In this document: positions 1-64,000 of the stretch, in pieces
Position numbering within the stretch: position 1 is the stretch's first letter
Layout of the letters: each line of letters starts with the position of its first letter
Source of the DNA: Allomuricauda ruestringensis DSM 13258
GTDB taxonomy: Bacteria > Bacteroidota > Bacteroidia > Flavobacteriales > Flavobacteriaceae
Assembly (NCBI RefSeq): GCF_000224085.1
Contig: NC_015945.1
Coordinates: 186,001-250,000, forward strand
DNA: 64,000 nucleotides
Direction of reading: 5' to 3'
The notes under the pieces: model-generated
What the model saw: the letters and a program-made list of their open reading frames with translations, nothing else
What the model was told of the DNA's origin: nothing
Database searches by the model: none
Made by a program: the position numbers and the translations under genes

Positions 1-1708
1 TTACACCTTTGCTTATTTTTGACTCCCTGATGGAGTAAAGGGTACTATAATATTCTTCTCCGGTAATATCGCGAGTGATAGGTTTTCCGGAGATTACCTG
101 TTTGTCCGGTTCGTTGGCAGTAAGGTCTGGGGAGATAATTTCCCAGTTTTTGCCCCCATTGCTGGTTTTGTGCAAGAATTGAGAACCCATGTATACCACT
201 TCTGGATCATAAGGGGATACATGAATAGGTGCTACACGCTGGAATCTATATTTTAAGTCTTTAGGATTATGTCCGTAAATATTGGATGCACCAATGGAAT
301 ATTCGCGGCTTTGTCCCGTTTTTTTGCTATAGACGCTAAAGCGACCTTTACAGTTGTTATAAACAATATAATGGTTGCCCGGCATGGGAATCACGGGGCC
401 AGTTTCGCAACCACCGACATTCATCATAATGCTTTCATTGGGCGTGGTCGTGGCTTTGGGCGCCCTGCTTGGGATGGCCAAGGTGGTATTGTCTTGCTGG
501 GCTCCGTACACCCAATACGGATATTGGTCGTCCACAGCAACTTGGTAGATTTCTGCCGTAGGCTGATTATACTGCGTAGACCATGTTTTACCGCCATTGT
601 GCGATACGTTGGCCCCGCCATCGTTACACTGGATCAATAAATCGGGCTTATCTGGGTTGAGCCAAATATCATGATTATCACCGTGGGGCACACTCATGCG
701 TTTCCATGTTTTTCCTCCATCCATGGATTTTATCAATGGGTTGGCATTGGAGTACACAATATCGGGGTTGGTCGGGTCCAGTTCAATATTAGTGTAGTAA
801 AATGGTCTGTTCACCAATCTAACATCATCGGAAATGTGTGTAAAGGATTTTCCTTGATCTACGGATTTATACAATCCCCTATCAGCATCTGGAGCCTCAA
901 TAACGGCATAAAGTATTTTTGAATCTACTGGGGAAACGGCCAAATCAATTTTACCAATCAATCCTTTTGGCAGCCCTTTTTCCAGTTTTTCCCAATCTTT
1001 TCCCCCATTAATGGATTTGTAGATGCCTCCTTCGCTGTTCTCACCACCCGAATCAATGGTCCAAGGTGTGCGGCGTGCCTTCCAAGCTGCAGCATACACT
1101 ACATTTGGATTGCCAGGGAGCAGTTCCAAGTCGGCGAACCCTGTTTCATCGGAAACGTACAGGACCTTTTCCCATGTTTTTCCTCCATTGGTCGTCTTAA
1201 AAATTCCGCGTTCCTTGTTAGGTTTAAATGCATTTCCAATAGCGGCAACCCAAACAATATTGCTATTCGTGGGGTCGATTTCCACAGCGCCGATTTGGCC
1301 TACATTTTCCAATCCGATGTGTTCCCACGTTTTTCCGGCATCAATGGATTTGTACACCCCTTTCCCTGAAATGATATTGCTACGGATTCCATCGGAACCG
1401 GTTCCCACATATACGATATTGGGATCATTGGCTGCGATTTCTATAGCACCAATGGAGGGTGTTTTAAAGAAACCATCGGAAACATTGTTCCAAGTAGTTC
1501 CGTAGTCATCTGTTTTCCAGACACCCGCACCGGATGCCCCAAAATAAAAAGTCCCCGGGAGCATAGCTGTTCCGGTAACGGTGGTTACCCTTCCTCCCCT
1601 AGCGGGTCCTATGGTTCGGTATTGTAATGCTTCAAAATCCTGAGCCAAGGTTGCACAGGTCACTAAAAATGTAAAAAGAAAATAAAAAGAGCTTTGCTTT
1701 AAGGTCAT
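1..1708 (-). CDS. Asp-box (BNR/VPS10-sortilin-like) exported protein, 3' part missing
   Basis: Reading frame on the reverse strand from an ATG at 1708 that stays open to the window edge, so only the N-terminal ~569 residues are present. The protein starts with a signal peptide (MTLKQSSFYFLFTFLVTCA) ending near LAQ. It then carries at least eight Asp-box repeats of the S/T-x-D/N-x-G-x-x-W type (for example KSIDAGKTW, KTTNGGKTW, KSMDGGKTW), the hallmark of sortilin/VPS10-like beta-propellers. Family members in Bacteroidota are about 1000 residues long and are annotated as WD40/YVTN/BNR-like or glycosyl hydrolase. Their substrate is generally unknown, so I name the fold and the likely extracytoplasmic location, not a reaction. 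Confidence is high for the fold and low for function. Confidence 0.85.
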   Translation of the reverse strand, partial: MTLKQSSFYFLFTFLVTCATLAQDFEALQYRTIGPARGGRVTTVTGTAMLPGTFYFGASGAGVWKTDDYGTTWNNVSDGFFKTPSIGAIEIAANDPNIVYVGTGSDGIRSNIISGKGVYKSIDAGKTWEHIGLENVGQIGAVEIDPTNSNIVWVAAIGNAFKPNKERGIFKTTNGGKTWEKVLYVSDETGFADLELLPGNPNVVYAAAWKARRTPWTIDSGGENSEGGIYKSINGGKDWEKLEKGLPKGLIGKIDLAVSPVDSKILYAVIEAPDADRGLYKSVDQGKSFTHISDDVRLVNRPFYYTNIELDPTNPDIVYSNANPLIKSMDGGKTWKRMSVPHGDNHDIWLNPDKPDLLIQCNDGGANVSHNGGKTWSTQYNQPTAEIYQVAVDDQYPYWVYGAQQDNTTLAIPSRAPKATTTPNESIMMNVGGCETGPVIPMPGNHYIVYNNCKGRFSVYSKKTGQSREYSIGASNIYGHNPKDLKYRFQRVAPIHVSPYDPEVVYMGSQFLHKTSNGGKNWEIISPDLTANEPDKQVISGKPITRDITGEEYYSTLYSIRESKISKGV

Positions 1709-1961
1709 GAGTTAGTAGAATAGTTGGTTTCTTCCCAAATCTACTAAATACCTAGCCAATCTGAAATGCTTCAAGAACGAAATCATTCCTTTTTGATAGA
1801 AAGGATCGTAATTTATGAAATTGGCAATAGGAGAACATTAAATAATATGTGTTGTTCTTTTTTAATCGACAAAGAGGGATATTTGGCAACTCCCATTAGC
1901 TTAAAAAGCAACGGTTTAACCCATCTTGTATCTACAGTATAAAATCAAAACCTTCTTTTCT

Positions 1962-2399
1962 ATGCTGAAAATTCAAAGTATACTATTTTCTTTCATTGTT
2001 GTTGGATTTGTAAGTTCTTGCAGCCGAACTGGTGAAGTAAACAGTGATCGGAGCACAAAACTTTTTGAACTTCAGTTCATCAATACAGGGTTATCGGGGG
2101 ATATTATCAAAAAAGAAGATTTGGAGTTTAATGAGTTTATTGAATTTTTATCCAATGGCACATTTATTAAAAAAAGGGTTCATCCTGACAGCACAAGTAT
2201 CGCCAAGGGCAGTTATACCTTAATGCTGTCAGAAGACACCCATTATTACGATTTGGAATATGAAGAAGTTGGCCCTCTGATTCAAAATTGCGGAAGTTCA
2301 GTTAAAGAACATATAACCATTTTGAATGATAACGAAATATTTAATGGCAGCTACCTTCCATGTGACGGTCCTGGTTTTGGTTATGAATTAGTCTATTAG
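1962..2399 (+). CDS. small lipoprotein, function unknown
   Basis: About 145 residues starting at the ATG at 1962. The frame is open further upstream to a TTG at 1926, but the ATG start places a classic lipoprotein signal (MLKIQSILFSFIVVGFVSSC) at the N-terminus, with lipobox VSSC. The mature part is acidic and resembles the short lipocalin-like lipoproteins common in flavobacteria, judging from its alternating pattern, a Gly-x-Tyr-Thr segment and two later Cys residues. I see no catalytic motif. It is monocistronic, between a divergent Asp-box gene and a convergent collagen-like gene. Real coding is likely; function unknown. Confidence 0.7.
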   Translation: MLKIQSILFSFIVVGFVSSCSRTGEVNSDRSTKLFELQFINTGLSGDIIKKEDLEFNEFIEFLSNGTFIKKRVHPDSTSIAKGSYTLMLSEDTHYYDLEYEEVGPLIQNCGSSVKEHITILNDNEIFNGSYLPCDGPGFGYELVY

Positions 2400-2456
2400 A
2401 AGTGCTTTTAATTACGATCGCCACATCCAAATTATCGTAAAAATACTTCGCCCAGA

Positions 2457-3086
2457 TCAGTAATCAATCCCAAAATAATCCATTACTGCATAATAATCGG
2501 AATAGTCTGGAGCCTTGGATTTTCCTGAAACCGATACATTAGGTGGGATAATTACGTAACGAAACTTATTTCCCCGGGCTGGATCTATCTGAAATTCGGT
2601 CAAATCCCCAGAAAGGGCTTCAGCTCTGATCAAAATATCCTCCACGTTTATGCTTCCACTTCCAAAACCATAGGTAAACTGAGCTCCTCTGAAATTTAAT
2701 ACTGGCAATAAATAAACATTACCATCTCCAAAACCCGTGAAATACACCAATAAAACATGGGTGTCCTTAATGCTTATTGCACTGGGAAGTTCTGGAGGAA
2801 AGTCTATATCCATATACTTCACAGATGTTGAAGCTCCTTCGAAGTTTGCTGGTATCCACGAACTGTAGATGACCTCGGCATTACCATCTTCACCCGCCGG
2901 ACCCTGCTCACCTTGAGGTCCTTGTTCGCCCTGAGCTCCTTGTTCACCCTGTGGGCCTTGTATTCCTTGTTCCCCTTGAGGACCTTCCGGTCCAATTGCA
3001 CCATCTTCACCGTCCTCTGCACTACAAGAAAGAAGGAAAACGGTACAAAATAATAAATAACTAAATTTTAAAAATTGTGGTTTCAT
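2457..3086 (-). CDS. collagen-like repeat lipoprotein
   Basis: 209 residues. A lipoprotein signal ends at LLSC around residue 21. It is followed directly by a run of about 14 Gly-x-y triplets ([19 protein letters not shown] type, residues ~28-68) with a strong GPQ/GEQ bias. A globular C-terminal domain of ~140 residues follows. Such proteins are expected on the cell surface, with the triplet region forming a triple-helical stalk. The C-terminal domain contains Tyr- and Phe-rich strands and no recognisable catalytic site. Bacterial collagen-like repeats change length by slippage, so repeat number may vary between strains. Confidence 0.85.
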
Positions 3087-3402
3087 GATAAAAAAATTAA
3101 TGGTTTACGTGATTTTGCAACAATAAGGCGTTCGCAAATAGAGTAATCATACTCCATTTGAAACCTAGGTCAATCCACAGTTTTTTTCACTGAAACTGAC
3201 TTGGAAAATATGCCTATTCTTAGGGGAAAGTTTGTGTTAATGATTGTAAACCAAAATTATAAAATAAGTTGGTCAATCATGGTAAAACTAGTTGCTACTT
3301 ACACAATAAAGACTACCATCGATACAATAAAAGCAGAAATGATGGTAAAATCTGGTCCCTTTCACAAAACCGTTTGGTTAATAACTTCCAAAATACCGTG
3401 TA
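3087..3402. other. intergenic stretch, no gene seen
   Basis: Spacer between the start of the collagen-like lipoprotein and the stop of the GlxA-like regulator. A forward frame starting near 3201 runs into the regulator but shows no recognisable protein features and biased low-complexity content, so I do not call it. The stretch presumably holds the promoter of the lipoprotein gene; I could not pick a convincing -33/-7 pair. Confidence 0.5.
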
Positions 3403-4383
3403 TCAATTTTGGTTTTTACTGTTGTATTTGTTCAGGTAAGCCAATGGTGTCATGTTTGCTATTTTCTTAAAAGTATCCCTAAACGCTTTGGGGTCGTTGT
3501 ACCCTACTTCATACATTACTTCGTTGACCGTTTTTCTTCCTTTTTCCAGTTCTTTCTTGGCAGCTTCCACTTTAACGCGCTTCAAGTACTCGATAACTGT
3601 GTTTGAGGTAGCCTTTTTAAAACGCCTCTCGAAGGTTCTTCGGCTTACCGTAATTTTTTCGGATAGATCATCAACGGTTATTTTATCTTGATAATTTTGC
3701 TCGATAAATTCCTGAGCCTTTAAAACCTCTTTATCGTTATGGGATTTTTGCCCTTTGAAGATGATAAAAGGCGATTGGCTGACACGGCTGATGTCTATTT
3801 CAAAAACTTTTGAGGATAGCACCGCCATTTCGCGACCCGCAAACTTTTCCACTAAATAAAGGTTTAGATTTAAAGATGAATAGGCACCCCCGCTAGTGTA
3901 CAAACCGTTCTCGTCGGTGATGATTTTATCATCGACCAGGTTTACTTTGGGGTACATCTCCCTAAACTCACTTGCTGCCAGCCAATGCGTGGCACACTCT
4001 TTTCCATCGAGCAACCCCGTACCTGCCAATATAAACGCACCAATACACAGACTCGCCACTTCGGCACCATTGCTGTATTGCTCTCTGATCCAAGGAATAA
4101 GTGCACTGTTTTTGGAAACTACCTCCTTGTAATCACCATGAATTGCAGGAATAATGATCAAGTCGGTTTTTTTTATGTCTTCAATAGTAGTATTTGGTAT
4201 AATATTGAACATACCGTTACTTAACCTTGCTGTTTTTTGTGCACCAACTAGGTGAGTGGCAAACATTGGTGCTTTGCCCGCTCTTTGTAGAGCGCTATTG
4301 GTCATATTGAACATTTTAAAAGTTGCCTCCAAATTGCTCAGGCTCGAATCGCCTTCGGGAACAAGTATCGATATATGTTTCAT
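3403..4383 (-). CDS. GlxA-type AraC-family transcriptional regulator
   Basis: 326 residues with the two-domain layout of GlxA regulators. Residues ~1-190 form a DJ-1/PfpI-like domain with the nucleophile-elbow region (SLCIGAFILAGTGLLDG, Cys near 113) and the following ATHW motif. Residues ~220-320 form an AraC-type double helix-turn-helix (ITVDDLSEKITVSRRTFERR, then VNEVMYEVGYNDPKAFRDTF). Such proteins activate transcription; the PfpI-like part is thought to sense a ligand rather than act as a protease. It is divergent from the RibD-C/DinB/VOC gene run that starts at 4536, with 152 bp between the starts, so that run is a plausible target. Ligand unknown. Confidence 0.88.
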   Translation of the reverse strand: MKHISILVPEGDSSLSNLEATFKMFNMTNSALQRAGKAPMFATHLVGAQKTARLSNGMFNIIPNTTIEDIKKTDLIIIPAIHGDYKEVVSKNSALIPWIREQYSNGAEVASLCIGAFILAGTGLLDGKECATHWLAASEFREMYPKVNLVDDKIITDENGLYTSGGAYSSLNLNLYLVEKFAGREMAVLSSKVFEIDISRVSQSPFIIFKGQKSHNDKEVLKAQEFIEQNYQDKITVDDLSEKITVSRRTFERRFKKATSNTVIEYLKRVKVEAAKKELEKGRKTVNEVMYEVGYNDPKAFRDTFKKIANMTPLAYLNKYNSKNQN

Positions 4384-4492
4384 TTGCTGAAAATCAATTG
4401 ATTAACCTTAATCCAAAGGTATATTAAGTTGTTGTCGCAATCAACCCGTTATATTGACGTAAATATACCCCCAAAGTACCAATTAGTACATA

Positions 4493-4500
4493 TATCTTTG
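4493..4500 (+). promoter_or_regulatory. candidate Bacteroidota -7 box
   Basis: TATCTTTG matches the TAnnTTTG -7 consensus of Bacteroidota sigma-A promoters. It lies 35 bp before the ATG at 4536 in the divergent spacer. I see no clean TTG at the usual -33 distance, so this could be a promoter that depends on the GlxA-like activator. Confidence 0.45.
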
Positions 4501-4535
4501 GTAACACCTTGAATCTTAAACAGAAAACAAGTGTT

Positions 4536-5069
4536 ATGAGACAAGTTATTTTATCTATGCTAGTGTCCATCGACGGTTATATTGAAGGAATCGATAATGA
4601 TATCAATTGGCATGTTTGGGATGATGAAATGCAAACTTATATGATGGATTTTCTGCAAACAATCGACACTTTTATCTATGGTAGAAAATCGTATGAGCTG
4701 ATGCTTGATTATTGGCCCGATCAAAAAGGGGAATTTGCAGATATAATGAACCAAACACCCAAAATTGTATTCTCCACGACCCTACAAAAGGCAAAAATGA
4801 ATGCTAGAATAGCTCACGGAAACGTCGCCGAAGAAATACAAAAAGAAAAAGAAAAACCAGGGAAGGACATGGTATTGTTCGCCGGGGCCAACATGGCCTC
4901 ATCATTTATAGAGCACAATTTAATAGATGAATACCGAATTATTGTAAACCCTGTTGTTCTGGGCAAAGGAACACCTTTGTTTCAAACTGGGAAACAGCAA
5001 CAGCTTAAATTAGTAAGCGCCAAACCTTTTAAATGTGGCAATGTACTACTAACATACAAAGCAAAATAA
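4536..5069 (+). CDS. RibD C-terminal / dihydrofolate reductase-fold protein
   Basis: 177 residues from the ATG at 4536; a TTG at 4509 would add nine residues without similarity to the family. The N-terminus (MRQVILSMLVSIDGYIEG) is the standard opening of the RibD C-terminal domain family. The later segments IDTFIYGRKSYELM and the Gly-rich VLFAGANMASSFIEHNLIDEYRIIVNPVVLGKGTPLF are the NADPH-binding and core strands of this fold. Stand-alone members are common reductases of unknown substrate and are not evidence for riboflavin synthesis here. It is first in a same-strand run with DinB and VOC genes (1 bp gap to the next gene). Confidence 0.85.
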   Translation: MRQVILSMLVSIDGYIEGIDNDINWHVWDDEMQTYMMDFLQTIDTFIYGRKSYELMLDYWPDQKGEFADIMNQTPKIVFSTTLQKAKMNARIAHGNVAEEIQKEKEKPGKDMVLFAGANMASSFIEHNLIDEYRIIVNPVVLGKGTPLFQTGKQQQLKLVSAKPFKCGNVLLTYKAK

Positions 5070-5070
5070 T

Positions 5071-5580
5071 ATGGATAGGAATATTTTAAATGCGTATGAT
5101 ACCGCTACCTCAACACTTATTGAGCTGCTCTCTTCGTTAACCAACGAACAACTCAATATAAAGCCCACCAAAAATAGTTGGACCGCCGGACAAGTCGGTG
5201 ATCATCTGGACAAATCATACGACGTATCCAAAATTTTGCTGGGAGAAGTTGAAGATACTCAACGCCCCCCAGACCAAAAACTGGCTGAAATACGTGCGTT
5301 GTTTTTAAATTTTGACATCAAAATGGATTCGCCCAAAGCGATTGTTCCAACAAATGACCCCATTGACAAAAAACGTCTTCTTACCAGTTTGGAAGAGAAA
5401 ATTCAATGGGTCAATACAAATTCCAAGAATATGGACCTGTCAAAAACCTGTCTGGATTTTGAAATCCCAGAATATGGGCCATTTACCCGCCTTGAATGGA
5501 TCGGCTTTAATACCGTACATACACAGCGCCACAACCATCAACTACAACAAATCATTAAAAACATAAAAAATGACACCTAA
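5071..5580 (+). CDS. DinB-family protein
   Basis: 169 residues. The four-helix DinB/YfiT fold is suggested by the N-terminal helix (AYDTATSTLIELLSSL) and the NSWTAGQVGDHL segment. The pattern of metal-binding His is also visible: H near 50 (GDHLDKS) and the pair in the C-terminal helix (HTQRHNHQLQQI). DinB-like proteins often act as thiol-dependent S-transferases or mycothiol/bacillithiol-related enzymes; the actual substrate is unknown. It starts 1 bp after the RibD-C stop and overlaps the following VOC gene by 11 bp, so the three are translationally coupled. Confidence 0.85.
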   Translation: MDRNILNAYDTATSTLIELLSSLTNEQLNIKPTKNSWTAGQVGDHLDKSYDVSKILLGEVEDTQRPPDQKLAEIRALFLNFDIKMDSPKAIVPTNDPIDKKRLLTSLEEKIQWVNTNSKNMDLSKTCLDFEIPEYGPFTRLEWIGFNTVHTQRHNHQLQQIIKNIKNDT

Positions 5581-5986
5581 ACAAATCTGGGCAAACCTAG
5601 GCGTAGAAAATATTGAAAGAACACAAGAGTTTTATCTGGCATTGGGGTTTAAGCAAAACGGAACTCCCTCAAAAGATTTGGTAAGCTTCTTGTTCGGTGA
5701 CGATGCGTTTGTTATTCACTTTTTTAAAAAAGAAAAGCTAAAAACAAGTCTCGAAGGAGAGGTGGCCGACCTAAGCCAAGGCAATGAAATTATGTTCACC
5801 CTCTCCGCGGAGAGCAAGGAAGAAATCCACGAGTGCATAGAAAAAGTAAAGAAGATAGGGGGAACTATTCGTTTTGACCCTAGGAAGGACAGAAAAAGTT
5901 TTTACGACGAAAACGGTTATTACGTCGGTGTTTTCGCCGATTTGGATGGGCACTTATTTAACCTGTTCTGCAATTTGAACAAATAA
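5570..5986 (+). CDS. VOC (glyoxalase/dioxygenase-fold) protein
   Basis: 138 residues. One pair of beta-alpha-beta-beta-beta modules is visible: IWANLGVENIERTQEFYLALGF at the start and the closing YVGVFADLDGHLFNLFCN. The C-terminal D-L-D-G-H-x-F/W segment is typical of the glyoxalase/bleomycin-resistance superfamily. Its ATG lies inside the end of the DinB gene (11 bp overlap). The N-terminal metal ligand is not obvious, so this may be a non-enzymatic VOC protein. Substrate unknown. Confidence 0.85.
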   Translation: MTPKQIWANLGVENIERTQEFYLALGFKQNGTPSKDLVSFLFGDDAFVIHFFKKEKLKTSLEGEVADLSQGNEIMFTLSAESKEEIHECIEKVKKIGGTIRFDPRKDRKSFYDENGYYVGVFADLDGHLFNLFCNLNK

Positions 5987-6030
5987 TCCAACATCAAGCA
6001 GGCGGAAAACATAACTGTAAATGAAAAATC

Positions 6031-6441
6031 ATGAAAACTGTTTGGTTGAACCTACCTGTAAAGGACATTAAAAAATCGAAGGAATTTTTTAAGGCCATTG
6101 GTTTTAAAGAAAATCCGAGGCATAAAAATGCTGAGCATTTAGGAAGTTTCTATATAGGAGAAAACAATTTTGTGCTGATGCTATTTCCGGAAAACACTTT
6201 TAAAGGGTTTGCGCAGAATGAAATCAGTGATACCCAAAAAGGAACAGAAGTATTGATCAATATCGATGCCCAGAACAAATCGGAAGTGGATACAATGGCT
6301 AAAACAGTACAAAAAGCTGGTGGCAAAATCTTTGCCGAACCTGGTGAATCCGATGGTTGGATGTACGCTTTTGGTTTTGAAGATTTGGACGGACACCGAT
6401 GGAGCATGTTGTATATGGACATGGAAAAAATGTCTGGGTAA
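6031..6441 (+). CDS. VOC-family protein (glyoxalase-like)
   Basis: 136 residues and clearly a relative of the preceding gene: the same opening (VWLNLPVKDIKKSKEFFKAIGF) and the same closing FEDLDGHRWSMLYMDM. The two genes look like an old tandem duplication that diverged strongly. Spacing of 44 bp keeps it in the probable operon starting at 4536. Substrate unknown. Confidence 0.85.
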   Translation: MKTVWLNLPVKDIKKSKEFFKAIGFKENPRHKNAEHLGSFYIGENNFVLMLFPENTFKGFAQNEISDTQKGTEVLINIDAQNKSEVDTMAKTVQKAGGKIFAEPGESDGWMYAFGFEDLDGHRWSMLYMDMEKMSG

Positions 6442-6486
6442 TCTGATTTACAGAGTAATAAGATTTATAAATACCCTGACTGCCTG

Positions 6487-6506
6487 CCGAATGGATAGGA
6501 ATTCGG
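6487..6506. repeat. short hairpin, possibly a partial REP-like element
   Basis: CCGAAT, eight bases, ATTCGG, followed by GAATGAC. The arrangement and the trailing TGAC resemble the two larger hairpins at 7817-7901, so this may be a decayed copy of the same dispersed element. It lies in the gap between two VOC genes. Confidence 0.4.
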
Positions 6507-6574
6507 AATGACTTACAAAGGAAATATTACAAATAATGAATATTCAAAAACATTAATACTAAAGATCAAAAACA

Positions 6575-6997
6575 ATGAAGGTAAACACGTATTTAAATTT
6601 TGACGGAAATGCAGAGGAGGCATTCAATTTTTACAAGACAGTATTTGGCGGGGATTTTATCGCGAATATGAAAATGGGAGATGCCCCAGATGCCGATAAA
6701 CTATCTGAAGAAGAGAAAAGTCGCACTATGCATATCTCATTGCCGCTATCCAACGATACCATTTTAATGGCATCGGATATTGTTCCCTCCATGGGACATT
6801 CCTTAAAAAAAGGCAATAACTCCTACATTTCCATACATCCTGAGAGCAAGGAAGAGGCAGACCGTTTGTTTAATGGTCTATCAAAAGGAGGGGAAATTGA
6901 AATGCCCATGGCCGACCAATTTTGGGGCGATTACTTTGGGAGTTTTGTTGACAAGTTCGGTATTCACTGGATGGTCAACTATAATCCACAGAGTTAG
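6575..6997 (+). CDS. PhnB-like VOC protein
   Basis: 140 residues of the PhnB/YjdN branch of the VOC superfamily. The N-terminus (NTYLNFDGNAEEAFNFYKTVFGG) and the C-terminal FGSFVDKFGIHWMVNY are diagnostic. Proteins of this branch were often annotated as 3-demethylubiquinone methyltransferases on weak grounds; no such activity should be assumed. It is third in a run of VOC genes on the same strand. Confidence 0.87.
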   Translation: MKVNTYLNFDGNAEEAFNFYKTVFGGDFIANMKMGDAPDADKLSEEEKSRTMHISLPLSNDTILMASDIVPSMGHSLKKGNNSYISIHPESKEEADRLFNGLSKGGEIEMPMADQFWGDYFGSFVDKFGIHWMVNYNPQS

Positions 6998-7025
6998 TAA
7001 TCCCATCAATTTTATAAATCGCAAT

Positions 7026-7328
7026 ATGCACAATAGTTTCAATGGACAACAAACTACAATTGTAGAGGTATTTCGTACCTCGGTAACCACCATTGAAAAA
7101 GCGGAATTCCTTTTGGATAAACTCCAAAAGGAATTTCCTTGTTGTGAAATCAATTTTGATTTGGAGGATTGCGACAATATACTTCGGGTGGCTACAGCAG
7201 AAAATACAATGGACACTGCTCCGATTGTTAAGCTGGTAAAAAAATATCAAGAGGATATACAAGTGCTACCCGATGAAATCCCTATAAAGGTAAAGGGTAT
7301 TGATACTTACCCCCAATGGAATATCTAA
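7026..7328 (+). CDS. hypothetical protein, possible small metal-chaperone-like fold
   Basis: 100 residues from the ATG at 7026, which follows the preceding stop by 28 bp. The sequence (VEVFRTSVTTIEKAEFLLDKL followed by an FPCCEINFDLEDCDNILRV segment) has the beta-alpha-beta rhythm of small ferredoxin-like proteins. It carries a vicinal Cys pair followed by another Cys 10 residues later. I do not recognise a named family. Coding is supported by frame consistency and operon context; the copper- or metal-chaperone idea is only a guess. Confidence 0.6.
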   Translation: MHNSFNGQQTTIVEVFRTSVTTIEKAEFLLDKLQKEFPCCEINFDLEDCDNILRVATAENTMDTAPIVKLVKKYQEDIQVLPDEIPIKVKGIDTYPQWNI

Positions 7329-7359
7329 TCCATGACCATCACAATACAATTGCTTAAAA

Positions 7360-7770
7360 TTGACTACTGGTAACAACAATAATCCATCTAAAGTGAAATT
7401 GAATATAAAGCCCGACTGTGGAAATGCCCCAAAAAAAGAGCTGATTAAACACCTTACCTGCTATTTTGCATCCAATGATATCGAAAAGGCCATGGAGTTT
7501 TTGGATACCCATATTACTTGGACTTTAGTTGGAGACAAAATCGTTAATGGAAAAAATCAATTCAGAATAGCATTACAGGAAATGCGTCAAAACAAAGTGC
7601 TCGAGTTAACAATTCACAGCATAATTACCCACGGAAAGGAAGCCGCCATCAATGGCGAAATGCTATTGGAAGATGAGAGTGTATTCGGTTTTTCCGATTT
7701 CTACGAATTTACAAGCGCCAAAGGAACCTGTGTCAAAACCATTGTTTCTTATTTGGTGGAGAAAAACTAA
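7360..7770 (+). CDS. SnoaL/NTF2-like protein
   Basis: Up to 136 residues. No ATG is available at the N-terminus, so the start is a TTG at 7360 or a GTG at 7393. The central part (IEKAMEFLDTHITWTLVGDKIVNGKNQFRIAL and the later SVFGFSDFYEFTSAKGTCVKTIVSYLVE) has the cone-shaped SnoaL/NTF2-like pattern of ketosteroid-isomerase-fold proteins. Function unknown. It ends the same-strand run that began at 4536. Confidence 0.65.
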   Translation: MTTGNNNNPSKVKLNIKPDCGNAPKKELIKHLTCYFASNDIEKAMEFLDTHITWTLVGDKIVNGKNQFRIALQEMRQNKVLELTIHSIITHGKEAAINGEMLLEDESVFGFSDFYEFTSAKGTCVKTIVSYLVEKN

Positions 7771-7816
7771 TCAAAACCCGTTGTGCTCTTTGAAGCAACA
7801 ATCTATTGGAAACTGC

Positions 7817-7901
7817 GTCATGCTGAACTCGTTTCAGCATCCCATCACATATTTTCATCCAATACTTATAAAATGTGACCCTGAAATAAATTCAGGGTGA
7901 C
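7817..7901. repeat. pair of REP-like hairpins
   Basis: Two stem-loops of identical geometry: TGCTGAA-5 nt-TTCAGCA (7821-7839) and CCCTGAA-5 nt-TTCAGGG (7879-7897). The outer edges carry GTCA and TGAC. The pair is 39 bp apart in otherwise empty sequence. Dispersed intergenic elements of this look are common in flavobacterial genomes. The rest of 7771-8125 holds no gene that I can support. Confidence 0.65.
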
Positions 7902-8125
7902 GAAAACCCATACTATTTTAGCATCTAATGACCATAGTCAATAATAATAAAGGTAAAATAGAAAAATGTACAACGGGTTAATCAAAGTACTGACAGTACC
8001 AAGGAATCCAATCCTCATTCTTCCTAATCAAAAATAAAAAAAGGAGGTTTTGTCTTTGATAAAGAGTCGGGACCTCTACAAAATTGCTGAAAAATTATGC
8101 AGCCCCATATAGAGAGTTAGGGTGT

Positions 8126-8992
8126 TCACACCATGTACTCCTTTAAAAGCTCAATATTCGAAGATTTTCTTAAGCGGGACAAAGCCTTTACCTTTATTTG
8201 TCGAACTCTTTCCTCGGTCAGTTTTAACTCTAAAGCAATTTGTTGAATTCCCATGGATTCGCTGTTGCCAACGCCAAAATACATTTTGATCACAAAAGCT
8301 TCCCGGTAATCCAGCATGTTCAAAATACCATCTATTTCGGTATGTAACGATTGTCCTATCATTTTATGTTCAGGACTTTCCAACTGGTTTGATGGAACGA
8401 TGTCGTACAGGTTCAGTTTCCCATCCCCGACTTGCAATGATTCGTCCATTGAAATAGGCCATGAAGAGTGCTGCATACAAACTTGAATCTCGGATAATGA
8501 GAAATCAATCAGTTCCGATACTTCCTCTGCAGTGGGCGGTCTTTGGTGCAATTGTTCAAAATGGGAAGAAGCTTTCTTTATTTTATTAATTACATTTATT
8601 TTATTCAAAGGCAATCTAACCATCCTCGATTTTTCGGAAAGTGCCTGTATAATGCCCTGCCGTATCCACCAAACCGCGTAGGAAATAAACTTGAAGCCAC
8701 GGGTCTCGTCAAATTTTGTGGCCGCTTTCACCAATCCAAGATTACCCTCGTTGATAAGATCATGAAGGTTAAGCCCTCTTGATTGATATTGTTTGGCGAC
8801 GGATACTACAAACCTCAAATTGGCGGATACTAATTTTTCCATGGCCCAAGTGTCCCCATGTCTTATTCGTACAGCTAGAGCCACCTCTTCGTCTTCCGTA
8901 ATCATCGGGATACGGGCTATGTCGTTAAGGTATCGGGTAAGCGATGGGGTATCCCTATTTGTTATCAGTTTTGATATTGAAAGTGGTCTCAT
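8126..8992 (-). CDS. sigma-70 family RNA polymerase sigma factor (RpoD-like paralogue)
   Basis: 288 residues with the short RpoD architecture of Bacteroidota (no region 1.1). It has a region 1.2-like start (SLTRYLNDIARIPMITEDEEVALA), regions 2.1-2.4 (LVSANLRFVVSVAKQYQSRG, GLVKAATKFDETRGFKFISYAVWWIRQGI), region 3, and a region 4 helix-turn-helix (SMGIQQIALELKLTEERVRQI). Several normally invariant positions differ from the housekeeping factor as I know it, for example GVGNSESMGIQQIA in region 4. I therefore read it as a secondary group-2-like sigma factor rather than the essential copy. It sits just downstream of the NYN and bS21 genes on the same strand. Confidence 0.88.
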   Translation of the reverse strand: MRPLSISKLITNRDTPSLTRYLNDIARIPMITEDEEVALAVRIRHGDTWAMEKLVSANLRFVVSVAKQYQSRGLNLHDLINEGNLGLVKAATKFDETRGFKFISYAVWWIRQGIIQALSEKSRMVRLPLNKINVINKIKKASSHFEQLHQRPPTAEEVSELIDFSLSEIQVCMQHSSWPISMDESLQVGDGKLNLYDIVPSNQLESPEHKMIGQSLHTEIDGILNMLDYREAFVIKMYFGVGNSESMGIQQIALELKLTEERVRQIKVKALSRLRKSSNIELLKEYMV

Positions 8993-9007
8993 AGCTTTTC
9001 TTTTTCA

Positions 9008-9742
9008 TTAGGACTTCGTCCTCACATAAATCAAGTTTCCATTGCCCTTTGGATTTTTTCTGGAGCCAATTTCAATTTGGTTCAAGGATTTGACCAAAGG
9101 GGTCAATTTTCGGAACCCGTAGTTCCTGGCATCAAAATTGGGTTGTTTTTTTTGCAAGAGTGTGCCAACTTCACCTAAAAAGGCCCACCCTTCCTCATCC
9201 TCTACATCTGCAATGGTAGTTAGGATGAGGTCTATCACCTTGGGGGTGATCTTATCTATTTTACTCTTATTATTTTTTTCCGTGTCATTGGCATCGCCTA
9301 CAGGGGCTTTGTGTAATATTTCAAGGTATATGAACTTATCACAGGACACTATAAAAGGATCCGGGGTCTTTCGTTCTCCAATTCCAAAAACTGTCATACC
9401 TGCCTCCCTCAACCGTATTGCCAAACGCGTAAAATCACTGTCACTCGACACCAGAGCAAAACCATTTACCTTCCCGGTATACAAGATGTCCATAGCATCG
9501 ATGATCATCGCGCTGTCCGTGGCATTCTTACCAGTGGTGTATCCGTACTGCTGAACAGGTGTTATCGCATTTTTAAGAAGGACATCCTTCCATTTTACCA
9601 AACTTGGCTTGGTCCAGTCTCCGTAAATTCTTTTTATGCTGGGGTTTCCATATTTCGCAATTTCCTCCAACATTTCTTTGACATATTTGGAGGGAATATT
9701 ATCGCCATCTATTAGTACGGCAAGGCTTAAATCTTTATCCAT
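9008..9742 (-). CDS. NYN-domain ribonuclease-like protein with C-terminal LOTUS/OST-HTH
   Basis: 244 residues. The N-terminal NYN/PIN-like domain shows the acidic metal-binding set: LAVLIDGDN near residue 10, DSAMIIDAMD in the middle and LVSSDSDFTRLA near 120. The C-terminal ~75 residues (GWAFLGEVGTLLQKKQPNFDARNYGFRKL) match the OST-HTH/LOTUS RNA-binding module. LabA/DUF88-type proteins of this layout are predicted RNases. It lies between the sigma factor (15 bp gap) and the bS21 gene (8 bp gap), giving a transcription/translation-themed operon. Confidence 0.85.
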   Translation of the reverse strand: MDKDLSLAVLIDGDNIPSKYVKEMLEEIAKYGNPSIKRIYGDWTKPSLVKWKDVLLKNAITPVQQYGYTTGKNATDSAMIIDAMDILYTGKVNGFALVSSDSDFTRLAIRLREAGMTVFGIGERKTPDPFIVSCDKFIYLEILHKAPVGDANDTEKNNKSKIDKITPKVIDLILTTIADVEDEEGWAFLGEVGTLLQKKQPNFDARNYGFRKLTPLVKSLNQIEIGSRKNPKGNGNLIYVRTKS

Positions 9743-9750
9743 AATAAATA

Positions 9751-9945
9751 TTACTCCTCGTTTCTTTTTAAATATTCATTTTTATAGACGGCCTTTGCAA
9801 GTTCTTCTCTTTTCTCTTTGGATTTTTTGGTAAACCTTTGGTTTTCCCTAATGTGTTTTAACTGTTGGGTGTTCCGCACTTTGTTCCTGTATCTTTTCAA
9901 AGCTCTTTCAATATTCTCTCCGGGAACTATTTTAATTTTTAGCAT
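9751..9945 (-). CDS. rpsU: ribosomal protein bS21 paralogue
   Basis: 64 residues: the bS21 signature is clear (IKIVPGENIERALKRYRNKVRNTQQLKHI and a Lys/Arg-rich tail). bS21 sits next to the anti-Shine-Dalgarno end of 16S rRNA; in Bacteroidota it takes part in hiding that end. This sequence differs markedly from the usual flavobacterial bS21 (MLKIKIVPGE instead of a MLIIPIKEGE-type start), so it is probably a second copy. No GGAGG-like sequence precedes its ATG; the 25 bases upstream are A/T-rich. It is followed at once by the NYN and sigma genes. Confidence 0.85.
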   Translation of the reverse strand: MLKIKIVPGENIERALKRYRNKVRNTQQLKHIRENQRFTKKSKEKREELAKAVYKNEYLKRNEE

Positions 9946-10261
9946 ATATTTTTGCTTTAAGGGTTCATGTAATTACAGGGCAATCTAAAATATTGGCCTG
10001 TTGTCCAAGGATGTGTTTGATCCTTGGAAATGCATCTAGGGACTTTAGCCATGCAAGCATCAAAAAGATGAATATTCAAACAAAAAATAACCTAAGAAAT
10101 AGCCTCTTCTGAACTGGGAATTAATAGGGAGAGAGCTGTCTTGATATTTAAGGATTGGAGTACTGATTGTCCATTATCCGTAATGCACAATAAAGGAAAG
10201 GATTTAAATTGGATTTAAGCTGTTTTTGTCCTTTTATTTTATAACCCGTTGGAAGGTTCTT

Positions 10262-10357
10262 TTGCATTTGGGTTGGTTAAAATCCCAAGAAGAGCTTTAC
10301 TATACAGCAAAAGATGCTGATGAAGTCCATAACTTGGCTGAAGAACCAAAGAACTAA
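10262..10357 (+). pseudogene. sulfatase C-terminal remnant
   Basis: The frame here encodes KSQEELYYTAKDADEVHNLA, closely matching the conserved C-terminal motif of sulfatases (EELYDLxxDPxExxNLA). A few similar residues can be read upstream (WKVLLHLGW), but no start and no catalytic Cys/Ser region exist in the window. It is therefore a relic of a deleted gene. Confidence 0.5.
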
Positions 10358-10401
10358 AACAAGTCCTGTTCCATAAGTTATATTAGCTGATTGAATTGAC
10401 T

Positions 10402-10594
10402 TTGAAAACATATCAAAAACCAAAACGAGAGCACACAACGGATTTCAAGCAAAAGGCTGTTGGGCTTGGTTATGCTACGGACAATGACTGAGGTATGCGG
10501 CAAACTGAGATACTGGCGCAGAGAGGCCATAAAATACAGGGGGAACAGTTTTCCAAGTGATGAGAAACCCGAAGCTGACCGACGAACCTTTTGA
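10402..10594 (+). pseudogene. IS3-family OrfA remnant, frameshifted
   Basis: First frame (10402-10491): TYQKPKREHTTDFKQKAVGL, the standard start of IS3-type OrfA, ending in a TGA. An overlapping frame from 10484 continues the same protein (MTEVCGKLRYWRREAIKYRG, then NSFPSDEKP) to a TGA at 10594. The family consensus here is ITEVCxxLxxxRxxLYRWRREFxxYGxNSFPGNGxPKL, so there is also an internal deletion. No OrfB or terminal repeats were found. Confidence 0.75.
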
Positions 10595-10702
10595 CTGCCA
10601 ATGGGGTGATAACTTTTTATTTTGCCATCAATAACCTATAGTCTTCGCGTAAACCTGTATACATTTGGTAAAGGCATTTATGTCAAAATACAAGCATTCC
10701 TT

Positions 10703-11956
10703 CTAATTGACCTTACGTTTCAAAAACCAAATATCAACTAGGCTTATGTTGACATTAAATGTATTAAATGTTTCCTCAACCAAAACCCCTTGAGAAGCAC
10801 CGTATTCACTTCGACCATAGGATATATTGATGGAAGACTTACTTGACCTGGATAAGGGGATACCGATACCCCCACTTATAGAATAACCATTTATGACATA
10901 ATCGTACACCTCCAAATAACCTGAATCATGATTGCCCCCTATCCTAAATTTTATTCGTTTCCAATAGTTAATACTTTGATTATCTACAGCATATTCTATC
11001 CCTACACCAAATATCTCTTGGTCGATAAAGGTTCCAATGTTATCATTTTGATCGGTCGCATTCCAAAAATTTCTGGAATAATCAAGATTAATTGTCCAAG
11101 AGGAACTAGGCATGTACACTATTCCACCTCCCAATTCCAAGGGAAGATCAAAATTGGGCAAATGCTCACCAGTTGTATTTTCAACAACTTGCGGTTTTGG
11201 AATCAAACTCACCATTTTAGAAATACGACGGTCATGCGTGACCTTTAAACTTGTTGGCAATCTAGCTGTAAAACCAAATTTTAGGTGATCGGATATCGTA
11301 CCCTGCAGTCCCACATCCATTCTTAAGCCTGAATATTTATTTTTGTCCTCGACTTCCAAGGAATTATATTGTGATTGTATCCGTTGGGTTTCTTTAATGG
11401 TCCCAAAAATGTAGGACAAACCCACTCCAACCCTTAATCGGTCTTTTAAAATATACCCATAATTCAATTTTAAATCGTTCAGGCCTCCTGAGCCAAAAAT
11501 ATTACTGATAAACGTATCATACGACCCTTCGATGTTACTTTCAACCCCTATCAGCGCATACCCGACATCCGAATACGGTTCCAGTGTTAGACCAAAGCCT
11601 GACCTAGCACCAGTGGTTGCGGCAATGGCCAAATTAGAGATGTTCCCTGCCAAACGTTTTTCTTCATTTCCTTTACTGGAAACGGAACTCAACTGTGCCG
11701 TAAGCCCAAAATCATATAAAAAATTATTATCCGGAATGGCGGCAAAGGAAGCCGGGTTGTGATTGTTGATTTGATCAATGGTTTGAAAGGCATATCCCCC
11801 ACCCCCAAGGGCACTATTGCGTCCAATATTTGATTTGGTGTTAACCCCGATACCATAAAGGGAATAGGGCGATGCTGTAATCGTATTGGTCTGTCCTATC
11901 ATCATCAAGGGCATCAACCATAATAAGAGGAAACACTTATTCATCATAAATTGCAT
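10703..11956 (-). CDS. outer-membrane beta-barrel protein
   Basis: Up to 417 residues. ATGs lie at 11956, 11947 and 11944; the last gives the cleanest signal peptide (MNKCFLLLWLMPLMMIGQT). The mature protein begins TASPYSLYGIGVNTKSNIGRN and contains many alternating hydrophobic strands with aromatic girdles, ending in a terminal strand VNISLVDIWFLKRK. This resembles FadL/PorV-like flavobacterial barrels, but the exact family is uncertain. It overlaps the end of the DUF4270 gene by 20 bp or less and is surely co-transcribed with it. Confidence 0.75.
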   Translation of the reverse strand: MQFMMNKCFLLLWLMPLMMIGQTNTITASPYSLYGIGVNTKSNIGRNSALGGGGYAFQTIDQINNHNPASFAAIPDNNFLYDFGLTAQLSSVSSKGNEEKRLAGNISNLAIAATTGARSGFGLTLEPYSDVGYALIGVESNIEGSYDTFISNIFGSGGLNDLKLNYGYILKDRLRVGVGLSYIFGTIKETQRIQSQYNSLEVEDKNKYSGLRMDVGLQGTISDHLKFGFTARLPTSLKVTHDRRISKMVSLIPKPQVVENTTGEHLPNFDLPLELGGGIVYMPSSSWTINLDYSRNFWNATDQNDNIGTFIDQEIFGVGIEYAVDNQSINYWKRIKFRIGGNHDSGYLEVYDYVINGYSISGGIGIPLSRSSKSSINISYGRSEYGASQGVLVEETFNTFNVNISLVDIWFLKRKVN

Positions 11957-13268
11957 ATGTGATAATCAATTTAGGCGCAAAATCTGTATATTCAGCACCG
12001 TACAGTACAACCCGATCAATGGAGTTCTGAAAATCGTTCGGTATCAGAATTAAACCATTGTCAATCTCCGGGGCCTCAGCAAGTTCCTGTTCGATATAAG
12101 TAGTGACGGGAATCTGATATAATGATTCGCTGAATTCCAGATCTGCCTCCCCGAAACGTCCATATACAATACCATTCCCATTTCTGAGGAAAGATGAAGG
12201 GTCATTGTTCTGGTCGACCACTTGAACTTGAAGTGAGTCCCTTAAAGGGAACATATCATCATAAGAATCAATCAAAGGGGTCATTTCCAGTACTGCGCTC
12301 AAAATAGTTCCCGTACCCGGCAAGTCACCAATATTTTTAATTGTAGGGAATTCAATCCTTGTCACATACCCTGTTCCCGATTGTACAAAGGTCAGACCAC
12401 CACCCTTATTTGAAGATAAATCGTCCTCTTGATCGTTTAGTGCCTCCAACGGCAGTGCGGTCACATCACTGGTAATCCGATTAAACCAGCTCAGGCCATA
12501 GATTGGCGTAATGGCAAAATCCAAAACCAATTCATTTCCATCATCTTCATCCTCATCATCAAATTCTTCTGGAATGGAATAAAAGAAGCGTAAATAGGTC
12601 CTTTTTGGATTTTTGGTAAATCCAATAACGTTTGAATTCCCATCGGATGTAGGACGTAAGACAATTCCTTTAAATTGCTCGGTAAAATCATTGTCATCCG
12701 ATATAGATTTTTCCTTTATCAAGTTGAAAATAGGTTCCCCAAACGATTTTGGAATCGAGATATGAAGGGAATCCCCTCCCATGGGCTCTGGATAAAAGCG
12801 TTTGGTCACCAAGGGGATGGTATCGAAGATCAATGAACTTGTGTTATAAAAATTCTCCTCCGTAGTTTCCAAATCCTCCAATAATCTATGGACATGGATA
12901 TGGGACAATTGAAGGGTATCATTGTAATAATAACCGTCATACCCCATTATGAGCGCAATGCTATCCAATTCCGCATCTTCAGGAACATGGTAGTCTTCCG
13001 CTGTTAACTCCATGTAGCTTTCACTTTTTACGGTTCCATAATAATTATCGAGATATCGACCAATCAAAAGTCGTTCGCCTTGAGAAGTAACAATACTGTC
13101 AAACTTGAAAGTACTTGTTCTCACTTTAAATGTATCGATCTCAATCAATCGAACCGTTTTATCCGTAAACTCTTGCCCTACCTCCAATGTTGGTATATCC
13201 CATTCCTCCGTGGAGCATGAAACAACAAATAGTATTGTCAATATCAAAGCCCAATTCAAATGCTTCAT
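11937..13268 (-). CDS. DUF4270-family lipoprotein
   Basis: 443 residues with a lipoprotein signal (LTILFVVSC, Cys at 18). After it comes the DUF4270 pattern: an early RLIEIDTFKVRTSTFKFDSI stretch and then LLIGRYLDNYYGTVKSESYMEL, with later beta-rich repeats. DUF4270 proteins are surface or outer-membrane lipoproteins confined to Bacteroidota, with unknown biochemical role. It is first gene of the pair with the beta-barrel protein. Together with the Kelch and DUF4907 genes on the other strand it forms a group often seen together in flavobacteria. Confidence 0.82.
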   Translation of the reverse strand: MKHLNWALILTILFVVSCSTEEWDIPTLEVGQEFTDKTVRLIEIDTFKVRTSTFKFDSIVTSQGERLLIGRYLDNYYGTVKSESYMELTAEDYHVPEDAELDSIALIMGYDGYYYNDTLQLSHIHVHRLLEDLETTEENFYNTSSLIFDTIPLVTKRFYPEPMGGDSLHISIPKSFGEPIFNLIKEKSISDDNDFTEQFKGIVLRPTSDGNSNVIGFTKNPKRTYLRFFYSIPEEFDDEDEDDGNELVLDFAITPIYGLSWFNRITSDVTALPLEALNDQEDDLSSNKGGGLTFVQSGTGYVTRIEFPTIKNIGDLPGTGTILSAVLEMTPLIDSYDDMFPLRDSLQVQVVDQNNDPSSFLRNGNGIVYGRFGEADLEFSESLYQIPVTTYIEQELAEAPEIDNGLILIPNDFQNSIDRVVLYGAEYTDFAPKLIITYAIYDE

Positions 13269-13486
13269 TATAAAATTACTTTCGTCAAAAGACGCTTAAA
13301 GCTATCGTTCTATGAAATATTATAAACTAATACCACAATCATTTATACCAAACCGGGAATTACCTATATGAAAGGATTTATATCGAGTAATTGAGTCAAA
13401 TGCCCTATTCATTGAGAGTTTTTTCCATTTGGTTTATCTTTTTTCCTCACCTGCCGAACCACCCTTAGTTTTATCAAAAAATCCAG

Positions 13487-14377
13487 GTGGGTAAGATTTT
13501 GATTAGCTTTCTAATACTTATTACAATGAACATACGGATAGAAGCTCAAGCTAGAAAAGTGACAACAAATTTTGATTATATGTACAAAGTGGTTCCATCG
13601 GAAAGTAATTTTTCCTGGGCACAACACATGCTTGACTTTTATTATTTACGGAGGAATACCGGAAACCTTGACTATGGGATGAAATTTGAATTTCAAAAAC
13701 AATACCTCACCCTGTACGATGCCCCGAAAGCTTATACCATAGATGACCCCGATGAACTCTATAGGATCGGTGTCAATGGGAGTGCATCATGGAAAATGGC
13801 CCAACAATGGTATTTAAATGCGAATGTTACATCCTTATTTGCCTCAGACTTTAAAGAGGCGATTGATTTCTCCGAAATCCAATATTCGGGAAAAATCTTT
13901 TTGGGAATCGGCTTCGGTCCAGACACCCCATATCAAAAATTAAAAGTTGGTCTGGGATATGGTATTTTAAGAGAGCGGCCTCTTTTGTATCCCTTTTTCT
14001 CATACGCACAGTCTTTGTCCAAAAAGATAACTCTTGAACTCGGTTATCCACATTCAACACTACATTACAGGATAAATGAGCGACATTACCTCATGTCCAC
14101 GGGCTCATTTAACGGAGAATACACCAATATCCATTTACCTCCAAACACACCAAACAACCTACCCTATGGAACGGTAAGGCTTTCACAATACGCATTTGAT
14201 TTAAATATTGGATATCACTATAAAATACAGCCCCAATGGAATACAGTGATCAAAATTGGATATCTCATTGATAACACAGCTACCATCAATGATCGCCATA
14301 ACAATATATTATATGATTTGGCCACGGATCCATCCGTTTACCTTTCCATGGGAATAACCTACAAAATACATAACTAA
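13487..14377 (+). CDS. outer-membrane beta-barrel protein, unknown function
   Basis: 296 residues from a GTG at 13487 (no ATG fits the signal peptide better). The N-terminus MGKILISFLILITMNIRIEAQA is a signal peptide. The rest is built of short amphipathic strands with frequent Tyr/Trp/Gly turns, and the C-terminus (DPSVYLSMGITYKIHN) looks like a closing barrel strand. The layout resembles YaiO-type barrels, though I would not assign that name firmly. It is 4 bp upstream of the Kelch lipoprotein gene and divergent from the DUF4270 gene. Confidence 0.7.
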   Translation: MGKILISFLILITMNIRIEAQARKVTTNFDYMYKVVPSESNFSWAQHMLDFYYLRRNTGNLDYGMKFEFQKQYLTLYDAPKAYTIDDPDELYRIGVNGSASWKMAQQWYLNANVTSLFASDFKEAIDFSEIQYSGKIFLGIGFGPDTPYQKLKVGLGYGILRERPLLYPFFSYAQSLSKKITLELGYPHSTLHYRINERHYLMSTGSFNGEYTNIHLPPNTPNNLPYGTVRLSQYAFDLNIGYHYKIQPQWNTVIKIGYLIDNTATINDRHNNILYDLATDPSVYLSMGITYKIHN

Positions 14378-14381
14378 GACT

Positions 14382-15398
14382 ATGAAATTTAAAAATTTAG
14401 AAATGAAGATAAAAACTATATTATACGCACTTATCGTGACAGGCATTACATTGACCGGTACCATTTCCTGTTCCAATGATGATGATGATGAATGGGGAAA
14501 CTGGGTAGACCGTTCGGTCCTTGATGGCATCCCACGAGGGAATGCGGCGTCTTTTACAGTGGCCAACAAAGGATATATGGCAACCGGTTATGATGGGGAC
14601 GATTATTTAAACGATTTTTGGGTATATGACATGGATGGCAACTTTTGGAGGCAACTTGCCGATTTTCCCGGGATTGAACGGAGTGCAGCCGTTGGATTCA
14701 CCCTTAATGGCGATGGTTATGTAGGCCTGGGTTATGATGGGGACAATGAATTGGGCGACTTTTACAAATATAATGTAGCTACCAACTCATGGGATTCAAT
14801 TGCGCCATTTGCGGGTACTCCGCGTAGAGGTGCCACTGCATTTAATTCCGACACCTTCGGATATGTGGGTACAGGGTATGACGGGGACAATGACAAAAAG
14901 GATTTTTGGAAGTATGACCCTGTATCTGATGAATGGATCGAACTGGTGGGTTTTGGCGGAAACAAAAGACGGGATGCGACTTGTTTTAGAATAGAGGACA
15001 AAGTTTATTTTGGTACCGGGGAGACCAATGGCCAGTATTTGACCGACTTTTGGGCTTTTGACCTCACTTCCGAAAAGTGGATTCCGCTTTTAGATTTAGA
15101 TGAGGAGGACGATTATTCCATTGTCCGAAGTAACTCCGTTGGTTTCAACATGGGTACCTATGGATACCTTGCGACAGGAAAAGGCGGTATAGGAGGTGCA
15201 ATGAACAGCGTTTGGGAATATGACCCCTCTAGGGATTACTGGGAAGAAAAAACAGCATTTGAAGGTGTGGTTAGAGAAGGTGCCGTAGGTTTTTATAATG
15301 GCGGCAAGGCATTCTTGTCCACTGGAAAATCAGGCACCCTTTATTTGGATGATACCCTGGAGTTTTTCCCTTTTCAAGAGGAAGATGAAGATGATTGA
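14382..15398 (+). CDS. Kelch-repeat lipoprotein
   Basis: 338 residues (or 331 from the ATG at 14403, which gives the more typical signal MKIKTILYALIVTGITLTG). The lipobox ends at TISC, followed by an acidic SNDDDDE linker. Five to six Kelch-type blades are visible, each with a G-Y-x-G-x-G-Y-D-G-D-N stretch followed by DFWxYD and W (for example YVGTGYDGDNDKKDFWKYD). This predicts a beta-propeller anchored in the membrane and exposed outside or in the periplasm. The DGDN turns may bind calcium, which is inference. It is in an operon with the following DUF4907 and two-component genes. Confidence 0.88.
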   Translation: MKFKNLEMKIKTILYALIVTGITLTGTISCSNDDDDEWGNWVDRSVLDGIPRGNAASFTVANKGYMATGYDGDDYLNDFWVYDMDGNFWRQLADFPGIERSAAVGFTLNGDGYVGLGYDGDNELGDFYKYNVATNSWDSIAPFAGTPRRGATAFNSDTFGYVGTGYDGDNDKKDFWKYDPVSDEWIELVGFGGNKRRDATCFRIEDKVYFGTGETNGQYLTDFWAFDLTSEKWIPLLDLDEEDDYSIVRSNSVGFNMGTYGYLATGKGGIGGAMNSVWEYDPSRDYWEEKTAFEGVVREGAVGFYNGGKAFLSTGKSGTLYLDDTLEFFPFQEEDEDD

Positions 15399-15437
15399 AC
15401 CCGTTCATCCGATTAACTATCAAACCTTTAAACAAAT

Positions 15438-15764
15438 ATGAAATCCATTTTTCTATATATATTAGTTTTGTCTGTCCTTGGTTGTGCAAGGGCACCGCAT
15501 CAAAACGATGGATACATCCACTCGCAAGTCAAACAAAACAAAGATTCCACTTGGACATATCGCATCTACTTGGATTCCACCTTGTTCATTCAACAAGACC
15601 ATATTCCAGGACTGGTTGGAAGGCAACCTTTCAAAACCAAGAAAGATGCTCAAAAAACGGCCAAGCTCGTTGTTGAAAAATTAATTCAGAACCAAAAGCC
15701 ATACATTACCAATGAAGAATTGGTTGAACTTGGGATTCGCATGGTAAAAGATCAGACAAGATGA
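15438..15764 (+). CDS. DUF4907-family lipoprotein
   Basis: 108 residues. Lipobox VLGC at about residue 16. The mature part contains the family pattern TWTYRIYLDSTLFIQQDHIPG followed by FKTKKDAQKTAKLVVEKL and the terminal ELVELGI. DUF4907 proteins are short, probably periplasmic, of unknown role, and are found next to Kelch and DUF4270 genes. The gene ends inside the start of the histidine kinase gene (4 bp overlap), which suggests a role in the same signalling unit. Confidence 0.8.
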   Translation: MKSIFLYILVLSVLGCARAPHQNDGYIHSQVKQNKDSTWTYRIYLDSTLFIQQDHIPGLVGRQPFKTKKDAQKTAKLVVEKLIQNQKPYITNEELVELGIRMVKDQTR

Positions 15765-16789
15765 AAATTAGAAATTATGAAGAACCCTTTAGGGTTAAGG
15801 AAATCTTGATTCACTTTTTTGCTTGGCTGTGTTTGGCATCATTCCCATTGTTCATTTCCTTTTCCATATTCAGTGAATTTCACCCCGTGGCTTTTGTCAG
15901 GGTTTTGCTTCCACTAATGCTCTTTTATGTCAACTATGCGCTATTGGTCCCAAATTTTTTACTGAAAAAGCGAATTTTAGCCTACATCGGTATCTCTATC
16001 ACATTCCTAATCGGCTTTGAAGTTTTGGCACTTCAAATCCCAACATTGATTCCGATCGATCAATTGGATTTGTCCCCAGATAGTTTCATCTATAAAATCC
16101 GTTATGTTGTCATTGGCTTTGCGTTGACCGCATTCTTTCTCTTTGGGGGAATTGTACGCCTAATGAAACATATTTACATAAGGGACAGATCTTTACAACA
16201 AAAGGATATCCGAAAAACAAGAACAGAGCTGGAATATTTAAAAGCCCAATTGAACCCCCATTTCCTATTCAACTCCTTAAATTGCATCTATTCCCTGGTT
16301 CGGGACAATTCCAATGAAGCCTCAAATGCGGTCATTATTCTTTCTGAATTGATGCGTTACACCCTCTATGAATCCAATCAGGACAGGGTATTATTGTCGA
16401 AAGATATCGAAAACATTAAAAACTATGTTTCCCTACAAAAACTACGTCTTTCCAATAGTGAAAAAGTCAACTTAGAGATTAAGGGGGACTATGAAAAGCA
16501 AAGGATTGCACCCCTTATTATGATGACCTTCATCGAAAATGCCTTTAAATATGGAACCGATTATGATGGCAGAACAGAGGTCAACATCGTTATCCAGGTC
16601 ATCGGGAACCATCTCTTTTTCAACATTTCCAATTTAAAAGGCAATCGAAATATTGACGAGAACAATTCTGGAATCGGGCTGAACAATGTAAAGGGCAGAT
16701 TAAACCTCCTTTATCCTCATTTACATAGCCTGGAAATCGATAAAGGAGGTAGTATCTTTAACGTTAAACTACACTTAACACTGGACTGA
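15761..16789 (+). CDS. LytS/YehU-type sensor histidine kinase
   Basis: 342 residues. Four hydrophobic segments span ~20-145. A coiled linker then leads into the His_kinase domain: LKAQLNPHFLFNSLN carries the phospho-acceptor His in the PHFLFN motif (~residue 167), and the ATPase part shows the N-box FIENAFKYG and a G-box SGIGLNNVKGRL. There is no large periplasmic sensor domain, so it may read its signal through the membrane helices or the neighbouring lipoproteins. The LytTR regulator gene follows after 1 bp. Confidence 0.9.
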   Translation: MKIRNYEEPFRVKEILIHFFAWLCLASFPLFISFSIFSEFHPVAFVRVLLPLMLFYVNYALLVPNFLLKKRILAYIGISITFLIGFEVLALQIPTLIPIDQLDLSPDSFIYKIRYVVIGFALTAFFLFGGIVRLMKHIYIRDRSLQQKDIRKTRTELEYLKAQLNPHFLFNSLNCIYSLVRDNSNEASNAVIILSELMRYTLYESNQDRVLLSKDIENIKNYVSLQKLRLSNSEKVNLEIKGDYEKQRIAPLIMMTFIENAFKYGTDYDGRTEVNIVIQVIGNHLFFNISNLKGNRNIDENNSGIGLNNVKGRLNLLYPHLHSLEIDKGGSIFNVKLHLTLD

Positions 16790-16790
16790 A

Positions 16791-17528
16791 ATGAAATGTA
16801 TCATCATAGACGACGAACCTTTGGCCTTAAACATCATGAATTCCTATTGCGAAGAAATTGGAAACCTGGATGTAATTGGAACATATACCAATCCCATGGA
16901 TGCCTCCGAATTGTTGATGAGTACCGAAGTGGACCTGATTTTCCTAGATATTGAAATGCCCCAAATCAGTGGATTGGATTTTGTAAAGACACTGGACCGG
17001 AAACCCTTGTTTATTGTTACCACGGCGTATCACCAGTATGCACTCGAGGGATTCGAGCTGAATGCAGTGGATTATTTGGTCAAGCCCATTCCATTTGCAC
17101 GATTTGTAAAGGCTGTGAACCGTGCCAGGGAAATATACCTCTTGAAAAAAGATTCGAAAAAATCCCCCCTATATACGGCATCCAATACGGGACTTGAAAA
17201 AGGGGATGATCAATTTGTATTTATTAAATCAGACTATGAGAACATCAAATTAAAATATTCCGACATCTTATATGTACAGGGTCTAAAAGAATACTTGAGG
17301 ATTCATGTCAAGATCGAGGTAAAGAAACCCATACTCACCTTGATGAGTTTTAAACAACTAAAGGAAAAGTTACCGGCAAACCAATTTCTCCGGGTACATC
17401 GATCCTTTGTGGTTAACGTGGCTTCCATTACTTCCATTCAGCGAAACAAGATTATAATCGGTGACATTCGAATACCTATTGGTGAGAGTTATAAAGAAAC
17501 ATGCCTTAAAAGATTGGGGATCGACTAA
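16791..17528 (+). CDS. LytTR-family response regulator
   Basis: 245 residues. The receiver domain (1-~120) has the acidic pair DDE at 8-10, the phospho-acceptor in LIFLDIEMPQ (Asp near 55), the TTAYHQ switch and the KPI lysine. The LytTR DNA-binding domain (~140-245) shows FIKSDYENIKLKYSDILYV, LPANQFLRVHRSFVVN and the closing IPIGESYKE. It partners the kinase directly upstream. LytTR sites are short direct repeats; I found no obvious pair within this cluster, so targets are undetermined. Confidence 0.92.
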   Translation: MKCIIIDDEPLALNIMNSYCEEIGNLDVIGTYTNPMDASELLMSTEVDLIFLDIEMPQISGLDFVKTLDRKPLFIVTTAYHQYALEGFELNAVDYLVKPIPFARFVKAVNRAREIYLLKKDSKKSPLYTASNTGLEKGDDQFVFIKSDYENIKLKYSDILYVQGLKEYLRIHVKIEVKKPILTLMSFKQLKEKLPANQFLRVHRSFVVNVASITSIQRNKIIIGDIRIPIGESYKETCLKRLGID

Positions 17529-17607
17529 ATAAATATTCGATTCCAAAATATTTCAACAACTTATTTTTCAATGAATTGCAAAATATCTGTTAATTATTTT
17601 TTTAATA

Positions 17608-17623
17608 TTAACCATATGGTTAA
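17608..17623. promoter_or_regulatory. perfect 16-bp palindrome, candidate TetR operator
   Basis: TTAACCATATGGTTAA is a perfect inverted repeat directly upstream of the TetR gene; a further half-site TGGTTAA lies at 17630-17636, next to the possible start codons. Position and symmetry fit autoregulation by the TetR dimer and control of the efflux operon behind it. Confidence 0.65.
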
Positions 17624-17646
17624 ATTTGATGGTTAACACATTTAAA

Positions 17647-18252
17647 ATGATACACACCGAAACTGAAAAATCAATTTTAAAGGCCGCGAAACTGGTATTT
17701 TATAAAAAGGGACTGGCTGCAGCGCGTATGCAAGAAATCGCGGACGAGGCGAACATCAACAAGGCCATGCTCCATTATTATTTCAGGAGCAAACAAAAAT
17801 TGTTCGAAGCAGTTTTTCTACAAGCGTTCGGAGAACTGGCCCCCCACTTGAATACCATTTTCAATTCGGACAAGCCCGTATTTGAAAAAATCAGGGATTT
17901 TGTGGATGGATATATCACATTTGTGGCCGAAAACCCTTATTTACCAACGTTTATCATTCAAGAGATGAACATCAATCCCCAATTTGGAGAAACATTCTTT
18001 GCCAATCACATCACTCCAGATCCCTCAGTATTTGAAAAACAAATAGCCGAAGAAATCAAACAAGGCATCATCAGGCCCATTGACCCGAAGCAACTATTAT
18101 TGAACTTGATATCATTGACCGCATTTCCCTTCATTGGCAAGGGATTGGTAACGGGTATTTTAGGACTTGACGAAGTTGCTTTCAAAACCTATATGGAAGA
18201 ACGGAAAAAATTGATACCCGAAATGATCATAAATACTATCAAAGCATCATGA
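17647..18252 (+). CDS. TetR/AcrR-family regulator
   Basis: 201 residues from the ATG at 17647; ATG 17629 and TTG 17626 are alternative starts lying in the operator region. The N-terminal helix-turn-helix is clear: MQEIADEANINKAMLHYYFRSKQKLFEAVF. The C-terminal ligand-binding part ends with MEERKKLIPEMIINTI, typical of TetR proteins that govern ABC-2/HlyD efflux operons in Bacteroidota. Its last four bases overlap the TolC start (ATGA), so it is the first gene of the operon it probably represses. Ligand unknown. Confidence 0.9.
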   Translation: MIHTETEKSILKAAKLVFYKKGLAAARMQEIADEANINKAMLHYYFRSKQKLFEAVFLQAFGELAPHLNTIFNSDKPVFEKIRDFVDGYITFVAENPYLPTFIIQEMNINPQFGETFFANHITPDPSVFEKQIAEEIKQGIIRPIDPKQLLLNLISLTAFPFIGKGLVTGILGLDEVAFKTYMEERKKLIPEMIINTIKAS

Positions 18253-19589
18253 ACAGATTAAGTGACACCTCATATTTATTACCGTCGATGGATGCGAAAT
18301 CAATCCATAGAAAGCGGCACTTTTTTTTATTGCTTTTCCTGATAATCCCGCTTTTATTACAAGCTCAACAGACCATTTCATTGGATGAATGTCTACGACT
18401 GGTCAAAGTCAATTACCCCCTGGCAAAGCAGTCCGCCATGCTGGCCGACCAAGCAAGACTTGATATTGAAGCCATCAAGAAAGATCGGTTGCCCTCATTG
18501 AGTCTCAATGGGCAGGCCACTTATCAATCTGAAGTAACAAGTCTTGATGGTCAATTACCCAATAGTACCATTGCCCCTCCAAATAAGGACCAATACCGTA
18601 CGACTTTGGATGCCAATCAACTGATTTACCATGGAGGTGTGATCGATGCTTCGGTCAAGGTCAAAGAAACCAAGTCGGCCATTGAGCAACAGGAGCTGGA
18701 GGTTTCTTTATATGGTTTAAAAAACCGTGTAAACCACCTGTATTTTTCCTTACTGCTACTACAGGAAAATCAGGATTTGTTGAAGGCAAAGGAATCCCAA
18801 TTGATCGCCCGGCTTGAAGAGGTCAACGCGGGAGTGAAATATGGCACCCTACTTTCATCATCGGCGGACGCACTTGAAGTTGAACTCATCAAAATCCAGC
18901 AGAACAATACTGAACTTGTCCTGTCAAAAACCGAGTTGCTCCAACAACTTTCCCTATTGATAGGTACCGAGCTGCAGCAAAACGTTGTGTTACATCGGCC
19001 AGAGATTTATCCAGAGGTTCCGGAACAGCTTTCCAGAAGACCGGAACTCCTACTTTTTGAGCTTCAGAAATCCCAGGTCAATGAATCAACGGACCTGTTG
19101 GCAAAGTCCAAACTTCCCAAAATCAGTGCTTTTGCACAAGGCGGGTATGGGAATCCAGGGCTTAATATGCTAGACAATACCTTCAACTCCTTTTTTATGA
19201 CCGGGGTAAAACTCAACTGGGATGTTTTTGATTGGAACAAAAACCGAAAAGAACGACAGTCTTTACAAATCAACCGGGACCTCGTCGACTCGCAAAAGGA
19301 AACCTTTGAACTCAACAATAATTTGGAGTTGGTCAAACTACAATCGGAAATAGACAAAATGGAGGAACTGATCCAATATGATGAACAGATCATTCCCCGA
19401 TTTGAAAAAATGGTCATGACGGCCGAATCCCAACTGAAGAACGGGGTGATCACTTCCTCGGCCTATATCACCGAGTTTACAAATTTATATGAAGCCAAGA
19501 GCAATCTTGCCCTACACAAAACACAAAAACTACTGAACCAGATTCAATATCAAATTACACAAGGTACCTATGAAAAGAGCAGTAACTAG
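18249..19589 (+). CDS. TolC-family outer-membrane efflux protein
   Basis: 446 residues. A long N-terminal leader ends in a hydrophobic stretch (FFLLLFLIIPLLLQAQQ); starting at the Met at 18288 gives a more usual signal peptide. The mature protein has the TolC two-repeat organisation of long alpha-helical hairpins. ISLDECLRLVKVNYPLAKQSAML is the classic start of the first repeat, and strand-like LPSLSLNGQATY and LPKISAFAQGGYG segments mark the barrel strands. It is the outer-membrane channel for the ABC-2 efflux pump encoded downstream, overlapping the HlyD gene by 20 bp. Confidence 0.92.
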   Translation: MNRLSDTSYLLPSMDAKSIHRKRHFFLLLFLIIPLLLQAQQTISLDECLRLVKVNYPLAKQSAMLADQARLDIEAIKKDRLPSLSLNGQATYQSEVTSLDGQLPNSTIAPPNKDQYRTTLDANQLIYHGGVIDASVKVKETKSAIEQQELEVSLYGLKNRVNHLYFSLLLLQENQDLLKAKESQLIARLEEVNAGVKYGTLLSSSADALEVELIKIQQNNTELVLSKTELLQQLSLLIGTELQQNVVLHRPEIYPEVPEQLSRRPELLLFELQKSQVNESTDLLAKSKLPKISAFAQGGYGNPGLNMLDNTFNSFFMTGVKLNWDVFDWNKNRKERQSLQINRDLVDSQKETFELNNNLELVKLQSEIDKMEELIQYDEQIIPRFEKMVMTAESQLKNGVITSSAYITEFTNLYEAKSNLALHKTQKLLNQIQYQITQGTYEKSSN

Positions 19590-20490
19590 GGTCCAAAAGA
19601 CCATAAAAGCCATATCCATACTATCAATTTCCATCGTGGTAATTTCTTTGATCTCCTGTAACGGAGGAGGGGACACTGCAGATGGTTATGGAAATTTTGA
19701 AGCAACGGAAACTACGGTTTCCGCTGAGGCCAATGGCAAAATTCAATTTTTAAATATTGAAGAAGGAAACCTACTTCAAAACAATGAAGTTGTCGGCGTC
19801 ATTGATACCATTCAATTATCGTTGAAACGCAATCAATTGAAAGCCACAAAAAACACCATTTTCTCAAAATCAAGAAACGTGCTATCCCAACGAGAGATAC
19901 TTCAGGAGGAATTAAAAGTGGCCCAAAATGACAAAGAACGTATCGAAAGCTTGATCAAGGAAAATGCGGCCACCCAAAAGCAATTGGACGACATCCAGGG
20001 CAAGGTACGCATCCTCCAGCAACAGATCAAGAGCGTCGAGACCCAGAACGCCCCCATCATCAACGAAGTCAAGGGCATTGAGGTCCAGATTGAACAAATT
20101 GAGGACCAAATTGCAAAAAGCATTGTAAAAAGTCCATTGGACGGCACGGTACTGGTCAAATATGCCGAGCCTGGTGAAGTCGCCGTCTTTGGAAAGCCCT
20201 TGTTCAAAATGGCCAACCTTGATGAAATGGAACTCCGGGTATATATCAGTGAAACACAGTTGTCCAACATAAAGATTGGTCAACCAGTCACGGTAAAAAT
20301 CGATGATGTGGATTCAATGAAATCGTATGAAGGCAGGGTATCCTGGATATCCGCATCTGCGGAGTTCACACCCAAGATTATACAGACCAAGGAAGAACGG
20401 GTGAATTTGGTGTATGCCGTGAAGATAAAAGTAAACAATGATGGAAGTCTTAAAATAGGCATGCCCGCCGAGATGTGGATTGAAGATTGA
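19570..20490 (+). CDS. HlyD-family membrane fusion protein
   Basis: 306 residues. A lipoprotein-like signal ends at LISC. The barrel-sandwich/lipoyl half-motif GKIQFLNIEEGNLLQNNEVVGVID is followed by a coiled-coil hairpin of ~100 residues (RNVLSQREILQEELKVAQNDK through VEIQIEQIEDQIAKS). The second lipoyl half follows (IVKSPLDGTVLVKYAEPGEVA) and then the beta-barrel domain. It links the TolC protein to the ABC-2 permeases in the periplasm. The YbhG/YbhFSR system is the closest architectural parallel I know. Confidence 0.92.
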   Translation: MKRAVTRVQKTIKAISILSISIVVISLISCNGGGDTADGYGNFEATETTVSAEANGKIQFLNIEEGNLLQNNEVVGVIDTIQLSLKRNQLKATKNTIFSKSRNVLSQREILQEELKVAQNDKERIESLIKENAATQKQLDDIQGKVRILQQQIKSVETQNAPIINEVKGIEVQIEQIEDQIAKSIVKSPLDGTVLVKYAEPGEVAVFGKPLFKMANLDEMELRVYISETQLSNIKIGQPVTVKIDDVDSMKSYEGRVSWISASAEFTPKIIQTKEERVNLVYAVKIKVNNDGSLKIGMPAEMWIED

Positions 20491-20513
20491 TTTATTAATT
20501 AAAAAAACATGTC

Positions 20514-21383
20514 ATGAAACTACGAGATGTTATTGCAGTAACCCTAGTGTTCTTGTTAGGTTCCATTTCACTGTTAATGGGAACTTTGGTACTATTGGGC
20601 ATCCAAGAAGTCGCCCACACCACCCTTAAAGGCCTATTGGTCTATAATGTTGTGTTAGGTGCCCTATCATTACTGGTGGCAACTCTCCTATGGAAAGGAT
20701 TAAAGTCAAGTCCGAAATTTGTGCTCTTGATACTTCTGTCACATGGCTCTATCCTGACCTTTCTCATTTTTTTTGTTCCTGATGTTGCTGTAGAAAGTAT
20801 TCACGCCATGGAAGTTCGGGTTATTATCTGGGTACTGGTGTTCTTGCTCATCCAATGGAGTTCCTTCAAAAAACCAAGTCTATCGGCCAGGGGTTGGAGA
20901 AGTATGGTGGTACTGTTGAGCTTAACAACCATTTTCCTTCATTCCTGTAAAAATAACCCGAACAAGCAAAATTCCGATTCCCAAAGCAACCCAGATCAAA
21001 TCCAGGTTGAGGAAGCCTCCCCAAACGTTCCGGGGTCCCACGATGCATGGACCGATGAGATCCAACTGGACCAAGGATCCAAATGGCAAGCGAACGTAGA
21101 GACCACTATAGGGGTTTCCAAGATGCGGTCGATCATTGATCATACAGCTCCTCGTTCCATTTCCGAATATCAGCAATTGGGAAATGAGCTCAACGACCTT
21201 AAAAATACCATTGTAAAGGAATGTACCATGACCGGTCCATCCCATGACAACCTACATATATGGCTTTATCCATTGATAAAAAAAATTGAGGCCCTGCAAA
21301 ACTTGACCCATGAGAAATCAGGTAGACAATTGACCCAAAATATAGAACAGCACCTCAAAATGTATAATGACTTTTTTAAATAA
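20514..21383 (+). CDS. four-TM protein joined to a lipoprotein-like domain, unknown function
   Basis: 289 residues of odd build. Residues 1-~118 hold four membrane helices. At 122-145 a second export-like segment appears (ARGWRS, then MVVLLSLTTIFLHSC) with a lipobox-like LHSC. A low-complexity Asn/Ser/Gln/Pro linker follows, then a helical C-terminal domain. A Met at 131 (base 20904) could start a separate lipoprotein, but there is no stop or frameshift between the parts. It sits between the fusion protein and the first ATPase of the pump. The N-terminal part resembles the four-TM protein encoded at 26063-26455 in the same operon. Confidence 0.7.
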   Translation: MKLRDVIAVTLVFLLGSISLLMGTLVLLGIQEVAHTTLKGLLVYNVVLGALSLLVATLLWKGLKSSPKFVLLILLSHGSILTFLIFFVPDVAVESIHAMEVRVIIWVLVFLLIQWSSFKKPSLSARGWRSMVVLLSLTTIFLHSCKNNPNKQNSDSQSNPDQIQVEEASPNVPGSHDAWTDEIQLDQGSKWQANVETTIGVSKMRSIIDHTAPRSISEYQQLGNELNDLKNTIVKECTMTGPSHDNLHIWLYPLIKKIEALQNLTHEKSGRQLTQNIEQHLKMYNDFFK

Positions 21384-21426
21384 ATAGTATGGAACAAGCT
21401 TGTTCCAAAAATTATAAGCCACGCCT

Positions 21427-22332
21427 ATGTCCATTGTAATCGAAAATATAAGTAAAACATACGGAAAGGTATCCGCTTTGGATACCATATCCATGGATAT
21501 CGACCAAGGGGAACTGTACGGGCTCATCGGGCCTGATGGTGCAGGAAAAACAACCCTTTTTCGAATCCTGACTACCTTGCTCCTACCGGACAAGGGTATG
21601 GCAACAGTAGCAGGTTATGATATCATTAAAGATTTCAAGGCCATACGGAAACATGTGGGATATATGCCAGGGCGCTTTTCCCTATACCAAGACCTAACGG
21701 TTGAAGAAAACCTCAATTTTTTTGCCACCATTTTTGGTACGACCATTACCGAGAATTATGACCTGATCAAGGATATCTATGTACAGATAGAACCTTTCAA
21801 AAATCGTAGAGCCGGTAAATTATCGGGGGGGATGAAACAAAAGTTGGCACTTTCCTGTGCTTTGATACACAAGCCCAAGGTGCTTTTTTTGGATGAGCCC
21901 ACTACAGGTGTGGACCCCGTTTCACGTAAAGAGTTTTGGGAAATGCTCAAAAGACTGCAAGAAAAAGGAATAACCATTCTTGTCTCGACCCCCTATATGG
22001 ATGAGGCTGCACTCTGTGATCGAATAGCACTCATCCAGGATGGAAAAATTCTGGAAATCGATACACCGGAGGCCATTGTAAAGCACTATCCCAAACCTAT
22101 TTACAATATTGGAGCGAACAACACATATCTATTGATAGAGAAATTAAACACCTATGCCCATAAACACAGTGTGTTTCCCTTTGGCGAATATATCCACTAT
22201 ACGGATCGCAGGGATGATTTTAATCCCAAGGCCCTTAAGAATTATCTGGAAACGGAAGGTCTTGAAGATATACATATCGAAAAGACAAAGGCTACGATCG
22301 AGGACACATTTATGGAATTGGCAAAACAATGA
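21427..22332 (+). CDS. ABC transporter ATP-binding protein (YbhF N-half-like)
   Basis: 301 residues. Walker A GPDGAGKTT (~35-43), signature LSGGMKQKLALS, Walker B VLFLDEPTTGVD and a ~75-residue C-terminal extension. The H-loop position reads STPYMDEA, so the usual His is Pro. This recalls the first, less active half of the double ATPase YbhF. With the next gene it forms a split version of that tandem ATPase. It energises export through the two ABC-2 permeases downstream. Confidence 0.92.
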   Translation: MSIVIENISKTYGKVSALDTISMDIDQGELYGLIGPDGAGKTTLFRILTTLLLPDKGMATVAGYDIIKDFKAIRKHVGYMPGRFSLYQDLTVEENLNFFATIFGTTITENYDLIKDIYVQIEPFKNRRAGKLSGGMKQKLALSCALIHKPKVLFLDEPTTGVDPVSRKEFWEMLKRLQEKGITILVSTPYMDEAALCDRIALIQDGKILEIDTPEAIVKHYPKPIYNIGANNTYLLIEKLNTYAHKHSVFPFGEYIHYTDRRDDFNPKALKNYLETEGLEDIHIEKTKATIEDTFMELAKQ

Positions 22333-23057
22333 TGGAAGATACAGTAATACAGGTTGAAGGGCTTACCAAGGTATTTGGTGATTTCACGGCGGTCAACAAT
22401 ATCAGTTTCCATGTAAAAAAAGGGGAGATCTTTGGTTTTTTGGGAGCCAATGGAGCTGGCAAGACCACTGCCATGAAAATGTTAATAGGCATATCGGCCC
22501 CGAGTTCGGGTTTGGCCCATGTGGCGGGGTTCGATGTATACACGCAGACAGAAAGCATCAAGAAGACCATTGGATATATGAGTCAGAAATTTGCGTTATA
22601 TGATGATTTGACGGTAAAAGAAAACATAAGATTTTTTGGCGGCATCTATGGCCTGTCCAAAGCAAGGATTTCCCAAAAATCAAACCAACTCATTGAAGAA
22701 CTGGGCTTGGAGAAAGTAGCCAAAAGTCTCGTCGGCTCATTGCCGTTGGGATGGAAACAAAAAATTGCATTCTCCGTAGCCATGTTGCACGATCCCAAAA
22801 TTGTTTTTTTGGATGAACCCACTGGCGGGGTCGACCCCATTACCCGGAGACAGTTCTGGGAAATGATCTATAAAGCGGCCAATAATGGCACCACCATTTT
22901 TGTCACAACACATTATATGGATGAAGCGGAATACTGTGACAGGGTATCCATTATGGTCGATGGCCGTATCGAGGCATTGGACACCCCAAAAAACTTAAAG
23001 CACCACTATCGTTCTGAATCCATGAACGATGTGTTCTTAAAATTGGCAAGAAGTTAA
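22329..23057 (+). CDS. ABC transporter ATP-binding protein (YbhF C-half-like)
   Basis: 242 residues, overlapping the first ATPase by 4 bp. Walker A GANGAGKTT, Walker B IVFLDEPTGGVDP and an intact H-loop TTHYMDEAE are present. The ABC signature is degenerate (VGSLPLGWKQKIAFS instead of LSGGxxQ). The first ATPase has a good signature but no H-loop His. A heterodimer would therefore have one normal and one degenerate nucleotide site, which is typical of asymmetric ABC exporters. Confidence 0.92.
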   Translation: MMEDTVIQVEGLTKVFGDFTAVNNISFHVKKGEIFGFLGANGAGKTTAMKMLIGISAPSSGLAHVAGFDVYTQTESIKKTIGYMSQKFALYDDLTVKENIRFFGGIYGLSKARISQKSNQLIEELGLEKVAKSLVGSLPLGWKQKIAFSVAMLHDPKIVFLDEPTGGVDPITRRQFWEMIYKAANNGTTIFVTTHYMDEAEYCDRVSIMVDGRIEALDTPKNLKHHYRSESMNDVFLKLARS

Positions 23058-23069
23058 ACAACGTATCAT

Positions 23070-24176
23070 ATGAAACGGTTTATAGGGTTTGTAAAAAAGG
23101 AATTTTTCCACATTTTCAGGGATAAACGATCCCTGTTCATCCTATTCGGCATGCCGGTGGCCCAAATCATGTTGTTCGGCTTTGCCATTACCAATGAAAT
23201 CAATAATGTGGATATCGCCATTTTGGATCGATCTCAGGATACCTCAACAAAAGAGATCATTTCCAAGATTTCTGAATCGAAGTACTTCAGCATCCTTCAA
23301 ATTGTAAAGGAAGAAGCCGAAATAGAAGATGTGTTTAAAAAGGGCAAGGTAAAGGCCGTGCTTTATTTCGAAAAAGATTTTAGTAAAAAATTGGTCAAAG
23401 AACACACCGCCAAAGTTCAAATTGTGACAGATGCCACCGACCCCAATGTGGCCAACACCATAAGCAATTATATCAACTCCATACTATCCAACTATCAACA
23501 AGAACAAAATCGGGCCATCACACTTGAATATCAGATTCTTCCCCAATCCAGAATGGCCTATAACCCCGAACTTAAAAGTGTCTATATGTTCGTGCCAGGG
23601 GTCATGACCGTAATTCTTATGCTGGTATCGGCCATGATGACCTCTATTTCGATTACCAGGGAGAAGGAATTGGGTACCATGGAAATTTTGTTGGTGTCTC
23701 CCTTGAATCCCTTTCAAGTCATCATCGGCAAGGTATTTCCCTATATTTTTCTTTCCATCATCAATGCTGCTGCCATCGTTCTATTGAGCATTTTTGTATT
23801 CCATGTTCCCGTAAATGGCAGCTTAGTTTTATTGGGCCTTGAGAGTGTATTGTTCATTGTCACCTCCTTGGCACTGGGCATCTTGATTTCCACCATCTCT
23901 GCAACCCAACAAACGGCCATGATGATATCCTTGATGGGATTGATGTTACCGGTCATCCTGTTGTCGGGGTTTATTTTTCCCATTTCCAGCATGCCCCTTC
24001 CCCTTCAGTTGATCAGTAACATAGTCCCTGCAAAGTGGTTTATCATTATTGTAAAGGGCATTATGCTCAAGGGCGTGGGTATCCATTTTGTTTGGAAAGA
24101 GACCTTGGTGCTCTTTGGGATGACCCTGCTGTTCATTGGTTTAAGTGTAAAAAAATATAAAATACGATTAGAATAA
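23070..24176 (+). CDS. ABC-2 type permease (YbhS/YbhR-like)
   Basis: 368 residues. An N-terminal cytoplasmic start (FIGFVKKEFFHIFRDKRSL) precedes the first membrane helix. A large periplasmic loop (~45-165) follows, then five helices with the ABC-2 hallmark REKELGTMEILLVSPLNPFQVI. The C-terminal QLISNIVPAKWFIIIVKGIMLKG is also typical. It makes a heterodimer with the next permease. Substrate unknown; such pumps export drugs, dyes or lipophilic compounds. Confidence 0.92.
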   Translation: MKRFIGFVKKEFFHIFRDKRSLFILFGMPVAQIMLFGFAITNEINNVDIAILDRSQDTSTKEIISKISESKYFSILQIVKEEAEIEDVFKKGKVKAVLYFEKDFSKKLVKEHTAKVQIVTDATDPNVANTISNYINSILSNYQQEQNRAITLEYQILPQSRMAYNPELKSVYMFVPGVMTVILMLVSAMMTSISITREKELGTMEILLVSPLNPFQVIIGKVFPYIFLSIINAAAIVLLSIFVFHVPVNGSLVLLGLESVLFIVTSLALGILISTISATQQTAMMISLMGLMLPVILLSGFIFPISSMPLPLQLISNIVPAKWFIIIVKGIMLKGVGIHFVWKETLVLFGMTLLFIGLSVKKYKIRLE

Positions 24177-24177
24177 C

Positions 24178-25299
24178 ATGCGGGTAATCCTATATATCAT
24201 AAACAAAGAATTCAGGCAGATCTTTAGAAATAAAGGCATGCTGCCCATTATATTCATATTGCCGTTGCTACAATTGGTCATTCTTTCCAATGCGGCCACC
24301 TACGAAATCAACAATATTTCCTTTGGTTATATAGATAATGACCACACCTATACTTCGAGGGCCTTGGTCGATAAGTTCCGTGCTTCCACTTTTTTTGATG
24401 TCTCCCACATATTTTCACATGCTAAAGAAGGGGAATCCGCCATGTTGCAAGGAGAGGTCGATGTGGTTTTCACAATCCCTGAGCACTTTGAACGCGATCT
24501 GTTGAAGGACAAAAATATCGATCTGGGTGTGACCATAAACGCCATTGACGGGGCCGCTGCCGGTGTCGAAAATGTCTATATCAATCAGATTGTAAAAACA
24601 TTCAATAAGAACCTGGCCGTTGATTTGGTTCAAAGGTCCACAAACAAGGTACAACCAGTCCAAATTGAAGGCATCCCGCTTTTCTGGTACAACAAGACCC
24701 TTAACTATAAGACATTTATGGTTCCAGGAATCCTGGTATTGTTGGTGACCATGATCACCTTGTTCCTATCGGGAATGAACATTGTCCGGGAAAAGGAAAT
24801 AGGCACTTTGGAACAGATCAATGTCACTCCCATTAAAAAACATCACTTTATCATTGGGAAGCTTTTTCCTTTTTGGGTCATTGGTATGGGCCTATTGACG
24901 ATCGGTTTGGTATTGGCCAAACTCATCTTTGCTACCCCCATGTTGGGAAGCCTGCCCCTGATGTATCTATACACCTCCATATACCTCCTTGTCATTTTGG
25001 GGATGGGTCTCTTCATCTCCAATTTTACGGACACACAACAACAGGCCATGTTCATCGCATGGTTCTTTGTGGTCATTTTCATTTTGATGAGCGGTCTTTT
25101 CACACCCATCGAGAGCATGCCCAAATGGGCCCAACTACTGACCGAATTCAATCCTATCAAATACTTTGTGGAGATTATGCGTATGGTCATGCTAAAGGGT
25201 TCAGGGTTTTATGATATTCTCCCTCAACTTATCAAAACAACCTTCTATGCCCTGGTCATGAATGCCATGGCCGTATGGAGCTATAAAAAAGTTAGCTGA
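24178..25299 (+). CDS. ABC-2 type permease (YbhR/YbhS-like)
   Basis: 373 residues, 1 bp after the first permease. Same layout: ILYIINKEFRQIFRNKGMLP start, large periplasmic loop, VREKEIGTLEQINVTPIKKHHFI signature and the closing LLTEFNPIKYFVEIMRMVMLKG. Its stop codon overlaps the ATG of the LOG gene. It completes the tripartite pump with TolC, HlyD and the two ATPases. Confidence 0.92.
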   Translation: MRVILYIINKEFRQIFRNKGMLPIIFILPLLQLVILSNAATYEINNISFGYIDNDHTYTSRALVDKFRASTFFDVSHIFSHAKEGESAMLQGEVDVVFTIPEHFERDLLKDKNIDLGVTINAIDGAAAGVENVYINQIVKTFNKNLAVDLVQRSTNKVQPVQIEGIPLFWYNKTLNYKTFMVPGILVLLVTMITLFLSGMNIVREKEIGTLEQINVTPIKKHHFIIGKLFPFWVIGMGLLTIGLVLAKLIFATPMLGSLPLMYLYTSIYLLVILGMGLFISNFTDTQQQAMFIAWFFVVIFILMSGLFTPIESMPKWAQLLTEFNPIKYFVEIMRMVMLKGSGFYDILPQLIKTTFYALVMNAMAVWSYKKVS

Positions 25300-26066
25300 T
25301 GCAAGAACCTATTCATCCTTTACAACGGACGGAATCCAAATTTCTCAAGGGGCCCTTGTCCCGGTTCAAGGAGCTCGCCTTCACCTTTCGGGTGCAGCGC
25401 AGTTTTATCAAGGCATTTCGGAAGATGCACTTTATGGGGCCCTGTGCGACCGTATTCGGCTCTGCCCGTTTTGAACCCGAAAACCCGTATTATGTACAAG
25501 CGGAACAAGTGGGGGCCGCTCTTGCCAATTTAGGGTTTACTGTCATGACCGGTGGTGGTCCGGGCATCATGGAAGCTGCGAACAAAGGTGCATTTGAGGC
25601 AGGGGGATATTCCGTTGGCTGCAATATCATCCTACCCTTTGAACAAAAGCCCAATCCCTATCTGCATACATGGATCAATATCCCCTATTTCTTTGTACGG
25701 AAATTCCTGTTGATGAAATATTCCTATGCTTTTGTGGTCATGCCCGGGGGGATTGGAACACTGGATGAACTTTTTGAGGCGCTCACCCTGATACAGACCA
25801 AAATGATACAGGATTTTCCTGTGGTCATATTTGGGTCGGACTACCACAGTGAGCTCTGCAACCATATCCAATTGATGGCAGCCAACGAGAGCATTGGATC
25901 AGCGGATATGGAACTGCTCTTTGTAACGGACTCCATTGAAGAAATGATGGAACATATCAAGACCCATGCGATCAAGAAGTTCAACCTGACCCGTAAACCC
26001 AAAAAACCAAAATGGTGGTTTGGGGAACAAAAGATCAAAGGAATCTTCAAAAGTGTATCACCATGA
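25299..26066 (+). CDS. LOG-family (TIGR00730) protein, probable nucleotide 5'-monophosphate phosphoribohydrolase
   Basis: 255 residues. The LOG signatures GGGPGIMEAANKGA (~84-97) and PGGIGTLDELFE (~148-159) are both intact. The family cleaves the N-glycosidic bond of nucleoside monophosphates; the plant-hormone role (cytokinin activation) is one case, and PpnN-like alarmone-linked nucleotide salvage is another. Its place in the middle of an efflux operon is unusual. It is coupled to the permease upstream (1 bp overlap) and to the four-TM protein downstream (4 bp overlap). Confidence 0.9.
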   Translation: MQEPIHPLQRTESKFLKGPLSRFKELAFTFRVQRSFIKAFRKMHFMGPCATVFGSARFEPENPYYVQAEQVGAALANLGFTVMTGGGPGIMEAANKGAFEAGGYSVGCNIILPFEQKPNPYLHTWINIPYFFVRKFLLMKYSYAFVVMPGGIGTLDELFEALTLIQTKMIQDFPVVIFGSDYHSELCNHIQLMAANESIGSADMELLFVTDSIEEMMEHIKTHAIKKFNLTRKPKKPKWWFGEQKIKGIFKSVSP

Positions 26067-26455
26067 AAACAAAGCGCGTTATCAGATCCATTACGTTAAC
26101 CGGATTGATCTTGTTCACAACCATTACGCTATTCCTCAGTGCTTCCATCCTATTGGATATTTTTGGAATACGCGAACAACAAGGCTACTATGTTCCTTTG
26201 GTCATTTGGAGCAACTTCCTGAGTGGTTGCCTCTATACCCTATCCCTTATCGGATTGTTTTCCCATAAAAGATGGTCCATTATTCCAATGATGTTGGCAT
26301 TATTTATCCTAGTAGGCGCATTTTTTGGTCTATTCAGCCATATTTTGAATGGGGGGCAGTTTGAGGACAAAACCATTATTGCCCTGTTCCTAAGAATAGT
26401 ACTTACGCTGTTCTTTGCCTTGGGCACTTATGTTTCAACAAAAACCCAGTTATGA
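26063..26455 (+). CDS. four-TM membrane protein, unknown function
   Basis: 130 residues from the ATG at 26063, which overlaps the LOG stop (ATGA). Four hydrophobic segments: ~9-32, 48-66, 73-92, 105-125. The segment IREQQGYYVPLVIWSNFLSG lines up in position and character with IQEVAHTTLKGLLVYNVVLG of the 20514-21383 product, suggesting they are distant paralogues. No catalytic motif. It overlaps the DUF2141 gene by 4 bp. Confidence 0.7.
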   Translation: MKTKRVIRSITLTGLILFTTITLFLSASILLDIFGIREQQGYYVPLVIWSNFLSGCLYTLSLIGLFSHKRWSIIPMMLALFILVGAFFGLFSHILNGGQFEDKTIIALFLRIVLTLFFALGTYVSTKTQL

Positions 26456-26904
26456 AAAACATACTCACTATCAGCTTTATATTGTTTGTACTGTCCACAT
26501 TCATCTCTTTTGATCGAACACCTTCCCCTATAAACCCTTCACTGACCGTAAAGGTGGAAGGGTTACGAAATTCCAAGGGTCTGGTTCAATACGCACTGTA
26601 CGATCATGAAGGTTCACTTCCCGATCAAAAGTTCAAAAAATATCATCAAATAAGGACGTCTGCCATATCCGACGGAAAGTCTTCAACAACCTTTTCCGAC
26701 CTTCCACTGGGCACCTATGCCATCAGTGTGCTTCATGATGAAAACAAGGACGGCAAAATTGAAATGGGATTGCTATTGCCCAAGGAAGGAATTGGTTTTT
26801 CCAATTTTAAAACGATTGGCCTGTCCAATCGTCCCAACTTCGACAGGGCTAGTTTTGTACTGGTCAAGGACAGTGTCATCGTAGTGAACATGATCTATAA
26901 ATAG
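26452..26904 (+). CDS. DUF2141-family exported protein
   Basis: 150 residues with a signal peptide (MKNILTISFILFVLSTFISF). The DUF2141 pattern is clear: LTVKVEGLRNSKGLVQYALYD, then FSDLPLGTYAISVLHDENKDGKI and GLLLPKEGIGFSN. The DENKDGK turn looks like a calcium-binding loop. DUF2141 proteins are common, small and periplasmic or surface-located in Bacteroidota, with unknown function. No gap before the next gene. Confidence 0.88.
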   Translation: MKNILTISFILFVLSTFISFDRTPSPINPSLTVKVEGLRNSKGLVQYALYDHEGSLPDQKFKKYHQIRTSAISDGKSSTTFSDLPLGTYAISVLHDENKDGKIEMGLLLPKEGIGFSNFKTIGLSNRPNFDRASFVLVKDSVIVVNMIYK

Positions 26905-27798
26905 ATGCGGCTTTCCAATTCAATATCGGTCTTGTTTTGTTGTTGTTTCCTAGCCATATATGGACAGGACAAGGATTGGCCCGATATGGATCTGAGCAAA
27001 GTCGCCTTGGTTAACCAAAGGGAAAGTTATATTACATTTCCGATGGACATTGGGAATCTGGAACCCTTGATGTTCGAGGCCAATATCAGCCCCAGTTTTA
27101 TCATACGGGAACGTATGGACTCAAAATTGATGGGCGTATTGACACCTCAGATTATCATTCGGATGTACAATGACGTTTCCTATCCGGTAAAAACTCCTAG
27201 CTATACCCCTCAAATCGCCGCATACTATTTGGTGACCGATGGTAATACCGGCACTCGAATGGCCCTATTTGGAAAGTTGGCCCATCACTCGAATGGTCAA
27301 AATGGGGGCTTTTACAACACGGATGGCAATATCAACTTGGAGTCGGGAAACTTTGCCACCAATTATTTTGAACTGGGGCTGATCAATACGTCCTATGATA
27401 AGGCTATGAATGCGACAAAATTCTTCAAGACATCCTTGGAAATCCATCCGAAAAGCTGGATGCTTGAGGAGCTTCAAGGACAATATAGCGGTTTGCGCTG
27501 GCACAACGCCTTTTATGCGTACAAGCTACCGGTAAGAATGGGACCGCGCGGTTCCATCAAGGCGGACTTCTCCCTAAAATTGCAAGCCACTTGGTTCGCG
27601 GACAACTTCAACGACTGGGATCCATTCACTATCAAAAGATTGCATACTCGATTGACCCTATACTACCATCCCAATTTTTTGGAGGACATTGGATTTTTTG
27701 TGGAATACTACCACGGTACGGATTATTACAACATCTATTTCCAACACCGTCTCGATGTCGTCCGTTTTGGCATCATGACCGAGGTACTACGATTTTAA
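26905..27798 (+). CDS. phospholipase A1 (OMPLA)-like outer-membrane protein
   Basis: 297 residues with a signal peptide (LFCCCFLAIYGQD). The body is strand-rich. The segment GKLAHHSNGQNGG carries the H-x-S-N-G core of the outer-membrane phospholipase A active site, and ATNYFELGL downstream fits the W-N-R-x-Y region that holds the catalytic Asn. The final strands (FVEYYHGTDYYNIYFQHRLD) resemble the OMPLA C-terminal strands. If active, it would hydrolyse phospholipids in the outer leaflet when asymmetry is lost. The call rests on motif spacing only. It abuts DUF2141 with 0 bp. Confidence 0.65.
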   Translation: MRLSNSISVLFCCCFLAIYGQDKDWPDMDLSKVALVNQRESYITFPMDIGNLEPLMFEANISPSFIIRERMDSKLMGVLTPQIIIRMYNDVSYPVKTPSYTPQIAAYYLVTDGNTGTRMALFGKLAHHSNGQNGGFYNTDGNINLESGNFATNYFELGLINTSYDKAMNATKFFKTSLEIHPKSWMLEELQGQYSGLRWHNAFYAYKLPVRMGPRGSIKADFSLKLQATWFADNFNDWDPFTIKRLHTRLTLYYHPNFLEDIGFFVEYYHGTDYYNIYFQHRLDVVRFGIMTEVLRF

Positions 27799-27808
27799 AG
27801 AAAAAAGT

Positions 27809-28651
27809 ATGGAGCGACAAACATTTAAAGTAAGGAAATATTCCGGGGAACTGGAGCGCTTTTCAATCGCTAAATTGGAACAATCCCTTCAAAAATGTGG
27901 GGCCACATCGGAAGAAATTGTTGCTGTTGTCGCTCATCTTGAGCCTTGGATCTATGATGGGATTTCGACCGATGAGATCCACAGAAGGGTATTTTCCTTT
28001 TTAAAAAAAACAAATCGTGTCCGAGCGTCCAAATACAGCTTGAAGCGGGCCATTTTTGACCTTGGGCCAACAGGCTATCCGTTTGAACGTATGGTCGGTG
28101 CCCTTTTAAGACACAAAGGATATAAGACCACGGTAAGTGTTGTCCTAAAGGGTGCATGCGTAGAACACGAAATAGACGTGTTGGCGGAAAAACAGGGCAA
28201 TGTCTATGCCATTGAATGTAAGTTCCATTCCGACAGCAAACGCTCCAGTAATGTCAAGGTTCCTCTGTACATCAATTCAAGGTTCTTGGATATACAAAAA
28301 AAATGGAACTCCGATCCAGCCAAAAACACCCATTTAAAGCAAGGTTGGCTGGTCACCAATACCCGTTTCACCACAGATGCCATCAATTATGGAAATTGCA
28401 TCGGGTTGACCCTATTGAGTTGGGATCATCCCAAGAACAATGGGATTCCTAGACATGTGGACCAATTTGGACTCTATCCCATCACCACACTGACCACCTT
28501 GTCCAAACAAGAAAAACGTCAACTTCTTGATAGGGGTGTCATCCTAACCATGGAAATCGAACAACAACCAGGAATTTTAAAAGAGCTACACCTTTCTTCC
28601 GGAAAAACCATAGAGGTGTTGTCCGAGGTCCATCAATTGTGCCATTTGTGA
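27809..28651 (+). CDS. ATP-cone domain fused to an Mrr-like PD-(D/E)XK domain
   Basis: 280 residues. Residues ~5-85 form an ATP-cone (FKVRKYSGELERFSIAKLEQSL, DGISTDEIHRRVFSFLKK), a nucleotide-sensing module best known from ribonucleotide reductase. Residues ~88-200 form a restriction-endonuclease-like fold: GYPFERMVGALLRHKGYKT, then HEIDVLAEKQGNVYAIECKF with the D-x(n)-E-x-K metal site intact. The C-terminus has a further small domain. This pairing is found in Bacteroidota as a stand-alone protein of unknown role; nucleotide-gated nuclease activity is a reasonable hypothesis. Confidence 0.82.
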   Translation: MERQTFKVRKYSGELERFSIAKLEQSLQKCGATSEEIVAVVAHLEPWIYDGISTDEIHRRVFSFLKKTNRVRASKYSLKRAIFDLGPTGYPFERMVGALLRHKGYKTTVSVVLKGACVEHEIDVLAEKQGNVYAIECKFHSDSKRSSNVKVPLYINSRFLDIQKKWNSDPAKNTHLKQGWLVTNTRFTTDAINYGNCIGLTLLSWDHPKNNGIPRHVDQFGLYPITTLTTLSKQEKRQLLDRGVILTMEIEQQPGILKELHLSSGKTIEVLSEVHQLCHL

Positions 28652-28658
28652 ACCAACA

Positions 28659-29261
28659 ATGAACATTATGAAAAACACCGAATCAACATCCGAGAAAGCC
28701 ACGGTAAGGGATCAACGGATGGAAAAACTGAAAAAATATGACTCCCGTGGGGTACAGACCCTTTTCCGCACATTGTCCCGCAACCATTACAATCTTTTAA
28801 AGATGGTGGACAATAAAGCCAGGATCATGCTTACGGTCAATTCCATCATTTCCTCCCTGTTGTTGGGTGCCTTGTTCATAGTACCGACATACGAAGAATT
28901 CACCATATCCGTAGGCACAAGAATTTTGGTCATCTGTAGTTTGCTATCCATGATATTTGCCATCTTGAGCATGCTGCCCCATCGCTATATCGGTAAAGAA
29001 TTTGAGCAGAGCAACTACAAGGGAACGCTCTATGCGGAAAACTTTGCTCACCAATCCCTTGACGAATTCAAACATGAGTTGAACCGAATAATGGATAGTG
29101 GACAAACTATTTACGACGAAATGGTGGTTGACCTCTATTTCTTGGGAAAGACCATAGCAAAAAAACAACGGTTACTCCTCATTTCTTCAGCAATTCTATT
29201 GATAGGGATTATAGCAACGATAGCCTATTCTTTGGCAACCGGAACCGTTGTCTTTACTTGA
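28659..29261 (+). CDS. PycTM-like (DUF5706) membrane protein
   Basis: 200 residues; ATGs at 28659 and 28668. An N-terminal helix with NHYNLLKMVDNKARIMLTVNS precedes two close membrane helices (~60-100). A soluble stretch and a C-terminal third helix (RLLLISSAILLIGIIATIAYS) follow. This is the pattern of DUF5706, the membrane effector (PycTM) of Pycsar anti-phage signalling, in which a cyclic pyrimidine nucleotide triggers membrane disruption. No nucleotidyl cyclase gene is next to it, so it is an orphan or has a different role. It is 7 bp after the ATP-cone/Mrr gene. Confidence 0.75.
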   Translation: MNIMKNTESTSEKATVRDQRMEKLKKYDSRGVQTLFRTLSRNHYNLLKMVDNKARIMLTVNSIISSLLLGALFIVPTYEEFTISVGTRILVICSLLSMIFAILSMLPHRYIGKEFEQSNYKGTLYAENFAHQSLDEFKHELNRIMDSGQTIYDEMVVDLYFLGKTIAKKQRLLLISSAILLIGIIATIAYSLATGTVVFT

Positions 29262-29335
29262 TCAAAAGTATCCTCCAGAATTGGTCAACCCGAATGTAAT
29301 ACTCCATTGGATAACTTTCAGTGATATCCTACCCC

Positions 29336-31189
29336 CTATGCATTTTTCTTAATGTAGGAGGTACATGCTTCAAAATCATCGAATATTTGGTCCTCAGGAA
29401 TTAAGGAAGGAATCAATTTAACCCGCTCCATCATATACTTGGGCTGTTCCAAAACATGTACAAAAAGTAAAGTAACGCCCGCATTTTTCAGGTCCATCAA
29501 TACATCTTCAAGGGTATATAGTCCAGATTGATCTAAATACTGCATACGATCCATTCGGATGACCACCGTGGAGGCCGTTTTCGGGATTTGCTTGGCCAAT
29601 TGTTGAAACTCGCTTGTAAACCCAAAAAACAAAGGGCCTTTCAAATGTTTAATGAATACTTCCTTTTTAAGGTCTTCCGGAAAATTGACCTCATCCGCCC
29701 AACCCTTTTCCTCTTTCAAGGTTTTGACATCAGATCGTTTAGCCGTTAAGTCTCCCATTTTTTTCATAAACATCAAGGAAGCGATCACTAACCCGATACC
29801 TACGGCATAGACCAGGTTCCAAATAGAGGACAACACCATGACTACAAACATTATCAACACTTCAGAACTTAACTTGAAAGGTCCGAACTTGACATCCCTG
29901 GGCAAATAAGGTACGGCTCTCAGTCCTTTGTAATCTATTACCCCGATACCTACGGTCACCAAGATCCCGGCTAGTACCGCTGCTGGTATTTTGGATGCTA
30001 TCGGTCCCAAGGCCAACAATATGATGAGCAAAAGAATCCCTGCAATCATCCCCGACAACCTCGTTTTCCCGCCTGCATTGATATTGACCACAGTACGAAT
30101 GGTCGCTCCGGCACCAGGTATTCCCCCAAAAATTGCGGCAATGCTATTTCCAATGCCCTGCCCCATCAATTCTTTGTTCGGTTTGTGTTGGGTCTTGGTC
30201 ATATTATCGGCAACCACGGATGTCAATAAAGAATCAATGGCACCCAATAATGCCAAGGTCAAGGCCGTAAAAATATAAGGGGTAATGGACGCTAGCTCAA
30301 ATTCGCTGAAAATATCAAAATGTGGTACGGGAAAACCGCCTGGTATTTGTTGTATCGGTCTATAATCAAGTTCAAACCCATAGGCCACACCTGATACGAC
30401 CAGTAGTGCCACCAACGCACTGGGAATGGCCGTGGTAATTCTTTTAAAACCATAGATAATCACAATAGTGGCCAGGGCCAGGGCAAGTTCCAACCAATCT
30501 ATCCGTTGCAATGCCCTTGGTAATACCTTAATAGTACCGATGACCCCGGAAGCATCTTTATTGGCCAAGGTTTGGGCTTCTTTCAGGATATTTTCCTCAG
30601 AGACCTCCCCCGCCCTAACCAGGGTTTCTTGAAAATCTTCGAGAACCAGTATTCCTTCGTTCGATTCCTCATTGAGAATATTCTTGAGAATAACCTCTTC
30701 CGCCCGAGGTCTAAATTGATCCACAAATGCTGCATCCTCTTTTGGGTAATAGCCTATGGAAGGTAACATTTGGGTGACAAGAATAATTATCCCAATGGCC
30801 GTCATAAAGCCTGAAATTACAGGGTACGGAATATAGCGAATGTATTTTCCAAGCCCGGCAAGTCCCAATATGATCTGCAGTAGCCCCGCCAATAGAAACA
30901 CCAATAAAATGGCCGGCAATGCTTTCTCGAGATCACCATCGTTCATGGCCACAATGCCTGCAACGACGACCATACTAACGGCGGTCATAGGCGCCGTAGG
31001 TCCGGATATCTGGGTATTGGTGCCGCCAAACAAGGCTGCGAAAAAACTGATGAATATGGCACCGTACAACCCGGCACTGGGACCCATACCCGAACTGACA
31101 CCAAAGGCCAGTGCCAAGGGAAGGGCCACAATGCCCGCGGTAATACCACCAAATAAATCTCCTTTAAAGTTGGAAAAAAAATGTTTCAT
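29336..31189 (-). CDS. SulP-family anion transporter with STAS domain
   Basis: 617 residues. N-terminal GDLFGGITAGIVALPLALAFG is the SLC26/SulP signature, followed by about 12 membrane segments and a cytoplasmic STAS domain (~residues 510-610: KGPLFFGFTSEFQQLAKQI, VVIRMDRMQYLDQSGLYTLED). An insertion of about 100 residues (~145-245) with charged content sits between membrane segments. Substrates in this family include sulfate, bicarbonate and other anions; none can be assigned here. It is convergent with the PycTM-like gene. Confidence 0.92.
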   Translation of the reverse strand: MKHFFSNFKGDLFGGITAGIVALPLALAFGVSSGMGPSAGLYGAIFISFFAALFGGTNTQISGPTAPMTAVSMVVVAGIVAMNDGDLEKALPAILLVFLLAGLLQIILGLAGLGKYIRYIPYPVISGFMTAIGIIILVTQMLPSIGYYPKEDAAFVDQFRPRAEEVILKNILNEESNEGILVLEDFQETLVRAGEVSEENILKEAQTLANKDASGVIGTIKVLPRALQRIDWLELALALATIVIIYGFKRITTAIPSALVALLVVSGVAYGFELDYRPIQQIPGGFPVPHFDIFSEFELASITPYIFTALTLALLGAIDSLLTSVVADNMTKTQHKPNKELMGQGIGNSIAAIFGGIPGAGATIRTVVNINAGGKTRLSGMIAGILLLIILLALGPIASKIPAAVLAGILVTVGIGVIDYKGLRAVPYLPRDVKFGPFKLSSEVLIMFVVMVLSSIWNLVYAVGIGLVIASLMFMKKMGDLTAKRSDVKTLKEEKGWADEVNFPEDLKKEVFIKHLKGPLFFGFTSEFQQLAKQIPKTASTVVIRMDRMQYLDQSGLYTLEDVLMDLKNAGVTLLFVHVLEQPKYMMERVKLIPSLIPEDQIFDDFEACTSYIKKNA

Positions 31190-31436
31190 AAATGTTTTGA
31201 TTGTTTATCTAATGAACCAATAGTGCAGATATTTTCGGAACAGAATCGCTTACACATCTAAAATCTTCCTTTTGGAAAATCAGTCTTTATTTCTTGGAGC
31301 CACTCATTATTATTTATGTGACATCTCGAGCGTACCGATTGCCCATTATCAATAATTGACGACCATGGCTCTACAATTAATGCTTGAAGCCTATCATTCT
31401 ATGTTTTGAAATTTGTTCAATCCGCTGATCAGTTCA

Positions 31437-31838
31437 CTATTGAGGTTTTCTGTTGAAGCGTTCCAAAATCTTGGAGAGCAACAACAATTTAATTTGTGAA
31501 TAGCTTTTTATATGGGCCATATAACCATCTCGATTTTTCTCATGGGTATTGAGGTAATAGGCATCACATTCCATAGTATCGCATTCGATGGCGTTCACCA
31601 TGGTCTGTTCGTAGCGGTACAATGTTCCCAATCGAAGTTGATTCTCCCTTTGGATCACCAAAAGCCTTTGGTGCATGGACGGATTCCCCAACAAACGTTT
31701 TTCCAATTGGATCAAGTACTGCAGTTCTTCATTGATCCCTTCCATGGTCTCGGTCCAATTGGTTATTTCCAGTTTGTCCTTTTTACTGATAATCTGGCTT
31801 ATGGATTCATGAAAGTAGGGTCTGTTCACTGATTTCAT
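31437..31838 (-). CDS. hypothetical helical protein
   Basis: 133 residues, mostly charged and helical (DKLEITNWTETMEGINEELQYLIQLEKRL), with no signal peptide, membrane segment or recognised domain. Its start overlaps the end of the GreA/Rnk-like gene by 4 bp (ATGA), so it is co-translated with it. Function unknown. Confidence 0.65.
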   Translation of the reverse strand: MKSVNRPYFHESISQIISKKDKLEITNWTETMEGINEELQYLIQLEKRLLGNPSMHQRLLVIQRENQLRLGTLYRYEQTMVNAIECDTMECDAYYLNTHEKNRDGYMAHIKSYSQIKLLLLSKILERFNRKPQ

Positions 31839-32254
31839 AATACCATGTTTATGTTGATGGACTCATTTTCTTGTTCAACATTCTCAATGGTCAGTTTCTG
31901 CTTACCCGATGGAAATTCCCAAACAATGGAATCCCCTTTGGCGTAGCCCATTACGGCAGCCCCCATAGGGGTCAATATGGATATACAATTGTTCTTGACA
32001 TCGCTTTTGCTAGGTAATACCAACTTGAATTTTTTATGCCATCCATTTTCAGAAACAATGGTGGCATTTGAATTGAACCGTATGACATCCTTGGGCATAT
32101 CATCCTCATCCAAAATCATTGCCGTCTCCATTTCTTCCATTAACTTCTTTATCGATTTCTTCCATGTATTGTCCTTATGGTATCCAGAAAGGTTCATCAA
32201 CTTTTTGAGAAGGACATATTCCTTTTTTTCAATTAACAAACTACCGTATTTCAT
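31835..32254 (-). CDS. GreA/GreB C-terminal-domain (Rnk-like) protein
   Basis: 139 residues. The N-terminal helical region (MKYGSLLIEKKEYVLLKKLMN, then a Met/Glu-rich helix) leads into the GreA/GreB FKBP-like domain: ISILTPMGAAVMGYAKGDSIVWEFPSG. That is the standard family core. Rnk-type proteins bind RNA polymerase like a Gre factor without the long coiled coil. A truncated paralogue of the N-terminal half lies at 33853-34065. It is followed by the helical hypothetical gene. Confidence 0.85.
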   Translation of the reverse strand: MKYGSLLIEKKEYVLLKKLMNLSGYHKDNTWKKSIKKLMEEMETAMILDEDDMPKDVIRFNSNATIVSENGWHKKFKLVLPSKSDVKNNCISILTPMGAAVMGYAKGDSIVWEFPSGKQKLTIENVEQENESININMVL

Positions 32255-32325
32255 AGTATCAATTATAAAGTATTATGGATTTCGCTGCTTTACTTCCAGC
32301 AATACCCTTACATTTTTTAAGTCCA

Positions 32326-33618
32326 TTATGGAAATATACCCCTTTGGACATAGGTATCTTCAAGTCGCTCTATTGCGATGACAAAGGCCGCTGTGCGCAT
32401 ATCCATTTTTTGTGTTTTTGTTTTCTGCACGACCTTGTTGAACGATTCCCGCATCTTTCTTTCCAGTTTCTCCAATACCTCGTCCAAATGCCATATTTCA
32501 CCATTGCGGTTTTGCAACCATTCAAAGTAACTGCCTATTACGCCACCTGAATTGCACAGGATATCCGGTATGATATCAATACCTCGTTTCAAAAGGATCT
32601 CCTCCGCCTTTACATCGGTCGGTCCATTGGCACCTTCCGCAATCAGGCTAGCCTTTATCATTGTAGCGTTGTTTACCGTGATCTGGTTGCCCAAAGCAGC
32701 GGGGATGCAGATGTCACAGTCCAAACCAAAGAACTCGGTATTGTCTATGGGACTTGCCCCCGCAAAGCCCGATATACTTCCCTTATTTGCCTTTGCATAA
32801 TCCAAGAGATCCTCTGGAGAAATGCCCGCTTCGTTGTAGATACTTCCATAGGCATCCTGAACAGCGGTAAGGATTGCCCCTTCTTTCTTTAGAAAATGGG
32901 CCGCCCAATATCCTACATTACCAAATCCTTGTACAATGAACCTTTTATTTTTTAAGGCAATGTTCTTGTGTTCCGCCCAAAACTTAATGGTCAAGAAAAC
33001 ACCATAACCCGTCGCCCGGTCCCTTCCTTCGGAACCACCGGCACCGATAGGTTTGCCCGTGACCACATGCAAATTCTTTGAGCGTTCATTGGGAGATTTG
33101 GTGGACATGTACGTATCCAAAATCCAGGCCATGGTCTGAGGATTGGTGTTTACATCGGGCGCAGGGATATCCAACTCCGGTCCAATATTGTCACCAAGGG
33201 CGTATGTAAACCTTCTGGTGATCCGTTGTAATTCATCTTGGGAATATTTGGTGGGATCCAATTGTATCCCGCCCTTGGCCCCACCATAGGGCAAACCGGC
33301 CAAGGAGGTTTTCCAGGTCATCCACATGGCCAGGGCCCTAGCGGCATCGATATCTACCGTAGGGTGGTAACGCAAGCCCCCCTTGTAGGGGCCCAATGCA
33401 TTATTGTGCTGTACACGGTAGCCCGTAAAAATCTCTATCGCTCCATTGTCCATTCGCACTGGAAAATGAACTATAAATTCACTATTGGTCACTTCAAGGA
33501 TCTTTCTAATGTTGGTATTCAGCTCAATAATATCCGCTGCATTGTTGAACTGGCGCATAACGTTGTTCAACATCCCTTGTTTTGGCTGCTTTTTTTTTGA
33601 TGTTAATGTTGTTGTCAT
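32326..33618 (-). CDS. gdhA: Glu/Leu/Phe/Val dehydrogenase (glutamate dehydrogenase)
   Basis: 430 residues. The family active site is intact: GPYKGGLRYHPTVD, then GLPYGGAKGGIQLDP with the catalytic Lys, and PAPDVNTNPQTMAWILD. The Rossmann motif FIVQGFGNVGYWAAHFL follows, and EGANGPTDVKAEEIL near the end. It interconverts glutamate with 2-oxoglutarate and ammonium. The length and GFGNVG motif fit the hexameric class; cofactor preference cannot be told safely. It sits near the NtrC/NtrB-like pair, which would suit nitrogen control, but I could not identify a sigma-54 site. Confidence 0.93.
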   Translation of the reverse strand: MTTTLTSKKKQPKQGMLNNVMRQFNNAADIIELNTNIRKILEVTNSEFIVHFPVRMDNGAIEIFTGYRVQHNNALGPYKGGLRYHPTVDIDAARALAMWMTWKTSLAGLPYGGAKGGIQLDPTKYSQDELQRITRRFTYALGDNIGPELDIPAPDVNTNPQTMAWILDTYMSTKSPNERSKNLHVVTGKPIGAGGSEGRDRATGYGVFLTIKFWAEHKNIALKNKRFIVQGFGNVGYWAAHFLKKEGAILTAVQDAYGSIYNEAGISPEDLLDYAKANKGSISGFAGASPIDNTEFFGLDCDICIPAALGNQITVNNATMIKASLIAEGANGPTDVKAEEILLKRGIDIIPDILCNSGGVIGSYFEWLQNRNGEIWHLDEVLEKLERKMRESFNKVVQKTKTQKMDMRTAAFVIAIERLEDTYVQRGIFP

Positions 33619-33660
33619 ATTAAAATATTTATAGGGTACCGTGTACCTGCTATTTGTTTG

Positions 33661-33819
33661 TTAATACATTTCATCCGAAATCACTATAATGGGCTCTTTA
33701 ATATCTTCCAGATAGTGATGGTATTCATTACATAGATTGATATGGGTTCTTTTTTTGCTCAAAGCGCAATACGATCTGTGAATGCAGGTTGAACATATGC
33801 TCCGTACAAATTCGTTCAT
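33661..33819 (-). CDS. 52-residue Cys-rich protein
   Basis: A short frame from ATG at 33819 to TAA at 33661. It has four Cys in the order C-x2-C-x5-C-x11-C (SICSTCIHRSYCALSKKRTH, then INLCNEYHHYLEDIKEP) plus several His, which could hold a zinc or iron ion. The C-terminal part reads EDIKEPIIVISDEMY. It occupies the gap between gdhA and the truncated Rnk-like gene on the same strand. The ordered Cys/His spacing argues for a real small protein; no family recognised. Confidence 0.5.
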   Translation of the reverse strand: MNEFVRSICSTCIHRSYCALSKKRTHINLCNEYHHYLEDIKEPIIVISDEMY

Positions 33820-33852
33820 GGAACTGTTTTTTTATGGTTTCTGTTTTTTTAA

Positions 33853-34065
33853 TCAATGAATGGGATACAACCTTGCAATTTCGCTTGACATATTCTTTTC
33901 GTCCGCAATAATGGCATCCTGTAAATTTTCCTCCAATAAGGCCGATACATTTCCATGGATATAATCTTTTAAACCCTGGTGCTGTTGCATATACTTTTTG
34001 ATAATCAAAAAGTCATGTCTTTCCACAACTAGGTTTCCATATCTCAAAGGATGCCCAACCATCAT
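33853..34065 (-). pseudogene. truncated Rnk-like paralogue (N-terminal half only)
   Basis: 70 residues from tandem ATGs at 34065/34062. The segment LRYGNLVVERHDFLIIKKYM aligns well with MKYGSLLIEKKEYVLLKKLM of the Rnk-like protein at 31835-32254. The Glu-rich helix that follows (ALLEENLQDAIIADEKNMSS, EIARLYPI) matches its MEEMETAMILDEDDMPKDVI region. The protein then stops where the GreA-C domain should begin. It is either a pseudogene or a small regulator that kept only the helical half. The frame is open further upstream to 34194 but without similarity. Confidence 0.6.
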
Positions 34066-34189
34066 CAATGATTTTATTTTGCAGTAATCTGAGAGAATTA
34101 TACATCTGCCCAGTCGACTCAAAACTATTTGGTACACTAAATGGCAAATGGCATGCCCTAGAAGACAAAAAGAAATAAATTTGATGTAT

Positions 34190-34208
34190 ATCACTGATTA
34201 ACAGTGAT
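34190..34208. promoter_or_regulatory. palindrome downstream of the NtrC-like gene
   Basis: ATCACTG-ATTAA-CAGTGAT, a perfect inverted repeat with 7-bp arms, about 75 bp past the stop of the response-regulator gene and upstream of the truncated Rnk-like gene. It may be an operator or a terminator; there is no clear T-run on either side. Confidence 0.4.
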
Positions 34209-34283
34209 TAACGTAATTCAACAAAAAAGATTAAAAAATGAATATCGGGAGATTTCTACCCAGTTGGTCAGAAGTTGACCGAA

Positions 34284-35621
34284 TCAATCGAGCTTGTCGC
34301 GAAGCGTTTTTCGACTGATCTGTAAAATCTCTGCAGCTCTGGTCTTGTTCCCCTTGGTATGTACAAGTACCCGTTTGATATATTTTTTTTCCATGTTCCT
34401 TAAGGGCATGAACTCCTCTTCGGGAAAGTCTATATCATATTTTAAAAAGTCCGGTAAGTCTTTGACACCGATCGGGCCATCCGCCATGATGACCGCTCGT
34501 TGTACCACATTTTCAAGTTCCCTTATATTTCCCGGCCAAGGATAACGTTCCAATATTTTTAAAGCCTCGGGATCGATCCGCAGCAAACGGTCCCTATACT
34601 CCATACCGTATTTTTGGAGGAATTTATCCACCAGTAAAGGGATATCGGATTTGCGGTCCCGAAGGGGAGGAACCTTGATTTCCACAACGGTCAAACGATA
34701 ATAGAGATCCTCCCGAAAATTTTTTTTCCTGATTTCTTCCAAAAGATCCATATTGGTGGCCGCAACAATACGGAGGTCGACCTTTTCCATAGTTCTGGAA
34801 CCGATCTTGGTAATTTCTTTTTCTTGCAATGCTCTCAATAATTTGGTCTGCACATCCAAACAGGCGGTCCCTATTTCGTCCAAGAAAAGCGTGCCCCCGG
34901 ATGCAGCCTGAAAAAAACCATTGCGGTTTTGGTCTGCTCCTGTAAAAGCTCCCTTGGTATATCCAAATAATTCCGCCTCTTGCAGGTTGTCCGGAATGGC
35001 CCCGCAGTTCACCGCAATAAAGGGTCCTTTACTGTATTTTCCCGAATAATGGATGGCCCGTGCCACCAATTCCTTTCCGGTGCCACTCTCACCATGTATC
35101 AATACCGTTGCCCGGTTATCCTTCACCCTGTCTATAATAGTAAGTACTTGATTGAAGGCGGTGGAATTGCCCACCATCTCATTGAACGGTAGGTTTTGGT
35201 TTCGGGATGGAATAGTTGCAAGGGATGCTTGGTGCGCTCTCCCATGTTCCAACCCTCTTTCCACGGCCATTTTCAGTTCTGTTTTTGTAAAGGGCTTTGT
35301 CATATAGTCCATGGCACCCGACTTGATTACTTCCAAGGCGCCGTCAACGGATGGGTATCCGGTAACCACCAATTTTGGCATGTTGGGATAATGTTCGTTG
35401 GCATACTTCAATAATTGAATGCCATCGACTTCTGGCATTTGAATATCCGTAATCAACAAGTCTATGGGGGTATCCTTAAGTATAAACAAGGCTTCCTTAA
35501 CCGATATCGCCTTAAAAACATGGTAGTTGAACTCTTTGAGCCTTCTTGCCAACAGTTCTAAAATCTTGATATCATCATCTACGATAAGAATGTTCTCTTT
35601 GTTCAATGGCATAGGCGTCAA
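34284..35621 (-). CDS. sigma-54-dependent response regulator (NtrC family)
   Basis: 445 residues. Receiver domain with acidic pair (LIVDDDIK), phospho-Asp in LLITDIQMPEVDG and Lys in TKPFTK. The AAA+ domain has Walker A GESGTGKELVARAIH, the GAFTGA loop that contacts sigma-54 (LFGYTKGAFTGADQ), Walker B GGTLFLDEIG and the R-fingers in FREDLYYRLTV. The Fis-type HTH at the end reads NKTRAAEILQISRKTLRDKL. It needs RpoN-holoenzyme, which must be encoded elsewhere. Its start overlaps the kinase stop by 4 bp. Confidence 0.94.
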   Translation of the reverse strand: MTPMPLNKENILIVDDDIKILELLARRLKEFNYHVFKAISVKEALFILKDTPIDLLITDIQMPEVDGIQLLKYANEHYPNMPKLVVTGYPSVDGALEVIKSGAMDYMTKPFTKTELKMAVERGLEHGRAHQASLATIPSRNQNLPFNEMVGNSTAFNQVLTIIDRVKDNRATVLIHGESGTGKELVARAIHYSGKYSKGPFIAVNCGAIPDNLQEAELFGYTKGAFTGADQNRNGFFQAASGGTLFLDEIGTACLDVQTKLLRALQEKEITKIGSRTMEKVDLRIVAATNMDLLEEIRKKNFREDLYYRLTVVEIKVPPLRDRKSDIPLLVDKFLQKYGMEYRDRLLRIDPEALKILERYPWPGNIRELENVVQRAVIMADGPIGVKDLPDFLKYDIDFPEEEFMPLRNMEKKYIKRVLVHTKGNKTRAAEILQISRKTLRDKLD

Positions 35622-36736
35622 TTTGGAAACTCCATGGTAAAAATAGTACCTTTTGGCACATTGGGCCTATGTGCAATGGTGCCCTTATAACTTTTGATGA
35701 TGCCATGTACGACGCTCAGGCCAAGACCGGTCCCTTCCCCGATTGGTTTAGTGGTATAAAAAGGTTCAAACACCTTGTTTTCCTGGCCGGGTGCAATGCC
35801 TTCCCCTTGATCGATAATATTAATGACAATCTTTTGCTTTTCATTAAGGATCTCTACTTTGATCTCCCCGCGTACGGGGGAGTAGTAGGCCGCGTTCATA
35901 ATCAGGTTGAACATGACCTGGGTCAATTGGACGGTATTGGCCCGAATCCGTAAATCGTCGCTGTTGTAGGATTTGGTGACCGATAATTGTTTTGCCCTCA
36001 GGGAAGGTCCCATCAGACGTATCACACTGTCCATTACCCTGTTCAGCTCGACCAATTCCATCTGTTGTGGCATTTCACAGGTAAAGAACATCAATTTCTT
36101 GACGATTTCCCTACTGAAGATGGCATTGTCCAAAATCGTTTGTAAATCCCTTCTGGTTCCCGTATCGGTAGTTTCATCCAGCAATAATTCTGCGAATCCC
36201 AAAATATTGGCCAAGGGGGTATTGAGTTCATGGGCTATTCCGGCAGTGATCTCTCCCATGATATGCAAACGATCATTTCGTTCCATTTGTCTTTTCGTTT
36301 CCGCTTCGCTATCATGGATCTGCTTGCGTTCCATAAGGTTCCCGACGGCAAGGCATACATTTTTGAGCAGGGTCCTTTCTTCAGGAAGAAAGTCGTCATC
36401 GGTGTAGGCTGAAGCTGGATAGCCTACGGATATGGCACCTTCTACCTTATTGAACACAATGACATCGGAAGATAGGCAGGTCATTTGCTCATTGAAACCA
36501 CTGGTTTGCACTTGATAAGTACCTATGGACACTGCTGCCTCGGCATCTTCAGGAACCTGCCACCCTCTTTTCAAACAATAGGCAATGGCTTCTAGGGAAG
36601 TGGACAGTTCGTCATATCCGGAATTCACGATAATTGAAGTGACCTCGTAGAGACAGGTCAACTCTTTGACCCTTTCCTTTAATTTCTGTTCAGTATTTAT
36701 CATGGCGTTTGAAACTTTTTGACCATAAAGGTACAT
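35618..36736 (-). CDS. NtrB/GAF-type sensor histidine kinase
   Basis: 372 residues, no membrane segments. The N-terminal ~135 residues look like a GAF-type sensor, with opening helix LKERVKELTCLYEVTSIIV. The HisKA domain shows IMGEITAGIAHELNTPLANILGFAELL with the phospho-His (~185). The ATPase domain has VMFNLIMNAAYYSP (N-box), IIDQGEGIAPG (G1) and GEGTGLGLSVVHGI (G2). It phosphorylates the NtrC-like regulator encoded directly downstream. A cytoplasmic signal such as a metabolite or redox state is likely. Confidence 0.92.
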   Translation of the reverse strand: MYLYGQKVSNAMINTEQKLKERVKELTCLYEVTSIIVNSGYDELSTSLEAIAYCLKRGWQVPEDAEAAVSIGTYQVQTSGFNEQMTCLSSDVIVFNKVEGAISVGYPASAYTDDDFLPEERTLLKNVCLAVGNLMERKQIHDSEAETKRQMERNDRLHIMGEITAGIAHELNTPLANILGFAELLLDETTDTGTRRDLQTILDNAIFSREIVKKLMFFTCEMPQQMELVELNRVMDSVIRLMGPSLRAKQLSVTKSYNSDDLRIRANTVQLTQVMFNLIMNAAYYSPVRGEIKVEILNEKQKIVINIIDQGEGIAPGQENKVFEPFYTTKPIGEGTGLGLSVVHGIIKSYKGTIAHRPNVPKGTIFTMEFPN

Positions 36737-37445
36737 GGGTCTTTTTATTGATGTCCAATAGTTACGGAAATTTCATTATGTGCTTGACCTCAATTGTCCA
36801 TACCTAAAATTACAACAATCTGTGTACTGGTGTGCACAACCTTATTGCACACCAAAAATTTGGATTCAAATGATATCAGATGGATTCATAAAAAACAAAA
36901 AACACTGATAATCATACAATTAACAGTGCTTTGTTTCTGCCAAAATGGTGGTTCGTCGGAATGACTGAATCACCGACAAAATCTTATCTATTTGAAAATC
37001 ATTGTTTTACAACTGTAATCTTGAAGGTATTCCCGTTAAGAACACGGAAAGCAAAAAACAACTTTTGAACACAATTTTCATGTGCTTAACTATCTATAAA
37101 AATAGTAATAATATTCAAGCTATTTGTTTCCTATTTAAAAAGCTAAATTATTAATCCTTAAATCAACCTATAACTCTATGCCTTGCAAAACTTTTGTTGA
37201 AAAGTGAAACTGACAAATAATATATTAAAGACTATTATAAGTTAATAGTCATATGACTGATTGAATCATATGCAAATAAATAACACGAGCTTCAATATCC
37301 CATTTGATGACTAATAATGTTTATATTAAATATATTCGAAAATATAAAAGCAAACTATTCTGGATGATGGTATACAAAACTTGGGCATAGCTAACCAATT
37401 TAACAGAATAACCAAGAAAGTTCCGTGTATATACAATTACAATAA
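36737..37445. other. 709-bp AT-rich spacer at the left island border
   Basis: No gene that I can support. It contains the left copy of the att-like direct repeat (36863-36977). To the right of that point base composition becomes markedly AT-rich, consistent with imported DNA. The promoter of the 37446 gene must lie here, but several A/T-rich candidates are equally good. Confidence 0.6.
36863..36977. repeat. left att-like direct repeat (tRNA-Pro 3'-end relic plus hairpin)
   Basis: This stretch aligns along its length with 52737-52847 in the same orientation. Shared parts are ATTCAAAYGATAT, a hairpin (AAAACACTG ... TTAACAGTG), a spacer of about 26 bp, and a copy of the tRNA-Pro 3' end (TCGGAATGACTGAATC against TCGGGATGACTGGATTC in the gene). 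The tRNA-like part is decayed and shorter. I read it as the far attachment site of the island. Confidence 0.65.
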
Positions 37446-39158
37446 ATGACACCAAGCGAACTCTTAAAGAAAAAGATTGACGAAGAATCCGAGATTCTTA
37501 AAAACAGTTTCAGAGGTCCAAGTTATTGGGCAATTCAGAATATAGTTCGAAGGATTGACTTTATATTCCCATTGTTTCATAGAAGAGATGGTTGGACTAA
37601 ACAACAGGTAGACGAATTCCGAGAGTTTTATAATTATGGATGGGCACCAATTCTCAAACAGTATTATGACAAAATCGACATAAGTGTCTATGAACCATTC
37701 CCTTTGATGAATGATGAAATGATTTCTTGGACTGATTCCAATATTTCATTTAGCGGAAGAATCGAATTTTGTAAACAACTCCTGTCTTACGAGAAAGCGG
37801 GACTCATATCAATAAGTAACCCTAGAGAAAATGTTTTCACATTTTCATACCTACATGAAGTTACAGGAATTGAGCAGTATGATCAAATGAGTTTTGATTT
37901 TTTCAAAGAACAAATTGTCGAGCGAATAATAGAACGAAAGAAACAAGACAAACCATTTGAAGAAGAAAAAATAAAATCCGAATTAAGGAGTATAATTAGG
38001 AATCCCGACGGGAAAATGATCAGTTATGAAACGACTCCTGAAATTGATGAATACTACAATCAACTAGGGCATTATCATGTTTTAAGATTACAAGGTTATG
38101 ATGATTTTGATACTAAGGACAAATTTGGTGGGATAGAATATTGGAAATATGTAGACATGATAGAGTTAATAGCAGGTACCGCTTTAATGCATGTGGAAGC
38201 CTGTTTGGAACTTGTTAAATCAAACCCAAAGGTTGACTTAATGAATATTTTGTCTTACACCTATTTTAAGGACAAGACAATTAAACAGTTTTCGAAATAC
38301 CTTGAAGTAAGTGAAAATGAAATTGAACAAATCTTTTCTTGTCTAACTTTATCGAAGGAAAATTTCGATTATTATTTAGAATATCCTGCTACTCCACCCC
38401 CTATGTATTTTCAAGTTTCAGAAAATCTTACAATAAGATCTGTAGCAGGTTGTCTCAGCAATCCATTTTCGTTGTTAAATAGAGAACTAAAAAGAAAATA
38501 CAGAAGTGATTACGACAAGGCGGTTAACCAAAGGGAAGATAGGTTTAGGAAAGAACTATTTATGTTCTTTCCTGATAAGCGAATTATAAAAATACCCCGA
38601 GGAGTAAATATATCTTCGAATGGCATAAGAACCGATATTGACGCTGTAATATTTGATAGTAAAACAGGTACACTGGGGATATTCCAATTAAAGTGGCAAG
38701 ATCCATTTGCCAAGGATATGACCGAAAGATATAGTAGAATGAGCAACTTATTTCCTAAAGCTAATGAGTGGGTTGAAAAAATGAAAAAATGGGTTACAAG
38801 TAACACAAGTAAGACTATTATCAATTCACTTCAAATTAACAAGTACTTAAAAGAAAAGATTGACATAAAAGATATTTGTTGCTTTGTCATTTCAAGAAAT
38901 CAAATGAATTTTACTGGAATGGAGATTATAGATAAGACTGTAGCTTGGAGTTCTTGGTATCAATTGATAGAGTCTCAAGCAAGGTTTAAGACCGAGTTTG
39001 ACGACCCAATTAGAGAGATGTTCGTCAAAATAAAGTCATTTAGTCCTGAGAGAAGATTAAACATGGAGGAACTACCTCAAGCCGAAGACTTAGAGGTGCA
39101 AATTGGAAAAATAAAAGTAATTTATAATAGAAAAAAAGCAGATAACAAAGTGTCCTAA
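37446..39158 (+). CDS. large protein with C-terminal PD-(D/E)XK-like nuclease motif
   Basis: 570 residues, no signal peptide. Nothing recognisable in the N-terminal 380 residues, which are largely helical with many charged residues. Around residues 393-420 a nuclease-like core can be read: an acidic pair in GIRTDIDAVIFD and, after a turn, LGIFQLKWQDP (the D-x(n)-Q/E-x-K pattern). This suggests a PD-(D/E)XK fold. It is the first cargo gene inside the left border. A defence role is inference from fold and context. Confidence 0.65.
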   Translation: MTPSELLKKKIDEESEILKNSFRGPSYWAIQNIVRRIDFIFPLFHRRDGWTKQQVDEFREFYNYGWAPILKQYYDKIDISVYEPFPLMNDEMISWTDSNISFSGRIEFCKQLLSYEKAGLISISNPRENVFTFSYLHEVTGIEQYDQMSFDFFKEQIVERIIERKKQDKPFEEEKIKSELRSIIRNPDGKMISYETTPEIDEYYNQLGHYHVLRLQGYDDFDTKDKFGGIEYWKYVDMIELIAGTALMHVEACLELVKSNPKVDLMNILSYTYFKDKTIKQFSKYLEVSENEIEQIFSCLTLSKENFDYYLEYPATPPPMYFQVSENLTIRSVAGCLSNPFSLLNRELKRKYRSDYDKAVNQREDRFRKELFMFFPDKRIIKIPRGVNISSNGIRTDIDAVIFDSKTGTLGIFQLKWQDPFAKDMTERYSRMSNLFPKANEWVEKMKKWVTSNTSKTIINSLQINKYLKEKIDIKDICCFVISRNQMNFTGMEIIDKTVAWSSWYQLIESQARFKTEFDDPIREMFVKIKSFSPERRLNMEELPQAEDLEVQIGKIKVIYNRKKADNKVS

Positions 39159-39234
39159 AGTGAGTGGCTCCTTGCAGGTGCTTACGACACCGTACACGAA
39201 AAGTTAGGGTAAATTCAGGTGAAGTTGGAATTAC

Positions 39235-40122
39235 ATGGCATCAGAAAAACTATTTAACATACTTGAGGGGTTTAATTTTGACAACCTTGAAAATCCTGAA
39301 TTTCAAGAAGATTCTGTCAGAGAGGAACTCATAATCCCAATAATCCGTGGACTCGGATATTCGGCAGATAAGCCCAATCAAATAATAAGAAGCAGAAAGT
39401 TAATCCACCCTTTTGTTTCGATTGGTTCAAAACGTAAAAACATATATATAATTCCAGACTATTTGTTTGAAGTGAATGGAAAAGCTGCGTGGATACTTGA
39501 CGCAAAATCACCAAATGAAGAGATTATTAAATCAAAACACGTTGAACAAGCATACTCATACGCAATTCATAGTGAAGTGAGAGTTAGTTTTTTTGCGCTT
39601 TGTAACGGAAAAGAGTTTGTTCTTTATGATATACAAAAACCTGAACCTTTACTTCATTTCCCGTTAATTAGTATTCCCCGATTTTGGGAACCACTTAAAA
39701 GCATACTTGCTCCGGATAATGTATTTACGGTAGATTACAATAAACTCGCAAAAGACTTGGGTTTACATCTTAAAAGGCTGGGTTTTGAAAGCTTTCATAG
39801 TTTAATATTTCCTGACATTCCAATAATGGAAATCACACAATTAGACCCAGATCAGTATTCTATTTCAGGAGGTTTGATTGTGAACGAAGAAACCTATATG
39901 GTGACTTTTGACTTTGACGAAAACGTATTTAAACAACTTAAGGGAATAATTCCCGACAATGCATTTAAGATGTTAAGTATAAGACGAAATGACAAAAGAT
40001 TAGTTGCTAGATTTAGCGACAGAAATTTTCTTGTAACAATTGATTGTAAAATTGGCCAAAAGTTAGAAGAAAATGAAAGAGAAATCTTTTTACCAATGAG
40101 TGTTAATAAATTTATAAAATAA
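39235..40122 (+). CDS. stand-alone HsdR N-terminal-like (type I restriction) protein
   Basis: 295 residues. The N-terminal part matches HSDR_N: EFQEDSVREELIIPIIRGLGY, then PDYLFEVNGKAAWILDAKSP, holding the catalytic D-x(n)-D/E-x-K (here PDY ... DAK), and EQAYSYAIHSEVRV with the QxxxY motif. The helicase part of HsdR is absent and the C-terminal ~130 residues are not recognised. Small proteins of this type occur in defence islands and as orphans. It is 76 bp after the previous cargo gene. Confidence 0.8.
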   Translation: MASEKLFNILEGFNFDNLENPEFQEDSVREELIIPIIRGLGYSADKPNQIIRSRKLIHPFVSIGSKRKNIYIIPDYLFEVNGKAAWILDAKSPNEEIIKSKHVEQAYSYAIHSEVRVSFFALCNGKEFVLYDIQKPEPLLHFPLISIPRFWEPLKSILAPDNVFTVDYNKLAKDLGLHLKRLGFESFHSLIFPDIPIMEITQLDPDQYSISGGLIVNEETYMVTFDFDENVFKQLKGIIPDNAFKMLSIRRNDKRLVARFSDRNFLVTIDCKIGQKLEENEREIFLPMSVNKFIK

Positions 40123-40357
40123 AAGATAGCAGCGAACACCCCCATGGACGATAAGGGCTTGTAGCTCTATCCAGCTCACGAAAACTCTCGCTAATTTCCT
40201 TTTCAGTTTGTATTTCCTAAATTAGACACTTAAACAAGTAATATAACATTTACCAACACGTTGGAGCGCATTCAGATGAAGTTGACCTTTTTACTTCGGC
40301 TTAAGAAATCCACACGAGAATACTAACACAAAGTAAATAATATTCCAAATAAGTTAA

Positions 40358-40365
40358 TATATTTG
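40358..40365 (+). promoter_or_regulatory. -7 box of the XRE/methyltransferase operon
   Basis: TATATTTG is an exact match to the TAnnTTTG consensus. It is 17 bp before the XRE start codon (TTG at 40383), so the transcript would have a very short leader or none. No TTG is visible at the expected -33 distance. Confidence 0.5.
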
Positions 40366-40382
40366 CGTAAAACACAAAGAAA

Positions 40383-40601
40383 TTGGCGAAAGTGGAAATC
40401 AACAGGATAAAAGTTGCTCTAGCTGAGACAAGAAGAAAGAATAAGTGGTTGGCTGAACAAATCGGAAAAGATGAATCTACTATTTCACAATGGTGTACTA
40501 ATGCTAGACAGCCATCACTAGAAAACCTTTTAAAGATTGCCAATGCACTTGACATAGATATCAGAGACTTATTATGCTCTACAAAAAATACTAATGACTA
40601 G
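40383..40601 (+). CDS. XRE-family regulator (controller-like)
   Basis: 72 residues from a TTG start. The helix-turn-helix is complete: VALAETRRKNKWLAEQIGKD followed by ESTISQWCTNARQPSLENLL. The gene overlaps the start of the C5 methyltransferase gene by up to 8 bp. This is the arrangement of controller proteins that delay restriction after entry into a new host. It probably controls the whole four-gene operon. Confidence 0.85.
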   Translation: MAKVEINRIKVALAETRRKNKWLAEQIGKDESTISQWCTNARQPSLENLLKIANALDIDIRDLLCSTKNTND

Positions 40602-41829
40602 AATGAGTTCGAAAAAAACATATATAGATTTATTTGCAGGATGTGGCGGACTCTCACTTGGATTATTCAATTCTGGCCATTGGAAAGGTAAATTCGCTGT
40701 TGAAAAAAGTCCAGATGCTTTTAAAACTTTGGAACACAATTTAATTGAAAACAATTCTCATTTTGAATGGCCTAATTGGTTACCTCAATCTAACCTAGAC
40801 ATTAATGAAGTCATCAAGGAATATCCTGAAGAACTGAAATCTCTACGTGGAACTGTTGATATGGTTGCTGGTGGACCACCTTGCCAAGGATTTTCAACTG
40901 CAGGAAGAAGAATTGAGAATGACACTAGAAACAGACTGATAGAATCTTACATTAAATTCATTCGGTTAGTTCAACCTAAAGTTATATTTTTTGAAAACGT
41001 AAAAGGCTTTACTCAAAAATTTGACAAGAATAAAGTTAAAGGCAGAGTCTATTCTGAGTATGTACAAAATGCTTTAAAAAGAGGTTCAAAAAGACTTAAT
41101 GCAACTGGCTATAATGTTTATGGAAAGCTCATTGATTTTTCTGAATTTGGTGTGCCACAAAAAAGAACTCGATTCATTTTAGTTGGGATTAGGAAAGATG
41201 TTTCTGACACCATAAATCCAAAGCTTTTTTTCGAACAGATAAAAAAGAATAAAAAGGAATTTCTTGCTAATAAAGGAATTGGCTTAACAAATAGTTTAGA
41301 AGATGCTATTTCTGACCTACTTAGGATTGAAGAGACTATTTCACCAGACACAAAATCTTTTAAAACTGGACTTTACAATATGCCTAATTCTAACTATCAA
41401 AAGTTGCTAAAAGGTAATATTAAAAACATAATTCCAGATAGTCATCGTTTTGCAAAACACAATTCTAAGACTGTCGAGAAGTTTCAATTCATTCTAGATT
41501 TTGCTAAAAAGAATAAAACACTTTCTAACGAAATAAAGGAAAAATTTAATCTTAAAAAAAGAACAATTATTCCGTTGTCAGGGGAATTGCCTACACCGAC
41601 AATTACCACATTACCAGATGACTACATTCATTACTGTGAACCAAGAATTTTTACCGTTCGTGAGTATGCTAGAATTCAATCTTTTAATGATTGGTATGAG
41701 TTCAAAGGAAAATATACAACTGGTGGAAAAAGAAGAACTCAAGAAGTTCCAAGATATTCACAAATAGGAAATGCAATTCCACCTTTATTTGGTGAACAAG
41801 CTGGAATCACACTAAATAACTTGATTTAA
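40594..41829 (+). CDS. C5 cytosine-specific DNA methyltransferase
   Basis: 411 residues (ATG at 40594, alternative ATG at 40603). Conserved motifs in order: I DLFAGCGGLSLG (~12-23), IV GGPPCQGFSTAGRR with the catalytic Cys at ~97, VI FFENVKGF, VIII QKRTRFILVG, IX/X TVREYARIQSF and RYSQIGNAIPP. All residues needed for activity are present. The target-recognition region (~250-330) does not tell the site. There is no recognisable restriction endonuclease partner next to it; instead GHKL and REC-HEPN genes follow. Confidence 0.93.
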   Translation: MTRMSSKKTYIDLFAGCGGLSLGLFNSGHWKGKFAVEKSPDAFKTLEHNLIENNSHFEWPNWLPQSNLDINEVIKEYPEELKSLRGTVDMVAGGPPCQGFSTAGRRIENDTRNRLIESYIKFIRLVQPKVIFFENVKGFTQKFDKNKVKGRVYSEYVQNALKRGSKRLNATGYNVYGKLIDFSEFGVPQKRTRFILVGIRKDVSDTINPKLFFEQIKKNKKEFLANKGIGLTNSLEDAISDLLRIEETISPDTKSFKTGLYNMPNSNYQKLLKGNIKNIIPDSHRFAKHNSKTVEKFQFILDFAKKNKTLSNEIKEKFNLKKRTIIPLSGELPTPTITTLPDDYIHYCEPRIFTVREYARIQSFNDWYEFKGKYTTGGKRRTQEVPRYSQIGNAIPPLFGEQAGITLNNLI

Positions 41830-41831
41830 TT

Positions 41832-44201
41832 ATGCAGAAACCACTACAATTTAAAATAAGTTCTGCATTAAAAAACATAATTGGTCGAGACTTAATTACA
41901 GATGATTTTATTGCAGTTTTTGAGCTAGTTAAAAACTCATATGATGCCCACGCAACAAGAGTTGAAGTGATCTTCGAAAATATTTATTCTGATAATGGAA
42001 AAATAATTATCAAGGATAATGGCAAAGGCATGAGTTATCAAGATTTGCTTGACAAGTGGCTATTTGTGGCGCGTTCTTCAAAAAAAGAGGGAGATGAGGA
42101 AGAGAGTTATAAAAACTATAGAGATAAAATCAAAGTAAAAAGAGCTTATGCTGGTGCAAAAGGCATTGGTAGATTTTCATGTGACAGACTAGGGAGTGAG
42201 CTTTATCTAGAAACGTTAAAGGATGAGGAAAATGCAAAAATAGAAGCTTTAGTTACAGATTGGAACAAGTTCGAGGAAGACAGTAATAATGAATTTGTAA
42301 ACGTAAGTGTACTTCACGAAACATTAAAAAAAAGCTCATATAATCTAACACAAGGAACTGTTCTTGAAATCTCAAATTTGCACAGTGAATGGAATAGAGA
42401 TAAATTCCAATCACTAAAAGATTCATTAGCACGTTTAATAAATCCGTCTACTATAAAAGATGATGATTCGTTTAAGATTTTCTTGTCCATAGAAGAAGAA
42501 CAAGGAAATGACAGTAAACAAATTAAAAAAAACAAAGACCTTGTAGAAAAAGGGAAACTTGATGAATCTGAAGTTGATTATTTTAACATCGTAAACGGAG
42601 AAATTAGAAATCCGATTTTCGAGACCTTACAATTAAAGACCAGTTATATTGAGTCAGATATTAAAAAGGGTTTTATAACCACTACTCTTTATGAAGGGGG
42701 AGAATTGGTCTACAAAATTGAGGAAGAAAACCCATATTCTGACTTCAGTGATATTCATTATTCAATATACTTCTTAAACCAATCAGCAAAATCCACTTTC
42801 ACAAGAAGAATGGGTGTCCAACCTGTTGAGTATGGTCACATTTTCGTTTACAAAAATGGCCTTAGAGTGTATCCTTATGGAGAACGTGGCGAAGACCCAT
42901 TTAAAATGGATGTAAGGAAAAGCCAAGGTTACGCCAGAAACCTTGGAACTCGTGAAGTAATTGGCTATATCTCTATACAAGGAACTAACGATAATTTGAA
43001 AGAAACTTCTAGTAGAGGTGATGGCTTTATTAAAACCTCTGCCTACTTCAACTTAGAGAAACAATTTTACGAAACTTTAAAAAAACTAGAAAAGTATACG
43101 ATTGACATTACCGATTGGGGAAATTTTTTGTCAGATGACGATTATATCAATATCAACGAATCATTTATAAAAAATGAAGGGACAAAAAATGAAAGAATTT
43201 TTGATGTAAATGAAAATCTAAGTCAACTCATCTCGTCCATTTCAAACTCAAAGTCAGTCACGAAATTTGAGGTTTCACCTAACATTCTTCGCATTTTAGA
43301 TTCGAAAAGTGAAAAATCTGCTCAAGGAACTTTAAAGAAATTATCGGAGAAAATTGATTCTGATGATTTTGATAAAGAAGAGGTAAAAAAAACCATTAAG
43401 AATGTTGAAAAGAAACTTTCTGACCTAAAATCGAGAAAGGAAGAAGCAGAAGAGGAAGCTCTTCAAAAGTATATAGAAAATGAAGAGTTAAAAACTGAAC
43501 TGGACAGAGAAATTGCAGAAAAACTTTTTGACAAATCAGTTGAGGGTAGAGAGAAAAAAGATTTGTTGGCATTACAGCATCAAATTATACATACCGCTGG
43601 AAATATCACCTGGAGTTTAGATTCATTAGTTGATTCAATAAACAGCGATAAGCCAAAAGAGGAATTAATTGAGGACATCAAGGATATAAGTTTAGAAGTT
43701 CAGAGAATTGTAAGTGCTTCACGTTTTGTGACAATGGCTGGATTCAATACTCAGGCAGAGAAAATAACTAAAGATTTGGTTTCTTTTATTAATGATTATG
43801 TAATCAATATTTATCAACCAGCAGATTCTTTTATTCATAGTAAAAGACCAATTAAAATTTCAATTAAAGAGACGAACTTGAAAAAAGTAATGAAGTTTCG
43901 TCCCTTTGAAATTACTGTAGTGCTTGATAATTTATTTTCTAATAGTAGGAAAGCGAAATCAACTGAAATATTATTAGGATGGACCAAGAACAAATCAAAT
44001 TTAGTTCTTTCATTTAAAGACAATGGAAACGGTATTCCGAAAGATATAGTCGATAAAATATTTGAGTTTAGATATAGCAACACTGATGGCTCTGGTATTG
44101 GTCTTTATCACGTTGAAAGCATCTTAGAAAAATATAATTCAGAAATAGAATACGTTCCAAGCAAAAAAGGAACGGAATTCCATATAATATTTCCACTATG
44201 A
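41832..44201 (+). CDS. protein with two GHKL ATPase domains (MORC/Hsp90-like plus histidine-kinase-like)
   Basis: 789 residues. The N-terminal GHKL ATPase has AVFELVKNSYDA (N-box), IIIKDNGKGMS (G1) and AYAGAKGIGRFSCDRLG (G2), in the style of MORC/Hsp90-like ATPases. A middle domain and a Glu/Lys coiled coil (~510-580) follow. Next is a HisKA-like helix with QHQIIHTAGNITW. A second GHKL domain closes the protein: VVLDNLFSNSRKAKS (N-box), SFKDNGNGIPKDIVDKIFEF (G1) and GSGIGLYHVESIL (G2). The next gene encodes a receiver and overlaps by 4 bp, so a phosphotransfer pair is likely. Confidence 0.85.
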   Translation: MQKPLQFKISSALKNIIGRDLITDDFIAVFELVKNSYDAHATRVEVIFENIYSDNGKIIIKDNGKGMSYQDLLDKWLFVARSSKKEGDEEESYKNYRDKIKVKRAYAGAKGIGRFSCDRLGSELYLETLKDEENAKIEALVTDWNKFEEDSNNEFVNVSVLHETLKKSSYNLTQGTVLEISNLHSEWNRDKFQSLKDSLARLINPSTIKDDDSFKIFLSIEEEQGNDSKQIKKNKDLVEKGKLDESEVDYFNIVNGEIRNPIFETLQLKTSYIESDIKKGFITTTLYEGGELVYKIEEENPYSDFSDIHYSIYFLNQSAKSTFTRRMGVQPVEYGHIFVYKNGLRVYPYGERGEDPFKMDVRKSQGYARNLGTREVIGYISIQGTNDNLKETSSRGDGFIKTSAYFNLEKQFYETLKKLEKYTIDITDWGNFLSDDDYININESFIKNEGTKNERIFDVNENLSQLISSISNSKSVTKFEVSPNILRILDSKSEKSAQGTLKKLSEKIDSDDFDKEEVKKTIKNVEKKLSDLKSRKEEAEEEALQKYIENEELKTELDREIAEKLFDKSVEGREKKDLLALQHQIIHTAGNITWSLDSLVDSINSDKPKEELIEDIKDISLEVQRIVSASRFVTMAGFNTQAEKITKDLVSFINDYVINIYQPADSFIHSKRPIKISIKETNLKKVMKFRPFEITVVLDNLFSNSRKAKSTEILLGWTKNKSNLVLSFKDNGNGIPKDIVDKIFEFRYSNTDGSGIGLYHVESILEKYNSEIEYVPSKKGTEFHIIFPL

Positions 44202-45109
44202 AATTAGATTACAAAATTATATGGGTAGAGGATAAAATAGATACCAAACCTTTCCTTGCTCTCAGACAAACAATAAATGAACATTTAGTAAATGAATTTT
44301 TCAATGTTCAATTTGAAACAGCTGAAGACTTTGATGAATTCAAAGAAAAATATGAAGCAAGTGAGACATTTGACCTAATAATAACTGACCTGAATTTAAA
44401 TGAAAGTCACGGTTCACAGGTTATTGATTTTGTGCGTGATGTCAAACATATTATGACCGAAATATTTTTTTATTCTGCGAATAGTGAACTTTCTGCAACA
44501 AACTTAGTCAATAGTAGCAGAATTACATTTCATCAGATGGATGAGGCTAGTGCTTACAGAGAACTTGGAGCATCTATTATGGACTTGATTAATCTTACTA
44601 TTTCTAAGTTTCAAAATATCGTTACTATGCGTGGTATGATAATGCAAGAAACTAGTTCACTAGATTTAAAAATGGACAATATTGTGAAAGCACAATTAAA
44701 AAACCCTAAACTTTCAGATGAAATCAAGCCAGTTATTGAAAATATATTTGATAATATTTTTGCCAATGCTGAAGAAAAGTACAACAAGGCTAAGGCAAGA
44801 AAATCCAAGGACATATTTAGAGATAATATTTTATTCAATTCTTCTCAAAAAATATTCGCCTTAGGAGAAATTTTAAAGATTCTTAAGAAAGAAAATTTTT
44901 CGGAAGATTACTCGAAGGAAATAATCCTAATACGAAACCAATTTGCGCACGCTGAATTAATGAAAAACGAAGATGGTAAAGAATACTTTAAAGTAAAAGG
45001 TGAAGAAGTCTACTTTGATGAAAACCTGTGTAGAGAAATCAGAAAAAATATTATAAAGCACGTGAACAATATCTCTGGTCTTGAAAGTAAATTGGATTCC
45101 AACGCATAA
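44198..45109 (+). CDS. receiver domain fused to a HEPN-like domain
   Basis: 303 residues. The N-terminal ~125 residues form a receiver: acidic pair in IIWVEDK (11-12), probable phospho-acceptor Asp64 in LIITDLNLNES and FYSANS as the switch Ser region. A linker of ~40 residues follows. The C-terminal ~170 residues are all-helical and contain EIILIRNQFAHAEL, an R-x4-H motif (246-251) typical of HEPN ribonuclease domains, preceded by a helix of the FALGEILKIL type. It is coupled to the GHKL gene. Phosphorylation-controlled RNase or binding activity is inferred, not shown. Confidence 0.75.
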   Translation: MKLDYKIIWVEDKIDTKPFLALRQTINEHLVNEFFNVQFETAEDFDEFKEKYEASETFDLIITDLNLNESHGSQVIDFVRDVKHIMTEIFFYSANSELSATNLVNSSRITFHQMDEASAYRELGASIMDLINLTISKFQNIVTMRGMIMQETSSLDLKMDNIVKAQLKNPKLSDEIKPVIENIFDNIFANAEEKYNKAKARKSKDIFRDNILFNSSQKIFALGEILKILKKENFSEDYSKEIILIRNQFAHAELMKNEDGKEYFKVKGEEVYFDENLCREIRKNIIKHVNNISGLESKLDSNA

Positions 45110-45112
45110 AGC

Positions 45113-45171
45113 CATACACATTTGCAATTCGCTACAGCCAACACACAAGCCAAAAATTGCAAAAGAGTATG
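45113..45171. repeat. imperfect inverted repeat past the REC-HEPN gene
   Basis: Arms CATACACATTTGCAATT (45113-45129) and AATTGCAAAAGAGTATG (45155-45171) pair at 15 of 17 positions around a 25-base loop. Elements like this are widespread in flavobacterial intergenic DNA and resemble cassette-type recombination sites. Here it begins 4 bp after the REC-HEPN stop codon, so it may also end the transcript. Confidence 0.6.
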
Positions 45172-45266
45172 TCTTTGCCAACGCTGAATGACAAACTGAA
45201 CGGAAAAAAGCCAGCGTACTATCAGTATAAAAGGTAGTAATTTAAAAGCTTAAACTAAAGATTACA

Positions 45267-45362
45267 AATAATAAGAGAGCCCACGCGTTGTACATGCAGT
45301 CTGCATTTAGTGAGTGTCTTGACCTCACCTTACGGGTGTACAAGCACCCTCGACCATTCTAT
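45267..45362 (-). ncRNA. candidate guide RNA of the dead Cas12f-like protein
   Basis: Directly behind the Cas12f-like stop codon the reverse strand can fold into three consecutive hairpins: GGGTG-6 nt-CACCC (45334-45349), GTGAG-9 nt-CTCAC (45310-45328) and ATGCA-3 nt-TGCAT (45294-45306). After the last stem comes GTACAAC (45293-45287), similar to the scaffold ends of TnpB/Cas12f RNAs. If that is the scaffold end, the guide would begin at 45286 as GCGTGGGCTCTCTTATTATT. Boundaries are uncertain; they follow from structure and position only. Confidence 0.55.
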
Positions 45363-46460
45363 TCAATCAATAATCAATTCAAGACCAGCTTTCTTAGCTT
45401 TGTATTCTATTTTGGTCATCAAATCACAATAGCTCCAATTTCTTAATACAAATCCCTCTTCTTTAGCAATCTCAGTTTTTTCCTCCTGATTCAAAAGTAT
45501 GAGGGTTCCTGCTCTATGTTTAACACAAAAATCAATCAACCTCCGGCTATAGACATGCAGACGATGATGGACATATTTACGTTCCGTTTGACCAAGTCTG
45601 TCAACTGCCTTTAGTTTTCTTTTGATGCCTTTACCCGATTTGGAATAGGTTGCCCCGATCTTTGCCCGTCTGTGTGCCGACTGGATTGCCAGTCTTCTGT
45701 ATAAAAATTCTTCCTTTGTGCCAATGGTAAGCCTTGCTTTGCCAACCTTTACAACAATGGGATATTCAAGGGAAAGTGAAGCCTCTGCAATAATCTCAGG
45801 TCTTAGGTCGTGGTTTTCTTTTTCAATTTCGAATACTGCCAACAAGAAAATCTTGCCCTCTTTTAGTTTTATGTGTGACGTGCACAGCTTAGTCTTGCCC
45901 TCCACTACCCGCTCCAACAATGTCCGTTTATCCGTAAAATCCTTTCCCAAATAGGTTTTAAAGGGAATCCGAAATAAACGAAAGCAGAAAGCCTTTTTTT
46001 CTTCGTTGTAGTGTAATCCACTCATACCCTCCAAGTCAAAAGGGAAGGCCATATCTCTTCTGAAATTTTTCAAGGAGCGTTCACCATTCCAATACTCTGG
46101 TCTGTTTTTCTTGAAAGATGAAATCAAGGCCTGGTTCAAATTGGACAATATGTTTGTGGGGATTTCGCCTTTAAACCGGTCTGATACCACTCGATAGGTG
46201 GTGTTGATTCTGGAACGATTAAGGATTCCTTGTTCATCTTTCTTTTCATCCGCCAGTTTATATTTTTTCCCCTCTGAGAGATAAAAGAATTCCCTTATCA
46301 TTTCCTGAACATAAAGATGGGTTACTATTAGGTTGGCTGCCCTAAAGCACCTATTCTGCCACTGGTACAGTTTATCCAAAGCCTCTTTTTTCTCTTCTTT
46401 AGTAGAAAGGTCAATCAGAAGTTGGATCTTTCGAGTGAGTTTTAGTGTTGTCTTTTCCAT
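45363..46460 (-). CDS. nuclease-dead TnpB/Cas12f-like RNA-guided protein
   Basis: 365 residues. The N-terminal ~220 residues fit the WED/REC half of compact Cas12f/TnpB proteins. From ~222 the RuvC fold can be traced. The RuvC-I strand reads ASLSLEYPIVV, where the catalytic Asp is replaced by Ser (~228). The bridge-type helix follows (RRLAIQSAHRRAKIG), then VHHRLHVYSRRLIDFCVKHRAG. RuvC-II reads LILLNQEEK, with Asn (~324) instead of Glu. The protein ends at WSYCDLMTKIEYKAKKAGL-ELIID, just before the zinc finger and RuvC-III Asp. All three catalytic acids are thus missing, yet the rest is intact, which points to a binding role. The sigma gene lies 1 bp upstream. Confidence 0.88.
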   Translation of the reverse strand: MEKTTLKLTRKIQLLIDLSTKEEKKEALDKLYQWQNRCFRAANLIVTHLYVQEMIREFFYLSEGKKYKLADEKKDEQGILNRSRINTTYRVVSDRFKGEIPTNILSNLNQALISSFKKNRPEYWNGERSLKNFRRDMAFPFDLEGMSGLHYNEEKKAFCFRLFRIPFKTYLGKDFTDKRTLLERVVEGKTKLCTSHIKLKEGKIFLLAVFEIEKENHDLRPEIIAEASLSLEYPIVVKVGKARLTIGTKEEFLYRRLAIQSAHRRAKIGATYSKSGKGIKRKLKAVDRLGQTERKYVHHRLHVYSRRLIDFCVKHRAGTLILLNQEEKTEIAKEEGFVLRNWSYCDLMTKIEYKAKKAGLELIID

Positions 46461-46461
46461 G

Positions 46462-47256
46462 TTAGGCTGATTGCAATTGATGTTTTGCTTCCATTAGCCT
46501 ATAGGCTATCATGAATTCCTGATGCACCTCCTTTTGAGAGATGTTAAGTTCATCCGCTATTTCGGAAAAGGAATATCTTAGTTCACAACGCATTTTAAGC
46601 ACCTTTGTCTGCTCTTCTGTCATCTCGCCAGTAAACTTTATCTCATCTGTATTGTTATCACCGAAATCGAGCTTATTTCCTTGATGAAGGATGGTTTTAA
46701 TATCTTCAATAGCTTCCTTGATCTCTCTACAGGTTTCATTGATGCCTTTTCCCATTGCTTTGGAAATGGCCTTGTACTGAAAACCATATTTCAAACACAG
46801 GTTGATTACGTGTCTTTTGCTGTCATCCAATAACGGCAGGACGCTTTTGATACTTTCGAACTTCTCTTGTTCCCCTTCCTGTAGTTTAACATTGTTATTG
46901 TCTTCAGCAGGGTCATACCCGACCATATAGTCTTGGTAATTCTCAAAACTCTCCAACGAGTGGACTTTCCTGAAAAACCTGTTCTTAGGGCGTGTATAGT
47001 ATGAAATACACTCCCTTTTCATGACAAACCGCAAGAAAAAATAAATATGTTTCGGTGATTCCAATGTATCTCTATGTACCCACAACTTCAAGAATACATC
47101 TTGTACCAATGTTTCCACAACAAAACCATCATCTAGAAAGCTCTTTCCCAACCAGAAAATCTGTCTATTGTATTTGGTATGGATTTCCGTAAAAGAGTTG
47201 GAACAACCCTTTTTGAGGCCTTTATAGCATTCTTCTAGGGTATGGTGGTTTTCCAT
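46462..47256 (-). CDS. ECF-like sigma factor with two sigma-4-type domains
   Basis: 264 residues from the ATG at 47256 (a TTG at 47274 is possible). Residues ~5-90 form sigma region 2: a long first helix, [19 protein letters not shown] and [16 protein letters not shown], the usual ECF layout. Residues ~135-190 form a region-4-like HTH ([40 protein letters not shown]). A second, similar HTH follows at ~208-258 ([40 protein letters not shown]). No anti-sigma gene is adjacent. The downstream partner is the dead Cas12f-like gene, 1 bp away. Ordinary ECF factors are ~180-200 residues, so the extra domain may dock the Cas12f-like partner. Confidence 0.85.
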
Positions 47257-47306
47257 GTGTTTGTTCTTTTGCACTCCTTGGTGTTGATGAAGCCTTATTC
47301 TTTAGT

Positions 47307-47321
47307 TTGGAATTTTTCCAA
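47307..47321. promoter_or_regulatory. inverted repeat between sigma and XRE genes
   Basis: TTGGAA-TTT-TTCCAA, a perfect 6-bp-arm palindrome in the divergent spacer, 51 bp upstream of the sigma start. The XRE protein encoded on the other side is a natural candidate to bind it. Confidence 0.45.
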
Positions 47322-47451
47322 GCTGAAATTTTCGCTTAAATTAGTCGTGTTGAAAGGTGTAACCCACCATTACCGATTGTAAATTACCAGTATGAGCCTG
47401 TATTTTACCAAAAAGGGGAAAGCGAAAGAAATTTATCGATATCTTTAAGTT

Positions 47452-47841
47452 ATGACGACAGACACAAAAACCAATCATATAGGAAGAAAGATTGCCCGAA
47501 TCAGGGAACTCCGGGGAATGAAGCAAGAAACGCTTGCGGAGGAACTGGGGATAAGCCAACAGAGTGTTTCTTCTTTGGAAAAAAGTGAAACCTTGGAGGA
47601 TAAGAAACTTGAAGAAATCGCAAAAGCATTGGGAGTTACGAAAGAAGGTATCGAGAATTTTTCCGAGGAATCTGTTTTAAATATTATTTCAAATTCTTTT
47701 CATGACCAATCGGCATTAAATGCAATTTTACATCAACCCACTTTTAATCCGATTGATAAAGTAGTTGAGCTGTATGAGCGACTTGTTCAAGCTGAAAAGG
47801 ACAAGGTTTCTTATTTGGAAGAGCTATTGAAGAAAAAATAA
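47452..47841 (+). CDS. XRE-family regulator with coiled tail
   Basis: 129 residues. HTH at the start (HIGRKIARIRELRGMKQETL, AEELGISQQSVSSLEKSETL), then a middle stretch and a C-terminal helix VVELYERLVQAEKDKVSYLEELLKKK that probably mediates dimerisation. Proteins of this type are frequent on flavobacterial mobile elements. It is divergent from the sigma/Cas12f-like operon and may repress it. A -7-like TATCTTTA lies ~10 bp before the ATG. Confidence 0.85.
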   Translation: MTTDTKTNHIGRKIARIRELRGMKQETLAEELGISQQSVSSLEKSETLEDKKLEEIAKALGVTKEGIENFSEESVLNIISNSFHDQSALNAILHQPTFNPIDKVVELYERLVQAEKDKVSYLEELLKKK

Positions 47842-48068
47842 GTGATTCAAAAGGAAATAAGATCTCCTCATTTTTATTTGATATTGAGGTGTTTTATTAT
47901 TCATTGAATTTTAAAAATCCCCCTTATAATTTAATACTTACTTAATTTTCAATTAATTGACACTTTCTTAGGAAAGTATCCACAGTATAAATTTTCTTAA
48001 GATTGGTCCTCAATATGTTGATTCAGTCAGACTTTTGAAGCCATAACTTGATTGAGTTAAAATCAGAA

Positions 48069-49301
48069 ATGAAGCAAGGAACTTGTCATCTATGCGATAA
48101 AAACACAGACCTAGCAAAAAGTCATATAATCCCAAAGTTTGTATTTCGTTGGATGAAAAATACTGGTGGAAAATATTTCCGTTCTCCGTTGAATCCAAAT
48201 AGGAGAATACAAGATGGAGAGAAAAACTATTTGTTCTGTTTTGATTGTGAACAAAAGTTTAGTTCTTATGAAAAATGGTTTGCCAACAATATCTTTTTTC
48301 AGCATTTAAACAACGACCAAAGGTTTCTAAATTATGATGAAAATCTCGGCAACTTCATCATTTCAATTCTATGGAGACGACTTTTGATCAGCAAAATTAA
48401 TGCGGAGAATTACTATGAAGATGTTTTCTACGACTGGAAATCTTATTTAGATAAAAACAAACCTCTTAAGTTTAACGATATCCACATGTTATTCCTTGGA
48501 AATAAATGGGGAAAGCAAGCACAGCCAAATGAATTCGTGCATAGATATTTTAATAGGGCAGTTGACACAAATATAGCCGAAATAGATGGTGAAACATTTG
48601 TTTTTGCAAAATTTGCCAGGTTTCTATTATTCACTAAACTAAAGGGTGAAACCAATAATTTTAGAGGAACTCAAGTTTTATTTAAAAAGAGCCGATTTCC
48701 ATTTGTTCAATACATAGACAATGGAAAATTTTTCCTTTTCTTTCTGGATAGAGCTGAAAAAATATATCAGTTAGCGTTAAGTGAAATTTCTATAAAGGAA
48801 CAAGAAAAAATAGTAACAGAAATTAGCAACAAACCACAAGAGTTTTGGAAATCTGATGCAGGAAAAAGTGTGGCCTTGGATTTAGATAGCAATATTGCAC
48901 CATTTGAAATTGACAATCATATGAAATATTTGTGCGATTGTTGTCTATCCTCTATGGAAGAACCTGATGGCTATTTATTACGAACATTTGAAGTAATACA
49001 GTCAGCTTACTATTGGGGGTTTGCTTTTCAAAGAAACGAACTTGGCTTAGACAAAGATGGATTAGATAGGCGGATTGAATATTTTAAGGAAATATCGTCA
49101 TCACCAACCCCATGGATAATTTGCGATAAGTGTATATCAATGTTTGACATAGATAGAATAGAAAGTAAATCATTTATGAATAGATGGATTTCATTGAAGG
49201 GCAACTTTGAGCCTTCAAAATGTGATGATTTTAGAAATTATGTTGATGATGCAATGATGAAGAGGATATCAGAAATAATTGTGACTGTAAACAAAAACTA
49301 A
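48069..49301 (+). CDS. Cys-rich HNH-like protein, possible defence gene
   Basis: 410 residues from the ATG at 48069 (the frame opens at a TTG 48048). The N-terminus has CHLCDKNTDLAKSHIIPKFV and, ~50 residues on, FCFDCEQKFSSYE: two CxxC knuckles around an SHIIPK motif, reminiscent of HNH nucleases in which the His is part of the metal site. Another CDCC pair is at ~285 and CDKC at ~350. No classical HNH Asn/His pair can be placed with certainty. Alone between the XRE and the mobilization genes; AT-rich. Function unknown. Confidence 0.65.
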   Translation: MKQGTCHLCDKNTDLAKSHIIPKFVFRWMKNTGGKYFRSPLNPNRRIQDGEKNYLFCFDCEQKFSSYEKWFANNIFFQHLNNDQRFLNYDENLGNFIISILWRRLLISKINAENYYEDVFYDWKSYLDKNKPLKFNDIHMLFLGNKWGKQAQPNEFVHRYFNRAVDTNIAEIDGETFVFAKFARFLLFTKLKGETNNFRGTQVLFKKSRFPFVQYIDNGKFFLFFLDRAEKIYQLALSEISIKEQEKIVTEISNKPQEFWKSDAGKSVALDLDSNIAPFEIDNHMKYLCDCCLSSMEEPDGYLLRTFEVIQSAYYWGFAFQRNELGLDKDGLDRRIEYFKEISSSPTPWIICDKCISMFDIDRIESKSFMNRWISLKGNFEPSKCDDFRNYVDDAMMKRISEIIVTVNKN

Positions 49302-49401
49302 TGCCAATAACAAAACTATTCAGCCGGCTGTAGTTAAACTTGCCCGTTTAAAGTAGAATAAGAAGAACCCCAAATCTTACCCCCAACTTTTGCGCATGGA
49401 T

Positions 49402-49457
49402 CCTATCGGGTTTTTGTAGCGTTCAGATAGATAAGCGTAAAGCAAAAACCCGGTAGG
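49402..49457. repeat. large hairpin downstream of the relaxase gene
   Basis: Arms CCTATCGGGTTTTTG (49402-49416) and CAAAAACCCGGTAGG (49443-49457) pair at 14 of 15 positions plus one wobble, with a 26-base loop. It starts 22 bp past the relaxase stop. It lacks a T-run, so it is not a standard terminator; it may protect the mRNA end or act as a DNA site for transfer. Confidence 0.55.
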
Positions 49458-49478
49458 GCGCAACCTACTTCTTGAATT

Positions 49479-50501
49479 TCAGTAACCCATATCCTCGCCT
49501 GTACCCCTAGCCTTATCAATACCCTTTCCAAGGGCCTTGATGATCTTGGCTGCAATCTGTACTTTATTGGTCGGTATATTGGGAGCCTTGACACCCATCG
49601 TTTTAAGTAGTTTAAAGGCTATGTCCTTTTCCTTAGTGGGTAGTCCCATGACCTTCGCAAAGAACTTACCCGGTTCTTTAGCATGGGCCTTTCTCCCAAC
49701 ATAGGATTCCACATAGTTCCTCTTGAACCCTGTTGTCCTGTCATAGGTTTTTTCTGCTGCTTGGTAAAAACTGTCCCTATCAAATCCCCTCTTGACCATC
49801 TTTCCATTCAGTTCCACTTCGGATGCCTTGTGCTTGGCCATCGGGGAAAGCGTATAGGTGTTCGTTACATCCCTCCTGCTCACTATGATATGGATATGGG
49901 TCTGTGGCCCCTCTTTCTGCATCCCAGCAGCCACAAGCTGTCCGTTCTGCTTATGAGGTGCCAATCTTTCATGCTCTTTGATCCTTTTTTCAAGCTCTTT
50001 GACATTCCCAATGGATTCGCCCCTTTCCACTTTTCGTATCTCGTTCCTTAGCCTTGCTATTTCCCCTCGGTAGGGCGCATTCTCCTGAACCTGTTTGTCA
50101 AGGCCCCGATAGGTACGTTCATGTTCGATCTTGGCGTAATATTTCAAGTTCTCGGCCTTGACCTCTTGGTTGCGATGGAAACTCTTGGCATAGTCCTCCA
50201 TAAGCTTCCTTGTATATTCCCTGAGCATGTTTGGGTCATTTCCTATGGCCTGCAATTCCTTTTTATTGGGACTGACCACTATGGAATAGAATTTCGGGTC
50301 TTTCTGCCTTAATTTGGCAGTATTGGCATCTATTTCATCGATGACGGTTTGAGGGCTTACGCTGTCGTTTTCTTGGTCAAAGAATTCTTCCCTCTGTTCC
50401 GGTAACCTGTCCTCGTTTTCCTTTTCCAGATAGTCCACATAGTTCCCCACACTGGAATTGTAGGTACTGCCCATTTTCTGTGCCGAGATGGTAAGGTACA
50501 T
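49479..50501 (-). CDS. relaxase of the Bacteroidota mobilization type
   Basis: 340 residues. The central HUH-like motif QTHIHIIVSRRD (~210-221) is the metal-binding relaxase signature of Bacteroidota Mob proteins (DUF5712-like). The N-terminus (MYLTISAQKMGSTYNSSVGNYVDYLEKEN) and long charged coil (~130-190) are also family-typical. It nicks at oriT and covalently pilots the strand. It follows the BfmA/BtgA gene by 5 bp. No coupling protein is encoded on the island. Confidence 0.88.
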   Translation of the reverse strand: MYLTISAQKMGSTYNSSVGNYVDYLEKENEDRLPEQREEFFDQENDSVSPQTVIDEIDANTAKLRQKDPKFYSIVVSPNKKELQAIGNDPNMLREYTRKLMEDYAKSFHRNQEVKAENLKYYAKIEHERTYRGLDKQVQENAPYRGEIARLRNEIRKVERGESIGNVKELEKRIKEHERLAPHKQNGQLVAAGMQKEGPQTHIHIIVSRRDVTNTYTLSPMAKHKASEVELNGKMVKRGFDRDSFYQAAEKTYDRTTGFKRNYVESYVGRKAHAKEPGKFFAKVMGLPTKEKDIAFKLLKTMGVKAPNIPTNKVQIAAKIIKALGKGIDKARGTGEDMGY

Positions 50502-50506
50502 AGCCG

Positions 50507-51091
50507 TTATCTTAAATGGTACTTTAATTTTTCAAACTCCCCGATGTCCATATTAATTTTTAAATAGGGCTTTCCCATCATGGGTTCTATCTTTTCAACG
50601 TTGTGGAGCATTTCATTGCAACGCTTTTTATAGCTTTCAAATTCACGGAGTATTCTCTCATGATCCACTTTAGGAACGGTGTTTCTTGGCTCCAAAAAAT
50701 CCATTCGCTCTTCCTGAATTTGGACAGGTTCCTGTCTCGGTCTCTTCCCATCCTTTACATAGGCCTCGTAAAGAATCAACATCATTTCATAGGTGGGCCG
50801 GATACTGGTCTTTTCCATGTTCTTGATAATGGCGATGATTCTATCGAATTTTTTCATCATCTGACGCTCCAGTTTTTTGATACTGTCAAGAATGATCTTT
50901 GTTCCCTCCCCAAAAGGGTCAAGTTGATTCTCCTTGAAGTATTGTACCATTCCATCCAACACCTCACTATGCGATTTGTTGAACCTTTTGGAGTAATTGC
51001 GAAAGCGTGTGGCCGTTTCCTTCTTTACCGTGATATTGGAATAACCACCTGTCCCTCTCTTTGTTCTGCCGTTTGTTGATTGCTTTTCCAT
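50507..51091 (-). CDS. BfmA/BtgA-family mobilization protein
   Basis: 194 residues. The N-terminal segment NITVKKETATRFRNYSKRFN-KSHSEVLDGMVQYFKEN is the ribbon-helix-helix-like DNA-binding part typical of BfmA/BtgA proteins. A central coiled region is followed by a C-terminal helix (ERILREFESYKKRCNEMLHN). It should bind near oriT and load the relaxase. First gene of the two-gene mob operon. Confidence 0.85.
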   Translation of the reverse strand: MEKQSTNGRTKRGTGGYSNITVKKETATRFRNYSKRFNKSHSEVLDGMVQYFKENQLDPFGEGTKIILDSIKKLERQMMKKFDRIIAIIKNMEKTSIRPTYEMMLILYEAYVKDGKRPRQEPVQIQEERMDFLEPRNTVPKVDHERILREFESYKKRCNEMLHNVEKIEPMMGKPYLKINMDIGEFEKLKYHLR

Positions 51092-51169
51092 AGGTGCTAT
51101 TTTGTTTTTTAGTGAAATTGCGTCAATTTTTTCGTCAAAAATTTCCAGTGTTTACAGGGCTTCCCAAAG

Positions 51170-51336
51170 GGTTTACTGTAGATTTCGGAAAAGTCTACTG
51201 TAGCCACATATTTTGTACAGTATTCTAAGTCCACTTCAATTGACTGGTTTTCAACTTGTTGAAGACCCGAAAACAACCGTGATGGCGCAATCTGCGCATC
51301 ACCCTCTTGCTATTCCCTACGTCCCGCAAGCGGGAC
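51170..51336. other. candidate oriT / control region
   Basis: Dense in symmetrical sequence: TACTGTAG direct repeats at 51174 and 51196 (22 bp apart, about two helical turns), an inverted repeat TAGATTT/AAGTCTA between them, TCAACTTGTTGA at 51251-51262, a hairpin GATGGCGCA/TGCGCATC at 51281-51300, and GTCCCG-CAAG-CGGGAC at 51321-51336. The location upstream of the mob operon is where oriT is usually found. The last hairpin may also end the integrase transcript. Confidence 0.5.
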
Positions 51337-51354
51337 CTAATGAATACTACCTTA

Positions 51355-52593
51355 TCATCCTTCGGCTGATCGGCTAGTCTGCATATGTTCAATTAGATTT
51401 TGCATGTCCTCCCCTATCTTGTGTTCCAATACCCTTGCATAGATCTGGGTAGTGGACAATTTGGTATGGCCGAGCATCTTTGAGACGGTTTCTATCGGGA
51501 CTCCATTGGACAAGGTTACCGTTGTTGCAAAAGTGTGCCTTGCAGTATGGAATGTCACTTTCTTGTAAATCTTACAGGCTTTGCAGATTTCCTTTAAGTA
51601 ATAATTGACCTTTTGATTGCTATAAACAGGCAATAGGACTTTTGCTATTCTCCTTTCGGCTGAATCTTCATATTTCTTGATGATTTCCTTTGCCTGTGGA
51701 AGTAACGGGATTTTAAGTTTTTCGTCCGTCTTTATCCTTTTGGTGAACAGCCATTCATTGCCATCTATCCCTTTAAGTAGGTGGTCTGGGGTCAATACCT
51801 TCACATCGATATAGGATAGGCCAGTATAGCATGAGAAAAGAAACACATCCTTGCATTTCTCAACCCCCTCCTTTGTGAACGTGGTTTCTTCAATCAACCT
51901 CAATTCCCGTTTTGTCAAATATTCCCGTTCGGTTTTCTCAAAACGCAGTTTATAGTTTTCAAAAGGGTCTTTTGTTATCCAATCCAACCGAACGGCCAAC
52001 CTCGACATTTTCTTTAGCCGTTCCATATGTTTCATGGCCCCATTGTTGGTGCATTTGGTTCGTGTAGATGGTCTGTACTTTCTTAGGTACTGTTCAAAGT
52101 CGGATATAAAACGATAATTCAGTTTTTTGAGCTTGATGTCCTCAACCCCATATTCTTCTTTTAAAAATAGGCCCACGCATCTTTCTGTGATGTGGTAATT
52201 CTTTCTGGTTCCCGGACGTAAAGAAGTGTGCATGGTTCCATTATGGTAGGCAATCAATTGTTTTAATGTTTTTCCGCCTTCATCTTCCCCAAAAAACCTT
52301 GCTTTGATAGATAGTGGAGTGATTACTTTTTCTTCTGCCATCATCAATCTATGGGCCTCATGTAGTCCTGTATAAATTTGGTCCAGGTACTTGTTAAGGG
52401 AAATCACATAACTGGAAAAACCCTTGCCCCTTTTACGGTTATTGTCCCATAAATTGGCTTTTATCTCCCGATTTATGCTAAAATCGGTGCGATCACCATC
52501 GATGGTGATCCTACAATAGACAATCCGGTTCTCGGATTGCACCTTGTGCTTTCTAGTAAAGAAATTGATTGTTAAACGATTGTTTTTCTGCAT
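51355..52593 (-). CDS. int: tyrosine recombinase / integrase (IntDOT-like)
   Basis: 412 residues from the ATG at 52593; the frame extends to 52638 but the family starts as MQKNNRLTINFFTRKHK. It has an arm-binding domain (~1-90), a SAM-like core-binding domain (~100-200) and a catalytic domain (~215-400) with HTARHTFATTVTL (H-x-x-R), LGHTKLSTTQIYARV (H and the Tyr nucleophile). The first Arg is replaced by Ser in SCYTGLSYIDVK, exactly the peculiarity known from CTnDOT integrase. It is next to the tRNA-Pro 3' end and surely moves the island. Confidence 0.92.
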   Translation of the reverse strand: MQKNNRLTINFFTRKHKVQSENRIVYCRITIDGDRTDFSINREIKANLWDNNRKRGKGFSSYVISLNKYLDQIYTGLHEAHRLMMAEEKVITPLSIKARFFGEDEGGKTLKQLIAYHNGTMHTSLRPGTRKNYHITERCVGLFLKEEYGVEDIKLKKLNYRFISDFEQYLRKYRPSTRTKCTNNGAMKHMERLKKMSRLAVRLDWITKDPFENYKLRFEKTEREYLTKRELRLIEETTFTKEGVEKCKDVFLFSCYTGLSYIDVKVLTPDHLLKGIDGNEWLFTKRIKTDEKLKIPLLPQAKEIIKKYEDSAERRIAKVLLPVYSNQKVNYYLKEICKACKIYKKVTFHTARHTFATTVTLSNGVPIETVSKMLGHTKLSTTQIYARVLEHKIGEDMQNLIEHMQTSRSAEG

Positions 52594-52736
52594 GTTGTAA
52601 CCTTTTAGAGTGTGAATACTGTGAAAGTCAAAACACAAGAAAAATGGTTCTAAAAGTCATTTAAAGTTACAATAAGAACTGTAAGTGTTTGCTCCCGATG
52701 GGAACACGCTTGATATGATTTTAGATGGTTTTAAAT

Positions 52737-52847
52737 GAATTCAAACGATATGCCTAAAAACACAAAACACTGAAAATCATAAGATTAACAGTGTTTTGAT
52801 TTTACTTGAAAAGGTTAAGTCGGGATGACTGGATTCGAACCAGCGAC
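52737..52847. repeat. right att-like direct repeat including hairpin and tRNA-Pro 3' end
   Basis: Pairs with 36863-36977 in the same orientation. It consists of ATTCAAACGATAT, a hairpin AAAACACTG/CAGTGTTTT (52764-52797) and the 3' end of tRNA-Pro starting at 52820. Because the hairpin is part of both copies, the recombination point could be on either side of it. Confidence 0.65.
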
Positions 52848-52893
52848 CACACGCACCCCATGCGTGTACGCTACCAGACTGCGCCACATCCCG
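52820..52893 (-). tRNA. tRNA-Pro(GGG)
   Basis: 74 bases on the reverse strand. Acceptor stem CGGGATG/CATCCCG with discriminator A; anticodon stem CACGC/GCGTG around the loop ATGGGGT, giving anticodon GGG; T-arm CTGGTTCGAATCCAG. CCA is not encoded. It is an intact gene whose 3' end faces the island. Confidence 0.93.
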
Positions 52894-53060
52894 AAAAGGG
52901 AATGCAAAAATATAAATTTTAGTGATACTTCAATCCTAAAATTACTTTTTTACCAAAACCACATAGAGAATACTCAGATTTGGAACTTCAATAATCTAAA
53001 TCATAGATTCTGTTCTTACAAAAATTCTTTTTATCTTCAATAAAACTGACTAGTAAAATC

Positions 53061-54179
53061 ATGCAAAAAAGCCTCTTATTTCCGTATTTTTTTATTCTAT
53101 TGCTCAGTACATCTTGTGCCCAAAAATCCGATATGGGCATACAACTTCCAACAACCATTGATTTTACACCTAAGCTTGTGGTAGGTGGAGTCCAAAATCC
53201 TTGGGGCATGGTATTTTTGCCCGACAATAGTATTTTGGTATCCGAAAAATCAGGAAAGCTACTTCTCCACAAATCTGGAAAAACCATTGAAGTAGGCAAT
53301 GCCCCTGAAATTTATAATAGAGGTCAAGGTGGGTTAATGGACATTGAATTGCATCCTAACTTTAACACTAATGGTTGGATTTATTTCTCTTATGCCTCCA
53401 CAGAAGGCGAAGGCAAAGGAGGAAATACGGCGATTATTCGCGCTAAATTATCCAACAATAAACTCGTAAACATTGAAAAGCTCTACAAAGCATCGCCAAA
53501 CTCAACACGCGGACAACATTTTGGCTCAAGAATAGAGTTTGATAGAGACGGATACCTGTTCTTTTCCATTGGTGACAGGGGAAACAGGGATGTAAATCCG
53601 CAAGATATCACCCGCGATGGTGGTAAAATATACCGTTTGCACGATGATGGCAGAATACCCAAGGACAATCCATTTATTGATGAAATAGGAGCAAAAAAAG
53701 CCATTTATAGCTATGGGCATAGAAATCCTCAAGGCTTGGCTCTTCACCCTAAAACTGGAGTGCTTTGGGAACACGAACATGGTCCAAGGGGCGGTGATGA
53801 AATCAATGTCATCCAAAAAGGAAAGAACTATGGGTGGCCCGTAATCACCTACGGCATTAATTATAGTGGTACCGAAATCACTGATGAAACCTCAAGACCT
53901 GGTATGGAACAGCCACTTTATCAGTGGACACCGTCCATTGCTCCGTCGGGAATGACGTTCGTTACTTCCGATAAGTATCCCAAATGGCAAGGCAACTTAT
54001 TGGTCGGCTCCTTGGCTTTTCAATATTTGGAACGACTGGAACTAAAAGAAAACCAAGCGGTCTATCGAGAAAAGTTGCTGGATGGCATGGGTCGTGTTCG
54101 CAATGTACGTCAAGCACCCGATGGTTTTATCTATGTAAGTATTGAAGGGAAAGGTATTTACCGCTTAGAGCCGAAATAA
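53061..54179 (+). CDS. PQQ-dependent sugar dehydrogenase-like lipoprotein
   Basis: 372 residues. Lipoprotein signal (FILLLSTSC). The mature protein is a six-bladed propeller of the glucose/sorbosone dehydrogenase family: GVQNPWGMVFLPDNSILVSEK, GQGGLMDIELHPNF, GQHFGSRIEFDRDGYLFFSIGDRG, YGHRNPQGLALHP and HEHGPRGGDEINVI. The His of GQHFGSR and the RNPQG segment correspond to the PQQ and catalytic site. The host must supply PQQ from elsewhere, and many members of the family act on other sugars or are unproven. It is the first chromosomal gene right of the tRNA. Confidence 0.9.
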   Translation: MQKSLLFPYFFILLLSTSCAQKSDMGIQLPTTIDFTPKLVVGGVQNPWGMVFLPDNSILVSEKSGKLLLHKSGKTIEVGNAPEIYNRGQGGLMDIELHPNFNTNGWIYFSYASTEGEGKGGNTAIIRAKLSNNKLVNIEKLYKASPNSTRGQHFGSRIEFDRDGYLFFSIGDRGNRDVNPQDITRDGGKIYRLHDDGRIPKDNPFIDEIGAKKAIYSYGHRNPQGLALHPKTGVLWEHEHGPRGGDEINVIQKGKNYGWPVITYGINYSGTEITDETSRPGMEQPLYQWTPSIAPSGMTFVTSDKYPKWQGNLLVGSLAFQYLERLELKENQAVYREKLLDGMGRVRNVRQAPDGFIYVSIEGKGIYRLEPK

Positions 54180-54191
54180 TATAGTTCTCAC

Positions 54192-55007
54192 TTATTTCAA
54201 AGCATCTATGGCCATTTTTACCGAACCATATTTTTTGAGTGCTTTTTCCGCTTCATCATAGTCCAATCCAAGTTCTTCCATGATATAGCGTGTGCCCCTA
54301 TCCACCAATTTGGTATTGCTCAGTTGCATGTGCACCATCTTGTTTCCTTTTACCCTGCCCACACGAATCATCAAAGCCGTGGAAATCATGTTAAGTACCA
54401 ATTTTTGACTGGTTCCACTTTTCATTCGGGTACTCCCTGTTAAAAATTCGGGTCCTACGTTCACTTCAATGGGAATATTGGTTGATTGTGCCAACGGTGA
54501 ACCCGGGTTGTTGGTAATACCAACCGTTAGGATGCCATTGGCCTTTGCATCCATAACACCTCCCAATACGTAGGGAGTGGTACCCGAAGCAGCAATGCCC
54601 ACCAAAACATCATTAGGATTGATGTCATATTCTTGAAGGTCTTTCCAAGCTTGCTTCGTATCATCTTCGGCATTCTCTACCGCCTTGCGAATCGCCTGAT
54701 CTCCACCCGCAATAAGCCCAATTACTTTATCATGAGGCATTCCAAATGTGGGGGGTATTTCCGAAGCATCCAATATACCAAGTCTACCACTGGTTCCTGC
54801 ACCTATGTAAAACAATCTTCCTCCCTTGTCAAAACGCTTGGCCATCTCATCAACCACTTTAGAGACCTGAGGCAATACCTGCTCGACAGCTTCCGCCACT
54901 TTCTTGTCCTCATTGTTGATATGGGTCACAATATCCAAAGTCTCCATTTCATCCAACCCATCATAATGGGATGGTTCCTCAGTAATCTTAATGTGCTTTT
55001 GTACCAC
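54192..55007 (-). CDS. murQ: N-acetylmuramic acid 6-phosphate etherase
   Basis: 271 residues. The SIS-domain core FYIGAGTSGRLGILDASEIPPTFG and the following GLIAGGDQAIRKAVENAEDD are diagnostic of MurQ. Later GIAASGTTPYVLGG and EFLTGSTRMKSGTSQKLVLNMIST are equally conserved. It cleaves the lactyl ether of MurNAc-6-phosphate to give GlcNAc-6-phosphate and lactate in peptidoglycan recycling. Its partners AnmK (which makes MurNAc-6P) and NagB are in the same locus. 4 bp follow the DeoR gene. Confidence 0.95.
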   Translation of the reverse strand: MVQKHIKITEEPSHYDGLDEMETLDIVTHINNEDKKVAEAVEQVLPQVSKVVDEMAKRFDKGGRLFYIGAGTSGRLGILDASEIPPTFGMPHDKVIGLIAGGDQAIRKAVENAEDDTKQAWKDLQEYDINPNDVLVGIAASGTTPYVLGGVMDAKANGILTVGITNNPGSPLAQSTNIPIEVNVGPEFLTGSTRMKSGTSQKLVLNMISTALMIRVGRVKGNKMVHMQLSNTKLVDRGTRYIMEELGLDYDEAEKALKKYGSVKMAIDALK

Positions 55008-55011
55008 TATA

Positions 55012-55761
55012 TTATAATATTTGTATGTTCAAATTCTTAAATGCATCAAGTTTTGAGTCCCAAGGCTCCAATTCCGTTATCATGGTGTTGATTACGTTTA
55101 AATCGCAAGTTTTAAAGCGATGCTGGGAATTCAGCTTCTCCGAAATACATAAAAGTACTGCTTTCTTGGAAGCATTGATAACGGCCTTTTTGGTCTGTAC
55201 CACATCCCAATCAAACTCTGTTAATCCAAATTTGGTGTCAACATAGCCTGTTCCTATAAAACTATAATCCACTTTAATCTGTGACAATGCATTGATGGTA
55301 CTGGAGCCCATGGCTATTTGCGACCCCTTTGAAAGTGTACCTCCAATAAATATCGTTTCTACATTTGGTTTGCGAAGCAATTCCATGGCTACGGGAAGGC
55401 TCAAGGTGAAACAGGTAAGCTTTAGATTTACAGGTAATAACCGTGCCAACTCCAGACAAGTTGTACCCCCATCAATTAGAACAACACTGTTATTTTTAAG
55501 GAGGCCCACCGCTTTTTTGGCGATCGCTATTTTCTTGTCTTGGGCATAAACATTGCTTTGTTGAGGGCTGTGATTGGCAAAGCCCAAAGAAACCGCACCC
55601 CCGTGAACTTTGACCAATAGGTTATCCGCATCAAGTTCTTTAACGTCTCGCCGCACGGTATCTATTGAAACATCAAGTTTCTCGGCCAAATCCGTAAGCA
55701 ACACTCTGTTGTGCAACTCTACTTCATTAAGTATGGAATGTTGTCGTTCTTCTTTAAGCAT
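55012..55761 (-). CDS. DeoR/GlpR-family regulator of the amino-sugar locus
   Basis: 249 residues. DeoR-type HTH RQHSILNEVELHNRVLLTDL-AEKLDVSIDTVRRDVKELD, the KVHGGAVS hinge and a sugar-phosphate-sensing domain with LIDGGTTCLELARLL and FIGTGYVDTKFGLTEFD. It precedes murQ and is divergent from nagB. A typical effector would be a sugar phosphate such as GlcNAc-6P or GlcN-6P. The divergent spacer contains repeated TGCAAA units near 55862, 55873 that could be its operator. Confidence 0.9.
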   Translation of the reverse strand: MLKEERQHSILNEVELHNRVLLTDLAEKLDVSIDTVRRDVKELDADNLLVKVHGGAVSLGFANHSPQQSNVYAQDKKIAIAKKAVGLLKNNSVVLIDGGTTCLELARLLPVNLKLTCFTLSLPVAMELLRKPNVETIFIGGTLSKGSQIAMGSSTINALSQIKVDYSFIGTGYVDTKFGLTEFDWDVVQTKKAVINASKKAVLLCISEKLNSQHRFKTCDLNVINTMITELEPWDSKLDAFKNLNIQIL

Positions 55762-55870
55762 ATACTATCCTTTTCCTAAGATTTCAAAAGTAGAAAACAA
55801 TTCAAAATAACGCCTTCTGGTTTGATTGCAATGTTAGCTTTTCTTTAAAAAAGCATAAAACTGCAAATTT

Positions 55871-55903
55871 ATTGCAAAAAACAGCAATTTTAACGTATAT
55901 TTG
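55871..55903 (+). promoter_or_regulatory. nagB promoter (-33 TTG / -7 TATATTTG)
   Basis: TTG at 55872-55874 and TATATTTG at 55896-55903, 21 bp apart, agree with the TTTG / TAnnTTTG consensus. TGCAAA repeats overlap the -33 region, a plausible place for the DeoR-type repressor. Confidence 0.65.
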
Positions 55904-55933
55904 TCCCGTTTAACATCTAAACATGGATAAATA

Positions 55934-57871
55934 ATGCAAGAATTAGCCGATAATCTATTAAAAAAAGAGGCCTTGGACACCGAAATGGTGAAGTTCGAAA
56001 AAATCGACACCCATATTTACCAAGACGCTCAAAGCGCATCATGGTATGTTGCCAATGAAATTGCAAGTCTGATCAAACAAAGGCAAGACGAAGGCAAAAA
56101 GGCAGTTCTTGGGTTGGCAACAGGTTCTACGCCGACCAAGGTGTACGATTACTTGGTTCAGTTTTATAAAGAAGGTAGACTTAGCTTCAAAAATGTGGTC
56201 ACTTTCAATTTGGACGAATATTTCCCGATGGACCCAGACTCCATCCATAGCTATGTTCGCTTCATGAACGAACACTTGTTTGACCATATTGATATCGAAC
56301 CTCACAATGTTCACATTCCAGACGGGAGTTTGCCCAAGGAAGAAATCAGAAAGTATTGCTTGGATTATGAGGAGAAAATAAAAAATGTCGGAGGTATTGA
56401 TATTCAGATTCTGGGTATTGGTAGAACAGGGCATATCGGTTTCAACGAACCTGGTTCCTCCCTTAACAGTAAAACCCGATTGGTTCGTTTGGACCGTGTT
56501 ACGCGCCTTGATGCCGCAAGTGATTTCTTCGGCGAGGAAAATGTGCCAAGAAGAGCAGTTACAATGGGTGTCGGCACCATTATGGATGCCAAAAGAATCA
56601 TAATCATGGCATGGGGCGAAGGAAAAGCACCCATTGTTCAACAAGCCGTTGAGGGCGAAATAAAGGAATCCGTTCCTGCAACTTTCTTACAGCATCATAA
56701 AAACTGTGATTTTGTTCTTGACGGAGCAGCATCCTCCTATTTAACAAGAATAAAAACACCTTGGTTGGTAACCGAGTGCGATTGGGACGACAAACTCATC
56801 AAAACCGCATCAATTTGGCTTTCAGAAAAACTGGACAAGGCCATTTTAAAATTGACCAACGAAGATTATAATGAATATGGTATGGGTAGCCTGATTGCCG
56901 AGGTAGGCTCCGCAGAGCAAATCAATCTATCGGTATTTAACCAATTGCAACGCACAATTACCGGCTGGCCAGGTGGCAAACCCAATGCTGATGACAGTCA
57001 AAGACCGGAAAGAGCACAACCCCACCCTAAGACCTCATTGATTTTTAGTCCTCACCCCGATGATGACGTGATTTCAATGGGAGGCACTTTATTGCGATTG
57101 GTGGACCAAGGACACAATGTGCACGTAGCGTATCAAACTTCGGGTAATATTGCAGTTTTTGATGATGAAGTAATACGATTCCTTGATTTTGCCACCGATG
57201 TTCAAAAAGACAACAAGGAGCTCAAAAAGAGGTTTAAAGAGGTGCGTGAGTTTCTGGCCAACAAAAAACCGGGAGAATTGGACAGTCCCGAAGTACAGCA
57301 TTTTAAAGGATTGATTAGAAAAGGGGAAGCCTTGGCCGCTTGTCGCTATTGTGGTGTGAAGGAGGAAAATGCGCATTTTCAGAACCTGCCATTCTATGAA
57401 ACAGGTGCCGTTAGGAAGAAACCTCTTTCGGATGAAGATGTTCAAATCACCTATGATTTGCTGAACAAGCTAAAACCGCATCAAATCTTTGCCGCAGGAG
57501 ACCTTTCCGACCCACATGGTACACACAGAGTTTGTTTGGATGTAATCTTTAAAGCTATTGAACGCTTGGTGGACGAAGGCTCGGATTGGATAAGAAACTG
57601 CTACGTTTGGTTGTATAGAGGTGCATGGCAGGAATGGGACATTGCAGATATGGAAATGGCCGTACCGATCGGACCAAAAGATATGGACAGAAAAATCAAC
57701 GCCATATTCAAACACCAATCCCAAAAGGATAGTGCCATGTTCCCAGGGAACGACGAAAGAGAATTCTGGCAACGTGCCGAACAAAGAAACAAAGATACCG
57801 CAAATAGATATAATGCACTTGGAATGGCAGAGTACGAAGCCATGGAAGGCTTTGTACGATACCATTTCTAA
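55934..57871 (+). CDS. nagB: glucosamine-6-phosphate deaminase fused to a PIG-L domain
   Basis: 645 residues. Residues ~20-270 are NagB: GLATGSTPTKVYDYLVQFYK, FNLDEYFPM with the catalytic Asp, GIGRTGHIGFNEPGSS and the His in that region. It converts GlcN-6P to fructose-6P and ammonia. After a linker, residues ~370-610 form a PIG-L/LmbE deacetylase domain: FSPHPDDDVISMGGTLLRL and DPHGTHRVC supply its zinc ligands. This fusion is a known Bacteroidota form and would couple deacetylation to deamination, though the PIG-L substrate is not certain. Confidence 0.94.
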   Translation: MQELADNLLKKEALDTEMVKFEKIDTHIYQDAQSASWYVANEIASLIKQRQDEGKKAVLGLATGSTPTKVYDYLVQFYKEGRLSFKNVVTFNLDEYFPMDPDSIHSYVRFMNEHLFDHIDIEPHNVHIPDGSLPKEEIRKYCLDYEEKIKNVGGIDIQILGIGRTGHIGFNEPGSSLNSKTRLVRLDRVTRLDAASDFFGEENVPRRAVTMGVGTIMDAKRIIIMAWGEGKAPIVQQAVEGEIKESVPATFLQHHKNCDFVLDGAASSYLTRIKTPWLVTECDWDDKLIKTASIWLSEKLDKAILKLTNEDYNEYGMGSLIAEVGSAEQINLSVFNQLQRTITGWPGGKPNADDSQRPERAQPHPKTSLIFSPHPDDDVISMGGTLLRLVDQGHNVHVAYQTSGNIAVFDDEVIRFLDFATDVQKDNKELKKRFKEVREFLANKKPGELDSPEVQHFKGLIRKGEALAACRYCGVKEENAHFQNLPFYETGAVRKKPLSDEDVQITYDLLNKLKPHQIFAAGDLSDPHGTHRVCLDVIFKAIERLVDEGSDWIRNCYVWLYRGAWQEWDIADMEMAVPIGPKDMDRKINAIFKHQSQKDSAMFPGNDEREFWQRAEQRNKDTANRYNALGMAEYEAMEGFVRYHF

Positions 57872-57919
57872 AAAAAAACACCATTTCATTTTAAGTTGTT
57901 AGTTGTTTAATTAATCTTG

Positions 57920-57954
57920 AAAAGGCCTACATTTAGTGCATAAGTGGGCCTTTT
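57920..57954 (+). terminator. intrinsic terminator after nagB
   Basis: Stem AAAAGGCCTAC/GTGGGCCTTTT (11 bp with one wobble) and a 13-base loop, followed by more T residues (TTTTTTCTTTT). It lies 49 bp past the nagB stop and ends that transcript before the MFS gene. Confidence 0.85.
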
Positions 57955-58082
57955 TTCTTTTATGTGCCATCGTTAAAACGACATAAAAACTTAACCGTTA
58001 ACTGAAGTGATGTTACCGAATTAGCCTGAACTTCCCGATATTTCAACAAATAAAAGACCAATTCTATATAAAACCACCACCA

Positions 58083-59363
58083 ATGAATGTAGCTCCGAAA
58101 GATAAAAACGCATGGCTGTGGATTCCCTTTTTATATTTCACCCAAGGGATTCCCTACATTTTGGTGGTAACAGTTTCCGTGATTATGTACAAGCGTTTGG
58201 GCATTGGCAATGCGGAAATAGGTTTGTACACAAGTTGGCTATACCTCCCTTGGGTCATCAAACCTCTGTGGAGTCCCATTGTTGACCTTAACGGCACCAA
58301 ACGAAAATGGTTTTTGGGAATGCAACTGGTGGTTTCTCTTGCGTTTTTAGGTATTGGCCTTTTTTTACCGTCAAACTCCTTTTTTATAATCACCTTAGCG
58401 TTCTTTTGGATGGCCGCCTTCGCCTCTGCAACCAATGATATTGCCTCGGATGGGTATTATATGATTGGCCTCACCCAGAAAAAGCAATCCTTTTTTATTG
58501 GCCTTCGCAGTACCTTCTACCGGTTGGCCATGGTAACGGGACAAGGGCTTTTGGTCATTTTCGCAGGCTTTTTGGAGAATCAGTACGGAGACAATACCAA
58601 AGCATGGTCCGTAACCATGATCAGTGCCGCGGTATTAATGCTTGCCCTAACGGTATCGAACTTTTTTACGGCTCCAAAATTCGAAGATGCAAGCTCAGAA
58701 CCCAAGGAAAAACCAGCAGGATTCATTGAAGTATTTGCCACCTTTTTCAAGAAACATCAAATCGGAGTCGCCCTTTTGTTTGTGTTAACGTATCGTTTAG
58801 GAGAATCACAATTGGTTAAAATGGCATCCCCGTTTTTACTGGATGAGTTACAAGTTGGTGGATTGGCCTACTCCACCGAAGCCGTGGGCACCATTTATGG
58901 TACCGTGGGAGTCATTATGCTATCGCTCGGAGGAATTCTTGGGGGAATATTGATTTCCAGGGACGGTCTTAAAAAATGGATGCTGCCTATGTTGCTTGCA
59001 CTAAACCTGCCCAATGCACTTTACGCAATTTTGGCCGTAACACAAACCACCAGCATATATGCAGTGGTCGGTACTGTGGTTCTTGAACAATTCGGGTATG
59101 GTTTCGGCTTTGCTGCGTTTATGATGTACCTTATTTATGTGGCCGAAGGTGCTTCCAAAACATCGCACTATGCCATTGCCACAGGCTTTATGGCCTTGGG
59201 CATGATGCTGCCCGGTATGCTGAGCGGATACATACAAGAATGGTTGGGCTACGATGGTTTCTTTATTTGGGTAGTGATTGCCGCTTTACCCGCATTTTTG
59301 GTGCTTCATTATTTAAAATACCCGGCTGATTACGGTAAAAAAACGGTTGAATCCAATGACTGA
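58083..59363 (+). CDS. AmpG-like MFS transporter
   Basis: 426 residues with about 12 membrane segments. N-terminal WLWIPFLYFTQGIPYILVVTVSVIMYK and the later FWMAAFASATNDIASDGYYM (A-T-x-D-I-A-x-D) match the AmpG family of muropeptide importers. The setting supports this: NagZ and AnmK genes follow directly. It probably imports anhydro-muropeptides or GlcNAc-anhydroMurNAc. It overlaps the GH3 start by 8 bp. Confidence 0.87.
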   Translation: MNVAPKDKNAWLWIPFLYFTQGIPYILVVTVSVIMYKRLGIGNAEIGLYTSWLYLPWVIKPLWSPIVDLNGTKRKWFLGMQLVVSLAFLGIGLFLPSNSFFIITLAFFWMAAFASATNDIASDGYYMIGLTQKKQSFFIGLRSTFYRLAMVTGQGLLVIFAGFLENQYGDNTKAWSVTMISAAVLMLALTVSNFFTAPKFEDASSEPKEKPAGFIEVFATFFKKHQIGVALLFVLTYRLGESQLVKMASPFLLDELQVGGLAYSTEAVGTIYGTVGVIMLSLGGILGGILISRDGLKKWMLPMLLALNLPNALYAILAVTQTTSIYAVVGTVVLEQFGYGFGFAAFMMYLIYVAEGASKTSHYAIATGFMALGMMLPGMLSGYIQEWLGYDGFFIWVVIAALPAFLVLHYLKYPADYGKKTVESND

Positions 59364-60942
59364 TATCCATCGAACATACACGCTTCCAAAAGAAACACTG
59401 ACCCTAAAACAGAAAGTAGGGCAATTGTTTATGCCTGCTGTTTTTATCAACGACACGGAAGAGGAAGTCCAGAAAATGGAGAAACTCATCAAAGAACAGC
59501 ACGTAGGTTCCATCTGTTTTTTCCACAGCAGGGCCAGTGCGGCCACCAATTTTGAAGGGAAGAAAAAAATAGTCCACAACGAAAAAAGCTATGACCGTTT
59601 GTTGGAACTTATTGCGCGATATCAAGAAGCTGCCAGCACACCTTTACTTGTTGCTATTGATGCTGAATGGGGACTCGCCATGCGTATAGAAAATACCCCA
59701 CAATACCCGTATGCCATTACATTGGGAGCTTTGACCAACAACAACGATTTGATTTATAAAGTGGGCGAAGCTATTGGAAATGATTGCAAACAAGCTGGAA
59801 TACAATGGAATTTGGCCCCGGTGGTCGATATCAACAACAATCCTGAAAATCCCGTAATCGGTTATCGTTCTTTTGGGGATGATAGAAATAGTGTATTCCA
59901 TAAAGCAGAAGCATTCCTAACAGGAATGGCCAAGAGTGGAACCCTAAACTCCATCAAGCATTTTCCAGGGCACGGCGATACGGCAACGGATTCCCATTTG
60001 GGGTTGCCCGTTATCGATAAATCCATGGATGAACTCATGGAAAACGAGCTATTTCCTTTTCAAAAACTGATTAAAGCAGGAGTAGATTCCGTTATGGTAG
60101 GCCATTTGCTCCTACCCCAGTTGGATGCAGAAAATCCATCCACAACCTCATCAAAAATTATTTCTGGACTGCTCCGAAAACAGTTGGGTTTTGACGGAGT
60201 TGTAATTTCTGATGCTTTGAATATGCATGCCGTTTCCAAAAAGTTTCCGCAGAAGGGGAAATTGGAAAGTGTTGCCTTCGAAGCTGGAATTGATGTACTC
60301 TGTTTTAGTGAACATGTGGAAGAAGGGATTGATGAAATTTTGACCACTGCCTCAAAAGAACGAATTCAAGATAGTTTTGAGAGAGTCTGGAAACTCAAAC
60401 GCAAAGTCTTTTCTGAAGAGATGCGATCAGAGGAATTTGATCATGGTTTGCACTCCAAACTGAACCGTGAAATTGCCGAGCACAGCATCACAGAGTTATA
60501 CGGGAATCCATCAACGGTCAAGAAGTTTAAATCTTCCGATTTTCTCAATATTTCGGTGAGTTTGGGCAAAAAAAACAGCTTTTCAGAGCAGATTTCATCA
60601 CATTTTGGGTCCAAAGTAATTGATTTAGAGGCTCCATCCGTTTCAACTACAGATAATGTAGTATTAAGCATATTCCCACCTGCCGTAAAACCCAAAAACC
60701 AATTTGGCTTTGATGATGAAACATTGGCAATCCTCCATAAATTGGTGGAAGAAAAAAACATCTTAATTTATCTTTTTGGGAATCCGTATGTACTGGATAT
60801 TTTAAAATTAAAGCCTTCAACCAATGTGGTCTTGGTCTATCAAGATTTTCTAGAGTTTCAAGAAGTTGCTTTTGAACATTTCTCTGGTAAAATTGAAGCG
60901 AAGGGCAATCTTCCCATCAAACTAAAAACTTTTCGACCATGA
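59356..60942 (+). CDS. glycoside hydrolase family 3, NagZ-like beta-N-acetylhexosaminidase
   Basis: 528 residues from the ATG at 59356. The TIM barrel holds the NagZ hallmark SIKHFPGHGDTATDSHLGLP with the His-Asp acid/base loop, and FDGVVISDALNMHAV with the nucleophile Asp. No signal peptide, so it acts in the cytoplasm. A C-terminal alpha/beta domain of ~170 residues (from ~370) completes it. It removes GlcNAc from anhydro-muropeptides brought in by the AmpG-like protein. The gene is translationally coupled on both sides. Confidence 0.92.
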   Translation: MTDIHRTYTLPKETLTLKQKVGQLFMPAVFINDTEEEVQKMEKLIKEQHVGSICFFHSRASAATNFEGKKKIVHNEKSYDRLLELIARYQEAASTPLLVAIDAEWGLAMRIENTPQYPYAITLGALTNNNDLIYKVGEAIGNDCKQAGIQWNLAPVVDINNNPENPVIGYRSFGDDRNSVFHKAEAFLTGMAKSGTLNSIKHFPGHGDTATDSHLGLPVIDKSMDELMENELFPFQKLIKAGVDSVMVGHLLLPQLDAENPSTTSSKIISGLLRKQLGFDGVVISDALNMHAVSKKFPQKGKLESVAFEAGIDVLCFSEHVEEGIDEILTTASKERIQDSFERVWKLKRKVFSEEMRSEEFDHGLHSKLNREIAEHSITELYGNPSTVKKFKSSDFLNISVSLGKKNSFSEQISSHFGSKVIDLEAPSVSTTDNVVLSIFPPAVKPKNQFGFDDETLAILHKLVEEKNILIYLFGNPYVLDILKLKPSTNVVLVYQDFLEFQEVAFEHFSGKIEAKGNLPIKLKTFRP

Positions 60943-61604
60943 GCAAGGAAATTATTTCATCATGGGATAAAAACGCTGCGGAATGGATAAAAGTCATTCA
61001 AAATGATAGCATACCTTCCAGAAAATTCACGAATCTCGCTATTTTGGAAACCATAAAGCAATTGGACGGTGACAAAATTGTTGACATTGGGTGTGGTGAA
61101 GGCTGGTTGACCCGTGAAATGGCAAATTTGGGATGGGAAGCTACTGGTTTGGACGCTACTGCAAGTTTAATTGAGGAAGCACGGAAAAACAGTAATCAGC
61201 CTTTTGAAGTATTCACCTTTGAAGACATTATTGAAGGAAAAAATATTCCAAATACCCCGTTTGATGCCGCTGTCTTCAATTTTTGCCTGTATCTTAAAGA
61301 TGGACTGAAAGAATTATTGTCAAACACATTAAATCAACTATCAAAGGATGGAGTGCTCCTTATTCAAACCTTACACCCCTACTTCCTCATTCAAAACGAT
61401 TTAAAATTTAAAAGCCAATGGTTGTCCGATTCTTGGAAAGGATTACCCGGCAACTTCACGGACGGACATTCTTGGTATGCCCGAACTATGGAAGATTGGC
61501 TCCATGAACTCAATCAACTTGAAAATAGCAATTTCAACATCAGGGAAATCTTGAACGATGAAGAGAAACCGATTTCCTTGATTATAAAAATCAACAAGAT
61601 ATGA
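60939..61604 (+). CDS. class I SAM-dependent methyltransferase
   Basis: 221 residues. Motif I VDIGCGEGWLTREMANLGW, motif II-like GLDATASLIEEARK and PFDAAVFNFCLYL are typical class I methyltransferase features. The C-terminal lid region YARTMEDWLHELNQLENS is of the UbiE/BioC type. Substrate unknown. It overlaps the upstream and downstream genes by 4 bp each and is thus firmly inside the recycling operon, an unexpected member. Confidence 0.87.
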   Translation: MSKEIISSWDKNAAEWIKVIQNDSIPSRKFTNLAILETIKQLDGDKIVDIGCGEGWLTREMANLGWEATGLDATASLIEEARKNSNQPFEVFTFEDIIEGKNIPNTPFDAAVFNFCLYLKDGLKELLSNTLNQLSKDGVLLIQTLHPYFLIQNDLKFKSQWLSDSWKGLPGNFTDGHSWYARTMEDWLHELNQLENSNFNIREILNDEEKPISLIIKINKI

Positions 61605-62689
61605 GCATTTATAAAGTCTTGGGACTAATGTCCGGTACTTCGTTGGATGGATTGGACATAGCCTATTGCCACATTTGGGAAGAAGGTGAAAAATGGAATT
61701 TCTCCATTAAAAATATCGCAGAAATTGACTATACCGATAAAATGCGGGAATACCTTAAAAATGCCATTCACCTTTCCAAGGAAGATCATGAGCAATTGCA
61801 CAAGGATTATGGGATTTGGTTGGGACAACAATCCAAGTTGTTTATGGATGAATTGGGCAAAGAGGTCGATTTTATTGCCAGTCATGGACACACTTCGCAT
61901 CACCGACCAGAAGATGGTGTAACGTTTCAATTGGGCGATGGGCAGCTATTGGCAAACACGTCTGGCAAACAAGTGGTTTGCGATTTCAGAACTAAAGATG
62001 TGTCCCTAAAGGGACAAGGCGCTCCTTTGGTGCCCATTGGCGATAAATTGCTGTTCCCTGAATACGATTTTTGTTTGAATTTGGGAGGCATAAGCAATAT
62101 TTCTTTTGAAAAAGGTGGCGAACGCATTGCTTACGACATCGGATTGGCGAATATGCCGCTTAACTACATTACCCATAAAATGGGATTGGCCTATGACGAA
62201 GATGGAAAACTGGCCCGGTCCGGTAAATTGGACCATGCGCTGCTAAGAAAACTGAACAACCTTAAATATTATAGCCTGCCCTATCCCAAATCCACGGGGT
62301 ACGAATGGTTCACTTCCAATATCGTCCCCTTAATTGAATCATCCACAGTCTCTAATGAGGATCTATTGCACACTTTTATCCATCATAATTGTGAACAGAT
62401 TGCGTTTGCGGTCCTCAAGCATGGGGACAATGGCAAATCCAACAGTAAGCTGTTGGCTACGGGAGGGGGCGCACTCAATCAATTCTTTATGGATACACTT
62501 CAAGATAAACTAGGGAAGAGTGTTGAGGTTGTAGTACCCAACAAAACCTTGATTGCCTATAAAGAAGCTCTCGTTTTTGCTTTAATGGGCGTACTCCGCT
62601 TGGAGGGGAAAACCAACGTTTTAAAATCAGTTACTGGCGCCACTTCCGATTCGTGTAGTGGCGAAGTGTTTTTTCCTGAAACAATTTAA
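61601..62689 (+). CDS. anmK: anhydro-N-acetylmuramic acid kinase
   Basis: 362 residues. GLMSGTSLDGLDIAYC at the start is the AnmK ATP site; IASHGHTSHHRPEDGVTFQLGDG and FCLNLGGISNIS are family motifs, and LATGGGALNQFFMDTL closes the ATP pocket. It phosphorylates and opens 1,6-anhydro-MurNAc to MurNAc-6P, the MurQ substrate. Last gene of the operon that starts with the MFS gene; its end overlaps the convergent MFS gene by 4 bp. Confidence 0.95.
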   Translation: MSIYKVLGLMSGTSLDGLDIAYCHIWEEGEKWNFSIKNIAEIDYTDKMREYLKNAIHLSKEDHEQLHKDYGIWLGQQSKLFMDELGKEVDFIASHGHTSHHRPEDGVTFQLGDGQLLANTSGKQVVCDFRTKDVSLKGQGAPLVPIGDKLLFPEYDFCLNLGGISNISFEKGGERIAYDIGLANMPLNYITHKMGLAYDEDGKLARSGKLDHALLRKLNNLKYYSLPYPKSTGYEWFTSNIVPLIESSTVSNEDLLHTFIHHNCEQIAFAVLKHGDNGKSNSKLLATGGGALNQFFMDTLQDKLGKSVEVVVPNKTLIAYKEALVFALMGVLRLEGKTNVLKSVTGATSDSCSGEVFFPETI

Positions 62690-63900
62690 GTCGTGGCCAC
62701 ACGCTTTCTTTTGGGTTTGTTCACCAAAAGGAAGATGGTCAAAGCACACAGTCCACAAATCGCCAAACCTGCAAACAACGGCCAAACGGAATCTTTTACA
62801 AACTCACCGATAAAGGTTGCGATCGGTATGGAAAGTAATGTGGACACAAACCCATTAATAGCTGCTCCGATTCCTGCAATATGGCCAATGGGCTCCATGG
62901 CGATGGAACGGAAGTTACCCCACATAAATCCGAGGCAGAAAAACTGAACGGATAAAAAACCGACCAATACATAAATGCTTGGGTTAGGGGTGTTGAGAAA
63001 AACAATGGAGTAGGTCAGTGCTACAACGCAAAATACAATGGTTGCCATTAAGGACAACCTTCGCATACCAAAACGCATTACCAAGGTTCCATTCAAAAAT
63101 GTGGAAAGTCCAATAGAAACCGCAAGGCCTGCAAAAATGTACGGGAATATTTCTTTAAGGGCATATTGGTCCTCAAAAATATGCTGGGCAGAACTCAGGT
63201 AAACCAAAAATGCCCCGGTTACCAATCCCGATGTCAAGGTAAAGGCAACCGTCTCCCTATATTTCACAAACTCTTTAACACCATCAACAAAAACGTGTCT
63301 AGTGAATGGGATTTTATATTCAGGATGAAGTGTTTCTTTTTGTCGCTTCCAAAACCATACAGCCACCACCAACACAAAGAACATCTGCACATAAAAAATG
63401 GCTTGCCAACCTGCAGCATCCAAAATCAATTTTCCTATGGCAGGAGCAACAACAGGCACTAGAATAAAAAATGCAACTACGAACGACATTACTTTGGCCA
63501 TATAGTCTCCCTCATACGTATCTCGAATAATGGATATGGAAATGGTTCGAGGTGCTGAGAGCCCGATTCCCTGTAAAATTCTACCAATTACCATAATCTC
63601 CAACGATGGTGCATACAAACAGATGATACTTGCCAGTAAAAAGATGATAAAACCGATGTACACAACCGGCTTTCGTCCAAAACTGTCCGATATGGGCCCA
63701 AAGAACAATTGCCCCACGCCAAGTCCCAAGAAAATCATGGTTACCAACAATTGATTATCCGTAGGGTCCGTGCTATTAATGGCAGTCCCAATGTTGGAAA
63801 TTGCTGGTAAGATGGCGTCAATGGCCAAGGCTACAATGGACATCAAAGCGGCCATCATGGCCACAAACTCAAAGTTGGGTTTTTGATTTAACTTTTGCAT
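62686..63900 (-). CDS. Bcr/CflA-type MFS drug exporter
   Basis: 404 residues with 12 predicted membrane segments. The MFS motif A region reads GQLFFGPISDSFGRKPVVYIG, and motif C-like GIGLSAPRTISISIIRDTYEG with the Bcr/CflA R-D-x-Y/F segment is clear. Homologues export bicyclomycin, sulfonamides or other small molecules. Basic tail (VNKPKRKRVATT). Convergent with anmK and not obviously part of its pathway. The last 100 bp of the window beyond its start show nothing further. Confidence 0.9.
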   Translation of the reverse strand: MQKLNQKPNFEFVAMMAALMSIVALAIDAILPAISNIGTAINSTDPTDNQLLVTMIFLGLGVGQLFFGPISDSFGRKPVVYIGFIIFLLASIICLYAPSLEIMVIGRILQGIGLSAPRTISISIIRDTYEGDYMAKVMSFVVAFFILVPVVAPAIGKLILDAAGWQAIFYVQMFFVLVVAVWFWKRQKETLHPEYKIPFTRHVFVDGVKEFVKYRETVAFTLTSGLVTGAFLVYLSSAQHIFEDQYALKEIFPYIFAGLAVSIGLSTFLNGTLVMRFGMRRLSLMATIVFCVVALTYSIVFLNTPNPSIYVLVGFLSVQFFCLGFMWGNFRSIAMEPIGHIAGIGAAINGFVSTLLSIPIATFIGEFVKDSVWPLFAGLAICGLCALTIFLLVNKPKRKRVATT

Positions 63901-64000
63901 CTGGCAAAATTAGGCATACCCAACGGACCAGTAAAGCTTTTAAGAAAGGTTTAATGATAAGAAAACATATCCAACGTTGTAGTTTGAGATTATCGATGGT

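Follow-up and report, generated by a model that had tools for sequence, protein, structure and literature searches.

The 64,000-nt stretch of the Allomuricauda ruestringensis DSM 13258 genome analyzed here (contig NC_015945.1, positions 186,001 to 250,000; hereafter the window) very probably encodes an RNA-guided transcription module of the dCas12f-sigmaE type, the cargo of a MobB-type mobilizable island integrated at a tRNA; the guide of the module would start transcription of host susCD operons past their attenuator. On the minus strand, positions 45271-47256 hold the three parts of the module: the sigma factor gene, the gene for a nuclease-dead Cas12f, and the guide RNA. The analysis offers native candidate targets for RNA-guided transcription, together with a complete genome and an island with defined ends, and would tie a dCas12f-sigmaE regulator to a structured leader RNA (unmatched in Rfam in eight loci) that precedes susCD uptake operons. 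A sequence-only reading had proposed the system and its mobile carrier; the target of the guide, the structured leader, and the ends of the island go beyond it.

The gene for the ECF-like sigma factor, the sigmaE of the system (46462..47256, minus strand; 264 aa from ATG), is followed by dcas12f (45363..46460, minus strand; 365 aa), and the two are separated by a single base (46461), in keeping with the 1-bp spacing claimed previously. The closest solved protein to the sigma factor is 9n9q_C, named 'RpoE' (4.9e-113 across residues 12-262), such that the adjacent, dedicated sigmaE is a relative of the solved partner. A Pfam search placed Sigma70_r2 at residues 27-89 and gave the best placement of Sigma70_r4 at 211-246, the latter beyond the span of TIGR02985 (20-189, with a score under the family cut-off in the NCBIfam search), which is in line with the extra C-terminal HTH that had been read from the letters. 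In the PDB, the Cas12f-like protein matched 'Nuclease-deactivated Cas12f' (9n9c, chain A; 1e-188, residues 1-364, 629.9 bits), a name shared by entries 9n9c, 9n9m, 9n9o, and 9n9q, with weaker matches to active Cas12f (9nzo, 7e-42), a chain named Transposase (8hr5; 2.6e-20, 76.1 bits), and a chain named TnpB (3e-11, 46.3 bits). PADLOC identified it as Cas12f (2.3e-52), its NCBIfam match to TnpB (5e-12) was under the cut-off, and Pfam returned zero families at E up to 1.

The four PDB entries presumably stem from work of 2025 in which dCas12f-sigmaE of Flagellimonas taeanensis reportedly carried out RNA-guided transcription, with a 5'-G as the target-adjacent motif and a start site determined by distance from the R-loop. 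By sequence, the match found here is to Allomuricauda taeanensis (locus L027), in which both proteins match the 9n9c and 9n9q_C chains at full length, with identical letters in the printed alignments. L027 is one of 59 dCas12f loci (60 with the window) recovered by a genome scan. Given the PDB relatives of both proteins and this letter-for-letter match, the window module is, as judged by sequence, a member of the known dCas12f-sigmaE kind and not a new kind, as the sequence-only reading had proposed; the matches to 9n9c and 9n9q rule out novelty as a system. A single dCas12f match, that of the window, was found in the 3.84-Mb single contig, and the module was absent from the plasmid search, which returned one 76-bp match.

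The catalytic residues of RuvC have been lost. In the window protein, the RuvC-I Asp is replaced by Ser (residue 228) and the RuvC-II Glu by Asn (residue 324), and the chain ends at residue 365, ahead of the zinc finger and RuvC-III, where active Cas12f (9nzo, 506 aa) runs on past residue 414. Both substitutions and the missing C-terminal elements had been seen in the letters, and together (S228, N324, and the absence of RuvC-III) they rule out an active Cas12f nuclease. Excluding the partial loci L054 and L060, Ser occupies the RuvC-I position in 55 of 58 sequences (window among them), and 47 of 58 have Asn at the RuvC-II position; L051 is the sole sequence of the 58 with Glu there. In-frame stops were present in four of 58 homologue frames as extracted (L038, L050, L055, and L056).

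Downstream of dcas12f lies a guide RNA with a conserved scaffold (45287..45351, minus strand), which comprises three hairpins plus a pseudoknot that joins the first loop to the bases immediately ahead of the guide, GCGTGGGCTCTCTTAT (45271..45286, minus strand). A loose scaffold pattern was recovered from 57 of the 59 related loci, the exceptions being L044, cut by a contig end, and L035, which has an insertion. Over 31 aligned sequences (of 60), 98.6% of scaffold cells were paired, four pairs changed on both sides, and 11 cells changed on both sides compared with 2.8 in shuffles. Four of the five pseudoknot pairs are invariant and hence uninformative on covariation, and the minimum free energy (MFE) fold of the single RNA is unremarkable (z -1.3) and differs from the three-hairpin fold. 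The three hairpins proposed earlier are kept and covarying, with the pseudoknot added to them. In 22 of 59 loci, the sequence directly after the scaffold is exactly GCGTGGGCTCTCTTAT, and a clade resembling A. taeanensis (L026, L027, L029, L030, and L050) carries the guide TTGTGGGATAYACGCTAAC, within one base at the 3' end. Seven loci (L032, L034, L041, L043, L046, L047, and L053) have two to four scaffold copies each near dcas12f, with mostly different guides. No orphan guide RNAs were detected in the window's own genome at E up to 0.01.

Apart from its copy in the guide, GCGTGGGCTCTCTTAT (16 nt) occurs exactly at C1:2746514 and C1:2850656 (3.84 Mb searched), that is, at two extra sites compared with approximately 0.002 expected by simple arithmetic. 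Both sites are preceded by CACGACCCGG, with a G directly before the target, and each has a susC-susD operon (TonB plug and SusD domains) approximately 500 bp downstream, the first pair being followed by a gene for a Met-zincin protein. Matches with two to three mismatches in the same genome (nine sites) showed no excess over the reversed-pattern control (nine sites at up to three mismatches) and were set aside as targets.

Both own-genome targets, the auto-targets of other loci (sites before their own sigma genes), and the other susC sites fall within one conserved element of approximately 135 nt, a long imperfect hairpin whose covariation is very strong; two copies in one genome (L131 and L132) are exceptions, retaining the 3' half of the leader only. 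Among 35 aligned copies, 264 of 280 cells in the outer stem P1 were paired (shuffled mean 165, maximum 191), and most P1 positions showed more than two pair types or several of them; in P3, 201 of 245 cells were paired (shuffled maximum 173). A plain MAFFT alignment of the leader gave 123 cells changed on both sides vs 39.9. In an alternative, mutually exclusive fold, the guided segment pairs with AUAAGUUGAGUUCCACGCC, which is followed by a T run in most copies; 98.4% of its cells were paired (97.0% in shuffles), with four pairs changed on both sides. The guided segment is, accordingly, the 5' arm of a terminator-like hairpin. Folding of single leader sequences gave either fold, depending on the sequence and its ends.

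Of 64 leader matches, 51 are preceded at a distance of 40-160 bases by the motif TAnnTTTG, which we take to be the Bacteroidota-type -7 box (the Markov control averaged 7.5 and reached 16 at most), a count in which false positives of the leader regex may persist, as they may in the counts of 81 and 79 given below. Three such false positives (L055:3429-3584, L114:2054-2194, and L125:601-742) were excluded from set A3, and the regex misses copies with a short middle, the second leader of the window's own genome among them. An exact -7 box precedes one of the two own-genome leaders and not the other, and for the latter, generic sigma-70 and short-loop terminator scans gave no excess over shuffles. 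Taken together, these features suggest that the leader carries both a housekeeping promoter of its own and an attenuator, the switch arm of which would be the guide target. Rfam (4,227 models, E up to 1) left the leader unmatched in eight loci, so that no known RNA family could be assigned to it there; the sole match in those loci was outside the leader and far under the gathering score.

The second guide type resembles a second site in many of the same leaders. Guides of the TTGTGGGATAYACGCTAAC type resemble a site approximately 195-220 bases past the first element in susC leaders, found with up to four mismatches in 18 of 81 downstream stretches, whereas the reversed guide matched none of the 81; a G stands just before 17 of the 18 matches. 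This second site forms the 5' arm of a further hairpin, present in 30 of 79 leaders, whose variable pair is complementary in 29 of the 30 (shuffled maximum 27). Both own-genome leaders have the second site with three mismatches, a level at which the reversed control gave six own-genome matches, and in the A. taeanensis genome it is four mismatches from the nearer of two guide spellings. In one genome (G010, contig 28), modules with different guide types (L026 and L011) face each other approximately 9 kb apart, and the same genome also holds one leader with both target sites.

A covariance model of the leader detected, in the genome that holds the window, exactly the two copies described above, and it detected one or more in 28 of 29 genomes with dCas12f. 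The leader is commoner than dCas12f among 148 relatives, being present in 50, with dCas12f (E up to 1e-50) in 18; 17 of these 18 have the leader, and 33 genomes have it without such a dCas12f. We classified 95 copies, not counting L131 and L132, which match weakly and in part, or some duplicates of a single place. Of the 95, 58 lie ahead of susC and 12 ahead of sigma-dcas12f, while 25 are elsewhere or unplaceable, several of the latter owing to the short stretch fetched. By eye, some of these 25 stand before genes whose products are small and secreted or lipoprotein-like. Weak but structured leaders (L226-L234), upstream of genes of this sort, were also found in genomes without dCas12f matches (G120, G124, G128, G137, and others); most are without a clear T run, and by eye there is a possible third pairing near the start codon. 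Among susC leaders, at most one mismatch to the guide was found in 22 of 26 from genomes with dCas12f vs 25 of 32 from genomes without (Fisher p 0.74). Such equal conservation is no proof of guide use, and from these comparisons the leader seems to be conserved in its own right.

The guide pattern (at most one mismatch) was present in 24 of 24 genomes with dCas12f loci, guide RNAs included in the count, compared with one match in total for the reversed control in the same genomes; in three genomes with window-type loci (G001, G003, and G007), no such site other than the guide RNAs was found. A G precedes the target in 70 of the 70 leader copies placed upstream of susC (58) or sigma (12), out of 95 examined. 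In 17 of 59 loci, the sigma gene is preceded by a same-strand near-match to the guide (zero to three mismatches); neither the window nor L002-L013 showed one within three mismatches. For 15 of these 17 pairs (L021 and L022 were left out), guides differed from their own auto-targets by 22 mismatches compared with a mean of 28.4 for swapped pairs, and 0.56% of shuffles were as low. Seven loci (L026, L027, L029, L030, L036, L047, and L050) have a leader before sigma that is unmatched by their own guide within three mismatches. In the other Bacteroidota loci with a near-matching sigma-dcas12f leader, positive autoregulation may result. The window module has no leader upstream of sigma; in its place is a divergent Xre-type regulator gene (47452..47841, plus strand; HTH_3 1.7e-12), relatives of which were found in seven of 59 dCas12f loci by tblastn.

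The island spans approximately 36.97-52.82 kb of the window (approximately 15.9 kb) and is bounded by an imperfect 110-bp repeat, with one arm at 52726..52835, at the tRNA, and the far arm at 36861..36971. The local score of the pair is 73, compared with 27 for the next best anywhere in the window and 37 for the reverse strand at the same place, and both arms terminate with a copy of the 3' end of the tRNA. The tRNA, with the island at its 3' end, was identified at 52820..52893 (minus strand; Rfam RF00005, 58.7 bits). No exact repeat of at least 14 bp with the tRNA region was found in the window; the imperfect repeat, missed by blastn within the window and by a repeat search, was detected via the sequence of a relative. 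Next to the tRNA are a tyrosine integrase (51355..52638, minus strand; PF13102, PF00589, and PF17293), a BfmA/BtgA family mobilization protein (50507..51091, minus strand; NF041200, 6.1e-21), and a MobB family relaxase (49479..50501, minus strand; NF041495, 2.2e-109), which, together with the att-like repeats, one of them at a tRNA, support the mobilizable island proposed from the letters. Other cargo (37446..45109, plus strand) comprises a 570-aa protein without a family match and HSDR_N-like, C5 DNA methylase, GHKL ATPase, and receiver-like (under the cut-off) proteins, of which the stretch 39235-45109 resembles a restriction-modification or defense cassette. A 417-aa island protein (48048-49301) had no significant family in Pfam, NCBIfam, or PADLOC. 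An arm similar to that at the tRNA was found in 10 of 59 dCas12f loci and MobB relatives in 14 of 59, L027 among them, many loci being too short to show either. In one relative (G029), a MobB-integrase stretch without dCas12f sits at the same tRNA, and the dCas12f-sigma module hence looks like exchangeable cargo.

In the reading favored here, dCas12f and its guide RNA would open the leader DNA at GCGTGGGCTCTCTTAT, next to the preceding G, and would bring in sigmaE and RNA polymerase. Transcription would then start on the downstream side of the R-loop, either inside the terminator-like hairpin or past it, and susCD would thereby escape the attenuator of its leader; if the start lay approximately 20-65 bases past the G, initiation would fall between the two terminator arms. 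The complex might instead be a repressor, TldR-like or a roadblock of the dCas9 kind, sitting in the transcribed leader and blocking polymerase arriving from the upstream housekeeping promoter. The target does lie downstream of the -7 box, inside the presumed transcribed leader, and nuclease-dead TldR proteins repress (PMC13418256). We nonetheless consider repression unlikely: dCas12f is in an operon with a sigma factor, the solved counterpart of that factor is found together with dCas12f in one entry (9n9q), and repression would have no need of such a partner.

The guide could also act in trans on the leader RNA, mimicking the 5' arm of the terminator-like hairpin, pairing with its 3' arm, and preventing termination. 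Both guide types imitate 5' arms, and the predicted duplexes are consistent with such pairing (-18.7 kcal/mol for the guide and 3' arm vs -4.8 for the reversed guide; -14.2 vs -7.7 for the second guide and the 3' arm of the second hairpin; one typed arm in each case). Cas12f relatives, however, bind double-stranded DNA, and the G that precedes the target in every one of the 70 leaders assigned to susC or sigma also argues against RNA pairing, while the sense orientation is equally required by DNA targeting; we regard this route as very improbable. That the Cas12f-like protein is a decaying remnant, with sigma acting alone at its own promoters, hardly merits belief: the in-frame stops in four of 58 homologue frames would fit decay, but the scaffold is kept in nearly all loci with covarying hairpins, and the guide has two exact targets.

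Guided initiation may be part of a wider arrangement, toward which we are tentative and lean slightly to the doubtful side. Mobile dCas12f-sigmaE islands would plug into an older, wider Bacteroidota family of bistable, covarying attenuator leaders, different guide clades would by convergence target the 5' arms of two distinct hairpins within the same susC leaders, and guided initiation would replace housekeeping transcription held by the terminator, with the guide perhaps also pairing with leader RNA. If true, the deep conservation of the leader, kept for its RNA fold, lets one fixed guide serve many hosts. A conserved structured leader would explain how a short conserved guide stays useful across genera, and leader targeting would explain how a mobile element could take over host nutrient uptake genes.

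Among known systems, TldR is a nuclease-dead, TnpB-derived repressor with a guide RNA, located on a mobile element and aimed at a host gene (PMC13418256), and it thus resembles the window module in its nuclease-dead TnpB/Cas12-type protein, guide RNA, mobile carrier, and host target. It differs in that TldR represses, whereas the best match of the window protein is dCas12f and not TnpB; the scores (629.9 bits for dCas12f compared with 46.3 for the TnpB chain and 76.1 for the Transposase chain) and the adjacent sigma gene rule out TldR as the identity of this module. To our knowledge, TldR acts without a sigma partner. The target leader is similar to riboswitch and attenuator leaders in having two exclusive folds, one of them a GC-rich hairpin with a T run in most copies, and unlike riboswitches it has no known ligand and, in the eight loci searched, no Rfam family. 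Compared with the PDB-solved dCas12f-sigmaE of A. taeanensis (L027), the window dCas12f is 77% identical and the sigma factor 67% (the latter by tblastn), the guide is different, and a divergent Xre gene takes the place of a leader upstream of sigma; the gene order, both proteins, the lost RuvC residues, the downstream guide RNA, the G before the target, and the MobB-type island are, however, shared by the two.
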